Shown here one piece after another: positions 1 through 53,290 of a stretch of 53,290 nt of DNA. A program made the translations under genes and the position numbers. This stretch comes from Dehalococcoidia bacterium (GTDB lineage Bacteria; Chloroflexota; Dehalococcoidia; Bin125), in contig JAJEBU010000020.1 in assembly GCA_022822375.1 (NCBI GenBank), positions 1 through 53,290 on the forward strand. Reading direction: 5' to 3'. Within the stretch, counting starts at the first letter, position 1; the number at the start of each line of letters is the position of its first letter. The notes below the pieces were generated by a model. It was not told the origin of the DNA and did no database searches. It worked only from the letters and a program-made list of their open reading frames with translations.

Positions 1-1
1 C

Positions 2-253
2 AAGAGCCCCGTGCTGGCCCTCAGTGACCTGTCTACTGCAAAGCAACGCAACCAACACGCCGCGTTGAGACATCTGTTGCTGGGAGTCACAACGGGAATC
101 AGAAACGTTTACTCGCATGACGTCCGTACGGAAGTCACGTACGATGAAGCTGCCATGTGGCTGTCTATGATGGCAAGATTGCGAGACCAGATTGAGCAAC
201 TTGACGTGCCTTCTGCCTTTGGTGAACCCGATGAGCAGCACGCAGAACAATAG
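2..253 (+). CDS. C-terminal fragment of TIGR02391/Ymh-like (HEPN-related) hypothetical protein, truncated by window start
   Basis: Frame is open to the window edge; RHLLLGVTTGIRNVYSHD...TYDEAAMWLSMMARLRDQIEQLD resembles the C-terminal Ymh motif. Confidence 0.5.
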   Translation, partial: KSPVLALSDLSTAKQRNQHAALRHLLLGVTTGIRNVYSHDVRTEVTYDEAAMWLSMMARLRDQIEQLDVPSAFGEPDEQHAEQ

Positions 254-277
254 CTGAACGATGAATGCGCTAACCCC

Positions 278-1606
278 ATGACCCTCCGCTCCCCTTGGAC
301 ACTGCTCCTCCTTGCCACACTTGCTGGCCTCCCATCCCTCGTCGTGCGACTCTCCGGCGCCGACCTCGATGTCTACCCCGAAGTCGCCATCTCCGGCCTC
401 GCCATCCTCTCCGCCGCCTTCCTCATCTCCTCAGGCGCTGAGGCCTCACAGCACGACATCCCAGCTGCCCTCTCCGTCGCTCTCGTCGCCTTCATCGCCG
501 TCCTGCCCGAGTACGCCGTCGACCTGCTGCTCGCCTACGAGGCGGGACAGTACGCCTCCGATCCCGCCGCCTTCCCCGGCTTTGCCGAGAAAGCCAACCT
601 CGCCCTCGCCAACATGACCGGCGCCAATCGGCTCCTGCTCGGCGTCGGCTGGGCCATGGTCATCTTCCTCTTCGCCTGGAAAGCCGCCGGGCCCCGTCAA
701 CTGATCACCTCAACCGCCCGCCACGCCTGGCGAGACCTGCGCGGACGCCCCAACGACGGCTCCGAGCCCGAGCTGACTCTGCCCGCCGGCATCTCCCTCG
801 ATATCGGCATCCTGATCGTGGCCACCGTCTACTCATTCGTCATCGTCGCCAAGGGACGCATCGCCCTCGAAGACACCGTCATCCTCGGCCTGCTCTTCCT
901 CTGGTACGTCATCCGCCTCGCGCGCGCGCCCGTCCACGAGCCGGACCTCGAAGGCCCCGCCAAGGCCATCGGGCGATTGCCCACCGGCCTGCGCCGCCTC
1001 GCCGTGATCTTCTTCATCGTTTACTCCGCGATCGTCATCGGACTCGCCGCCGAACCCTTCGTGCACGGCCTCGAATACGTCGGACGCGACCTCGGCATCG
1101 GCGAGTTCTTCGTCATCCAGTGGATCGCCCCGCTCGCCTCCGAGTCGCCCGAGTTCCTCGCCGCCCTCTACCTCGTCTGGCGCGGTTCCGCCGGCATGGG
1201 CGTCAACATGCTCATCTCCAGCAAAGTCAACCAATGGACCCTGCTGATCGCCTCCGTGCCCGTCGCCTACATCGTCGGCGGCGGAGCGCTCAGCGGCATC
1301 ACTTCCAGCGGCACACAGGGCGCCGAAATTTTCATCACCGCCGCGCAATCCGTCTTCGGCGTCATGCTGATCATCGACCGTCAGCTCACCGCGCGCGCTG
1401 GATTCGCGCTGCTCAGCATCTTTCTCGCCCAGCTCATCACCCAATTCTTCTTCCAGGAACAGAATGCGATTCGCTGGATCTTCGGCATCATCTATCTTGG
1501 GATGGCAGCAGTCATGCTGCCGAGCCACTGGCGATACTTCCCGCCAGCACTGCGCGAGGCCTTCCGACGGCCAGGCGCGACTCCAGAGCAAGGAACACAC
1601 GCATGA
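278..1606 (+). CDS. Sodium/calcium exchanger (CaCA) family membrane protein
   Basis: Multi-TM protein with two alpha-repeat-like segments (SSGAEASQHDIPAALSVALVAFIAVLPEYAVD and IQWIAPLASESPEFLAALYLVWRG). Confidence 0.8.
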   Translation: MTLRSPWTLLLLATLAGLPSLVVRLSGADLDVYPEVAISGLAILSAAFLISSGAEASQHDIPAALSVALVAFIAVLPEYAVDLLLAYEAGQYASDPAAFPGFAEKANLALANMTGANRLLLGVGWAMVIFLFAWKAAGPRQLITSTARHAWRDLRGRPNDGSEPELTLPAGISLDIGILIVATVYSFVIVAKGRIALEDTVILGLLFLWYVIRLARAPVHEPDLEGPAKAIGRLPTGLRRLAVIFFIVYSAIVIGLAAEPFVHGLEYVGRDLGIGEFFVIQWIAPLASESPEFLAALYLVWRGSAGMGVNMLISSKVNQWTLLIASVPVAYIVGGGALSGITSSGTQGAEIFITAAQSVFGVMLIIDRQLTARAGFALLSIFLAQLITQFFFQEQNAIRWIFGIIYLGMAAVMLPSHWRYFPPALREAFRRPGATPEQGTHA

Positions 1607-2313
1607 GCAACTGGGCGGAACTTTCTTCACAACTGCAGGACGCGCTCGGCTTGGCCAACACACCGCTGGCCATCACCTTCCACGCCGCCGCGTCCGGCGT
1701 CGGCCGATTCGAATCGAACATGCCGTCGCCGGCCGACGACGGCCGCACTGGCGCCGTCCCCGCCGGCTGCGTCTTCTGGATGCACGCAGCCGATTCGACC
1801 TTCTCCACCGTCGCCCAGGACCACCGCAACTGCTCCGTCGGCTCCGTCACGCATGGATTCCTGGGGCTCATGGACGTGATGGAGAGCGGCGACGTCGGCG
1901 CGCTGCTCGAATCCGGCTGGGTCACGCCCGAGGCCGCCATGGCCCTGCCCGTCGTCGAGGAGAAGCCCGAAGAAGTCGTCTACGGTCCCCTGGCCGAATC
2001 CCCGACCGACCCAGACGTCGTCATGATCCGCGTCACCGGGCGCCAGCTCATGGTCCTCCACGACGCCTTCCCCGACCTGCGCCTCGAGGGCAAGCCGCAG
2101 TGCCACATCATCGCCATCGCCAAGGCCGGCGAAATGGCTGCCTCCGTCGGCTGCCAACTCTCACGCGTGCGCACGCAAATGCCCAACGCAGAAATGACCT
2201 GCGCCATCCCCGCCGACCAATTGTCCGATCTGCTCGAACGCCTCGCCGTCACCGCCCAGGCCGACCATGCGGTCGCTCAATACGCAGCCGACGACATGGC
2301 CCGGTTCGCGTAG
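1603..2313 (+). CDS. DUF169 family protein
   Basis: ATGA overlap with the upstream stop; sequence ALGLANTPLAITF...GCVFW...HRNCSVGSVTHGF is DUF169-like. Confidence 0.7.
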   Translation: MSNWAELSSQLQDALGLANTPLAITFHAAASGVGRFESNMPSPADDGRTGAVPAGCVFWMHAADSTFSTVAQDHRNCSVGSVTHGFLGLMDVMESGDVGALLESGWVTPEAAMALPVVEEKPEEVVYGPLAESPTDPDVVMIRVTGRQLMVLHDAFPDLRLEGKPQCHIIAIAKAGEMAASVGCQLSRVRTQMPNAEMTCAIPADQLSDLLERLAVTAQADHAVAQYAADDMARFA

Positions 2314-2340
2314 CTCGGTTGCCGAGCCGGGAGTCCACCT

Positions 2341-2799
2341 ATGGCAGGAAAATGGTTCGAAGACCTGGAGCCCGGCCTCGTCATCGTGCACGAGCCTTCG
2401 CGCACTGTCACCGAGGCCGACAACCTGCTCTTCACCGCGCTCACACACAACGCTCAACCGCTGCACCTCGACGCAGAGTTCGCGCAAGGCACCCAGTTCG
2501 GTCAGCGGATCGTCAACAGCATCTTCACCCTCGGCCTCGCCGTCGGACTCAGCGTCGCCGACACGACCTTGGGCACAACGCTCGGCAATCTCGGCTTCGA
2601 CGAGACCACCTTCCCCAATCCAGTCTTCATCGGCGACACCATCACTTGCGAAACCGAAGTGATCGAGCGCCGCGAGTCGCGAAGCCGCCCCGACCGTGGC
2701 ATCGTCACCTTCGAGCACCGAGGCGTCAATCAGCGCGGCGAACTCGTCGTCAAATGCCGCCGCAACGGCATGATGCTCAAGCGTCCCGCAGCCGATTAG
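2341..2799 (+). CDS. MaoC-like (R)-specific enoyl-CoA hydratase/dehydratase
   Basis: Hot-dog fold signature: FTALTHNAQPLHLDAEFAQGTQFGQRIVNSIFTLGLAVGLS. Confidence 0.85.
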   Translation: MAGKWFEDLEPGLVIVHEPSRTVTEADNLLFTALTHNAQPLHLDAEFAQGTQFGQRIVNSIFTLGLAVGLSVADTTLGTTLGNLGFDETTFPNPVFIGDTITCETEVIERRESRSRPDRGIVTFEHRGVNQRGELVVKCRRNGMMLKRPAAD

Positions 2800-3057
2800 C
2801 TACAGACCTCGGACAATCAGGGTGATCAGCAGGCCGATGATTGCACCACCGATCACGGCACCGATCCCAATCATCCATCTCAACAACCGGTTCACCTGAC
2901 GGTCGATCACCAGTTCCACGTCTTGCCTGGTCGCCAACCCCGCTGTGGACGCCTCGATCCCCTCATCGACGAGCTCAGCCAGCTCAGTCGCGGCAACGCT
3001 AGGCGCGTCCATCTCCCGAACAAGGATGTTGTGAAAACGAAGTCGGTCAAGTGCCAT
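2800..3057 (-). CDS. Small coiled-coil protein with one C-terminal TM helix
   Basis: 85 aa; TRQDVELVIDRQVNRLLRWMIGIGAVIGGAIIGLLITLIV. Confidence 0.6.
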   Translation of the reverse strand: MALDRLRFHNILVREMDAPSVAATELAELVDEGIEASTAGLATRQDVELVIDRQVNRLLRWMIGIGAVIGGAIIGLLITLIVRGL

Positions 3058-3118
3058 ATCCGCATTGTAGCCCGCCGCCGCCCGCCTTCAGGGTCGCTCA
3101 GTGATACCCTGAGACCGT

Positions 3119-3195
<77 letters not shown>

Positions 3196-3233
3196 TCCGC
3201 TACCCTCAACTCCGTCCACCCGGATGGTGACAC

Positions 3234-3794
3234 ATGCGACTGTCTCAGCCTCGAATCCCACCCGTCAGCGACGAGCACGCCTCCGACGAGCAACGCCAGG
3301 TGCTCGACGCCGCGCGCGCCGGCCGACGCGAACCGCTCAACGTCCAGCGCACGATCGCACAGCATCCCCAGCTCGCCCGCTCGCGGCAGGCCCTCACGGA
3401 CCACGTGATGCGCAAGACCTCGCTGCCTCCGCGCGAGCGTGAACTGCTGATCCTCCGCACCGGCTGGAACTGCCAATCCGAGTACGAATTCGCCCAGCAC
3501 TCCCGATTCGGACGCTCCGTCGGCCTGACCGACGACGAAATCCGACGCGTCACGCTCGGCCCAGACGCTGACGGCTGGAGCCCCTTCGACGCCGTCCTGC
3601 TGCGGGCCGCCGACGAGCTCCACCACGATGCCTTCATCTCCGACAACACCTGGAATGCCCTTGCCGAGCAATACTCCAACCAACAGCTCATGGACGTCAT
3701 CTTCGCCGTCGGCCAGTATCACATCGTCTCCATGGCCCTCAACACCTTCGGCGTCCAGTTTGAGACCACCACCACCGACCGATTCCCGCAGTGA
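3234..3794 (+). CDS. Carboxymuconolactone decarboxylase family protein (AhpD-like)
   Basis: PPRERELLILRTGWNCQSEYEFAQHSRFGRSVGLTDDEI is characteristic of CMD domains. Confidence 0.8.
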   Translation: MRLSQPRIPPVSDEHASDEQRQVLDAARAGRREPLNVQRTIAQHPQLARSRQALTDHVMRKTSLPPRERELLILRTGWNCQSEYEFAQHSRFGRSVGLTDDEIRRVTLGPDADGWSPFDAVLLRAADELHHDAFISDNTWNALAEQYSNQQLMDVIFAVGQYHIVSMALNTFGVQFETTTTDRFPQ

Positions 3795-3817
3795 CCATCC
3801 CTGACAAGGAGCCTCCC

Positions 3818-4543
3818 ATGACCAGCTCAGCAAGCCCCGCCACCGTCGTTCTCGTCCACGGCGCCTGGCACGGACCATGGTGCTTCCAACAGGTCGTCGA
3901 CGGACTCGAGGCTCGAGGCGTGCCCGTCGTCAACGTCGACCGCCGCCGACCCACCGGTCCCGACGGCGAACTGCGCGGTGTCACCGACTCTGCCCAGAAC
4001 GAGGCCATCGTCCGTGAGGCCCTCGACGGGGTCGAAGGCCCCGTCGTGCTGCTCGGACACAGCTTCGGAGGCGTCCCCATCACGACCGCGCCGCTCGGCA
4101 ACGACAACGTCAAGCACCTCGTCTACCTGACCGCCATCATGCCCAGCCTCGACGAGCCGATGCCCGCCGACCTCGCCAATCCCGCCCTCGCCGAAGCCAT
4201 CGTCGCCGCAGATGACGGCTCCACCACCGTCGCCGACGAGTTCATCCGCATGGCCTTCTATGGCATGTGCAGCGACGAGGACTACGAACACGCCCTCACG
4301 CAGCTCGTCCGCGACGCCGCCGCTATCCCATTCGATGCCCCCCGCGACACCGCCTGGAACAAGATCACCACCACCTACGTGGTCTGCACCGAAGACCAGG
4401 CATTGCTCGCCGACGGTCAACGCGCCCTCGCCCGCCGAGCCGATCGAGTGGTCGAGTGGCAGACCGATCACTCACCATTCTTCTCAAACCCCCAGCTCAT
4501 GGTCAATCTCCTAGACGATCTCGCAAGGGAGTACGCGACCTAG
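3818..4543 (+). CDS. Alpha/beta hydrolase (salicylate esterase-like)
   Basis: VVLVHGAWHGPWCFQQV and GHSFGG nucleophile elbow; AGGAG upstream of the ATG at 3818. Confidence 0.85.
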   Translation: MTSSASPATVVLVHGAWHGPWCFQQVVDGLEARGVPVVNVDRRRPTGPDGELRGVTDSAQNEAIVREALDGVEGPVVLLGHSFGGVPITTAPLGNDNVKHLVYLTAIMPSLDEPMPADLANPALAEAIVAADDGSTTVADEFIRMAFYGMCSDEDYEHALTQLVRDAAAIPFDAPRDTAWNKITTTYVVCTEDQALLADGQRALARRADRVVEWQTDHSPFFSNPQLMVNLLDDLAREYAT

Positions 4544-7331
4544 CATCGAGCACCTTGCGACCACTTCTGCACATGCTGCTCAGCTTGCAGCGTTTGCACT
4601 TGTTGACCTCAGGCTTCGCAGCGAAGTCACCTCGACGTATGGCATCGGCTGCAAGGCGAGCACGCTCCCGTTCTACCTGAAGCCGTTCCGCTGTCACATT
4701 CCACAGCCGGCTCTTTCGGCCTTCCAGGTCGTAAATCTCTACGAAGGCAGGCCGCCTGCCAGTCAGTTGCTCGTAGCCGATGGCGTAGCTGAACAGTTGC
4801 AGCTCATTTGCATCGTCGGCCTGTGAGCGCTTTGTGGATTTGAGATCGGTAATCGTCACTTCACCAGTGCCAGTATGGCGAACAAAGTCGATTCGCCCTC
4901 GGATGTTCACATCGGGAGCAACCCGTGCTTCTACATCCTTCTCGACAAACTCTACGTCGGCCAGCCTGTCGGCTCGGTCTTTCAGATAGTGACCCACGAT
5001 CTTCTTTGCGTGCTGCAGGAGTTCTGAAGACGGTTTCGGCGCTCTCGGTGATGATTGCATATGGTTCTCGACCAGGCCGCTCACGTCAAGCTCGTCCGCC
5101 TTGGAGCCATTCCTCATGAGGCGGTGGGCTTCGGCCAGCGTCTCATGAAGGCCATGCCCGTAGCCCAGGGCAAAGATGTTGTCCTCCGGCGGCTGCACGC
5201 CAAATGCCTTCCGCAGCTTGAACTCGTGAGGGCACTGAAGAAACTGCTTGAGCTCACTGAAACTCAGATCCACGAGCTCCGATCCAGGCGCTGCCCTCGG
5301 TGTCTCCCTCGACCGTTGGCTGTAGTCAGGCCGCTCCGTAGATACCCATCTGGAACGCTGTACACGCTCGAAGAATGGTGAAGGTTTGCGATTCCGGTCA
5401 CTGATGTCGAAGGATGATCTTGTCATGTGAAGGAACTTCTTGGACCGAGTCATGGCAACGTAGAAGAGACGCAACTCGTCCTCTTCAGTGGTGTCGTAGC
5501 GGTTGCCGTCGACAATCTGGCCTTGCGGAATCAGGTGCCAGACCGTTCGGCCGCCACCTCCGGTCGACGGGAAGATGCCGTCGGAGAGCGCAGGCAGGAA
5601 CACCGCCGGCCACTCCATCCCCTTGGCTTGGTGAATAGTCATCACGCGTACGGCGTTGGGAGCTTGTTGCACGTGCAGCCTGGAGTCGTCAGGACCGTAT
5701 GACGGTGCTTGGAAGTACAAGTGCTTTGCAAAACCCTCGAGCAGCTCCACGGGATTCGTCGCGTGGTGAATCGCATCGTACTCCTCAGCGATCTGAGAGA
5801 AGAGACCAATGGAGTACAAGGCATGGTCCCATTGCTCGGGAGAAACAGCAGATTCATCCAGGTCAAGCGCCTCCAGGATGCTGAAGAGGATCCGCGGCAA
5901 GTACCCTTGCGTCTTGGGTTTGCTGAACGTGTCAGTACTGCCTGACTCCTCTCTCACGCCGGCAATCAGGGTCTCGATGCTGTCAAGGCTTGCGGGCGTT
6001 ATGGCGGCGTCAACATGCGACCAGGCGGCTCTCACCTCTTCGCGATCAGGCGACGGACGCCTTTCACCTCGGCCGATGACGTCGATCGAGCTCATCGCGT
6101 GAAAGGTCCAGCGCAAGGCACGAAGGATCGGGTTCTCGAACGATATGCCGGACTGCTGGACCGTGTGAGGAATCTCGGATTCGCTCAGTGCTTCGGCGAT
6201 GGGAACCATGTCGCGTCTGCGGCGAACCAAAACGGCAATGTCCGACCAAGTCAAGCCGCGGGACCCGTCTGCTTCGTTGATGGCCACTCCGTGCAGCTGC
6301 TTGCATGCTTGAGCGATCCAGGACGCTTCGCCCCAGGCGTCCGGAAACCTGAGCGCAGTGATATCGCCTGGTTCGATCGTCTGCGATTCATTCGATTTCA
6401 TGTGTTTCGGCAGTGCCCGCTTTGCACTGATCATCCCGTCGGCCGTTTCCGTGATTCCGACGGAAGATCGGAAGTTCAAATCGAGCGTCACGGATGTGAC
6501 ATTCGGGTACCTGTCGCTGAACTCGATGATCTTCGACGTGTCGGCGCCACGCCAGTGGTAGATGGACTGGTCATCGTCGCCGACAACGCAAAGCGTCGCG
6601 CCACGTTCGTGCAGCGAACCAATCAGTTCCTCCTGGATCGGATTGATGTCCTGATACTCGTCGACGATCAGATACTTCACCTGCGCCGCGGCGTTGTTCG
6701 GCGTCTGGGACCTGGCCGAGACCAGGTCAACCGCCTGCGCCAATACCGATGTGTAGTCCAAGTAGCGTTGTTTTTCGAGGACCTCAAGATACGCCGGTAG
6801 CTGCCTGGCGACGGAGTTGTTGTGCGAGAAGTTTGGTCTGAGCTTGCTCTCGCGGAGTAGGGACAATGCCTCCGCGTACACTGTGGTGTCGGTCCACCGC
6901 TGGAGAGGCTGTCCGTTTAGGGTACTCGATAATGTGAGGCCGCACTGTCGCGAGAAGCGGTCAATGAGGAGATGCTGCTTGTGTGCGGAGAGCACCTCGT
7001 GGTTTTCGTATCTGGAATCGTGTTGCTGCAACAGATCCAGGCAGTAGCCGTGGATTGTCCCCACGAACAGGTCTGACAGGCCGTGAGCCTGCGGCATTCG
7101 CTCCAGGACCCGCCGGACGATGCGCTGCTTCAGCTCGGATGCGGCTTTGTTAGTAAACGTGAACGCCACGATCTGATTCGGCTTCAGCGACGGCGACGTG
7201 TTGGGATCCAGCAGGAACGCCACCCGCTGCGCCACCACCTCCGTCTTGCCCGAGCCGGCGCACGCGATGATTTGCAGATTGCCCTCGCCGTGCTCAACGG
7301 CCGCCCGTTGCGACTCGGTCAGTTCAGGCAT
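4503..7331 (-). CDS. UvrD/PcrA-type SF1 helicase with C-terminal PD-(D/E)XK nuclease domain
   Basis: Walker A ACAGSGKTEVVAQR, VDEYQD, GDDDQSIYHWRGA, TIHQAKGMEWPAVFLP, VAMTRSKK; C-terminal CPHEFKLR...ITDLKSTK...CKRCKLSSMC resembles Cas4/AddB-like nucleases. Confidence 0.9.
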   Translation of the reverse strand: MPELTESQRAAVEHGEGNLQIIACAGSGKTEVVAQRVAFLLDPNTSPSLKPNQIVAFTFTNKAASELKQRIVRRVLERMPQAHGLSDLFVGTIHGYCLDLLQQHDSRYENHEVLSAHKQHLLIDRFSRQCGLTLSSTLNGQPLQRWTDTTVYAEALSLLRESKLRPNFSHNNSVARQLPAYLEVLEKQRYLDYTSVLAQAVDLVSARSQTPNNAAAQVKYLIVDEYQDINPIQEELIGSLHERGATLCVVGDDDQSIYHWRGADTSKIIEFSDRYPNVTSVTLDLNFRSSVGITETADGMISAKRALPKHMKSNESQTIEPGDITALRFPDAWGEASWIAQACKQLHGVAINEADGSRGLTWSDIAVLVRRRRDMVPIAEALSESEIPHTVQQSGISFENPILRALRWTFHAMSSIDVIGRGERRPSPDREEVRAAWSHVDAAITPASLDSIETLIAGVREESGSTDTFSKPKTQGYLPRILFSILEALDLDESAVSPEQWDHALYSIGLFSQIAEEYDAIHHATNPVELLEGFAKHLYFQAPSYGPDDSRLHVQQAPNAVRVMTIHQAKGMEWPAVFLPALSDGIFPSTGGGGRTVWHLIPQGQIVDGNRYDTTEEDELRLFYVAMTRSKKFLHMTRSSFDISDRNRKPSPFFERVQRSRWVSTERPDYSQRSRETPRAAPGSELVDLSFSELKQFLQCPHEFKLRKAFGVQPPEDNIFALGYGHGLHETLAEAHRLMRNGSKADELDVSGLVENHMQSSPRAPKPSSELLQHAKKIVGHYLKDRADRLADVEFVEKDVEARVAPDVNIRGRIDFVRHTGTGEVTITDLKSTKRSQADDANELQLFSYAIGYEQLTGRRPAFVEIYDLEGRKSRLWNVTAERLQVERERARLAADAIRRGDFAAKPEVNKCKRCKLSSMCRSGRKVLDARSRTPLRDRLGD

Positions 7332-7363
7332 ACGAGTCCAGGAACGCCCGTTGACCGCTCGCC

Positions 7364-9652
7364 CTACTCCTCCAACAACCGATCTAGCAGCTTTGGCGGG
7401 CTGATTGGCAGGCTGTTCATCCTCAGCCCCGTCGCGTCGTAGACCGCGTTCGCGATCGCCGCCAGCGGCGGCACGATCGGCACCTCTCCTACCCCTCGCA
7501 CCCCGTACGGATGACTCGGGTTCGGCACCTCGACCAGGATCGTCTCGATCTCCGGCAGATCCAGACTCGTCGGCATCCGGTAGTCGAGCAGGCTCGCGTT
7601 CTCCATCACCCCGCTGTCGCTGTACACGTACTCCTCGGTCAGTGCCATCCCAGCGCCCTGCGCGACGCCGCCCTGCACCTGACCCTCGACGTACGACGGA
7701 TGAATCGCCGTGCCCACGTCCTGCACCGCGGAGTAGCGAACCACGTCCACCTTGCCGGTGTCCCGGTCAACCGCGACATCGACGATGTGGCAGCCGAACG
7801 CTGGTCCCGGTCGATTCGGCAGCACGTCCGCCGCGCCCTGAATCAGACCGCCGGTGCGCTGCAGCTGACCGCAGATTTCGCGGAACGACATCGACTGACC
7901 GTCCGGGCCGTGCAACGCGCCGTCGGCGTACGACACCGCAGACTCGTCGCAGTCCCAGATCGTCGCCGCGCGGGCCGCGAGCTGCTGCTGCATGTCCAGC
8001 GCCGCTTCGTGTACGGCGATACCAGTCGCGTACGTCACCCTCGAGCCGCCCGTCACATGCGTGAACCCAATCTGATCGGTGTCCACCACCTGCGGGCGCA
8101 CCTGCTCGTAGCCGATCCCCATCGACTCCGCGAACTGCATCGCCAGACCCGCTCGCTGTCCGCCAATGTCGACCGAACCGACCGACAGATTCACGGTCCC
8201 GTCGGCATTCGTCATCGCGTAGGCGGACGACTCCATGCCTCCGTTGTGCCAGAAGCCCATCGATACGCCGCGGCCCAGCAGTCGGCCGTCCTCGTCGATG
8301 CCCAGCTCCGAGCGGTAGTGAGGCGAGTCCATAGCCGCCTGCATCGTCTCTTCCGCGCCGATCACCGGCATCGGGACGCCGTCCGCGCGGCGCACGCCCT
8401 CGCGGGACGCGTTCTGCGCGCGAAGCTCCATCGGATCGCGCTCCAGACGCTCCGCCAACTGGTCAATCAGTGACTCCACCGCAAACGTCGCCTGCGGCGA
8501 TCCCGGCGCGCGGTACGCATGCGCCTTCGGCTTCGACGTGACCACATCCAGCGCGTTGATCGAGAGATTCGGTATGTCATACGTCGAGAGCATGCAGCCC
8601 GCGCCCGCGCCAACCGGTGATCCGGGGAACGCGCCGGCCTCATACGCCAGCGTCGCCTCCACCGCGACAATCGTCCCGTCGTTCATCGCGCCCAGCCGGC
8701 AGCGAACGTACGTCGCCGACGTCGGACCGGTACCGATCAGCACTTCCTCACGATTCATGTACATCCGCACCGGACGCCCGGTGGCGCGCGACATCAGCGC
8801 CGCCGCCGGTTCCATGTACGGCTTGGTCTTGCCGCCGAACCCGCCGCCGATCTCCATCGGCACGACCTTGACGTTGGCCTGCGAGATGCCCAGCATCTGC
8901 GCCACCGTGTCGCGGATCGCGAACGGCCCCTGCGACGACGTCCAGATGGTCAGCGTGCCGTCCGAATTCCACATCGCGGTGCCCGACTGCGGCTCGATGT
9001 AGCCCTGGTGCGCGGCCGCCGTCTCGAACTCACCTTCCAGCACGATGTCCGCCGCCGCCATCGCCGCGCCCGCATCGCCCTGCACCATATCGAGCTGCGA
9101 AGCGATGTTCGATTCTGCCTCGCCGCGTCCATCGCCCGGCACAAAGCGTGCCACCATCTCGACCGTTTTCATGCCCTCGTGCAGGATCGGCGCGCCGTCG
9201 GCCATCGCCTCGTGCACCGACAGCACCGGCTGCAGCACCTCATACTCGACCTCGATCAGCGACAACGCGTCCTCCGCGATGTGCGAATCCGTCGCTGCCA
9301 CCGCCGCCACCGGCTGACCCTGATACAGCACCTTCTCCGATGCGAACGTTTGCTCCAGCACCCACTTGTACGGCGAAACCGATTCACCGAAGTCGATCAC
9401 CGCGTCCGACGCGCCAGGCAAGTCCTCGTGAGTGATCACGCACTTCACGCCGTCCAACGCGAGCGCTTTGCTGGCGTCAATCGAGAGGATTCGTGCGTGG
9501 GCGTGCGGCGACCGCTTGATCCGGCCGTAGAGCATGCCCGGCAAACTGATATCCGCCCCATAGCGCGCTCGGCCGGTCACCTTGTCCACGCCATCCGGCC
9601 GCAGCGGACGCGTCCCCACAACGTTGTACGCCGGCTTGGTCTCGGTCGTCAT
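7364..9652 (-). CDS. Xanthine dehydrogenase/aldehyde oxidase family, molybdopterin-binding large subunit
   Basis: GTRPLRPDGVDKVTGRARYGADI start; EIGGGFGGKTKPYMEPAAALMSRATGRPVRM; AHAYRAPGSPQATFAVE; GVRGVGEVPIVPPLAAIANAVYDATG end. Confidence 0.92.
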   Translation of the reverse strand: MTTETKPAYNVVGTRPLRPDGVDKVTGRARYGADISLPGMLYGRIKRSPHAHARILSIDASKALALDGVKCVITHEDLPGASDAVIDFGESVSPYKWVLEQTFASEKVLYQGQPVAAVAATDSHIAEDALSLIEVEYEVLQPVLSVHEAMADGAPILHEGMKTVEMVARFVPGDGRGEAESNIASQLDMVQGDAGAAMAAADIVLEGEFETAAAHQGYIEPQSGTAMWNSDGTLTIWTSSQGPFAIRDTVAQMLGISQANVKVVPMEIGGGFGGKTKPYMEPAAALMSRATGRPVRMYMNREEVLIGTGPTSATYVRCRLGAMNDGTIVAVEATLAYEAGAFPGSPVGAGAGCMLSTYDIPNLSINALDVVTSKPKAHAYRAPGSPQATFAVESLIDQLAERLERDPMELRAQNASREGVRRADGVPMPVIGAEETMQAAMDSPHYRSELGIDEDGRLLGRGVSMGFWHNGGMESSAYAMTNADGTVNLSVGSVDIGGQRAGLAMQFAESMGIGYEQVRPQVVDTDQIGFTHVTGGSRVTYATGIAVHEAALDMQQQLAARAATIWDCDESAVSYADGALHGPDGQSMSFREICGQLQRTGGLIQGAADVLPNRPGPAFGCHIVDVAVDRDTGKVDVVRYSAVQDVGTAIHPSYVEGQVQGGVAQGAGMALTEEYVYSDSGVMENASLLDYRMPTSLDLPEIETILVEVPNPSHPYGVRGVGEVPIVPPLAAIANAVYDATGLRMNSLPISPPKLLDRLLEE

Positions 9653-9776
9653 CAGAGGCTCCCGTTCTGTTCAATTGCTCTCACCGTATGATATGCCCTC
9701 TCTCCGAAGGAGAGCGGGACCACCCTCGGCATCCTTCGCTCTGCAGCCTTGCGATCAGGCCCGAGTCGAGCGCCCG

Positions 9777-10058
9777 TCACATCGCGGACCCGCCAGCCAT
9801 TGCCGGCAGGATGTGCACCTCGTCGCCACGCTGCACCTTCGCGAGCAGCCCCAGCGGCTGTTCCTCGTTGTTGATCGCCACGGCCAGACCGCTCCGCAAC
9901 CGCCCGTCCTCGACCAGCGACTCGTAGAAGCCCGGGTACCGCGACTCCAAATCCCGCGCAATCTCGCCCACGGTGCCGCCCCGCGCCGTCACGACGCGAA
10001 CGCCGTCGGTCAACGGACGCATCCCCGTCGGCACAAAGACCGTGACCTCGTGCGACAC
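9777..10058 (-). CDS. MoaD/ThiS-like ubiquitin-fold sulfur carrier with C-terminal GGSAM
   Basis: 93 aa; RGGTVGEIARDLESRYPGFYESL...AVAINNEEQPLGLLAKVQRGDEVHILPAMAGGSAM. Confidence 0.75.
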   Translation of the reverse strand: MSHEVTVFVPTGMRPLTDGVRVVTARGGTVGEIARDLESRYPGFYESLVEDGRLRSGLAVAINNEEQPLGLLAKVQRGDEVHILPAMAGGSAM

Positions 10059-10077
10059 TCCCCTCGCTCGATTCCGC

Positions 10078-10911
10078 CTACAGCTTCAGGCTGCCTTCCG
10101 CGACGACCGCAATCACCCCATTGTCCTTCTCGACCCAGCAGGCAATGTCCCGCCGCGACGGATCGTCGGCATTCTCGCCCTGCAGCACGCCCTTGACCGT
10201 CACCGTTTCATTCGGCCAGACGATGTTGGCGAACTTCACCAGCAGCTTGCCGGACGATTTCCACGAGTCGCCGAAGCGCTGATCGAGCAGCTCGCCCAGC
10301 AACGACATGGTCATCTTGCCCCCGACCACCACGTCCGTGAACCCCAACTCCTCCGACGCCCCGCGATCCGTGTGATAGTTCCGATCGCCGTGAAAGAACG
10401 ATCCGCACATCTCCAGCGTGATCGTCCGCGACAACGGACCGAACGATTCGCCCTCGGGCAACGCGTACGTGCGCGCGCCTTCCTTCTTCGACGGATCACG
10501 CAGCGAGACCTCGCCCTCGCTCTGATACAACACGTATGACTGGTGGTGACGCATCGATACCGCCACGTCACCAGACTCGTCCTGCAGCACCGTCTCAGTC
10601 AGCACCACGCTGCGATCACGCCGCTCGTAGACGTCGACGGAGCGGCCCGATACCTCGTACCGCGCGCCCGGACGCAGCGGCTGCCGAAAATCCCATTCCT
10701 GTCGCAGCCACAGATTCCCGAAGCCGTTGCTGAACCCCATCCGCGTGGACATGTCCGCGTTCGCTGCGATCATCGACGGTGCGCTCGGCAACGACTCCGG
10801 CCGCTCCAGCGCGAGACCCTCGTAGTAGTCGCTCAAGACCGTCTCATCCACCATCAGATCAGCGCCGCCCAGGTCCACTCCACCACGCGGCTCTTCAATC
10901 CTCGTCGTCAT
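10078..10911 (-). CDS. MaoC/FAS1-like dehydratase domain protein
   Basis: Hot-dog type sequence: RQEWDFRQPLRPGARYEVSGRSVDVYERRDRSVVLTETVLQDESGDVAVSMRHHQSY; start at 10911 or 10935 uncertain. Confidence 0.65.
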   Translation of the reverse strand: MTTRIEEPRGGVDLGGADLMVDETVLSDYYEGLALERPESLPSAPSMIAANADMSTRMGFSNGFGNLWLRQEWDFRQPLRPGARYEVSGRSVDVYERRDRSVVLTETVLQDESGDVAVSMRHHQSYVLYQSEGEVSLRDPSKKEGARTYALPEGESFGPLSRTITLEMCGSFFHGDRNYHTDRGASEELGFTDVVVGGKMTMSLLGELLDQRFGDSWKSSGKLLVKFANIVWPNETVTVKGVLQGENADDPSRRDIACWVEKDNGVIAVVAEGSLKL

Positions 10912-10983
10912 GACTGCTCCAAAACCTGCGCTCAACTCAATCTCCCTCGATGATAGTGCCCGCCATGAGCCGCTAGCGACGCC

Positions 10984-13900
10984 TCAGTCGTGCAGAGCCG
11001 TCCACACCGCGCCCGCCGACTTCAGCTCAATCCAGAGCGGCTCGTCGTGCTCCAACAGCTTCAGCGAGTTCAGCCGCGACGGCAGGTTCGGCGAGTACAC
11101 GTGCCACTGCTGGGTCTCGGACTGCCACGAGTACGCAATGAACTCCGCGTCCGAGATCGACGCGAACGCCTTCGCCGCCGAGGTCGCCGGTCCGCGCCAG
11201 ACCACCTGGTTCGTGCCCTGCTGCAGCTGCACCACCTGCTGCCCGAACGTAAATCCGTCCGACGCGACCAGCAGCCGTCCCGACGGCGGCAGCACGGTGA
11301 CATCGACCGCGCCGCCCCCCATCGCCGGCGTCGTCACCTGCACGCACTCCGATCCAAACGACGTCACCGCGGCCGGCGCCGATCCAAACCAGACCTGCGG
11401 ATGCTCTCGATCTGTGCCCAGACCCGCCCCGCAGACTTCCACCTGCTCACCCCCGCTGACGTGCCCAAACATCGGCGAAACTCTGGAAATCGTTCCGCTC
11501 GGCGGAAGCGTCGCGACATCGCTCTCGCGTGTGGCAACGGCGCGCCCAGCATGCCCCAGCACGGAAAACTCGGTCACCGTATCGTCGATGGCCAGATCCG
11601 CGATCCGATAGCGCCCGCCAGGAGCGTTGACACTCCCGATCCCAACCCGCTCGCCGTCCGATCCCGCAAACAGCGAGACCGCATCTGCATCGCCAGCGTT
11701 CCCCCACAGCGACAGTCCTGCCGGCGTCAGCCTCCAGCCTTCAATCGTCGGACCCTGCAGCACCGTTGCCACATTCACAGCGTTCCCCACGAATCGGCCT
11801 GCGGACATCAACACACTCGGCGAGTCTGCGATCCTGGCGTCGTAGTCGAGCTCAATCCCCGCTCCATTGCCGACAAACAGACTGCCGCCAGCGAACCCAT
11901 CGTCTGTGAATGGCGAGATCATGCGCCCCGGACGCTCCGCGCGCAGCGTCAGCTCCGTGACCTGTCCCGATCCGAATGGCACGCGCAGGCCTTCAGCTTC
12001 ACCTGCCGCATTGACGACGTACGTCGGCGCACCATCGACCGCGAACCGCACCTCCGCGCCCGGCCCCGTCACCGACAGCGCATATTCCGACCGTTCATTG
12101 ACCACCACAGATCCAGCGAAGCGCCGATCGAGATACGCCTCCACGGTCGTCCCCGCCGCAGCGGGTACGCCGTCGACAAACACCGCGCCGCGCAGCACAT
12201 GGCTCAGCCCTTCGCGACTCTCCATCTGCGGCAACGGCAGCGGACCAATCGGCGCCAGCCGCGATGACGCTGGGATCAGCAGTGGCAGCGTCTCATCGCT
12301 GCCAAGGCGCACGCTGGAGGCCGCCGCAGTGATTCGCACGCCAGCCCGTGCGTTGTCACGGAACGTGCCCTCCGTGATCGTTGCCGAGCCCTCAATCAAC
12401 GCGCCCACCCCGTTGCGTGCAGCTGTCACGCCCTGCAGCTCCACGTTCCCGCCAGCGACACGAAACCCCGCCGTCTGCGCCCCGATCACCGTCAGACCCC
12501 TCACCCCTGACCGGCCTTCCAGCTGCAACCCGACCTCCACCGCCGAGGCGTCAATCGTCCAGCCGGGACAGGCGATCCGTCGCTGCTCGCCCAGATGCGG
12601 CAGCGGCGTCTGCAAGACGATCGTGCGACTGCTCACCGTCTCATCGCAGATGATGTATCGCGTACCTTGCCGCAACGCACTGCGCAGGGAACCCGCCCCG
12701 TTGTCCGCCGACGAGGTGACCGAGACCACGCTGGAGCGCGCCAGATCGATCGCCGCCTGCGCGTTGACCAGCCCATAGCTCGACCTCGGCAGATCATCGG
12801 CCGTCGTCTGCAACAGCTGGCGCACCAGCCAGCGCTCGAAGTCTGCGTCGCCGCCATCGGCCGAGCGCAGCGCCGGCTGCGCCTCCAGCAGCAGCGCCGC
12901 AATCCCCGCGACATGCGGCGCCGCAGCTGACGATCCGGCAAAGCTCGGCCGCATCCCGTAGCTCGTCGCATCCGACACCGTGATGCTGTCCAGCCCCGCA
13001 ATCTCAGGCTTCGGTTGCCCGTTCAACGTCGGGCCTTCGCTCGAGTAGGCCGCCACAGCGACTTGGCCCGCGTTGACGGCGCCCACCGTCAGCGCACCCG
13101 CCGCATCCGACTGCGCGAGCAGGCTCGACTCAGCCGTGCGGAATCGCAGCTGCGGCTCCGATCCGCCCGGTCGCACCGCAAACAGGTCGAATCGCACCGG
13201 ATCCGCCTCGTCGCGGTGGTTCTGGATGACGACATACAGCTCAGTATCAGGACCCTCGTAACGGAACGACACCAGTTCATGCGCGTCATCCCAGTTCTCC
13301 GACGTTCCCTGCCGCTGATCGGATGTCCACAGCTGGCTGCCCGTCGGTGAGACCACGTGCAAGTCGTAATCGTTCAGCGCACGACCGCGCGGATCGTCCC
13401 AGAACAGCGCCACCTGGACCTCGTCGCCGTCCGACACCTCGAATCCGTTCGCCATCCCCGACAGCGGTGCGCCGCTGTCGTTCGTGAATCGGTGCACCGC
13501 CCCTGGACTCGAGAGGCCCAACTCTCGGCCGTCCACGCCCGCTCGCCAGCGCCCCGACCAATGTGAGGCCGCCCAGTTGCCCGACGCCGTCACGTACAGC
13601 CGCAGCGGCCAGTCGGCGCGCTGCAACGCCGCCGACGTGTTGCGCGAGACCGTGCTCTGTTGATCGGCCCGAAACAAGAACGACAGGTTGTCGACGATGA
13701 TGTCCACGCGGGCCGCGAAGTGATTGACCATCGCCATGTGCTGGACCGAAGTCGCCACGGCTCCAAAGGAAATCTGCGCGCCCGGCGCCAGATCATGCAC
13801 GATCTCAATCAGCGCCGTGCCCTCCTCATACGTGCCGTATCGACCAGCCAGCGGCACCGCGTCGTCGTTGCAGACCACCGTCAGCGAATTGCCGATGAAT

Positions 13901-14208
13901 CCGCATGCCGCGGCCAGCCCCGGCGCATCCTCAGACGACCGCGCGACGTCCAATCCGCGAATCCCATCCGAGAGCACGGCCACCCGCACCCCGCTGCCGT
14001 CGACGCCGAACTGCGCCCGCGCCTCAGCCGCGCCGAGCAGCTCGTCGCCCTCCGTCAGCGCCGTCCCGGCGGACGTGAGCGCTGTCGCCGGCTCTTCCGC
14101 CAACGCCGCCGGAGCCGTACGCAGCACAGGCGGCAGGATCGCCAGCAGCACCGCCATCGCACCCAATGACACCAGCCGACGCAACCAGATCGCATGGAGC
14201 ACGCGCAT
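10984..14208 (-). CDS. Secreted S8-type serine peptidase with beta-helix-like and IPT/TIG-like regions
   Basis: N-terminal hydrophobic signal; GSGVRVAVLSDGIRG; EEGTALIEIVHDLAPGAQISFG; SSAAAPHVAGIAALLLEAQPAL; VTSSADNGAGSLRSALRQG; ISRVSPMFGHVSGGEQVEVCGAGLG. Confidence 0.85.
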   Translation of the reverse strand: MRVLHAIWLRRLVSLGAMAVLLAILPPVLRTAPAALAEEPATALTSAGTALTEGDELLGAAEARAQFGVDGSGVRVAVLSDGIRGLDVARSSEDAPGLAAACGFIGNSLTVVCNDDAVPLAGRYGTYEEGTALIEIVHDLAPGAQISFGAVATSVQHMAMVNHFAARVDIIVDNLSFLFRADQQSTVSRNTSAALQRADWPLRLYVTASGNWAASHWSGRWRAGVDGRELGLSSPGAVHRFTNDSGAPLSGMANGFEVSDGDEVQVALFWDDPRGRALNDYDLHVVSPTGSQLWTSDQRQGTSENWDDAHELVSFRYEGPDTELYVVIQNHRDEADPVRFDLFAVRPGGSEPQLRFRTAESSLLAQSDAAGALTVGAVNAGQVAVAAYSSEGPTLNGQPKPEIAGLDSITVSDATSYGMRPSFAGSSAAAPHVAGIAALLLEAQPALRSADGGDADFERWLVRQLLQTTADDLPRSSYGLVNAQAAIDLARSSVVSVTSSADNGAGSLRSALRQGTRYIICDETVSSRTIVLQTPLPHLGEQRRIACPGWTIDASAVEVGLQLEGRSGVRGLTVIGAQTAGFRVAGGNVELQGVTAARNGVGALIEGSATITEGTFRDNARAGVRITAAASSVRLGSDETLPLLIPASSRLAPIGPLPLPQMESREGLSHVLRGAVFVDGVPAAAGTTVEAYLDRRFAGSVVVNERSEYALSVTGPGAEVRFAVDGAPTYVVNAAGEAEGLRVPFGSGQVTELTLRAERPGRMISPFTDDGFAGGSLFVGNGAGIELDYDARIADSPSVLMSAGRFVGNAVNVATVLQGPTIEGWRLTPAGLSLWGNAGDADAVSLFAGSDGERVGIGSVNAPGGRYRIADLAIDDTVTEFSVLGHAGRAVATRESDVATLPPSGTISRVSPMFGHVSGGEQVEVCGAGLGTDREHPQVWFGSAPAAVTSFGSECVQVTTPAMGGGAVDVTVLPPSGRLLVASDGFTFGQQVVQLQQGTNQVVWRGPATSAAKAFASISDAEFIAYSWQSETQQWHVYSPNLPSRLNSLKLLEHDEPLWIELKSAGAVWTALHD

Positions 14209-14273
14209 GGAGCGAGGCTAATGGAGATTCCCCTGCATCATGCCCGGCGCCGCCTCGCAGATACACTTGAACG

Positions 14274-15392
14274 GTGACCGCCCAGACCGACGTCATGGCC
14301 CTGCGCAGCGGATTTCCCTGGTGGCTGCCGCTGCTGACGGCCGCCATCGCCGCGCTGATCGCGGTCATCGCGGCCCAATCGACCGCCTCCGCTTGGGACG
14401 CGGACGTGCACCTCTGGGCGTCCGGCGAGCGTCCGGCCGCCGACTTCGCAGACATCCTGCTCGATCCGTCCATCCAGGACTCAGCCGCCGACGGTCTGAT
14501 GGCGTCCGAATTCGGCCGCGCGGCCATCGACGATGTCTCGATCGAGTACACAGACACCCTGATCCGCCTCACCGTCCGCGCCGAGACTGAGTCCGACGCC
14601 GAGCTGCTCGCCGTCTCTCTCGCGCAAGCCGCCCTCGACGAGGCGCGCAGCCGCTTCGGCGACGACTCCGGACTCGACCTACTCGGTCTCGTTCGGCCTG
14701 GAGCGCGTAAGGTCGCGCCGCTTACCGAGCTCAGCGCCGCCTGGGCCTCGGCCGTCGGGCTCGCCGCCGGATTGATCCTGGCCTGGACCGTCGCCGCCCG
14801 ATCGCAGCCCGCAACATCGCCGCCGAGCGCGCTCGGGCGGCTCGGACGCAGCGGACTCAGGCCGCTCGCCGTGCTCAACCCGCGCTCCGAGCACGCCCCG
14901 GCGCTGACCTCCGCCATTCGGACGATGAGCGGCGTCGTTGCGATCACCAGTCTGCACGCCGACGCGCCCGTGCCGTCCCAACTCATGCAGTCGGCGACAA
15001 GGCTGGCCGCCGACAAGACCGTGCTCTGGCTCGACGCCCGGCGTCCCGCCTTCCAGCCAACCTTCGGCGCACCGCCCTTCACCATGCGCTTCGTCGAGTG
15101 GTCCCCGATGTCCCGTTCGGGACGAATCCGCCAGGCCGCGCTCGGCTCCGCCGCCAACGCCGGTGACGCCGGCTGCGTCCTCCTGATCCTCGACAGTCTG
15201 TCCGACCCCGACAGCGTCGCCGTAACCCGCGCCGCCTCTGACGTCATCCTGATCGCCCGCGCCGATACCGACGCCGACGAGCTCGTCAACGCGAAGCGAA
15301 CGCTGAACAGTTCACCGTTGCGTGGCGTCGTCCTGACCAACGCCGACGAGTCCGACCAGCTCGACTTTGAACTTGCCCAATTGCCCGAATAG
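14274..15392 (+). CDS. Membrane-anchored BY-kinase/Wzz-like protein lacking a P-loop
   Basis: Two TM helices around a short extracytoplasmic domain, then VVAITSLHADAPVPSQLM...KTVLWLDARRPAFQPTFG...GCVLLILDSL...VILIARADTDADELVNAKRTLNSSPLRGVVLTNAD; GTG start. Confidence 0.6.
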   Translation: MTAQTDVMALRSGFPWWLPLLTAAIAALIAVIAAQSTASAWDADVHLWASGERPAADFADILLDPSIQDSAADGLMASEFGRAAIDDVSIEYTDTLIRLTVRAETESDAELLAVSLAQAALDEARSRFGDDSGLDLLGLVRPGARKVAPLTELSAAWASAVGLAAGLILAWTVAARSQPATSPPSALGRLGRSGLRPLAVLNPRSEHAPALTSAIRTMSGVVAITSLHADAPVPSQLMQSATRLAADKTVLWLDARRPAFQPTFGAPPFTMRFVEWSPMSRSGRIRQAALGSAANAGDAGCVLLILDSLSDPDSVAVTRAASDVILIARADTDADELVNAKRTLNSSPLRGVVLTNADESDQLDFELAQLPE

Positions 15393-15401
15393 AGAGCCGC
15401 C

Positions 15402-16556
15402 ATGCACTTTCAACTGCCCGCCGACCTCGATGACCTGCAGACTCGGCTGCTCGACTTCGTCGCCGAGCAGATCGACCCCATCACCGAAGGCGTCGACCCC
15501 GAGGCTCCGCCCGCCGAACTGCGCCGACAGATCGCCGCTCGCTCCGAAGCAGCCGGCTTCTATCGTCTGACGGTGCCTCAATCCGATGGAGGGTTGGGCG
15601 GAGACCCGCGTCTGCTGACCGCCGCCCGCGAGGCGCTGGCCCTCAGCGGCAACCCGCTGGCCGCGCGCGCGCTCGGCTCGGGACCCGGCATCATGCGCCT
15701 CGCCGACAACGACCAACAGCGTGACGACCTCTACCTGCCCGTCATCCGCGGCGAGCGCTCCGCCGCCTTTGCCTTCACCGAAGCGATCCGCGCCGACGGC
15801 AGCCAGCAGCCGACCCAAGCCGTCCGCGCGACCCTGCCCGACGGCGCAGACGGGTTCCTCCTGACCGGCGCCAAAGGATTCGTCACCGGCGGGGCATCGT
15901 CCGATTGGCTGGTCGTCGTCGCCAACGTGCCCGATGAAGGCACCGCGCTGCTCGTCGTCGACCGGGCCGCGCCCGGCGTCACCGCCGGCGAGCTGGGCGC
16001 TTCCATCGACGGCAGCACGCATTCCCCCTTCTACTTCGACGCGGTCGCCGTTCCACAATCGCGGCTGCTCGGCAATGTCGGCGACGGACTCCCGCGCGCC
16101 ATGCAGAACATCGACCGCATGCGACTCAGTGTCGCCGCCGAGTGCGTCGGCTGGACTCGCTGGGTCACGCGGACCACGCTCGAACGCATCGAAGGACCGC
16201 ACCGCAGCGGCGCCCCGCTCGCCGATCAGCAGCAAGTCCAGGCCATCTTCGCCGACATGGCCGCCGACAGCTTCGCCGCTCGCACCACCCTCTATCAGGC
16301 CGCCAACGCACGCGAGGCCGACGACACCACCGCCGGCACACAGGTCGCCGCCGCCAAGTGGCTCGCATCCGAAACCTTGCACCGCACCGTCGACCGCGCC
16401 ATCCAGCTGCACGGAGCGCAGTCCCTGCTGCGCGGACACCCCCTCGAGCGCCTCTACCGCTGGAGCCGATCGCTCAGAATCGCCGAAGGCCCAACCGAGC
16501 TCCTCCGCCTCACCGTGGCCCGACACATCCGACAGAACGGCGTCGACGCGCTCTAG
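15402..16556 (+). CDS. Acyl-CoA dehydrogenase family protein
   Basis: FAFTEAIRADGSQQPTQAVRATLPDGADGFLLTGAKGFVTGGASSDWLVVVA; C-terminal LHGAQSLLRGHPLERLYRWSRSLRIAEGPTELLRLTVAR. Confidence 0.9.
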   Translation: MHFQLPADLDDLQTRLLDFVAEQIDPITEGVDPEAPPAELRRQIAARSEAAGFYRLTVPQSDGGLGGDPRLLTAAREALALSGNPLAARALGSGPGIMRLADNDQQRDDLYLPVIRGERSAAFAFTEAIRADGSQQPTQAVRATLPDGADGFLLTGAKGFVTGGASSDWLVVVANVPDEGTALLVVDRAAPGVTAGELGASIDGSTHSPFYFDAVAVPQSRLLGNVGDGLPRAMQNIDRMRLSVAAECVGWTRWVTRTTLERIEGPHRSGAPLADQQQVQAIFADMAADSFAARTTLYQAANAREADDTTAGTQVAAAKWLASETLHRTVDRAIQLHGAQSLLRGHPLERLYRWSRSLRIAEGPTELLRLTVARHIRQNGVDAL

Positions 16557-16578
16557 CTAATCTAATCGTGATGTTGAA

Positions 16579-16968
16579 GTGGAGCGCACCGTGACCACGG
16601 CAGACCAGGTTGAGGTGGAAGACTACGCGAGTCAGGCGCGAGAGTTCCTGCGCCGCTCGCGAGCGTACCTCGCCGAGGGCGACCTGCATCAGGCATCCGA
16701 GAAAGGCTGGGGCGCCGCCGCCCACATGGCCAAGGCAGTCGCCGCCGCCAACGGCTGGACCTACGAGAGGCATGCTGACTTCTCCCAGGTCCTCGGCAGC
16801 GTCTGGCTCCAGAATCGAGACGACCGTATCCGCAGGTTGGGCGCTGTCGCCAACGAGCTTCATGGCTACTTCTACCTGCGCAGGCGATTCCTCGACGCCG
16901 ACATCATCGCCGCCGATATCGAAGACGTCGCCGATCTGCTCGACCTCCTCGAACCACTGACCGTCTAG
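16579..16968 (+). CDS. PaREP1/HEPN-like protein, copy 1 of tandem pair
   Basis: 129 aa; EKGWGAAAHMAKAVAAANGW...RRLGAVANELHGYFYLRRRF. Confidence 0.7.
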   Translation: MERTVTTADQVEVEDYASQAREFLRRSRAYLAEGDLHQASEKGWGAAAHMAKAVAAANGWTYERHADFSQVLGSVWLQNRDDRIRRLGAVANELHGYFYLRRRFLDADIIAADIEDVADLLDLLEPLTV

Positions 16969-17006
16969 CGTCAATGCGCTCTAGCTAAGCTAATCGTGAC
17001 GTTGAC

Positions 17007-17396
17007 ATGGAGGGCACCGTGACCACGGCAGACCCGGTTGAGGTAGAAGACTACGCGAGTCAGGCGAGAGAGTTCCTGCGCCGCTCGCGAGCGTACCTCG
17101 CCGCGGGCGACCTGCATCAGGCATCCGAGAAAGGCTGGGGCGCCGCCGCTCACATGGCCAAGGCAGTCGCCGCCGCCAACGGCTGGGAGTACGACAAACA
17201 CCGCGACTTCAGCCACGTGCTGATCAACGCATGGGAACTCACAGGAAACGACGCCATTCTGCCATTGCGGGCGATCGCCAATGAGCTGCACAGCAACTAC
17301 TACCGTCGCTCGCGTTATCTCAATGCACGGGCCATCGTCGCCGACATTGAGCACGTCGCCGATCTGCTCGACCTGCTCGAACCACTGACCGTCTAG
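17007..17396 (+). CDS. PaREP1/HEPN-like protein, copy 2 of tandem pair
   Basis: 129 aa, near-identical N- and C-terminal parts to 16579-16968; LRAIANELHSNYYRRSRYL. Confidence 0.7.
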   Translation: MEGTVTTADPVEVEDYASQAREFLRRSRAYLAAGDLHQASEKGWGAAAHMAKAVAAANGWEYDKHRDFSHVLINAWELTGNDAILPLRAIANELHSNYYRRSRYLNARAIVADIEHVADLLDLLEPLTV

Positions 17397-17415
17397 CGCC
17401 GTGCCGCCGAGACCC

Positions 17416-18081
17416 TCAGTTGCCGACGCCCAGACCCTCATAGCGCTGCTGCTGATAGATGCTCACCCGGTCCTGCAACTGACGATTCGATCCGCGCAGG
17501 ATGCGGCCCAGCAAGTTGAGCTGCTCAACGGTCGTGGCTGCCTTCAGCACCTCTTGCTTGACCGACGGCGGCGCTTCGATCCTTGCCGCGATGTGATTGA
17601 CCAGCCGCATCGGACGCCGAGGCAGCCGATAGTTGCGCTGCCACGAGTTCTGCAGCGCGAGCGCTAGTCTCAGATGCTCCCGATACACCTCGGCCGTCTC
17701 CCCGTGGACCTGATAGGCCTGCTCTGATTCTGCGTCGGTCGGCTCCTCCAGATACTCCACCTCCGCAACCCAGTACGGCCGCTCGCCTAGCTTTTCAACA
17801 ATCCGGAAGCGTCGCTCGCCAACGCAGCTGACGTTGAATCGACCGTCTGGGAACTCCTCCGTCGCCTCCAACCGCACCGTGCAGCCGATCTCGTGCGTCG
17901 GCTCCCGGTCCGACGTCGCTCCCTGCGGACGCGCGCGCCTGACCAGCACGATTCCGAACGGCTCGCCAGAGTCCAGCGTGTCGCGGACGAGCTGACGATA
18001 CCGCGGCTCGAAAATGTGCAGTGGCACATCCTGGCCGGGAAACACCACGATCTGCAGTGGAAACAGCGCCAACTCCGGCAT
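17416..18081 (-). CDS. Stand-alone LON peptidase substrate-binding domain protein
   Basis: ELALFPLQIVVFPGQDVPLHIFEPRYRQLVRD...GCTVRLEATEEFPDGRFNVSCVGERRFRI. Confidence 0.9.
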   Translation of the reverse strand: MPELALFPLQIVVFPGQDVPLHIFEPRYRQLVRDTLDSGEPFGIVLVRRARPQGATSDREPTHEIGCTVRLEATEEFPDGRFNVSCVGERRFRIVEKLGERPYWVAEVEYLEEPTDAESEQAYQVHGETAEVYREHLRLALALQNSWQRNYRLPRRPMRLVNHIAARIEAPPSVKQEVLKAATTVEQLNLLGRILRGSNRQLQDRVSIYQQQRYEGLGVGN

Positions 18082-18120
18082 GAAGTCTCCCCCGCGAGAC
18101 GGCGACCGCCGCCCGAGCCG

Positions 18121-19560
18121 CTACCTGACTCCCGCCATTCTACCCGCGAGCCGCATCACCCGGCGCGCCCCACCGTTCTCGTTGAACGCGCGAAACACCT
18201 GCAAACGCTCCGCCTGCAGCGACCCTTCCGCATGGATCGCCAACACTTCCTGATACGCCCCGTAGTCCGACGACGTCAGATCGCGAATGAAGTTGAGCAG
18301 CTTCATTCGCTGCTCGCCGCCTACGCCGTCCCGGCCCGACAGGTACTTCTGCAAGAACGGCCGCAGCTCCTCCGACGCCCAATCTTCATCGCCCGGACCC
18401 GTGACCAGAATCCCGCCCGCGATCTCCTGAACGTGCTGCACCGCCTCGTGATAGCCGTGCGCGAAGTGCGACTTCGCCAGATTGACCGTCATCGGATCCG
18501 GCGCAACCTGCCCGTTTGGCTTCTCGATGCAGCGCTCCGCCGACTTCTCAATCAACGCGCGCGTAGTCTCCGCATACGCGATCAGGTCGACGAACTTCTC
18601 GCGGACGTGACCCACGCCCAGAATCCCGTTGTAGTCCGCCGCCATCGCCGCGCAACCGCCCAGCGCATCGATCAACGGCAACTTGTAGGACACCGCGGTG
18701 AAGCGGTGGTACTCGACAAACGTCAGCGCCAGCTGCCCCGCCGCCTCAGTGTCGCCGTCCAGGAAGATTCGCTCGTTCGGCACGAAGACGTCGTCAAAGA
18801 CGGTGATCGTCTCCATCATCTTGCGCACCGCCGAGATCGGGCGTTCTCCCTCGTGCGATGCGTTGTCGCCGAACGGCGACGCGATCAAACGCAGGCCCGG
18901 CGTGTCGACGGGCAGCGCAAACGCAATCGACCAATCCTGCTCGTCCTCGCCCATCGCCCGCGTCGGCAGGACGATCACTTCATTCGTGTTCGTCACAACC
19001 GACGTATGTGCCTTCGCGCCTCGCACGACCACGCCGTCCGGGCGACGCTCCACGACGCGTACGTACATATCCGGGTCCGACTGTGCCGAAGGACGCTTCA
19101 CGCGGTCGCCCTTGACGTCCGTTTGCGCCACGGCCAGCGACAGATCATTGCCGCGGCAGTGCTCGTAAAACGACTTCACGCGCTCGTAATAGGTCTGATC
19201 CTCGAACTCCGCCGTGACCGCCAGCAGTGCGAACAGCGCGTCCGTGCCGATCTCCTTGATCAGCACGACCAGCGTGTCGCCTTCCGCCGTCGCCGCTTCG
19301 ATCAGCCTCGAACGGTTCAGCAGGTCATCCGTCGAGCGCGGAATCCGGTAGTAGGCCGAGTGTCGCTCACCGTCTTCCTCATACGTCGCGAGCTCGCGGT
19401 ACTCCTGCGACTCCGCCATCTCGTAATCGATGCAGGCGTGGCCCACGGCCTTCTTGATCGTCGGATGCGTCGTCACGTCGTCGACCCGCTCGCCGCGGTA
19501 CCAGACCTCCCGACCGTCCCGTAGTGACTCGATGTACTCCGCTGGCGTTCGCAAACCCAT
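18121..19560 (-). CDS. 4-hydroxyphenylacetate 3-monooxygenase (HpaB)-type flavin hydroxylase
   Basis: MGLRTPAEYIESLRDGREVWYRGERVDDVTTHP start and DPDMYVRVVERRPDGVVVRGAKAHTS are typical of HpaB/PvcC proteins. Confidence 0.88.
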   Translation of the reverse strand: MGLRTPAEYIESLRDGREVWYRGERVDDVTTHPTIKKAVGHACIDYEMAESQEYRELATYEEDGERHSAYYRIPRSTDDLLNRSRLIEAATAEGDTLVVLIKEIGTDALFALLAVTAEFEDQTYYERVKSFYEHCRGNDLSLAVAQTDVKGDRVKRPSAQSDPDMYVRVVERRPDGVVVRGAKAHTSVVTNTNEVIVLPTRAMGEDEQDWSIAFALPVDTPGLRLIASPFGDNASHEGERPISAVRKMMETITVFDDVFVPNERIFLDGDTEAAGQLALTFVEYHRFTAVSYKLPLIDALGGCAAMAADYNGILGVGHVREKFVDLIAYAETTRALIEKSAERCIEKPNGQVAPDPMTVNLAKSHFAHGYHEAVQHVQEIAGGILVTGPGDEDWASEELRPFLQKYLSGRDGVGGEQRMKLLNFIRDLTSSDYGAYQEVLAIHAEGSLQAERLQVFRAFNENGGARRVMRLAGRMAGVR

Positions 19561-19660
19561 CGCCGGCTCCCGTCCAATGTGCCTGATCTGCCGTCCGTGT
19601 TCAGCTCTTGATCAGATGGTACCCGCAGACGGCTCGTCCTCCTCTATCTTCTGTCCACTC

Positions 19661-20827
19661 ATGCAGCTGCTCGACACCATTCTGTCCCGTATCGGAGTGC
19701 TCACGGCCGCGGCAATCGCTGCCGCGGTCATCGCCGCCTTGACGATCATCGCCGATGCCGAAGCCGACCATCCCGTCGAGATCGCGATCAGCGCCACCGC
19801 CGCCTGCGCGCTGACCGAAGCCGGCGAGATCGTCTGCTGGGGCTGGGACATCCCGCTCGTTCAGCACCCTCCTGCCGGGACGTTCACCGATCTCAGCCTC
19901 GGGCCCACCGATGCATGCGCGATCAACACCGACGGCGCGGCCGTTTGCTGGGGCGCCGGCTACGAGTTCGTCCGAACGGCCGTAGACAGCATCCTCGCGC
20001 GCGATCCGCAGTTCGACCTCGACCTCGCTGGCCTCGGCCAGATGTTGCCGCCCCAACGAACCGACCTCGTCGAAGTCGCCGTCCATCCCTGGCGGCACTA
20101 CGCATGCGCCCGCAGCGCTGACGGCGAGATCGTCTGCTGGGGACGCCCGTTGCCCAACAGTCCCGCGCCTGCCCGCGCTGGATTCACCGAGCTGATCAGC
20201 ACCGGACGTGAGTTCTGCGCCCTCGACAGCAATGGCGCCGTCAGCTGTTGGAGCGGGATGACATTCCACGACTTCGTCTCAGTGATCGGCCGCTTTGTCC
20301 GCATCGATGCCAGCGGCAACGGATTCTGCGGCGCGCTCGAAGACGGCTCGATCCGCTGCCGCACCGCCGACTCCCGCGACGCGCCTGGTCCGCCGCCTGA
20401 ATTCGCCCAGCTCTTCCGCAACGTCCACGTGATCGGATCGCAAGGCTGCTCCATCGACGCCGACGGAGCGATGCAATGCCGCCAAGCGCACCACTGGTGC
20501 GACCACCTCGTGCCCAAAGACGTCGATTACTGTCCGCCGCCCGAGCTGATCCGTTACCAGGCTTGGCCGATTCCGTTCACCACTCTGTTTGAAGGCGGCC
20601 CCAACCGCGAAACGACCGCCACGCGCTCCTACACCCAGCTGTTCAGAGACCAGGCCGCCTGCGCCATCACCGACACTGCAGAGATCGACTGCTGGAGCGA
20701 TTTCCGCCGCGGCGATCCACGTCACAACGTCCCACAGCGATTCCGTCCCACAGGCACCGAGCCGGTCGATCCACCCGATCAACCAGCCCAGCCCCCATCT
20801 CCGACTCAATCGTCGGAAGACGGCTAG
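19661..20827 (+). CDS. Membrane-anchored RCC1-like beta-propeller protein
   Basis: N-terminal TM; repeated motifs ACALTEAGEIVCWGW, ACAINTDGAAVCWGAG, ACARSADGEIVCWGR, FCALDSNGAVSCWS. Confidence 0.75.
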   Translation: MQLLDTILSRIGVLTAAAIAAAVIAALTIIADAEADHPVEIAISATAACALTEAGEIVCWGWDIPLVQHPPAGTFTDLSLGPTDACAINTDGAAVCWGAGYEFVRTAVDSILARDPQFDLDLAGLGQMLPPQRTDLVEVAVHPWRHYACARSADGEIVCWGRPLPNSPAPARAGFTELISTGREFCALDSNGAVSCWSGMTFHDFVSVIGRFVRIDASGNGFCGALEDGSIRCRTADSRDAPGPPPEFAQLFRNVHVIGSQGCSIDADGAMQCRQAHHWCDHLVPKDVDYCPPPELIRYQAWPIPFTTLFEGGPNRETTATRSYTQLFRDQAACAITDTAEIDCWSDFRRGDPRHNVPQRFRPTGTEPVDPPDQPAQPPSPTQSSEDG

Positions 20828-21693
20828 GAAATCACTTTGTTCAACGGATAGCTGACCAGCCCGCTCGCGCCGGCTCGCAGCAGCTCTGGGATCATCTCCC
20901 GCTCCTGCCGCTCGTCGAGGATGATCTCCAGCGCCACCCAGGAATCGTCAATCAACGGACTGATCGTCGGAGCGTGCTCGCCAAACTTACCGATGATTGC
21001 CAGCACATCCTCGAGCTTCTCACGCGGCGTGTTCAGTTTCAGACCGACCTTGCTGGTCGCCGCGATCGCGCCTTGCAGCAGAGTGTTGATCGACTCAATC
21101 TTCTCGCGTCGCACCGGGTCTGCCCAGGCGTCCTTGTTGGCCACCAGCCGCGTGGTGCTCTGCAACACTTCACCGATCACCCGCAAGTTGTTGGCCCGCA
21201 GCGACGATCCCGTCTCCGTGATGTCCACAATCGCGTCGATGATCCGCGCCTTCACCTCCGTCGCGCCCCAGCTGAACTCGACGCGCACATCGATGCCCCG
21301 CTCGGCGAAGAACTGGCGCGTTGTGTTGACCAGCTCCGTCGCAATCACCCCGCCCTGCAGCTGTTCCAGCTCGTGCACGTCAGACTCCGCCGGTACCGCC
21401 AACACCCACTTCGCGGGACGGCTCGTCGCGCGGCTGTACGACAACTCCGCGACCTCAACCACGTCCGCGCCCGTCTCGATCACCCAATCGCGGCCCGTGA
21501 TGCCCACGTCCACGACGCCATCCTCCACGTAGCGGCCCATCTCCTGCGCACGGAACATCGTGCACGTCACGTCGTCGTCGTCGATCTGCGGAAAGTACGA
21601 CCGCGACGACACCGTGATCCCGAATCCCGCCCGCCGAAACAGCTCGAGCGTCGGCGTTTCCAGCGATCCCTTGGGCATTCCCAACTTGAGCAT
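20824..21693 (-). CDS. hisG: ATP phosphoribosyltransferase, long form
   Basis: MLKLGMPKGSLETPTLELFRRAGFGI; DVGITGRDWVIETGADV; DAIVDITETGSSLRANNLRVI. Confidence 0.93.
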   Translation of the reverse strand: MLKLGMPKGSLETPTLELFRRAGFGITVSSRSYFPQIDDDDVTCTMFRAQEMGRYVEDGVVDVGITGRDWVIETGADVVEVAELSYSRATSRPAKWVLAVPAESDVHELEQLQGGVIATELVNTTRQFFAERGIDVRVEFSWGATEVKARIIDAIVDITETGSSLRANNLRVIGEVLQSTTRLVANKDAWADPVRREKIESINTLLQGAIAATSKVGLKLNTPREKLEDVLAIIGKFGEHAPTISPLIDDSWVALEIILDERQEREMIPELLRAGASGLVSYPLNKVIS

Positions 21694-21806
21694 GACGGCT
21701 CCCTCAACTGCCCGTCCCAGAGCGGTGCTCTGCTGCTGTTGCCCTGATCATCGCGCATCCCGCGCTCCCCGCGAGCGCTGCCCGTGTCGCGGGATACACT
21801 GACCCC

Positions 21807-22958
21807 GTGACCACCTCTGAACCGCCCCAACATCACGTCCCGCTCACCGACGATCGCCGTCTGCGTCTGCGCGAGATGGTTTCCGACGAGCTCGACGCCG
21901 CCTGGCTCTACGACGAACTGGCCGGCATGAGCGACGACCAACCCGCTGAAGTCTTCCGGCAGATGGCCGAGTCGGAGCGGCGACACGCAAACCATTGGAC
22001 GCGCCTGCTGCACGAAGATCCAGGCGATGTCATCCATCGTCCTTCGCTGCGCGTCAGACTCCTCGCGCTGCAGGCGCGCATCTTCGGACTCGGCTTCGTG
22101 ATCTCGCAGCTCCGACGCGAAGAATTGGTCGACATCCAAAAGTACGTCGCCGACCCCGACTCCGGCGACCTCGCTGAGGAAGAGCGCGAGCATCGCGCCG
22201 CGCTCGCCGAGCTCGCCCCCCAGGTCGGCGCTGAGGGTCCGATCGGCGAGGGACACTCCGGCGTCGGCTCGGCAGGCGCATCCACCTTCCGCGCCGCGCT
22301 CTTCGGACTCAACGACGGCGTCGTCTCCAACCTGCTCCTGATCGCCGGCGTCGCCGGTGTCGCCGTCGGCTCCGACGCCGTGCTCGTCGCCGGCATCGCC
22401 GGCTGGCTGGCCGGCGCGATCTCCATGGCCGCGGGCGAGTACATCTCCGTGCGCGGTCAGTCCGAAGTGCTCCACCGCCAAATCGCTATGGAGCGCGACG
22501 AAGTGCTGCTCGACCCGGAAGAAGAGCGCCGCGAACTCGTCGAGATCTACCGCCGCAAAGGCCTCTCCCCGCAGCTCGCCCAGCAAGTCGCCGCCGAACT
22601 CGCCGATCAACCCAGCGCGATGATCGACACCATGGTGCGCGAGGAGCTCGGCCTCGACCCTGACGACCTGGGCGATCCGTGGCGCGCCGCCGGCAGCTCG
22701 TTCTTCGCCTTCTCGCTCGGCGCGATCGTGCCCCTGCTGCCTTTCCTGATCTGGCACGCATCCGACTGGACCGTCAGCTACTGGACCCTCGCCGCCGGCG
22801 TGATCGCCAGCGTCGTCACGCTGGCCGTGGCCGGACTCTTCACGTCGCTGGTGACCAGCCGCAGCCCGCTCTACACGGCTGCGCGCTCAGTCTTCGTGGG
22901 CGTGCTCGCCGCCGCCGCGACGTTTGCGATCGGCAGCGTGCTGCCCTTCAGCCTCTAG
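21807..22958 (+). CDS. Ferritin-like domain fused to VIT1/CCC1-family transporter
   Basis: N-terminal LDAAWLYDELAG...MAESERRHANHW, then FRAALFGLNDGVVSNLLLIAGVAG...SMAAGEYISVRGQSEV. Confidence 0.85.
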   Translation: MTTSEPPQHHVPLTDDRRLRLREMVSDELDAAWLYDELAGMSDDQPAEVFRQMAESERRHANHWTRLLHEDPGDVIHRPSLRVRLLALQARIFGLGFVISQLRREELVDIQKYVADPDSGDLAEEEREHRAALAELAPQVGAEGPIGEGHSGVGSAGASTFRAALFGLNDGVVSNLLLIAGVAGVAVGSDAVLVAGIAGWLAGAISMAAGEYISVRGQSEVLHRQIAMERDEVLLDPEEERRELVEIYRRKGLSPQLAQQVAAELADQPSAMIDTMVREELGLDPDDLGDPWRAAGSSFFAFSLGAIVPLLPFLIWHASDWTVSYWTLAAGVIASVVTLAVAGLFTSLVTSRSPLYTAARSVFVGVLAAAATFAIGSVLPFSL

Positions 22959-22962
22959 GACA

Positions 22963-24252
22963 CTAGTCCTCCGCAAACAGCGCGTCCGGATCGAACACAT
23001 CCACGTTGATCCCCATGTCGCGTGGCAGCGGACGCGCGAACGCCCCCGTCTCCCGCTCCATGTCCAGCTGTTCGATGCCGGGATAATCCTCCGCGAACGG
23101 CATATGCTCCGGCAGGCCCAACACTGCAATCCGCTGGTCTGTCTGCGGAATCCTCGCCAGCGCATCGAACAACTCCCGCGAGTGCCCGACGACGAAGATG
23201 TCCCAGGCCGGCAGTTCCCGATCCGCATCGCCGCGCAGCGCGTTCGCCGACAACATCCTGCAGACGAACTGCTCCACGACGGGACGATTGGTGACCGAGT
23301 CATCGAACCGCACCGGACGGCTCTTGTAACCCATCTCCGTGATTGCATGGCGAAAGCCGGCGTGACCAGGGGCGATGTGCGCAAAGTCGGCACGTACCCG
23401 ACCCTCAGCTTGCCCCTCGACATATTCCATCACCCGACGCCAGTCGGGCCGAGTTTCCGCCGTTGGTTTGCTGCCCAGAATCTCGCCCAACACCTGGTCA
23501 ATGTTGTTTCCGTCAACCAGGAGGTAGCACGGCCGTTCGTCGGTTGGTTCCTGGAGCGCTACAGACTGCATCGGTCTCGCGGCTGCAGGCGGCGCGCCAT
23601 TCGCAGGACTGAACGTAACGACGTTGCTCGCTTCGCTCTGCTCATAGTGAGCCCTCGACGGCACAATCCTCTCTCCAGACCGCTCAGGTTTCTCATCATC
23701 GAACGGCTCACGCGGCAGCCGGTTGCGGAACAGTTGCGCGTCGTCCTCGACGTCGAAGAACTCAATCTTGGCCCTTGACTCGTCCTCCGGAAAGTCCTCA
23801 GTGAATCCCACAACGGCAATGCGGCAGGACGATGGCAGCCACGACTCCAGCTCCTCCACTCTGTCGATCAGATGCGGTTGCTGCGTGACCACCACCACGC
23901 CCCAACTCCCAAAGCGCCTCGGCTCACGCGAAATCTGGCTGATGCTGTCCACAATTAGGTCATCGCAGGTCTCGTTGTCCATCCGCTCCGCAAGCAGCGG
24001 GATGAAGCCTGCTGACTCTAGGAAGCGGAGGAACGTCGGTGAGCCCGGCGCGTACGTCGCGAAATGCAGCTGAGCCCGCCCGGGGCCAAACTCCTGCTGC
24101 ACCCACATCTCCAGCCGCCGCCAATCCGGGCGGTCAACGGCTGTCGGTCGGTGACCCAGGATTTCACCCAGCCTTCTGTCAATCGATGGCCCGTCGACGT
24201 AGACGTAGTGGGTCGGTGTCTCCTGCTGTGGACGCGGATCGTAGGTCGTCAT
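22963..24252 (-). CDS. Protein with two tandem NYN (PIN-like)-related domains
   Basis: Internal repeat: VYVDGPSIDRRLGEILGHRPTAVDRPDWRRLEMW versus YLLVDGNNIDQVLGEILGSKPTAETRPDWRRVMEY; AAGGAGAAACTCATG start context. Confidence 0.7.
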   Translation of the reverse strand: MTTYDPRPQQETPTHYVYVDGPSIDRRLGEILGHRPTAVDRPDWRRLEMWVQQEFGPGRAQLHFATYAPGSPTFLRFLESAGFIPLLAERMDNETCDDLIVDSISQISREPRRFGSWGVVVVTQQPHLIDRVEELESWLPSSCRIAVVGFTEDFPEDESRAKIEFFDVEDDAQLFRNRLPREPFDDEKPERSGERIVPSRAHYEQSEASNVVTFSPANGAPPAAARPMQSVALQEPTDERPCYLLVDGNNIDQVLGEILGSKPTAETRPDWRRVMEYVEGQAEGRVRADFAHIAPGHAGFRHAITEMGYKSRPVRFDDSVTNRPVVEQFVCRMLSANALRGDADRELPAWDIFVVGHSRELFDALARIPQTDQRIAVLGLPEHMPFAEDYPGIEQLDMERETGAFARPLPRDMGINVDVFDPDALFAED

Positions 24253-24356
24253 GAGTTTCTCCTTAACCGTGACCTATGTCTTTACTCGGCAATGCGCCGA
24301 ACATCACCCGCTCAACATTTGAGGGGCGTCTGCCTTCTAAAGTAGTGCGATCTTCG

Positions 24357-24387
24357 CAGGCTGGGCTCGCTGAGGGAATCCAGCCTG
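24357..24387. terminator. Inverted repeat CAGGCTGG-N15-CCAGCCTG, possible terminator of the minus-strand nuoG-like gene
   Basis: Perfect 8-bp arms 24357-24364 and 24380-24387, just downstream of the nuoG-like stop; no convincing U-tract. Confidence 0.3.
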
Positions 24388-24420
24388 GCGATGTGTAAAC
24401 GGGTGAACTTGCTTGAACCG

Positions 24421-27027
24421 TTACTCGGCCGATAGCTCGACCGTCGTCAGGCGCTCCGCTCCGGCAGTCTGCAACGCCTGGACCGCGCCCCCCTGATGCA
24501 GCGACGACGTCCAGACCGCGCCCGCAGGCACGTCCTCCGTGATCTCCGCAGGCAGAATCAGCTGAGCACCGTTGGCCGCGATCCGAACGTTCGCGCCCGA
24601 GTCGACGCCCAGCGACGCCGCATCGGCCGGATTGATCTGCACCGAGTCCGACCGCTGCAGCAAGTCCGCGTTGACCTCGCCGCGCGCCGCCGACAGGCGG
24701 TCCGTGTACAGGTCACGGCCGCTCAGCAGCGTCAGACCGCTGCCCGTGGCGCCCGTCTCCGCGATCGGCAAGAACCGCTGCGTCGCCGCGCCGTTGATCG
24801 GCATCCGCGACTGTGTTGCCCCTGGCGCCGCGAGCACCGTGTATCGGTCGTCCAGCGCCGCAAGCGCCTGCTGTGCCTCCGCCAGGTTCTGCGGCTGCGC
24901 CGGCACGGGTGCCGCCTCCGCATCCTCTTCGCTGGCGCCTGCATCCGCCGACGGTAGGGCGTTCGCGAGATCACGCAGCCACGCGCCCAACCGCTGAGAG
25001 TTGCGCTGGTCGTCGGTTGCCTCTCGCAGACGCAGTATCTGGCGGTCCGCATTCGTGATGTGACCGTCCTTGTGGAAGGACGACGTGTCCGGCAGGACAT
25101 GCGTCGCCCGCTCGACCGTCTCGGTCGCGACTTCGTCGATCACGATCAGCGCGTCGAGATTGTCGAGCGCGGCGATCGTCGCCGCCCGATCCGGGTGCAA
25201 CAGGACCGGGTTGTCGCGAGCCACAATCAGCGCCTTCAGGCTGCCCGCGCGGGCCGCATCGAGCATGCCCGACACATCCAACCCGCCCTCGCCTGGTACC
25301 ACGCCGAGATCACGCAGACCCACCGAGTTCGCCTCCGGCGGCAGCACATGGATCGCCGCCGGCGCCGCAGACGGCCCAGCCAGCACTATCGCCAAGTTTG
25401 CTGCCGCTCGAACCTGCGCGCCTGCCTGAGCTGCATTCGCCCGAGACGGCGCCACCACAATCGCCACCGATCCGCCGCGACGGCGCAACAACGTTGCCGA
25501 CGCCGCAGCAACGTCCTCGGCCGACGAGTTCAGATCAGACAAGCCGTCCACCTCGGACAGGCCGGTGCGAACGTCCAAATCCTTGGCCACTGCCGTCGCC
25601 AGCGCCTGCGCGACCCGCGCCAGGTCTCCGTCGGACGGATGCAACGCATGCGAGTCGTCCACCGCATAGTCCGCCAACGGATTGCGCCGCGACGAAATGC
25701 TCACCAGTGACGCCCCATTGTTCGCGACCGCGTCCTTGATCCGCACGCCGATCACGTTGTTGGACGCCGAAATGTCGTCGCCGATGGCCACGATCAGATC
25801 GGCCGACTCCACCGACGTCAGCCGCGACGGCAGATGCTCCGAGCCAAACGCCTCGGTCAGCGCCGCGCCGATCGCCGACGTCACCGGGCCCAGCGAGGAG
25901 TCGAGGTTCGTCACGCCCAGCCGATCCGCGAGCGTTCGCAGCGCGTACAGCTCTTCCAGCATTAGCTGTCCCGAGCCGAGCACGCCCACCGCCGACGGGC
26001 CGTGCTCCTCAAGGATCGCCGCAATCGCCTCGGCCGCATGGCCGACGACCGCGTCGCCCTGCTGCTCGAAGGCGTCCTCTCCTCGACCAATCGTCGCCGC
26101 TCGCAATCGATCCTTGTCGCGCGTTTGGTCGTAGCCGAAGCGCCCGCGCACGCAGATCTGCGAGCGTGACACGTCGTTCCCATTGCCAGGCCGCACCTGC
26201 ACGCCGCGTCCATCCCGCACGCCCATCTGAATCGTGCAGCCCATCGAGCACTCCGTGCAGGTCGTCGTTACCCAGCGGTCGGGACGCGCCACCCACTTGT
26301 TCGGTGCCTCCATCAGCGTCGCTGTCGGGCACACATCCACGCACGTACCGCAGAAATCGCAGTTGGACTCGTCAATCTGTCCGCCCGCGCCAAACGCAAT
26401 CCGCGTCGAGAAGCCGCGTCCCGCCAACGTGATCGCCGTCGTGTGCCGCAGATCGTCGCAGGCCCGCACGCAGCGCGTGCAGATAATGCACATCTGCGGG
26501 TCGAACTCAAAGAACGGATTGTTGCGGTCCGGCTCCGGCTGCTTCTCGCGGTAGTACGTGCGCGCTTCGTCGAGATACGGTTCTACGTTTGCGCGGCCCA
26601 CGTCCGCCGCGTCGCACGTCGTCTGCAGCTCGCAGCGATAGTTCTTGGAACAGGTCACGCAGCGGTGTGTCACCTCGTTGTCGCGCAGGCAGATCTCGCC
26701 CGTGCGGCAATGTTCCACCCGGTGGCAGGTCAGACAACGGTCCGAATGGTTGGCCAGAATCACCGCCAGCACTTCCTGGCGCATGTTGGTCACCGCGTCT
26801 GTGTCCGTGCGTACCACCATCCCGTCCATCACGGTCGTCGTGCAAGACAGCGGCAGACCCCTCATCCCCTCGACCTCCACCGCGCACGTGCGACAGCCCG
26901 CATACGGCGGCAGACCGTCCAGATAGCACAGATTCGAGATCGGGAATCCGGCGTTCTTGATCACCTCGACCAGCGGCGACCCAACCTCGGCCTCCACCGG
27001 CTGTCCATTGATCGTGATCGTCGCCAT
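24421..27027 (-). CDS. nuoG: NADH-quinone oxidoreductase subunit G-like / molybdopterin oxidoreductase-type Fe-S protein
   Basis: 2Fe-2S CYLDGLPPYAGCRTCAVEVEG; CLTCHRVEHCRTGEICLRDN; CIICTRCVRACDD; CDFCGTCVDVCPTATL; CTECSMGCTIQMGVRDGRGVQVRPG. Confidence 0.82.
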   Translation of the reverse strand: MATITINGQPVEAEVGSPLVEVIKNAGFPISNLCYLDGLPPYAGCRTCAVEVEGMRGLPLSCTTTVMDGMVVRTDTDAVTNMRQEVLAVILANHSDRCLTCHRVEHCRTGEICLRDNEVTHRCVTCSKNYRCELQTTCDAADVGRANVEPYLDEARTYYREKQPEPDRNNPFFEFDPQMCIICTRCVRACDDLRHTTAITLAGRGFSTRIAFGAGGQIDESNCDFCGTCVDVCPTATLMEAPNKWVARPDRWVTTTCTECSMGCTIQMGVRDGRGVQVRPGNGNDVSRSQICVRGRFGYDQTRDKDRLRAATIGRGEDAFEQQGDAVVGHAAEAIAAILEEHGPSAVGVLGSGQLMLEELYALRTLADRLGVTNLDSSLGPVTSAIGAALTEAFGSEHLPSRLTSVESADLIVAIGDDISASNNVIGVRIKDAVANNGASLVSISSRRNPLADYAVDDSHALHPSDGDLARVAQALATAVAKDLDVRTGLSEVDGLSDLNSSAEDVAAASATLLRRRGGSVAIVVAPSRANAAQAGAQVRAAANLAIVLAGPSAAPAAIHVLPPEANSVGLRDLGVVPGEGGLDVSGMLDAARAGSLKALIVARDNPVLLHPDRAATIAALDNLDALIVIDEVATETVERATHVLPDTSSFHKDGHITNADRQILRLREATDDQRNSQRLGAWLRDLANALPSADAGASEEDAEAAPVPAQPQNLAEAQQALAALDDRYTVLAAPGATQSRMPINGAATQRFLPIAETGATGSGLTLLSGRDLYTDRLSAARGEVNADLLQRSDSVQINPADAASLGVDSGANVRIAANGAQLILPAEITEDVPAGAVWTSSLHQGGAVQALQTAGAERLTTVELSAE

Positions 27028-27137
27028 ATCGCCTCCCCGCTCAAGGCATGTTGGGCACGTTGAACCATCGCCCAGTCTACCAGCAGCCCCCGTCCTGCAT
27101 GAGCTGCCTATGCTGTCGGCAAGAGGAGACTCGCAGC

Positions 27138-27827
27138 ATGGTCCAGCAGCTTAGCCAACCATTCAGCCACACAACTGGTCCAGACGATGACGCCGGCTTC
27201 TCGCTGCCAGCGCTGGTTCGAGTCCCGCCACCGGCCGGCAGCGCCTTCACAGACGAGGAGCTCGAGCGCCTCGACAGCGAAAACCCAGGTTGGAGATTCG
27301 AAGTCGACTGCAATGGAGAACTGGTCATCAACATGGGATCAGGCGGAGTCACCTCGGACATCGAAGCCGAGATCAACGGACAGATTCGCAACTGGCGTGT
27401 CGCCGGCGGTGGCGGTCGAATTCGTACCTCGAGCGGCGGCTACTGGCTCGGCGGACAGCCGCGCACGCCGCCCGAGATGGAGCCCGACACCTCCTGGCTC
27501 AGCGACCAACAGGTCAGCCAGCTGACCCCCGAACAGCGGACCTCGCGCGGCTACTGGACGGTCTGCCCCGCATTCATCATCGAGATTCGATCGCACGGCG
27601 ATTCGCTTGCCAGCCAACAGGCCAAGATGGACATTTGGATGACGCTGGGCGTCCAGCTCGGATGGCTCATCGACCCGCTCGAGCAATCCGTGTGGATCTA
27701 CCGGCCAGACCAGCAGCCCGAACAGCTGCTACGCCCGACATCACTGTCAGGAGAACAAGTACTGCAAGGCCTGCGGGTGGAGATGAACGAGGTCTGGGCC
27801 TTCGCCGACGAATCTGCAGCACTATGA
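27138..27827 (+). CDS. Uma2 (DUF820) family PD-(D/E)XK endonuclease-like protein
   Basis: RFEVDCNGELVINMGSGG...EPDTSWLSDQQ...CPAFIIEIRSHGDSLASQQAKMDIWMTLGVQLGWLIDPLEQSVWIY. Confidence 0.88.
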   Translation: MVQQLSQPFSHTTGPDDDAGFSLPALVRVPPPAGSAFTDEELERLDSENPGWRFEVDCNGELVINMGSGGVTSDIEAEINGQIRNWRVAGGGGRIRTSSGGYWLGGQPRTPPEMEPDTSWLSDQQVSQLTPEQRTSRGYWTVCPAFIIEIRSHGDSLASQQAKMDIWMTLGVQLGWLIDPLEQSVWIYRPDQQPEQLLRPTSLSGEQVLQGLRVEMNEVWAFADESAAL

Positions 27828-28653
27828 CCTTGACCCGCCTGATGCGCACGCTCTGGCTCCTCCTCCCGCAATCATCGCATTTGGCCTGTCAGTCTCCTGC
27901 GCAACTCCTCGAGAGCGCGAAGAACCCGCGTGGGAAACTGAGCAGCAATCCGCCAGCAGCACACGCCAACAGGAACAAGGCCGGACAGAGTCTGCCATAG
28001 ACAGGCTCTCCGCGAACGCCGCTGCTCAGGCTGGGGAAGTCGAGGGCGCAGAGACGCTGCGAATGAGCGGATTCGGTGACGCCGAAGTGACCCACCTGCT
28101 GAAGTCTGGCCGCTACCGCTGCGGTATCGACCTGCAAGACAACCTGCTCGGCAACAACCCGGCACAGTTCCGCGTTCAGTTTCGAAGCCCTCTGCCCATC
28201 TCGGCGCCGTTGGTGACATCGTCGGAGCCAACGTGGAGAACCGACGTCGAGATCGCGGTCATCGGCGGCGACGGGAGCAACACGGGCGAGGTGGACGTCC
28301 TGGTTCGGGCAGCGCCGCGCGGACATTGGTCCCTTCAATGCGATCTCAGTGAGCAGCTCGAAACAAACAGCATGACACGAGTCACCGTGATGGCCACAGC
28401 TCCGATAGACAGTGGAGAGAGCAGCCCGGCAACCGTCCGAGTGAACGGAAGCGGCGCATCGCGTGCGCCCGTCAAGCTGAAGCCAGGCGTTCTCTACAAA
28501 TGTGCGCTGAGCGTCGAGCACAACGTCGACGAACACGGCGCCGCGGCACCGTTCATCGTCCTGATCGATGATGAGCCTGCGGCCGATGTCGTTGCCAACT
28601 ATTGGCAAGGTGAGTATCAGTACGCCGGGCAATCCAACGAAGCGGAAGGATGA
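27824..28653 (+). pseudogene. Predicted lipoprotein gene interrupted by an apparent 1-nt frameshift near 27865
   Basis: ATG at 27824 overlaps the Uma2 stop (ATGA); frame 2 gives MTLTRLMRTLWLLLP, then frame 1 continues AIIAFGLSVSCATPREREEPAW... with no stop to 28653. Confidence 0.6.
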
Positions 28654-28760
28654 GGCTTCGCCGTGACTTCAGCCGCCGGCCCGGAATCTCACCCAGTCGA
28701 CCTGACCGTAACCGCCGGCGACTACTCGGGATTGTCGATGGCCTGCGTGCCGCAGCCGGG

Positions 28761-29246
28761 TTAGTGGTGCTGCCGACGCTCCTCGGGATGCACCGTCTGT
28801 TTGACCGCCTGCTGACCGTTTGGGTACACCCAATTGTGCTGTTCCAGATACTCGTTCGCCAGCTCGATCAGGTCGTCTTTGTCCTTGTACAGGCGGTTCG
28901 GATTCGTGACCACGTTCGTGTACGACCCGCCGACCTGGATCGCCTCGTACGGGCACGCTTCCGTGCACAGTCCGCAGTACATGCACAGGCGGAAGTCGAT
29001 CTCATAGCGGTTGACCAGGAAGGATCCATCCTCGCGCGGCTCGGTATCGACCAGGATGCAGCCATCCGGACAGCTCTGCGCGCATGTCGAACAACCAGTG
29101 CAGCGCTCCACGAACCAGACCAGATTCGTCCGCGCGCGCGGCGGGATGTCGCGCTCTTCCTCTGGGAACTGCACCGTGACCACCGGCTTGCGCACGTGCT
29201 TGACCACGGTCATCAGTCCCTTGGCGATGCCCTTGCCGAAGACCAT
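28761..29246 (-). CDS. nuoI: NADH-quinone oxidoreductase subunit I (2x 4Fe-4S)
   Basis: CTGCSTCAQSCPDGCI and CMYCGLCTEACPYEAI. Confidence 0.85.
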   Translation of the reverse strand: MVFGKGIAKGLMTVVKHVRKPVVTVQFPEEERDIPPRARTNLVWFVERCTGCSTCAQSCPDGCILVDTEPREDGSFLVNRYEIDFRLCMYCGLCTEACPYEAIQVGGSYTNVVTNPNRLYKDKDDLIELANEYLEQHNWVYPNGQQAVKQTVHPEERRQHH

Positions 29247-29283
29247 GTCGCTGTCTCTCCAGTGCGCCTCGTTATCTCGCAGG

Positions 29284-29991
29284 CTAGCGGCTGCTCAGGA
29301 AATTCTCATCGTGCGGCAATGCGCCCGTAAACCGATCGCGCGGTTGGCCGTCTGCCGTCAGGTACGGCGGGAACAGCGATTCCAGTTCGGCCCGAATCGG
29401 ATCCCCCTCGGGCAGCATCCGCGAGAAGTCGCCCGTCGGCTCGGGACGACGCTTACGATGATTGTTCGCGTGCTCGTCCTCGATCACCTGCTGCAGCAAC
29501 ATCAATCCCGCCAGCAACGACTCTGGCCGTGGCGGACAGCCAGGCACGTAGACATCGACCGGCACCACGTTGTTCACGCCCGGCAGCGTCGAGTAGCCGT
29601 GCGCGAACGGTCCCCCGATGTTCGAGCAAGAGCCCATCGAGATCACCCACTTGGGCTCTGGCATCTGCAGGTAAATGCGACGCACCGGCGGGGCCATCTT
29701 CCAGGTCACCGTGCCAGCCACAATCATCAAGTCCGCCTGGCGCGGCGACGCGCGGAAGATCTCCGCGCCAAACCGTGACAGATCGTAGCGAGAATTCGCC
29801 GTCGCAATCATCTCGATCGCGCAGCACGCCAAGCCAAACATCGCCGGCCACAGCGACGACCGACGCGCCCAGCCAAACACCCTGTCCACAGTCGAGACGA
29901 GCAGCTGCGAACGCAGCTCATCCTCGACGTCTGTCACCGGATCCAGGAGGGGAATCGGAGCCCCGCCTGTGTCGATTGTCGGAGATACCAT
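29284..29991 (-). CDS. nuoB: NADH-quinone oxidoreductase subunit B
   Basis: [62 protein letters not shown]. Confidence 0.93.
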
Positions 29992-30084
29992 GCCCGCTCC
30001 CGTCCAGCGTCCCAATCAGGATACACGAGACCCCCGCCACCGAGTCATGCCAGCTCCACGCGGCAACAGAGCAACGCCCGTGCA

Positions 30085-30729
30085 TCAGGCCGAGCGCCAG
30101 ATGCGTCGCAGATCCACCACCAGACTTGGCAACACCGCCTCGTCCGACATCTGCTCCGGACGCTCAAGCTCCTCGACCTCCCCGTCTGCGCGATAGACCC
30201 ACAGCCGTTGCCCGAACGGATCGACGAGCCAGCCCAAGCGCACACCGTTCCGCAGCCACATCTCCATCTTCTCCTGCAGTCGATCGACCTCATCCGACCG
30301 GGAACGAATCTCCACAATGAAATCCGGAGCAACCTGCCAGATCTCGCCATCGAAGATGTCGACGCCCTGCAGTCGCGCAGCGCTGATCCAGGCAATATCG
30401 GGCGAGCGACGATTGCCGTCGGACAGCTGGAACAAGGCACTCGACCCCACGACCAAGTCGCCCGAGTCAACATCTGCCCAAGAACGCAGCTGCCAACCGA
30501 CCTCATAACCCATCCACTCACTCGTCGGACCGCTTGGCACGCTCAAGATCAACGCTCCCGTCTCGTCCACCTCGAACGGCACCGTTTCATTTAGGCTGCA
30601 CAGCTCCAGCAGCCGCTCATTCGTCAACTCCCAGTCCGACGGCAGACGCAGCACCAGCGGAATACTGCTCGGAGCGGCACGCGCGACTACCGCTGCCTCA
30701 GACTTGGACTCGTGGTGCGCAAGAACCAT
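30085..30729 (-). CDS. Uma2 (DUF820) family protein
   Basis: PFEVDETGALILSVPSGPTSE...SPDIAWISAARL...APDFIVEIRSRSDEVDRLQEKMEMWLRNGVRLGWLVDPFGQRLWVYR. Confidence 0.9.
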   Translation of the reverse strand: MVLAHHESKSEAAVVARAAPSSIPLVLRLPSDWELTNERLLELCSLNETVPFEVDETGALILSVPSGPTSEWMGYEVGWQLRSWADVDSGDLVVGSSALFQLSDGNRRSPDIAWISAARLQGVDIFDGEIWQVAPDFIVEIRSRSDEVDRLQEKMEMWLRNGVRLGWLVDPFGQRLWVYRADGEVEELERPEQMSDEAVLPSLVVDLRRIWRSA

Positions 30730-30751
30730 GCTGACACTCTACCGAGAACGG

Positions 30752-31540
30752 CTAGCCCATCCGGCCCCACAACAAGATCCGCTTGAACGAGTACAGGAAC
30801 GGCCGCTCCTCCGGCAGCACCGACAGCAACTGCTCCCGATAGTCCCGCAAGAACGCCTCGTACTCTTGCCCCGATATCCGCTTGCGATAGCCCGTCAGCA
30901 GCGATCCCTTCACCCACTCCACGACATCCTCAGGCCCTGGCAGGCGGTGCAGATACACCTGCACCCGCACGTGCTGCTCCGCAAACCCCAGCCGCGCCAG
31001 CTGCTCCGCGTACCATTCAGGAGCCTCGACGGCATGCCGGTAGACGAAGCCGTTCAGTGCCTCAGCGTGAGGCGCCTGCCTTGCGACCCGTCCTGCCGTG
31101 GCGTGCGACGGATGATCTTCGTTTGCAGGCATCTGCACGGCCAGCTGGCCGCCAGGCGCGAGCGACTCAACCAAGCGCGGGAACAGGTCAGCGTGATCGT
31201 CGACCCACTGGATCGACGCATTGGCAAACACCACATCGATCCCGCTCATCGAGAACTCCGCGATGTCCCCGCGCTCGAATCGAACCCCGCCGCCCGCGTG
31301 CGACGCCCACTCCTGCATCATCGCCGCGGACCGGTCGACCCCGATCGTCTCCGCCGCCTGCGTGTGCTCATGTAGCACCCGAGTCAGCACCCCGGTCCCG
31401 CAGCCCAAGTCCACAACTCGACCGCCCGGCCTCGGAGTCACGAGAGACATCAGGTCGTAGAACGGCTGCTCCCGCTCCGATCTGTAGCGCGCGTATTGCT
31501 CAGGCTGCCAGCCGTCTGGCGATGCCGCCTCGTTTGACAT
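30752..31540 (-). CDS. Class I SAM-dependent methyltransferase, trans-aconitate methyltransferase-like
   Basis: VVDLGCGTGVLTRVLHE...IDVVFANASIQWVDDHADLFPRLVESLAPGGQLAVQMPAN. Confidence 0.85.
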   Translation of the reverse strand: MSNEAASPDGWQPEQYARYRSEREQPFYDLMSLVTPRPGGRVVDLGCGTGVLTRVLHEHTQAAETIGVDRSAAMMQEWASHAGGGVRFERGDIAEFSMSGIDVVFANASIQWVDDHADLFPRLVESLAPGGQLAVQMPANEDHPSHATAGRVARQAPHAEALNGFVYRHAVEAPEWYAEQLARLGFAEQHVRVQVYLHRLPGPEDVVEWVKGSLLTGYRKRISGQEYEAFLRDYREQLLSVLPEERPFLYSFKRILLWGRMG

Positions 31541-31585
31541 GAGTCGAGCCTACCAACACCTCACGGCGTTCAATACCCTCCGATC

Positions 31586-32734
31586 ATGCTCAGCCTGAGC
31601 CCCGAGCAAGTTCGCTATCAGCGCGCCGTCTCGCAAGGGTTGCACGACTCCGGCGACGACGCCCAACCTCGCAGCGTCCTCGGCGCTGCCCGCGTCTGTG
31701 CCGCTATCCAATCACAGGAACTCATGGCCGAACGGCTCACCGTGCGCGCTCGGACTCGTGCGCTGACCGACGACGGCGTGCGCCGCGCCAAGCACCAGAA
31801 ACGCAGCATCGTCCGCAGCTGGCTCCATCGAGGCACGCTGCATACGGTGCCCTCAGCCGATCTGCGCTGGCTGATCGCCCTGCTCGGACCCGACATGGAC
31901 CGCAAAGCGCTCAGACGCCGCGCCGACCTCGGCATCACCGATGACCTGCACCAGCGCTCGATCGCCAACATCATCGCCCTGCTCGCCAACGGCCCTCACA
32001 CCAGAGATCAAATCGTTGACGCCCAACGACGCGCCGGCCTCCCCGACGACCGCATTCAGGTTCCGCACATTCTCAGAAGCGCCAGCAAACTCGGCCGCAT
32101 CTGCTTCGGACCCGACATCGACAACAGATCAACACACGTCCTCCTCGACGACTGGCTGCCGGCGGTGCCCGCTGACCAACCCGCTCAACCAGCCGCTCGA
32201 CTCGCTGAACAGTTCTTTCGCGCCTACGGCCCCGCATCGCCCTCCGACTTTCGCTACTGGACAGGTCTACCCGCCGCCAAGTCGCGTGAAGCGCTCAGCC
32301 AACTTGGCAGCCAACTCATCGAGCTTGACCAGCCCAACGGACAACTGATCCTTCGAGACCAGCTCGCACGCATCCGCCAACCGTTGCCAGACGAGCCCCG
32401 CGTCCGCCTCGTCGGACCGTTCGACCCATACCTGCTCGGCTACGCCGAACGCAACCTCGGAGTCTCCGCGGCCTGGCACAAGCGGATCAACGCCGGCGGC
32501 GGCATGATCCGCCCCGCCATCATCGCCAACGGCGCGCTGCTTGGCGTCTGGAACTACCGCCTCACCAAGACCGCCAAGACCGCCAAGACTCAGATCACGA
32601 TCAACGCTCACCTCGTCGACGAACCGAGCGAACAGCTCTCCCATGCCATCCAGGCAGAGGCAGACGACATCGCCCGCTTCCTGGACAACAGCAGCGCAAT
32701 CACAACATGGGTCTGGGGCGCAACCGGCAACTAA
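31586..32734 (+). CDS. Winged-helix DNA-binding domain protein (HTH_42/AlkZ-like)
   Basis: ARVCAAIQSQELMAERLTVRAR...VRSWLHRGTLHTVPSADLRWLIALLGP...RVRLVGPFDPYLLGY...VLGVWN-like end. Confidence 0.82.
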   Translation: MLSLSPEQVRYQRAVSQGLHDSGDDAQPRSVLGAARVCAAIQSQELMAERLTVRARTRALTDDGVRRAKHQKRSIVRSWLHRGTLHTVPSADLRWLIALLGPDMDRKALRRRADLGITDDLHQRSIANIIALLANGPHTRDQIVDAQRRAGLPDDRIQVPHILRSASKLGRICFGPDIDNRSTHVLLDDWLPAVPADQPAQPAARLAEQFFRAYGPASPSDFRYWTGLPAAKSREALSQLGSQLIELDQPNGQLILRDQLARIRQPLPDEPRVRLVGPFDPYLLGYAERNLGVSAAWHKRINAGGGMIRPAIIANGALLGVWNYRLTKTAKTAKTQITINAHLVDEPSEQLSHAIQAEADDIARFLDNSSAITTWVWGATGN

Positions 32735-33399
32735 CCAGACGTCTCGCCCGCAGGCCACACATCAGTCAGATCAATCGTCAAATCGTCCGCAATCTCAGAC
32801 GCAGTGGCAGAGTCGGGCCGTTCAACCCGAAGCGGCGCCTGCTCAGGACGGTACATCCACAGCTCCTGTTCATATGGGTCAACCAGCCATGCCTCACGCG
32901 CGCCCTGCGAGACCCACATCTCCATCTTCGTTCTGACTTCGCTGGACCGATCGCTCCGTGATTGCACCTCCACCACCAAATCTGGGCAAACCTGCCAGAC
33001 CCCCTCATCATCGGGCGAGATTCCAGCCAGACGCTCGTCGCTGATCCACGCCACATCAGGCGCCCTCCGCCAGCCGTTCGGCAATCGGAACAAGGCGGAC
33101 GGGTATGTCTTTCCCCTGCCCTGAAGATCTGACCAGAGCAGCACCTGGCTTGCGATCCGTAGCTCCCGACCTCCGCTCAACGGACCAGGCGGCGCCATAA
33201 TCAACAACCCTCCGTCCGCGTCCGCCTCGAAGCACCACGCTTCGTTCAGCGAGCTCAGAGTCAACAACAGATCGTCGGTCAGGCCCCAGTCAGGCGGCAG
33301 CTGCAGACGAATTGGATACGATTCCTCAGCCAGAGGCCATCGCTCGTTCCGGCCAACAACCGTCCCCTCGGCCATCTCCTTGGACTGTGCAGTGACCAT
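32731..33399 (-). CDS. Uma2 (DUF820) family protein
   Basis: CFEADADGGLLIMAPPGPLSGG...APDVAWISDERL...CPDLVVEVQSRSDRSSEVRTKMEMWVSQGAREAWLVDPYEQELWMYRPE; AGGAGG before the ATG at 33399. Confidence 0.9.
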   Translation of the reverse strand: MVTAQSKEMAEGTVVGRNERWPLAEESYPIRLQLPPDWGLTDDLLLTLSSLNEAWCFEADADGGLLIMAPPGPLSGGRELRIASQVLLWSDLQGRGKTYPSALFRLPNGWRRAPDVAWISDERLAGISPDDEGVWQVCPDLVVEVQSRSDRSSEVRTKMEMWVSQGAREAWLVDPYEQELWMYRPEQAPLRVERPDSATASEIADDLTIDLTDVWPAGETSG

Positions 33400-33433
33400 C
33401 TGACTCCTCCTGACCGCTCTCCCAACAGGCGCG

Positions 33434-34633
33434 CTAGACGGGCGACAACGCCCGCAGGCGAGTGGTGATCGCGCCGATCGACCGCGCAATCTGTTCAACC
33501 TCGGCCTCAGTGTTGGACTGGCCCAGACTCAACCGAACCGTGCTGTGCGCCACGTCGCTGTCCAGGCCGAGCGCCGTCAGTACGTGGCTCGGTTCCGTGC
33601 TGCCCGTGCTGCAAGCGCTGCCCGACGACGCGGCGAACCCGTCCAGATCCAGCTGCAGCAAGATGCTCTCGCCCTCCACACCTGGAAAACTCACGTTCAG
33701 ATTGTTCGGCAGCCGACGCGCCCAATCCGCCGGGCCGTTCAGTCGGATCGGATGCACCTGCTCCTGCAACTCCCGCCACAGACCATTGCGCAACTGCGAC
33801 GTGTGAGCCGTCCGCGCCGTCCGCTCCGACTCCGCTAGCTGCAGCGCTCGCGCCAGTCCGACCGCCTGCGCCACCGACTCCGTGCCCGCGCGCCGTTCCT
33901 CTTCCTGGCCGCCGCCCAGCTGAATCGGCTCCAGCGGCGTCCGACGCTTCACATACAGCGCACCTGCACCCTTCGGTCCGTAGATCTTGTGAGCCGTCAG
34001 TGACATCAAGTCGACGCCCAGCGCCGCAGGTCGGATATCGACCGCGCCGGCCGCCTGCACCGCATCCGTGTGCACGATCGTGCGGCGGTTGCGCTCCTTC
34101 ACCGCCCGCGCGAGCTCGGCCAGCGGCTGAATCGCCCCGATCTCGTTGTTGGCCAGCATGATGCTGACCAGGATCGTGTCATCGCGCACCGCCGACACCG
34201 CCGCGTCGACGTCAACGAACCCCTCTGCGTCCACCGGCAGCACCGTCAGCTCGAAGCCCTCGCGCGCCAGCTGCTCCATCGGATGCAGCACCGCGTGATG
34301 CTCCGTCGCCTGCGTGATGATGTGGCGTCCTGCCTCCCGCCGCGCCAACGCCGCGCCCCGGATCGCCAGGTTGTCCGACTCTGTGCCGCCCGATGTCAGC
34401 ACCACCTCGCCGGCCGAACACTCGAGCGTCTCCGCGATCTCATCGCGCGCCTGATCCAGCAGCGCCCGCGCATACTGCGCCTCACGGTAGATGCCCGACG
34501 GATTGCCCCAGCCTCGTTCCAGCGCCGGAATCATCGCCGCCAGGACTCGAGGGTCGAGCGGTGTCGTCGCCGCATGATCGAAATACGCGCGCCCGACGTC
34601 GGCACGCGCGACAGGCTGGTCGCTGGTTGTCAT
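33434..34633 (-). CDS. Cysteine desulfurase (NifS/IscS-type)
   Basis: YFDHAATTPLDPRVLAAM...TSGGTESDNLAIRG...VHTDAVQAAGAVDI...SLTAHKIYGPKGAGALYV...SSGSACSTGSTEPSHVL. Confidence 0.95.
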   Translation of the reverse strand: MTTSDQPVARADVGRAYFDHAATTPLDPRVLAAMIPALERGWGNPSGIYREAQYARALLDQARDEIAETLECSAGEVVLTSGGTESDNLAIRGAALARREAGRHIITQATEHHAVLHPMEQLAREGFELTVLPVDAEGFVDVDAAVSAVRDDTILVSIMLANNEIGAIQPLAELARAVKERNRRTIVHTDAVQAAGAVDIRPAALGVDLMSLTAHKIYGPKGAGALYVKRRTPLEPIQLGGGQEEERRAGTESVAQAVGLARALQLAESERTARTAHTSQLRNGLWRELQEQVHPIRLNGPADWARRLPNNLNVSFPGVEGESILLQLDLDGFAASSGSACSTGSTEPSHVLTALGLDSDVAHSTVRLSLGQSNTEAEVEQIARSIGAITTRLRALSPV

Positions 34634-34655
34634 GTTGTCAGGGTAGCGTTCAGAC

Positions 34656-34691
34656 CACCAGGCGGTACACCAGGTGGTACACCCGGCAGTA
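34656..34691. repeat. Three tandem 12-bp repeats CACCAGGCGGTA / CACCAGGTGGTA / CACCCGGCAGTA, candidate operator
   Basis: Read directly; lies between the divergent cysteine desulfurase and IscA/ErpA-like genes. Confidence 0.8.
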
Positions 34692-34712
34692 GCCTTACGC
34701 GTCCCTCTCGGC

Positions 34713-34718
34713 TATGAT
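34713..34718 (+). promoter_or_regulatory. Candidate -10 hexamer TATGAT upstream of the IscA/ErpA-like gene
   Basis: TATGAT about 46 bp before the ATG at 34764; no consensus -35 at normal spacing. Confidence 0.35.
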
Positions 34719-34763
34719 GACCGCACCAACCGTCTGCCCCACAAGATCGGAACGGAGCTCCTC

Positions 34764-35147
34764 ATGGTCTTTCAGATGACGGAGATGCTGGACGTGACCG
34801 ACCTGGCCGCCGATAAGGCCAAGTCGCTGCTCGAGGACAAGGGCTTCGCCGAAGGCGCGCTGCGCGTCTTCGTCGTCGGTGGCGGATGCTCCGGCTACCA
34901 GTACGGCATGGCCCTCGCCACCGATGCTGAGACCGGCGACCAGATCGTCGAAAAGAACGGCGTCCGCTTCCTGATCGACGAAGAGTCCGCGCCGCTGATC
35001 GCCGGCTCGCGCGTCGACTACATCGACGACGTGATGAAGCAGGGCTTCTCAATCTCCAACCCCAACGCCGTACAGTCCTGCGCCTGCGGCACCAGCTTCG
35101 ACACCGCGGGCGGCGACGGCGCCTCGCAGGCTCGCTCCTGCGTCTAG
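34764..35147 (+). CDS. Iron-sulfur cluster assembly/insertion protein, IscA/ErpA type
   Basis: VTDLAADKAKSLLEDKGFAEGALRVFVVGGGCSGYQYGMAL; C-terminal CACGTSFD; GGAG before the ATG. Confidence 0.92.
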   Translation: MVFQMTEMLDVTDLAADKAKSLLEDKGFAEGALRVFVVGGGCSGYQYGMALATDAETGDQIVEKNGVRFLIDEESAPLIAGSRVDYIDDVMKQGFSISNPNAVQSCACGTSFDTAGGDGASQARSCV

Positions 35148-35170
35148 CGTCCCGGTTTCGCTGATCAACC

Positions 35171-36028
35171 ATGGCCCGCATCTCGCAACTGCTTGATGCG
35201 GGCCCAAGCCTGTCCTTCGAATTCTCCGCACCGCGCGACGCCGACGGCGTGGCGCGCTTGCGCCAGACCCTCGCCCGGCTCGCCCGACACCGTCCCCAGT
35301 TCATGTCCGTCACCTACGGCGCCGGCGGCGCCACCCGCGGGCCCACCCGTGACTGGGTGCGCACCATCCGCGAGACCTACGGCGTCGAGGCGATGCCGCA
35401 CCTCACCTGCGTCTCCCACAGCCAGCGGGAGATCAACGAGATCATCAACGACTATCGGGCTGACGGCATCGAGAACATCCTCGCGCTGCGCGGCGACCTC
35501 CCCCAAGACCAGCCGCGCCCGTCACAAGCCTTCGACACTGCCGTCCAGCTCGCCGCCTTCATCCGCCAGCGAGCGTCCTGGGACATCGCCGTCGCCGCTC
35601 ACCCAGAGGGCCATCCGATGGCTGCCAGTCCCCAGGCCGACCGCGAGCACCAGGCAGCCAAGCTCGCCCAGGCCGACTTCGCCATTACCCAGTTCGGATT
35701 CCGCAGTGAGCACTACGAGCGCTTCCTGCACGACCTGCGCGCCAGAGGCATCGACACCCCGATCATTCCCGGCCTCATGCCGCCGACGAACGTCGCCGGG
35801 ATCGAGCGGATGTCCGCGCTCAACCACACCGAATTCCCGACGACCATCCGCGAACGGTTGGAAGCCGCCTCCAGCGCCGCAGACCGCCGACAGATCGGCG
35901 TCGACATCGCCGCACAACTCGGCCGCGAGCTGCTCGAACTCGGGGCGCCCGGCCTACACATCTACACCATGAACTTCTCCAGAGCCGCATCCGAAGTCGC
36001 CGCCGCCCTTGGCTGGCCCGCCGGCTAA
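35171..36028 (+). CDS. metF: Methylenetetrahydrofolate reductase
   Basis: SFEFSAPRDADG...FMSVTYGAGGATRGPTRDWV...HLTCVSHSQREI...NILALRGDLPQDQ...IIPGLMPPTN. Confidence 0.9.
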   Translation: MARISQLLDAGPSLSFEFSAPRDADGVARLRQTLARLARHRPQFMSVTYGAGGATRGPTRDWVRTIRETYGVEAMPHLTCVSHSQREINEIINDYRADGIENILALRGDLPQDQPRPSQAFDTAVQLAAFIRQRASWDIAVAAHPEGHPMAASPQADREHQAAKLAQADFAITQFGFRSEHYERFLHDLRARGIDTPIIPGLMPPTNVAGIERMSALNHTEFPTTIRERLEAASSAADRRQIGVDIAAQLGRELLELGAPGLHIYTMNFSRAASEVAAALGWPAG

Positions 36029-36079
36029 CCGCCAACGTCCCATCCCACCCCTATCCCACGTGCCGCGTGCTCCTCGCGA

Positions 36080-36547
36080 TCAGGACACCTGCAGCTGCGC
36101 TCGCAGCGTGTTCAACACCTCGAGATCCGCCTGATGCAGCGAACGCACCACCGACTCCACCGTCAGATCCCCCTGAAACCGGTGCGTCGCGCCCTGTTCC
36201 CACTCTGCACCGCCCAGCATGTACAGCACTCCGAGCAGCTGCTCTCGCAGCTGGTACCACTCGCGCAACTGCTCGTAACAGTCCGGGATCGACGTCTGCT
36301 CCAGCCATTCGTGATCGTGCAGAGGAACTTCGTCCGCTGCCTGGAACAGGATGTGCCCAATCTGCCAGGCCGCAATCGTCTGTTCGCGCCATGCCCGCTC
36401 CGTCAGCGCCTCCGCGTCCACGCTTGAGCCGCGCAGCGCCTGCATCAACAGCTCGTACATCTCGCCCGACGCCTCCCGCAACGCCTTCATCAGCCAGCGC
36501 CTCGAGCTCTCAGCGTCGCCCCCGCGGGACAGAATGTGCTCGGCCAT
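36080..36547 (-). CDS. DinB-like hypothetical protein
   Basis: Helical protein: AAWQIGHILFQAADEVPLHDHEWLEQ...VESVVRSLHQADLEVLNTLRAQL. Confidence 0.45.
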   Translation of the reverse strand: MAEHILSRGGDAESSRRWLMKALREASGEMYELLMQALRGSSVDAEALTERAWREQTIAAWQIGHILFQAADEVPLHDHEWLEQTSIPDCYEQLREWYQLREQLLGVLYMLGGAEWEQGATHRFQGDLTVESVVRSLHQADLEVLNTLRAQLQVS

Positions 36548-36623
36548 GCGGCCATTGTGCCACACCGACATCTCGCCGCGATGGGATACGCTAAACCAGT
36601 ACGCCCGTCGCAGGAGGAACCCA

Positions 36624-36836
36624 ATGCTGACCGAGTTCTGGGAGTCGGACGACTTTTCCGAGCGCAAGGAAGCCCTGCTCGACACCCTGGAAACTGACTA
36701 CCCCTGGAGCCAGGGCGACACTCTCCGCTTCCGACGTGGCGGACGCGACGACCGCTACCGCGTCCTGCGCGTGCAGGTCGAAATCGGCGACGAAGGTCTG
36801 CGCCGAGAGGTGCTCCTGCTCAAGTTGGGGTCATAG
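36624..36836 (+). CDS. Small hypothetical protein
   Basis: AGGAGG Shine-Dalgarno 5 bp upstream of the ATG; 70 aa MLTEFWESDDFSERKEALLDTLETDYPW... Confidence 0.6.
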   Translation: MLTEFWESDDFSERKEALLDTLETDYPWSQGDTLRFRRGGRDDRYRVLRVQVEIGDEGLRREVLLLKLGS

Positions 36837-36842
36837 ACGACG

Positions 36843-37670
36843 GTGGTTGATCCGGTCGCCTCTGGAGCCCTGCCTTACACCCTGCTGCTGCTCTTGCTCG
36901 AACTCGGCGTCGGCGGAGCGCTCGTCATGCACGCCGTCCATCTTCGCGGTCAAGCCACGCCCGGATTCGTCCGCGCGACCACGATCATGGTCCCGATCGT
37001 GCTCGGGCTCGCCTTCTGGACCGCCTTCACGCTCGACGGCGACATCGTCGAAGGCTTCACCGTCCGCGCCGGACCTCGTGGCGTCCTCGTCTGGGTGCTC
37101 GCCGCAATGACGGTCGTCAGCATCCTGCACAACGCCGCTCTCTATACCGACCGAGACTCGCAGGCCCGACAGCTCGGCTGGCTGCTCAGCGCGCTCGGCC
37201 TGACTGCCTTGGGCCTGACCGCCGCCGTGCTCTCCGGCGCCCCCGAACTGCTCACCGCCGTCAGCCTCGCCTTCGGATCGCTGGCCATCGGACTGTCCGC
37301 AGTCGGACTCGCGCTCGGACACTGGTACCTCGTCACGCCGCGACTCCCCGCCCAACCGCTCGTGGAGATCACCACCGCCTTCCTCGCCGTGATCGTCATC
37401 CAATCGATCCTCTTCGGCATCGCGCTCGCCGTTTCCGTCGACGAACCCATTGGCGGCCGAGACCTCGCGCTCTCCAGCGACCCGACCTTCTGGCTCAGGA
37501 TCGTGATCGGGTTCGCGCTCCCCCTGATCTTCGGTTGGATGGCCTGGACGACCGCGCGGATGCGTTCCATGATGGCCGCGACCGGCCTGCTCTACCTGAC
37601 CACCGCGGCCGTGCTCGCCGCACAGATCGCCGCACGCGCGCTGATGCTCGACAGCGGCCGACCGCTCTAG
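36843..37670 (+). CDS. Polytopic membrane protein of unknown function
   Basis: Multiple hydrophobic helices; GTG start just after the preceding ORF. Confidence 0.6.
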   Translation: MVDPVASGALPYTLLLLLLELGVGGALVMHAVHLRGQATPGFVRATTIMVPIVLGLAFWTAFTLDGDIVEGFTVRAGPRGVLVWVLAAMTVVSILHNAALYTDRDSQARQLGWLLSALGLTALGLTAAVLSGAPELLTAVSLAFGSLAIGLSAVGLALGHWYLVTPRLPAQPLVEITTAFLAVIVIQSILFGIALAVSVDEPIGGRDLALSSDPTFWLRIVIGFALPLIFGWMAWTTARMRSMMAATGLLYLTTAAVLAAQIAARALMLDSGRPL

Positions 37671-37682
37671 TCCGCCCAGACG

Positions 37683-38588
37683 CTACTCCACGACATCCTG
37701 CTGCGTGACCGTCAGATTCAGCCCCGGCGGCAGCTCCTCGACCATCGATGCATCAGCCTGCCAACCGCTCCGCGCCTGATCGAGCAATCCCGCCACCTCG
37801 GCAATCGCCGCACCCGTCCGCACGCCCCACCAGGTCAAGTTCTGCCCGTCGCAGAGGAACACCCGCCCGTTCCGGCCGGCCGACATCCCGTGCTGCGCCA
37901 ACAGCTCGGCTGCATGGCGCTCGCGAAAGCGGTACGGCTCCGACGGCAGCAAAATCACCTCCGGATCGAGCGCAACCAGCTCGCTCAAAGACTGGCGCGG
38001 ATAGCGTCCGCGCCCCTGCGACGCCATCTCTTCGCAAACGTTGATGCCGCCGCAGACACGCAGCAGATCACCGATGTACGTATCGCCCGACGCCGCCATG
38101 AACGGGTTCCGCCAGATCAGCGCCGCGACGCGCACCTTCGGACGCATGCGCTCGAGGTGGCGCTGTTCCTCGATCGCGTCCTCGCTCGGCGACTTCGCCT
38201 TGATCGTGATCCCGCCCAACAGCTCGCCGACCCGCTCGATCTCCGCCACCGCGTCCGCCGCCGTCTTCACATCGCCCACGTAGACCTGCAGGCCCGCCGC
38301 TCGCAGCGCCTCGACATCCTCCTCGTTGTTCTCCTCGCGATTGGCGAGCACCAACTCCGGCGCCAGCTGGACAATCCGCTCCAGATTTGGATTCTTCGTC
38401 CCGCCGATCTTGCGAATCCCCGCCACCGTCTCGGCCGGCTCCACGCAGAATCTCGTCACTCCCACCAGCCGCGCCGACAGCCGCAGCTCGCAGACGAGTT
38501 CCGTAAACGACGGCACCAGCGACACCACCGACCGCGCGGGTCGTTCGAGTTCGACCGCTGTCTCCGTGGCGTCCATTACAGTAGGCAT
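37683..38588 (-). CDS. Helical backbone metal receptor (BtuF/FepB-like) without obvious signal peptide
   Basis: RSVVSLVPSFTELVCELRLSARLVGVTRFCVEP...VRIGGTKNP-like; ALIWRNPFMAASGDTYIGDLLRVCGGINV. Confidence 0.85.
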   Translation of the reverse strand: MPTVMDATETAVELERPARSVVSLVPSFTELVCELRLSARLVGVTRFCVEPAETVAGIRKIGGTKNPNLERIVQLAPELVLANREENNEEDVEALRAAGLQVYVGDVKTAADAVAEIERVGELLGGITIKAKSPSEDAIEEQRHLERMRPKVRVAALIWRNPFMAASGDTYIGDLLRVCGGINVCEEMASQGRGRYPRQSLSELVALDPEVILLPSEPYRFRERHAAELLAQHGMSAGRNGRVFLCDGQNLTWWGVRTGAAIAEVAGLLDQARSGWQADASMVEELPPGLNLTVTQQDVVE

Positions 38589-38620
38589 GGACCAGAGGCT
38601 ATCAGCGGACTGACTAGAAC

Positions 38621-39514
38621 GTGACCCTCATGCCAGTTCGAGGCGCAGATGTCGCGTTGCGCGATGTAACCGTCGGTTACCCCGACCACACGGTCTTCAG
38701 CGACCTGTCGATGCACATTTCGGCCGGGGTCTTCACCGGCATCATCGGCCCTAACGGATCGGGCAAGAGCACCCTGCTCAAAACCATCGCCGGTCTGCTC
38801 ACGCCCTCCCGCGGCGACGTCAGCATCGGCGGCGACCCGCCCAAGGCCGCCCGCAAGTTCCTCGGCTACATGCCGCAAGCCAGCAACGTCGACTGGCGCT
38901 TCCCACTGACCGTCCGCGAACTCGTCGAGATGGGGCGCTATCAGTTCAGTTGGTCCCGACGCATCGGTCGACTGATCAAGTCCCGTGACGACCGCATCGC
39001 CGTCGACCGCGCGCTCGCCATGATGGACATCCAGGACTTGCAGCGCGAGCAGATCGTCGAGCTCTCCGGCGGACAGCGCAAGCGCACCCTGATCGCCCGC
39101 GCCCTCGCCCGCCAGCCCCGCATCCTGCTGCTCGACGAACCGTCAGCCGAGCTCGACGCCGTCTCCGACGCACAGTTCTTCGATGTCCTCTGCGACCTCA
39201 CCGACTTCGGCGTCTCCGTCATCATGACCACGCACGATCTCTCCACCGTGCTCGAGCACTACCAGGAAGTCATCTGCGTCAACGCGCTCGCCGGCGGCGT
39301 CATCGCGCAGGGTCAGCCCACCAGTGTCCTCACAGAGGATGTCTTGCGCCGAACCTTCGGTCGCGAACTCGCCATCGTCTCGCACGGTGATCAGGCCGCG
39401 GGATTCGGCGCACACCAGCGAGAGCACAGCACCGTCCCGCTGGGCGGCGAACTCACCCTCCACGTCGACGAACACAGCCACACCGAGGGTCACTCGCACG
39501 GCCCACAACGCTAG
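38621..39514 (+). CDS. ABC transporter ATP-binding protein, Mn/Zn/Fe type, with His-rich C-terminus
   Basis: IIGPNGSGKSTLLKTIAGLL, LSGGQRKRTLIARALARQPRILLLDEP, tail HVDEHSHTEGHSHGPQR. Confidence 0.92.
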   Translation: MTLMPVRGADVALRDVTVGYPDHTVFSDLSMHISAGVFTGIIGPNGSGKSTLLKTIAGLLTPSRGDVSIGGDPPKAARKFLGYMPQASNVDWRFPLTVRELVEMGRYQFSWSRRIGRLIKSRDDRIAVDRALAMMDIQDLQREQIVELSGGQRKRTLIARALARQPRILLLDEPSAELDAVSDAQFFDVLCDLTDFGVSVIMTTHDLSTVLEHYQEVICVNALAGGVIAQGQPTSVLTEDVLRRTFGRELAIVSHGDQAAGFGAHQREHSTVPLGGELTLHVDEHSHTEGHSHGPQR

Positions 39515-39522
39515 CTCCACCG

Positions 39523-40320
39523 CTAGCTGCGCCGAACGACCGCCACCATGCGGCGCAGCAGCAACTCGAACTGACCAGCGTCCGCCGACCTCTGCAGATC
39601 CCGCCGCCATTCATCGAACCGACGCGCGCGAACCCGCGCCGACTCGATTACCAGATACCGCCGGATCGAATCCAGCAGGTCCCAGGCCAGACTGCCCTGG
39701 ACCAAGTCGTCTGATCGGATCGACGCAATCGACACCTCCGCCGCGCTCAGACCAGCCTCTGCAGCCGACCGCCGAATCTGACCCCGCAGATCGGACGGCG
39801 CGCCGCGCGTGAACGCCCGCACGAACTCTCGACCTCGCTCCGCGACGTCAGCTCGATGGTCCGCCTGAAACCAGAGCCCCTCCCAGTCCGTCTGCACGAT
39901 CAGAATCGGTCCATCCGTCACCCGACCGCACTCCGCCAGCGTCACCGCCGGATGACGCAGCCACTCGAACACGTCCACCATCAGCGCCGTCCCAAACGAC
40001 CCATCGGCGAACGGTAGACGCTGCGCGTCGGCGCGGACCAGATCCCAACCGTCAGGCCCCAGCCAGTCGGCGCGCGCGTCGCTGTCGATGGCCACCCCCG
40101 AGAGCGGCGTCCCCTGCGTGATCGCTGCCAGCGTCAGCCCGTCCCCGCTGCCCACATCCAGCCCCGGTCGAGCATCCCGCGCCGCCCGTCCGTCCAGCAG
40201 CTGGTCATAGAGCGAGTCGTAGTGCCGACGCAGCTCCTCATGGATCACCGGTCGCCCGTCCCGGCCGCCCGCCGTCGTCGGCGGCGGCGACAGGCTGCGC
40301 GCCGGCGTTGCGGACGCCAT
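39523..40320 (-). CDS. SAM-dependent methyltransferase
   Basis: PGLDVGSGDGLTLAAITQ...LVRADAQRLPFADGSFGTALMVDVFEWLRHPAVTLAECGRV. Confidence 0.8.
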   Translation of the reverse strand: MASATPARSLSPPPTTAGGRDGRPVIHEELRRHYDSLYDQLLDGRAARDARPGLDVGSGDGLTLAAITQGTPLSGVAIDSDARADWLGPDGWDLVRADAQRLPFADGSFGTALMVDVFEWLRHPAVTLAECGRVTDGPILIVQTDWEGLWFQADHRADVAERGREFVRAFTRGAPSDLRGQIRRSAAEAGLSAAEVSIASIRSDDLVQGSLAWDLLDSIRRYLVIESARVRARRFDEWRRDLQRSADAGQFELLLRRMVAVVRRS

Positions 40321-40748
40321 CAGGCCCACTCCGAGACGACGATTGGCCGCCGCCCCCCGAAGCCGTCCGACAGCTCATGCCAGAAGCTCACCGTCCGCTC
40401 CCCGTACTGCCAGCACAGGTACACCACCCGCCCGTCGCGCTCTGCCCGCCAGTCCAACAGACCCCGCCGAACGTCCTTGACCTCCACGCCTTGCCGACCG
40501 ACATGAGCGATCAGTTCACCAATCTGCCGCTCCAGCTTGGCCAGCTCCGCTTGCAACTCAGAGTCATCCGTCGTCATCGGATTTCCGTCCGCGCCGCTGC
40601 TCCGCCGCAACGACGCCCGCAGCGCCTGCAACTCGTCCAGTCGCCGCGCCTTCTCGCGCATCACGATCACGACAGCCGCCAGACCCGGCAGTGATCGCCG
40701 CGCCTGGCTCAGCGTGTAGAGACGAGGCTGGTGATGCTCGCTGGGCAT
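40320..40748 (-). CDS. DUF2203 family protein
   Basis: YTLSQARRSLPGLAAVV...GVEVKDVRRGLLDWRAERDGRVVYLCWQYGERTVSFWHELSDGFGGRRPI. Confidence 0.85.
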   Translation of the reverse strand: MPSEHHQPRLYTLSQARRSLPGLAAVVIVMREKARRLDELQALRASLRRSSGADGNPMTTDDSELQAELAKLERQIGELIAHVGRQGVEVKDVRRGLLDWRAERDGRVVYLCWQYGERTVSFWHELSDGFGGRRPIVVSEWA

Positions 40749-40794
40749 GCAACGAGTCTACGCGCCGTTGACGCCCAGCCCGCGCCGCACCTGC

Positions 40795-42885
40795 TTAGCG
40801 ACTCTCGTCGTGCGGCGCAGGCGGATGCGGCAGGAACCACCAGTTGCTGCGACCCTGCGACTGCAGGTTCACGAACCGCGCCCGCACCTCAGACTCTTCG
40901 GGCGGCACCGACAGGATCACCGCGAGATCGTTCGCCTCCAGACGCACGTTGCCGCGCGGAATCACCACCTCCCCGCGACGATGAATCGCCGTGATCACCG
41001 ACGCCTCCGGCAGCGCCAGCTCCGACACCGTCGACCCCTCTGCCCGCGAACCCGGCTCGACGCGCGCTTCGATCTCAATCGCACCGACCAGCCGTCGCAC
41101 CGGCGCCGGCGCGGCACGGCCAGGCATCCGATCCGACGGCTGCGCCACCTCGCGCAACACATCGCGCTGCGTCAACATGCCCATCAGACGCGTCTCGTCG
41201 TCGCTGGCGACCACCGGCAGCTGACGGACGTCGTGCTCCACCAACAACGACAGCGCATAGCGCAGGCTGTCCTCCGGATGCACGCGGATCGGCGCCACCA
41301 CCGCGAGATCAAACGCCCGCCGATCCATCTCCTGCCGCTCCACCGCCGATGTCACATCCGTCGCCGAGATCAAGCCCAGAAATCGATTGCGACCGTCGGC
41401 CACCGCCACCACGTTGCCCCGAGACTGGCTCATCGCATTCGCCAAGTCTTGAATCGACGCCTCCCGCGGGACGATCGGCGTGTCTGTCCGCATCGTGGTC
41501 TCCACGCTCAGGTCGTCCAGCATCGACGACGCCTGCTCCTCCCGTACATCGAGGCCGGCGCGGCGCAGCCGGACGTTGTAGATGGTGTCCCGCGTGACCA
41601 GCTGGGCCAGCGCCGTGGCCAACGCCACCGCCGTCATCAGCGGCAAAATCAACGAGTACCCGCTCAGTTCGAAGACGATGAAGATCGACGTGAACGGCGC
41701 CCGCGCCGCCGCCGCGTAGACCGCCGCCATGCCGACCACGACGTACGTCCCCGTCGGACCCACAATGTTCGGCAGCGCCGACTCGAATCCCGCGCCCATC
41801 AGCGCGCCCAGCGTCGCGCCCACAAACAGCAACGGTGCGAACGCCCCGCCCGACGCGCCAGAACCGATCGTCAACGAGGCCGCGAACAGCTTCAGCACCA
41901 TCAACACGCCCAACGTCGAGACCGTCACCCCCCCCGCCGCGAAGACGGCAATCTGCTCCAGCCCCGCGCCCAGGATGTTCGACTCGATCAGCGCCAGCAT
42001 GCCCACGATCAGCAGCCCGACAATCGGTCGGATCGCCAACGACACACCCAGAAACTCGAACACGTCCTCCGTAAAGAACCGCGTCCGCACGAACAGAATC
42101 CCCACCACCGCCGCAGACACGCCGACGATTGCATGCAGGAACAGCTCCCAGTTGCTGTTCAGCTCGAGGTCTGGCAAGTTCAGCCCGGCCGACTCGCCGT
42201 AGAAGGCCACCGCCACAATGTTCGCCACCACCGCCGACACCACCACGATGGTGAAGTTGCGCACGTTGAACCGACGCAACACCACCTCCATCGCAAAGAA
42301 CGTGCCCGCAATCGGTGTGTTGAATGTCGCCGCCACTCCGCCCGCCGCCGCCGCCGCGACCATCAACACCAACATGTCCGACGGCTGACGCGCCAGACGA
42401 CCCAGTGTCGACGCCAGCGACGCCGCAATCAGCACAATCGGACCTTCACGACCAGCCGCGCCGCCCCCGCCAATCGTGAACGCCGTCGCCACCAACTTTG
42501 CCGGCGCAATGATCGGCCGCACGAATCCGCCCGCCCGCTCGACCGCCACCATCACGTACGGAACCCCCGCCCCTTGCGAGTCGGGCGAGATCCGCCACAC
42601 GATCATCGCCACCGGGATCGCCGCGATCGCTGGCACGAGCATCAGCGTCCAACCGCCCGCAAGATCGTCCAATACACGCGTCAGCGAATCGAAGCCGTCG
42701 CCCACCACCGCGATCAGCTCCGTCAACACCACCGCCGCGAAGCCAGCTGCCAACCCCACCGCGCTGGCCAGCAGGATCGGCGCCAGGTTGCGCGGCACGC
42801 GCACCCGCCCAATTGCCGGCAGACGCCAAAACAACTGCGCAGATCGCGTCCCAAACCGCCGCGACGGCCGCTCAACCAGGGACAT
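40795..42885 (-). CDS. ClC-family chloride channel/antiporter with CBS pair and TrkA-C-like domain
   Basis: GGGGAAGREGPIVLIAASLASTLGR; GASGGAFAPLLFVGATLGAL; CBS-type repeats; C-terminal VIPRGNVRLEANDLAVILSVP. Confidence 0.93.
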   Translation of the reverse strand: MSLVERPSRRFGTRSAQLFWRLPAIGRVRVPRNLAPILLASAVGLAAGFAAVVLTELIAVVGDGFDSLTRVLDDLAGGWTLMLVPAIAAIPVAMIVWRISPDSQGAGVPYVMVAVERAGGFVRPIIAPAKLVATAFTIGGGGAAGREGPIVLIAASLASTLGRLARQPSDMLVLMVAAAAAGGVAATFNTPIAGTFFAMEVVLRRFNVRNFTIVVVSAVVANIVAVAFYGESAGLNLPDLELNSNWELFLHAIVGVSAAVVGILFVRTRFFTEDVFEFLGVSLAIRPIVGLLIVGMLALIESNILGAGLEQIAVFAAGGVTVSTLGVLMVLKLFAASLTIGSGASGGAFAPLLFVGATLGALMGAGFESALPNIVGPTGTYVVVGMAAVYAAAARAPFTSIFIVFELSGYSLILPLMTAVALATALAQLVTRDTIYNVRLRRAGLDVREEQASSMLDDLSVETTMRTDTPIVPREASIQDLANAMSQSRGNVVAVADGRNRFLGLISATDVTSAVERQEMDRRAFDLAVVAPIRVHPEDSLRYALSLLVEHDVRQLPVVASDDETRLMGMLTQRDVLREVAQPSDRMPGRAAPAPVRRLVGAIEIEARVEPGSRAEGSTVSELALPEASVITAIHRRGEVVIPRGNVRLEANDLAVILSVPPEESEVRARFVNLQSQGRSNWWFLPHPPAPHDESR

Positions 42886-42989
42886 CGCTCAGCCCACCCG
42901 TTGGTTCTCAGGCCGCCCGCGCCGACTCGTCCCGCGCTCAAGCGCTACCCCAGTGAGGCTATGCCCCAATGCGCGAGCGGGCAAACGGC

Positions 42990-44345
42990 CTACTCCTCCA
43001 GCTCGTCTCCGCCGCCGCTCACCGCCACCCGCTGCAGCTCCACCAGCTCGCCGCCCTGCGCCGAGAACAGGAACTCATACCGCGCCGGCGCCGTCTCATC
43101 CGTCGCCAGACCCTCCACCACGATGTCCACAATCCCGTCGCCGTTGCGATCAGCGATCGTCATCCCCGACACGTCCGCCACCTGCGCTGACGATCCCGTA
43201 ATCGTCCGATAGCCGTCCGCCGTCGCCGACAGCACGTAGAAGCTGCTCACGCAGCCCGTGCCGTCGCAGGTGATCTCGCGGAAGGTCAAGTCGCGCCGAC
43301 CGTCCCCGCTGACATCCAGGTCCGACAGCTGCTGTATGCCCTGCACCTCTCGCGCATACGCCTGCGCGTGGTCGTAGCCGATCCGGTAGCTCGACACGTT
43401 GCCCGGCACGGGATCGTAGACGACCAGATTCGAGTGCGGCACCGCCGCCCCAAACGTGCTCGGATCGGTGTACACGATCGACAACGTGAACGCCCCGTCC
43501 TCATTCGTGTCCACCAGCACCACACGGTCGTTGCCGACCGCCAGCGACGGCATCGGCCACGCTCGGAACAGGTCAATGATTGGTTCAACCTCATTGATGC
43601 CGTGCAGCCACGGCAGCGCCGCCGCCCCGTACTGCAGGAAGCTCGACGGTGGATTGGGAATCGTCTCCGTCGTGACCTCCGGTCCCGGTTGAGGGAACTG
43701 CGTATGGCTGACGGTCGTCGGCGTCGCCGCCGGTACCGCGACCGTCGGCAGAGACACCGCCGGCACGTCGATCTCATCCTGCTCCGACGATTCCTCCTGC
43801 GCCTGCTCATCCGATTGCTCGCCTGACAGCGATTCCGCCTGCTCCGCCGACGCTTGCGACGTCTCCGACCCCGGCTCCAGCGTGACCGGAATCTGCAGCT
43901 GCTGACCGACCTGCAGGACATCCGGATTCTGGATGCCGTTCAACGTGATCAAGTCGTCGATCCGCACGCCGTGCTGCTCCGCGATCTCCGCCAGCGTGTC
44001 GCCAGATTGCACGACGTAGATGCTGCCCCCAACCACCGCCTGCGCCTCTTGCGCATCCTGGTCAGCCGCCGCTGGTTGCTCGTCCGACTCCTGCGGCGAC
44101 GTCGTCACCGCCACAGCCTCCGCCGGGGCCGAGTCCTGCTGTTGCAACGCCGCCGGCGTCTCAGTCGACTCCGCCGACTGTGCCGACTGCGCAGTGGTTG
44201 CCGGTGGCTCAACTACCTGGGGAGACTCATCGTCGCCGCCGAACAGTCCGCAACCCGCGAACAGCAGCGCACTGCCTGCGACCACGATCACCCCCGCCCG
44301 CCGCCCCCCCCTGCGAACCGTCGTGCGAACCGTCGCGCGAACCAT
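42990..44345 (-). CDS. LysM-domain lipoprotein
   Basis: VIVVAGSALLFAGCGLFGG lipobox; LysM YVVQSGDTLAEIAEQHGVRIDDLITLNGIQNPDVLQVGQQLQIP; VSGDGRRD and DRNGDGIVD motifs. Confidence 0.85.
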   Translation of the reverse strand: MVRATVRTTVRRGGRRAGVIVVAGSALLFAGCGLFGGDDESPQVVEPPATTAQSAQSAESTETPAALQQQDSAPAEAVAVTTSPQESDEQPAAADQDAQEAQAVVGGSIYVVQSGDTLAEIAEQHGVRIDDLITLNGIQNPDVLQVGQQLQIPVTLEPGSETSQASAEQAESLSGEQSDEQAQEESSEQDEIDVPAVSLPTVAVPAATPTTVSHTQFPQPGPEVTTETIPNPPSSFLQYGAAALPWLHGINEVEPIIDLFRAWPMPSLAVGNDRVVLVDTNEDGAFTLSIVYTDPSTFGAAVPHSNLVVYDPVPGNVSSYRIGYDHAQAYAREVQGIQQLSDLDVSGDGRRDLTFREITCDGTGCVSSFYVLSATADGYRTITGSSAQVADVSGMTIADRNGDGIVDIVVEGLATDETAPARYEFLFSAQGGELVELQRVAVSGGGDELEE

Positions 44346-44443
44346 CGTGCTCCACCGCGTCTGCCAGAAAGTGTGCCGCATATGTTGAGCCTGATCCCAG
44401 CCGCCTGTCGTCACTCTATACACAAACACCGCCAACAGCCCGA

Positions 44444-44815
44444 TCAGATTCGCGCAATCTGTTGACCGATCCAGGCCGCCGCCAGACCGCCCAACGCCGA
44501 AACCATGAGATTCGTCAACGCCCAGGCCCAGCGCCCGCCGTTGATCAGATGCAGCGTGTCCAGCCAGACCGTCGAAAACGTCGTGAACCCGCCCAACAAT
44601 CCCACCGTGATCGCCAGCCGTGCGTTGTCCGACACACCAATCCGCTCCAGAAACAGCGTCGCCGCGACGCCCAGCAGCAATGTGCCGAGCAAGTTCACAA
44701 CCAGAATGCCCAGCGGCAGACCGTCCGGCTGGCCGATCCAGCGGTTCAACAGGTGCCGAAACACCGATCCTGCCGCGCCGCCCAACGCGACTGAGAGGAT
44801 CGCCGCAGCCGTCAT
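44444..44815 (-). CDS. crcB: Fluoride ion transporter CrcB/Fluc
   Basis: VALGGAAGSVFRHLLNRW...LGILVVNLLGTLLLGV...TVGLLGGFTTFSTVWLDTLHLI. Confidence 0.93.
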   Translation of the reverse strand: MTAAAILSVALGGAAGSVFRHLLNRWIGQPDGLPLGILVVNLLGTLLLGVAATLFLERIGVSDNARLAITVGLLGGFTTFSTVWLDTLHLINGGRWAWALTNLMVSALGGLAAAWIGQQIARI

Positions 44816-45711
44816 CGACCCGTCGATCCGAATCCGCCGCCGCCCCGAGCTGTCTCCTCCAACTCGTCCACTTCCGTCACCGACGGCAGCAACACTGGCG
44901 CGACCACCAGCTGCGCAATCCGATCACCCTGCGCAACCCGGTAACCACGACCGCCCGGTCCCATCAACGACATCGACACCTGCAACTCGCCCCGATAGTC
45001 CGCATCGACCGTGCCCCACGCCGCCACCACACCGCGACGCGACAGGCCGGATCGCGGACGGATCTGAAGTTCGCAGCCAGCCGGCGCCGCACAGGCGATC
45101 CCCGTTGGTACCGCCTGCGGCATCTGCGTCAACGGCAGCGACCCGCCCAGCTCCGACAGATCCGCATACAGATCCAGCCCCGATGATCGCTCCGAGCCGC
45201 GCGTCGGCAGCCGCGCCGACGTGCGCAGCCGTCGCACGCGCAGCGCGCCAACACTGGACCACACACCGCCCGGCTCCGTCGCCGCCCAGCGGAACGGCGG
45301 AAACGACTCCCGCGGCGTCGCCGCCAACGCCGCCGACTCCGTCGGTGCCTGGCGCAGCAGCGCCGCCGCATCCGACACCATCCACGACACATCCACACCC
45401 AGATACGACGGCGCGTACGGCGCCAGGCGCTCGATCCCCGACGCCAGCTTGATCCGCACGCCCCGTGGCCGATGCGTGCCCGTCCAGTGGTGCAGTCCCG
45501 CCGCCAACAGGATCAACCCCTGAAAGAACCCACGAACCGGTCGACGCTCGACTTGCCAGATGTCCTCCCACGTCTCGTGCGCGTCGAAGAACTCGCCCGC
45601 GTCCCATTCCGACGCACCCCGCGCGAGCTCACCGCGCACCTCCGCGCTGAAGCTCAGCTCCTGCGCCAACTGCTCAGCCCGCGTCGGAATCTCACGTACT
45701 CTGGCCATCAA
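44812..45711 (-). CDS. DUF309-dUTPase fusion protein
   Basis: N-terminus EFFDAHETWEDIWQVERRPVRGFFQGLILLAAGLHHW (DUF309); C-terminus SSGLDLYADL, RPRSGLS, GTVDADYRGE, GDRIAQLVV, RGGGGFGSTG (dUTPase motifs 1-5). Confidence 0.85.
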   Translation of the reverse strand: MMARVREIPTRAEQLAQELSFSAEVRGELARGASEWDAGEFFDAHETWEDIWQVERRPVRGFFQGLILLAAGLHHWTGTHRPRGVRIKLASGIERLAPYAPSYLGVDVSWMVSDAAALLRQAPTESAALAATPRESFPPFRWAATEPGGVWSSVGALRVRRLRTSARLPTRGSERSSGLDLYADLSELGGSLPLTQMPQAVPTGIACAAPAGCELQIRPRSGLSRRGVVAAWGTVDADYRGELQVSMSLMGPGGRGYRVAQGDRIAQLVVAPVLLPSVTEVDELEETARGGGGFGSTGR

Positions 45712-45716
45712 ACTGG

Positions 45717-46277
45717 TTGTCCCGCCGCCCTGTCTGGGTCACACTTTGCGCACAGACCCCATCCGCCGAAAGCAGCAGAGGTAACGACATCACCAATCAC
45801 GTAAACCCATCGGTCAACGTCCCCGCCGCGCTGGCCGAAATCTCCGCCGACATGTCCAGCCTGCTCGACCGCTGCCGCGACGACCAACTCGCCGTGCGCC
45901 TCAGTCACACCGAGTGGTCCGTCCGCGAGATTCTGTTGCACACCATCCACTCCGAGCGCTGGCTGCACCCTCAGCTCCTGCTCCTCCGCCGCGAAGTCGC
46001 CCCGCACCTCCCGGTCCCCAACGTCGGCGGCGTCACACTGCCCGACACCGACGCCCAGCCCAGTCTGCCCGAGCTGCGATGGGCGCTGACCAGCGTCCGA
46101 GACGACACCAACCGCCTGCTCGACGGCCTCAGTCCAGAGCTGCTGAAGGAGCCGGGCAATCTGGAACTGGACGGCGAAATCCTCGACATGTCGCTCAGAA
46201 CCATCGCGCTCACCATCGCCGACCACCAACTCTTCCACATCCGCCAAATCCAGCGAACCCTCGGCCTAGCCCCCTAG
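45717..46277 (+). CDS. DinB family protein
   Basis: LSHTEWSVREILLHTIHSERWLHPQLLLL...IADHQLFHIRQIQRTLGL; exact start uncertain. Confidence 0.7.
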   Translation: MSRRPVWVTLCAQTPSAESSRGNDITNHVNPSVNVPAALAEISADMSSLLDRCRDDQLAVRLSHTEWSVREILLHTIHSERWLHPQLLLLRREVAPHLPVPNVGGVTLPDTDAQPSLPELRWALTSVRDDTNRLLDGLSPELLKEPGNLELDGEILDMSLRTIALTIADHQLFHIRQIQRTLGLAP

Positions 46278-46290
46278 TTCAGTCCCATTC

Positions 46291-46347
46291 TATGCTTCAC
46301 GCAGGGACCCGCTCGGCTTCCACGCCCTGCTTCACGCAGGGACCCGT
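46291..46347. repeat. Two units of a short GC-rich repeat (TTCACGCAGGGACCCG core)
   Basis: tgcttcacgcagggacccgctcggc at 46293; hairpin CCCTGC-TTCAC-GCAGGG at 46325-46341. Confidence 0.85.
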
Positions 46348-46413
46348 CCCATTCCCTCCGCTTCTGGGGCAGGCTAGGTGGGGGTTCGCCTCCCTCCACA
46401 ACCGCCCCACCCA

Positions 46414-49400
46414 TCAGGCCGCCAGACGCAGCGCCCCGTGTAACTCGATCCGCCTCAGGAACCACAGAAACGCGCCCAGATTCAACACAAACAGCGCCAC
46501 CAACGCACCAAACAACACCCCCACCCCCGGCCAGTCGATGATGAACGCCAACGGAGGCACCACGTCGCGTCCGTCCGGAGTCAACGCGAAGAAATCCAGC
46601 AGAATCGCGCCGGCCTGCGTTCCGACGATCAGCCCCGCGCCCAGACCAATCCCGATCACCATCAACTGCTCAATGGCGATCAAGCCCAGAATCTGACGCA
46701 TCGACATGCCGACGCTCTGACACACCGCAAACTCCACCCGCCTCGCCTGCGCCGTCACCGCCGTCAAGACCACCAACCCAAACGCAGAGGCGATCGCCAC
46801 CGCCGCCACCGCACCGACAAACACGCCGTTCCAAGACGCAACGATCAGCGGATCCGCCGCCAGCTCTGCGCGGGCCGACGCAATCGTCACGATTCGCCCG
46901 TCGTCCAACGCCAGCTCATGCTCCTCCACCAGCGAGGACCAGCGCTCGAGCGGCGCGTCAACCCATAGCTCATCGTCGACCGCCAGCGCGACGCCGGCCG
47001 CCGCGCTGCCGTAGAGCCGCTCGACGAGCGTCGCCCGATCGATCAGCACCAGCGGCTCGTCACGCTGCGGATCGTAGCTGGGAAACGTCTCGAACTCGCC
47101 CGCGACCACGAATGTCATCGGCGTCGGACCAACGCGAATGCGCACCATCTCGCCCACCTTCAGACGCCCCTGAGCCATCGCCTCGGCCGAGAGCAGCGCC
47201 GACATCGGCTGGCGCTCTGCGGCATAACGAACACCACGCAGCGATGCCGGCGTCTCGTTCCACCGATACCGCGCGCCCCCGTCGCCCCCGTCGCCGGCGT
47301 CCAACGAGTCGAACGCCGGCTCTCCGACCGCAAGCGGCATCGCCTCCCAGTCCCCAGAGTCGAACTCGGCCAGTGTGTGTACACCCACTGAGTCGCGGTA
47401 CGTCAGGTCGCGCAAGATGATCTCACCCGCGGCCCGCGTCGCCGCCGCGTCCAACGAGACCAGCGTCAGCGGCAGGCGCGGACGCTCCACAACGCCAGGA
47501 CGCCACGCGCTCCGCGACTGCACGATTCGAGCCCCCTCCAGCGGCAAGTACACATCAGGCGTTCCGGCCAACCGCGTGGACAACACCGCTGCCACGGGCG
47601 CGGAGCCCGATACCTGTTCCGCATACGGTTCCAGCGTCCCGATGCTGTACCACCAATATCGCCCGACTGCGTCGAGCACCTTGATCCCGACGGTCGTCTG
47701 CTCGCGAATCTCGATCGGCGTCAGGCGAAGCTCCAACACACCGCCGAATCGGTCAATCACCGCGCCTGCAGACTGCGACGCCGCCGGCGCCAGCGACTCC
47801 AGCAGCGACGGCCGCAGCGCCCACCCCACATCGCGCTCGCGCAACTGCGAAGCGATCTCCGCCGCGTCGACCGCGCCCAGTTGCAGACGCCCTGAGTCTT
47901 CGTCGCCGTCGAACGCGCCCGTGATCCGTTGAACGCGCGCGACACTGCCGTGGCCCACTTCCGCAATCCGCTCGAACGGAATCTGCTCCGCGTGCGGCTC
48001 CGTCAGCCGCACCTCCGCGCCCACGGCATGCAGCGCCCGGTCGTCGTACGACGCCTCAAGCGTCGTCCGGAACGACGCGGCGAACACCGCCAGCGCGCCA
48101 GCGATGGTCAACAGCAGCACCGTCCGCGCGTAGTGCGTCGGCGTGCGGCCCAGATACCACGCGCCCAACAGCAGCGTCAGCGATCGCAGCGGCGACGCCG
48201 CCCGCGCCAACCCGCGCATCGCCGGCGGGAACAGCCGCAGCACGATCAAGCCAACCACGAACAGCAGCACCGTCGGCGTCGCCACCGCCAACCAATCCAG
48301 CCGCGTCTCGCCCACCAGCGGCGAGTCAATCGGGTCGCCCGCCCATTGCAGCTCGAAGATCAGCAACGCGCCAAGCGCCGCCACTGCAGCGTCGATCAAC
48401 GCCCGCTGCGTCCACGACGCCGGCGGCCGGCCCCGCTCCCGCCGAGTCGTGACCATCGTCTGACGCGTCGCCCGGTACGTCGGCACCGCTTGCGCCAGCA
48501 ACGCCAGTGCGCCCGCCCCGAGCGCCAGATACCACGACTCCGCCGGCAACGACACCGCCAGCAACGGCCCGCCGCCCGTCAGCAGCAACGCCTCGTCGAA
48601 CGGCGGCACCAGCCCCAACAGGCTGACCAGACCCAACCCGATCAGCGGACCCAGCGCGACCGCCGGCGCCGTCAGGATCGCCGCCTCCACCAGGTGCAGC
48701 AGGGCCACGTCACGCTGACGAGCACCGCGCGAGCGCAGCCACGCCGTGTCCTCCGTGCGCTGTTCCGCCAACATCGCCGACGCCACAATCGCGTACACCA
48801 ACACCGCGCCAACCAACTGCAGCACGATCATGAGCAGCGTCGACTGCGCAAACTGGAATCGACGACTGAAGTCCGCCAGCGTGTCGACGAGCTCCGTTTC
48901 CTGCTGGACCCCATCGAGCGACTGCGCAATCCGCCGCGTCATCTGCGCCAGCGCCTCCGACGCCTCCGACGCCTCAGCCGCCGATGCGCCGCTCAAGTCC
49001 GTGCGGAAGCGCTGCAGCAACGTCAGCCGCAGCGTCGGCGACTGGTCCGCCAAGACGCCCAACACGCTTGACCGGTCGGTCCAGAAACGCAACTCCGTAT
49101 CCCGAGCCGCAATCGGCAGATACACCGGATCGAGCGTCGACCATGCCCGCTCCGAACCCGGCGGCGTCACGATGCCCACAATCCGCACCCGAGTCTCGTG
49201 CTGCTGCCCCAACCAAAACGGCTGAGCCCAGAGCTCATCGCCGATCTGCAATCCGAACGCCTCAGCCTGACCCGTCTCAACCACCACTTCCACCGCGCCG
49301 TCGACCACAGTCGGCAGTCGACCGTCGCGCAGTTCCCCCGCTTCCGCCAGATCGTCCTGCACCGCAAACGTCGCATGATCAGCGTCGCCAACGCCGTACG

Positions 49401-49782
49401 GCTGATCGTCGCTGCGCAGGACATAGCCTCCTGTCCGCAGCGACACCATCCGCCCCACGATCAGGCTGTCCGCTGCCTTGACCGCTTCCTCCAGGATCAA
49501 CGACTCCACTTCCGCGACCGAGTCTGCATCCGCTGTCACGTTGCTGCGAATGAAGCGCAGGTCGAGCGAAGCCGGCTCCGCATCCGCCAACGTCTGGCGC
49601 AGGCCGAGCTGGCGGACGGCTTCGATAAACGTCGGCGCACTCGACGCCAACCCCACGGCCAACAGCGCACCGATCAGCAACACCGCCGACAACCGTGGCG
49701 CCGACAGAATCCGTCGGATCGCCAGACGGGCAAGCTCGCCCGCTGTCTCGCCGCGACCTGCATCGGGACGTTGGGCCGCCAT
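46414..49782 (-). CDS. FtsX/MacB-type ABC transporter permease, large
   Basis: 1122 aa; N-terminal TM, large extracytoplasmic domain, multi-TM FtsX-like segments (LVGAVLVYAIVASAMLAEQRTEDTAWLRSRGARQRDV; VVLTAVTAQARRVEFAVCQSVGMSMRQI). Confidence 0.82.
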   Translation of the reverse strand: MAAQRPDAGRGETAGELARLAIRRILSAPRLSAVLLIGALLAVGLASSAPTFIEAVRQLGLRQTLADAEPASLDLRFIRSNVTADADSVAEVESLILEEAVKAADSLIVGRMVSLRTGGYVLRSDDQPYGVGDADHATFAVQDDLAEAGELRDGRLPTVVDGAVEVVVETGQAEAFGLQIGDELWAQPFWLGQQHETRVRIVGIVTPPGSERAWSTLDPVYLPIAARDTELRFWTDRSSVLGVLADQSPTLRLTLLQRFRTDLSGASAAEASEASEALAQMTRRIAQSLDGVQQETELVDTLADFSRRFQFAQSTLLMIVLQLVGAVLVYAIVASAMLAEQRTEDTAWLRSRGARQRDVALLHLVEAAILTAPAVALGPLIGLGLVSLLGLVPPFDEALLLTGGGPLLAVSLPAESWYLALGAGALALLAQAVPTYRATRQTMVTTRRERGRPPASWTQRALIDAAVAALGALLIFELQWAGDPIDSPLVGETRLDWLAVATPTVLLFVVGLIVLRLFPPAMRGLARAASPLRSLTLLLGAWYLGRTPTHYARTVLLLTIAGALAVFAASFRTTLEASYDDRALHAVGAEVRLTEPHAEQIPFERIAEVGHGSVARVQRITGAFDGDEDSGRLQLGAVDAAEIASQLRERDVGWALRPSLLESLAPAASQSAGAVIDRFGGVLELRLTPIEIREQTTVGIKVLDAVGRYWWYSIGTLEPYAEQVSGSAPVAAVLSTRLAGTPDVYLPLEGARIVQSRSAWRPGVVERPRLPLTLVSLDAAATRAAGEIILRDLTYRDSVGVHTLAEFDSGDWEAMPLAVGEPAFDSLDAGDGGDGGARYRWNETPASLRGVRYAAERQPMSALLSAEAMAQGRLKVGEMVRIRVGPTPMTFVVAGEFETFPSYDPQRDEPLVLIDRATLVERLYGSAAAGVALAVDDELWVDAPLERWSSLVEEHELALDDGRIVTIASARAELAADPLIVASWNGVFVGAVAAVAIASAFGLVVLTAVTAQARRVEFAVCQSVGMSMRQILGLIAIEQLMVIGIGLGAGLIVGTQAGAILLDFFALTPDGRDVVPPLAFIIDWPGVGVLFGALVALFVLNLGAFLWFLRRIELHGALRLAA

Positions 49783-52700
49783 CAGTCCGCGCCCTCTCGG
49801 AGCAGCGGCGCGGCGTCACGACCAGTCGCCCAACGCGCAATCGCAGTCGTCCCGAGAATCGCGCATGCCGCAATCACGCCGATCCCCACACCAGCCAGCA
49901 CCCAATCCACCGACAGCGACGTCGGCGGCGCCGCCGCAACGCCCTCCGCCGTGACATCGAGAAATGCCAACAGCGCACCGGCAACCGCTCGTCCCAGCGC
50001 AACCCCCAGCGCGACGCCAGCAGCCAACACCAGCCCCACCTCCACCGCGGCCTGACCCGTCAACCCCCCGCGTCCCGCGCCCACAGTGCGCATCAGCGCG
50101 AACTCCCGTGCCCGCTCGCCGCCGGCCGCCGCCATCGTGAAGATCAATGCCGCCGAACCCACCACCAACAGGCCGATGAAGCCCACCACAAACAGCGCCG
50201 CCGCCCCGCCCGATCGGAACGGGTCTGACTCTGCCTGCGCGATCTGCGCCTCTGCGTCGAGCACCGTCGAGGACAGATACACCTCATCCATCAGCTCGTT
50301 GGCAGCCAGCCGAGCCTCGTCCGACGCAGCAGCCGCCCAGACCTCCGTGATCGGCAGCACCGCCTGCGCGGATGCCACCAACGACGCGCTGCGCAACGCT
50401 CGAAAGTCCGCAACCAGGAAACCGCCCTGGGCCGGATTCAGCGTCGGCACGTAGTCCACCACCGCCGCGATCCGCACCGGAATGCTCGCGTTGTTTAGCT
50501 CAATCGACACCTCGTCGCCCAGCGCGAGATCGGCCGCCGCCAGCGATCGCCGATCCAACGCCGCGTTGACCGGCAGGTTCGGCGACTCCCGCACGATGAT
50601 CCGCTCATCGCTCGCCGCCAGCTGCGCCCAGCGATACTCCAGCGCGCCGTCAGTGAACACGATCCGATCCTCGCCAGCTCCGCTCGACGCTGGAATCCAC
50701 GGCCCGTCCGAGTCAAATGCATCGACCGTCACCGACGCACCAGCGACGACCGCGCTCAGGTCGGAGATGTACAGCGTTCCCGTGGGCGCGCGCACCACGC
50801 GCGCCTGCGGGCGCATGATGATCGCCGCAATCCGCAGTGGTTGTGCCAGACCGCTCAGCGGTGCTCGCATCGTGACCGACGCATCGGTCACGATCGACGC
50901 CGTGCTCGTCCGAAACTGACGCATCTGTACGTGCCCGTTGGCGTCCAGCACGCGCGCCGCGATCTCCAGATTGCTGTTGCCCGGCTCGCTCCGCACATTG
51001 ATGGTCAGCGCCTCCGATCCCGCAGGCAGCTCCTGTCCCACGCGGCCCGGCTCCCGCGCGATCGCCGACAACAACGCCTCCGACGGCATCCCCAACAAGT
51101 CCGCGTCCAGCGTCGTGATCTGGTCCAGGCGATCAGTCTCCAGACCCAGCATCACCACACGCGATCCCGAACGGTCGCCGCCGATAGAGCCGATCCCTCG
51201 GTAGGCCGCTGCCGCGTCGATGCCTGGACGGCTGCGCAACGGCTCTGTCACCCGCGCCATCGTCGACACGCCCAAGTTCCCGCTGATCGACACGCCCCGA
51301 ACGTCGCTGCCGACCTCGTATTCGATCCGCTCCCGCTCGACGCTGCGAATCGTCGATGCATACGTCGCGGAGATCAGCCCGACCGCCGTCACAAACGCCG
51401 TCAACGCCGTCAGCAGCATCGGACCAGTCGGATTGCGCGACACCGTCAGCACGCCCAGATAGACCGCCGAGGGCATCGGCGCGCGCGACAGCAGCGACGC
51501 CAGGAATCCCCACACACGCGGCGCGACCCGCATAATCGTCAGCGCCGATCCCAGCAGCAACAACCCTGGGCTGAGCATCAGCACCGGATTGATCCCGCCC
51601 GACTCCACCGCCGACAGCGCGCCGCCCGATGCTTCACTCTCGAACTGCAGAAACAGCACCGCCGCCAATGCCAGCAGCGCGACATCCAGCCACGCGCGCT
51701 GCACCAACGATTGTCGCTGCGGGCGACCCGCCGCAACCCGCTGGTTCTGACGCTGACGCGCGTCGAACCAGGCCGGTGCCGCAAACGCCGCCCACGCAAT
51801 CGCCGCCCCGGCCACCGCCAGCGCCCACGCTTCCCAGGTCAGACGCGTCGCAAACGGCTCACCGCCAGAGACTCGCGCCACAGCCTCGAGCCGTCCTGAA
51901 TGGCTCAACGCAAACGCCGCCAGCGGCGCACCCAGCACAGCCGCCGGGACGGCCGCGATCCCGCCCAGCACCGCCTGCGCCCCCGCCTGCTGCCACGGAC
52001 GAGCCCCGCGAGCCGCCAGCCGCTCACGATCCACCCGCGTCCGCTGCGCCATCACCCGTCCCACGAGCGCCACCCCGAACATCGCCACCGCCGCGATCTG
52101 CAAGCCCGCCAACAGCGACTGTCCCGCCGAAAACTGCGCCTCACGCTCGAACTCCTGCAAGACCCCCAGCAGCAGCGTCGACGCCGCGCCGCCCTCCAAT
52201 CGGTTCGACTGCTGACGCCACGCCGTCAGGCCCTCGACGACTTCGCTGACGTCATCTGAGTTCAGCACCGACGACGCCAGCTCGGTTCGCATCCGATGCA
52301 TCACAGGCTCACCAAACGCCGCCAGCGCCTCATCGCTCACCGCGAGTCCGAAGTACGGCACCTCCGCGCCGCCCGGCGTCACGTAGAACTGCAAGTCGAA
52401 CCAGATATCCGTGTAGTGAAACGCCAGCACCCTCGACACCTGCGCCGCCGCCGGCTCGACCACCCCAGTGATCGTGAACCGCCGATCATCGCTGAATGCA
52501 ATCACCGTCCCGACGTCGATGCGCAAGCGCTCGGCCAGCGCTGCGCCAATGACCGCCTCGTCCAACGCCTCCGCCCACTCGCCACGCAGCAGCCGCGCGT
52601 GCACGTCCAGCTGCTCGAACGACATCAGGTACGCCAGCAGCGACTCCTGCACCTCATGGCCGATCCGCGTGAACTCCGTGAAGCTGCGCGGCGACTCCAT

Positions 52701-53027
52701 AATCCGTCGCGTCTCGCCCTCGAACCCGACGAACCGCGACAGCTGCTCCGAACGGATCTCCCCCGCCGACCTGGACACCGCGTCGAACTCCGCAACGTCT
52801 GGCAGCTGTCTGCTGCGCTGGAAATCGGCAAACGCTGCGCCGCGCGGTGACTGTGCGATCAACTCGCGAAGCGCCAAATCCGCCGTTGCCGCTCGGAAGA
52901 CCAGCGGCAACGCCACCAGCGACGCGGCAATCACCAGCAGCGCCGACGCGCTGATCATCAACAGCCAGCCGCCGCGCAACTCCCGCAGCGCCGCCAATCG
53001 GAGTAGCCGAAGCAAACCCAGCATCAC
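49782..53027 (-). CDS. FtsX/MacB-type ABC transporter permease, large
   Basis: 1081 aa; same architecture (GSAALIFTMAAAGGERAREFALMRTVGAGRGGLTGQAAVEV); overlaps the next permease start. Confidence 0.82.
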   Translation of the reverse strand: MMLGLLRLLRLAALRELRGGWLLMISASALLVIAASLVALPLVFRAATADLALRELIAQSPRGAAFADFQRSRQLPDVAEFDAVSRSAGEIRSEQLSRFVGFEGETRRIMESPRSFTEFTRIGHEVQESLLAYLMSFEQLDVHARLLRGEWAEALDEAVIGAALAERLRIDVGTVIAFSDDRRFTITGVVEPAAAQVSRVLAFHYTDIWFDLQFYVTPGGAEVPYFGLAVSDEALAAFGEPVMHRMRTELASSVLNSDDVSEVVEGLTAWRQQSNRLEGGAASTLLLGVLQEFEREAQFSAGQSLLAGLQIAAVAMFGVALVGRVMAQRTRVDRERLAARGARPWQQAGAQAVLGGIAAVPAAVLGAPLAAFALSHSGRLEAVARVSGGEPFATRLTWEAWALAVAGAAIAWAAFAAPAWFDARQRQNQRVAAGRPQRQSLVQRAWLDVALLALAAVLFLQFESEASGGALSAVESGGINPVLMLSPGLLLLGSALTIMRVAPRVWGFLASLLSRAPMPSAVYLGVLTVSRNPTGPMLLTALTAFVTAVGLISATYASTIRSVERERIEYEVGSDVRGVSISGNLGVSTMARVTEPLRSRPGIDAAAAYRGIGSIGGDRSGSRVVMLGLETDRLDQITTLDADLLGMPSEALLSAIAREPGRVGQELPAGSEALTINVRSEPGNSNLEIAARVLDANGHVQMRQFRTSTASIVTDASVTMRAPLSGLAQPLRIAAIIMRPQARVVRAPTGTLYISDLSAVVAGASVTVDAFDSDGPWIPASSGAGEDRIVFTDGALEYRWAQLAASDERIIVRESPNLPVNAALDRRSLAAADLALGDEVSIELNNASIPVRIAAVVDYVPTLNPAQGGFLVADFRALRSASLVASAQAVLPITEVWAAAASDEARLAANELMDEVYLSSTVLDAEAQIAQAESDPFRSGGAAALFVVGFIGLLVVGSAALIFTMAAAGGERAREFALMRTVGAGRGGLTGQAAVEVGLVLAAGVALGVALGRAVAGALLAFLDVTAEGVAAAPPTSLSVDWVLAGVGIGVIAACAILGTTAIARWATGRDAAPLLREGAD

Positions 53028-53075
53028 CCAATGCTACGCCCGCCCACCCCCAGTCCCCGCGTCACAACTCCCAGT

Positions 53076-53290
53076 CCCAGCTTCATGCAGGGACCCGCTC
53101 GGCTCCCAGTCCCTGCTTCACGCAGGGACCCGCTCGGCTCCCCAACTGCCGTGTCCCCGTGCCCCGACACGGGGACCCCTGCATGAAGCAGGGGATGGAA
53201 GAGAGAGGCGCAGCAACCCGCTCGGTTCCCGTTCCCTGCGTCACGCAGGGACCCGCTCGGTGCCCCGCAAGCCGAGCTGACCCCTGCATG
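53076..53290. repeat. Cluster of the same short hairpin repeats (four copies plus one truncated by the window end)
   Basis: CCCAGCTTCATGCAGGG 53076-53092; CCCTGCTTCACGCAGGG 53111-53127; CCCCTGCATGAAGCAGGGG 53176-53194 (inverted); CCCTGCGTCACGCAGGG 53234-53250; cccctgcatg at 53281-53290. Confidence 0.9.

Follow-up and report, generated by a model that had tools for sequence, protein, structure and literature searches.

Repeats beside the FtsX-like permease genes

The window, by which we mean the whole stretch of 53,290 nucleotides analysed here, is the entire contig C95 of a 2.72-Mb genome in 158 contigs. Near its right end, a DinB_2 gene (45717..46277, + strand; PF12867) lies convergent with an FtsX-like permease gene (46414..49782, - strand; PF02687), and a second FtsX-like permease gene (49782..53027, - strand; PF02687) has its start facing an array of short hairpin repeats. 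An earlier note on this DNA had placed such repeats on both sides of an FtsX pair, and the PF02687 matches of both ORFs bear this out. The recurrence itself is real: a search of the window for CCCTGCTTCAYGCAGGG that allowed at most 3 mismatches returned 11 strand-matches, where shuffles predict 0.37. R1, a covariance model based on 35 units, places five clear hairpin units and one weak unit within 46285-46352 and 53071-53261.

The DinB_2 gene ends just 5′ of the first two units. One of them (46285..46317, + strand; R1 46.3 bits) begins 7 nt past the stop codon and has a damaged left stem arm (CTATGC). The other (46320..46352, + strand; R1 24.8 bits, E 0.001) is weak, with a degenerate 3′ tail and the exact core CCCTGCTTCACGCAGGG at 46325.

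The array behind the second permease gene starts with a unit carrying one stem mismatch, CCCAGC (53071..53103, + strand; R1 52.0 bits), and a consensus copy (53106..53138, + strand; R1 57.9 bits). A spacer (53145..53176, no strand; read from the sequence) contains a second palindrome, GTGTCCCCGTGCCCCGACACGGGGAC, which is also found between units elsewhere in the window's genome. It runs into an inverted unit of variant B, CCATCCCCTGCTTCATGCAGGGG (53169..53198, - strand; R1 30.7 bits). Further on lie a truncated unit, read from the sequence, of which the AACCCGCTCGG tail is the only remnant (53208..53225, + strand), and a unit with the loop GTCAC (53229..53261, + strand; R1 47.5 bits). The last unit, again an inverted variant B read from the sequence, is cut at the contig end (approximately 53265..53290, - strand). 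Together with the unit at 53229-53261, it makes up an A/B inverted doublet, a whole version of which stands at C19:188-262. Synteny with a relative places contig C19 of the window's genome next, and this contig carries about 430 nt more of the array, which therefore does run past the window end, as had been supposed. Elsewhere in the window, a direct duplication of 300 nt (16540-17267, 83% identical) lies inside the adjacent similar ORFs 16579-16968 and 17007-17396.

The hairpin unit and its distribution

The unit is CCCAGTCCCYGC-TTCAY-GCRGGGACCCGCTC, 31 nt long, with an 8-bp stem and a 5-nt loop. One unit per locus from 78 loci of relatives yields the consensus CCCAGTCCCYGCTTCAYGCRGGGACCCGCTC, whose conservation has sharp edges at both ends. 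In this layout, an unpaired CCCA precedes the stem GTCCCYGC/GCRGGGAC, which encloses the loop TTCAY, and an unpaired CCGCTC follows. The earlier note had described a unit of about 33 bp; its recurrence holds, but its boundaries do not, and the phrase given there is a circular permutation of the unit, because 'CTCCCAGT' forms the 5′ flank of the unit after it. The 5-nt loop was read correctly and the stem, put at 6-7 bp, was read too short; its arms, described as perfect or near-perfect, are damaged in the window copies at 46285 and 53071. The variant B unit, CCATCCCCTGCTTCATGCAGGGGTCAGCTCGG, is often paired with the A unit in the window's genome.

As DNA, the unit has a predicted fold of -9.2 kcal/mol (z -3.6). 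An intrinsic terminator would have a GC hairpin and then a T run; the 3′ flank of the unit consensus is CCGCTC and then C-rich. Rfam covariance models matched a tRNA only in the window and nothing in the array contigs, in line with the view that this is not a named family. At 31 nt, the unit has the size of a REP (a palindrome of 20-40 nt) and, like one, occurs in many near-identical copies.

An exhaustive search of the window's genome found 58 pattern matches with up to 2 mismatches and none for a reversed control. The covariance-model survey covered 20 genomes: 15 from one genus of uncultured Chloroflexota, and five that represent four further genera of its family. R1 has 91 matches in the window's genome and 81, 0, 5, 31, 119, 71, 23, 13, 7, 38, 39, 7, 4 and 36 in the other 14 of the genus, the high counts being lower bounds because the best 150 candidates per genome were scored. 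Units are thus present in 14 of the 15 genus genomes, from 0 to about 119 in each, and G002 is the genome without any. Had the motif been confined to two sites, it could have been dismissed as a local duplication; this count shows otherwise. In the five genomes from the other genera, R1 had no match.

When the exact pattern was scanned over 84,980 species, the matches were MAGs titled Dehalococcoidia or Chloroflexi, together with one contig filed under Gammaproteobacteria. Isolate names suggest a marine-sponge origin for these MAGs. The odd contig (JAJEAD010000004.1, locus L049; 3.2 kb) is probably misbinned, because it shares 98.4% identity with contig C82 in the window's genome; it comes from a separate assembly and has the same array. 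The only indels between the two are three of 1-2 nt, and no movement of a unit is seen there. Among 2.9 million viral contigs the exact pattern found no match, which leaves carriage by phages unsupported. We consider it likely that the units are a genus-specific, REP-like family of 31-nt non-autonomous hairpin repeats, and the REP/MITE-like reading of the earlier note fits.

Placement behind genes and stem covariation

Gene calls came from an ORF caller based on codon usage that was written for the analysis. By these calls, only 3 of 135 units from relatives fall inside genes, compared with 78% of random positions, so the units are extragenic, as the earlier note had it. They occupy 20 convergent and 13 divergent gaps, versus 7 and 33 among unit-free gaps (p 2e-4), at loci that were picked for carrying units, so these frequencies are not genome-wide. 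In gaps between tandem genes, the median relative position of units is 0.15, where 0 is the stop codon (p 2e-6), and the typical distance from stop codon to unit start is 3-10 nt. This is the preference for gene 3′ ends and for tandem or convergent gaps known from REPs. The first unit past a stop codon is in sense at 80 of 99 sites, and at 42 of 60 when mixed-orientation clusters are set aside and single and direct units are kept (p 0.003); part of the sense bias arises because doublets point their CCAG ends outward. At one locus (L034:4709-4885, contig C63), tandem units with a 36-nt period run in frame through the C-terminal extension of an MFS transporter gene, and the in-frame repeat is GSPVPASRREPL.

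The stem arms change together, as the earlier note had noticed in places. In the seed set of 35 sequences, four pairs vary on both sides, with 15 cells versus 4.7 in shuffles. Among 135 hits from relatives, five of the eight pairs do so, with 45 cells versus 8.4 in shuffles, a comparison that leans toward structure because the alignment was fitted to the model. The changes are linked to species: at pair 9-19 (model positions), every G001 and G014 unit and almost every G005 unit has C-G, and almost every G000 unit has T-A; pair 6-22 is T-A in 6 of 16 G010 units. At one orthologous intergenic site common to G010, G007 and G004, C-G has become T-A in situ in G010.

Such a pattern raises the question of whether the unit is a functional structured element, selected at gene ends as an mRNA 3′-end hairpin, stopping exonucleases or promoting termination, or as a protein-binding DNA hairpin, with mobility secondary or ancient. 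The sense placement a few nucleotides past stop codons speaks for it, as do the compensatory changes, including that in G010 relative to G007 and G004, and one gene end that has kept its unit in three species despite diverged downstream flanks. However, close relatives differ in copy number, from 0 to about 119, the unit-free G002 is 88% complete, many unit sites are lineage-specific and no T run follows the hairpin. The paired changes could come from hairpin selection, but also from homogenisation by the resident family through gene conversion. We therefore hold this explanation to be possible, though on balance improbable. A scheme that joins function to the REP-like family, namely a third REP-like tag class (CCCA...CCGCTC) inserted by a non-RAYT enzyme in an oriented manner behind stop codons and kept across species as mRNA 3′-end hairpins, seems doubtful to us.

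Doublets, arrays and relation to known repeats

In G001, units form clean inverted doublets of 101-104 bp with their CCAG ends outward, and some doublets occur in G014. The G001 doublet has a 30-bp terminal inverted repeat and folds as a single hairpin with a 30-bp stem (as DNA, predicted -42 kcal/mol, z -10). At G001 loci L191-L199, L201 and L202, many doublets lie inside a larger MITE-like element whose outer inverted repeats are AGGRTGTCTCAGAAGTC.

The hairpin unit might accordingly be the terminal or subterminal repeat of a classical MITE, having terminal inverted repeats and mobilised by a DDE transposase. In G001, about half of the 103-bp doublets lie within the larger element, with its outer repeats and apparent target duplications of about 8 bp. 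These duplications fit the outer element only, though, and the outer repeats are seen in G001 alone; doublet L192, with a 98% identical interior, is without them, and in G000, G004, G005, G010 and G014 the units stand alone. A classical MITE is thus quite unlikely, and the outer element probably carries the hairpin doublet as cargo.

In the window's genome, most units belong to direct or mixed arrays rather than clean doublets. Neighbouring units there are direct (29), inverted (19) or diverging (5), and other short palindromes stand between paired A and B units. CRISPR was ruled out because in the arrays units of 35-38 nt follow one another directly, with no unique spacers between them. For nine array-bearing contigs of this genome (C95, which is the window, C19, C53, C63, C82, C110, C112, C124 and C152), all orthologs fall in one stretch of about 250 kb in G010 (C4:147-398 kb), and the picture is the same in G007 (C15:448-714 kb). 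Most arrays of this genome therefore share one region, whereas copies are dispersed in G001, G005, G010 and G014. Contig C48 is placed elsewhere (G010 C2), and C10 and C99 have no placement. Local duplication alone could produce such direct and mixed arrays. That purely local tandem duplication or an assembly artefact made the repeats of the window is extremely improbable: arrays do lie at contig ends in a genome of 158 contigs, and one relative's site has Ns and G runs, but units occur in independent assemblies of 14 genomes, several on contigs above 100 kb, and the 98.4% identical contig of another assembly has the same array.

Sites differ among relatives. A G011 contig is collinear with the window plus C19, and the array locus measures 128 nt in G011 versus at least 750 nt in the window's genome; two other intergenic sites have units in G011 and none in the window. 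The gap between the DinB and FtsX genes is 23 nt in G002 versus 143 nt in the window, and most other species have an additional gene there. Several unit sites are common to two or three species; the family is therefore in part old, and its movement may be old as well. We saw no transposition event, excision product or unit-specific target-site duplication.

The earlier note had pointed to a RAYT/Y1-type transposase as a possible partner, an expectation that our search did not support. No Y1 transposase was found in the window's genome. The 15 genus genomes together have one, a RAYT-like gene with 59 bits versus the curated cut-off of 80 bits (NF047646), and its 3.2-kb locus contains no hairpin unit; nowhere was a RAYT found adjoining a unit.

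Returning to the REP-like family, we infer mobility, and any role that the units may have in RNA. On the basis of their REPIN anatomy only, the doublets may have been dispersed in trans by a hairpin-recognising enzyme, since lost or unrecognised. Insertions would survive mainly just past stop codons, where the hairpin may be tolerated or useful at the mRNA 3′ end. In the window's genome, single insertions could later have grown into mixed arrays through local duplication and recombination.

REP families are known mainly from Proteobacteria. GTAG-tagged REPs and REPINs with RAYT (PMC3116915) are likewise short intergenic palindromes in clusters, and the hairpin doublets, like REPINs, are inverted and can fold either as one long hairpin or as two small ones. 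In contrast to them, the unit has no GTAG tag at its palindrome end, its conserved ends being CCCA and CCGCTC/GAGCGG, and 14 of the 15 genomes are without a RAYT, the sole weak one being unflanked by units. The GTAG-23 REPs of T. roseum, also of the Chloroflexi, are described as GTAG-tagged (PMC3733652). Most like the hairpin family, as a working likeness, are the CGTC-tagged REPs, which include the dRS3 and RPE repeats (Di Nocera et al. 2013, PMC3733652). The likeness covers the 8-9-bp stem with a 4-5-nt loop, short unpaired ends (a 3-nt CCA-like tail), inverted dimers, placement past gene ends and the want of a dedicated transposase. The unit consensus differs from them in having no CGTC tag (nor TGTC or CCTC), in its unpaired ends (CCCA and CCGCTC, or GAGCGG on the other strand) and in its stem sequence, and the window's genome has many long arrays, direct and mixed. 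Untagged REP-like families in other species are mentioned in the same paper (Di Nocera et al. 2013, PMC3733652). The mosaic arrays, with units alternating with other short modules, resemble the BIMEs of enterobacteria, whose units themselves differ. The family is new and belongs to neither the GTAG nor the CGTC tagged class.

The hairpin family has clear limits: among the sampled genomes it occurs in a single genus, its copy number is very uneven among species, and it occupies both shared and lineage-specific sites. It could therefore serve as a test case for the way in which RAYT-less REPs spread and for a possible role of such repeats at mRNA 3′ ends. The arrays may also account for assembly breaks of the window's genome at array loci.

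Other repeats accompany the units in relatives. A second hairpin family, CTCTCCCCCCGC-n-GCGGGGGGAGATGYCG..AGAGGGGGG, is frequently found next to units in G004, G010, G011 and G014 (L046, L063, L172, L144, L229 and others), with G004 and G014 sharing it at one orthologous site. In G005 arrays, a third palindrome, GATGCCCCGTGCTTGACACGGGGCCCAGAGC, alternates with units at a period of about 150-210 nt (L088-L091, L132-L139).
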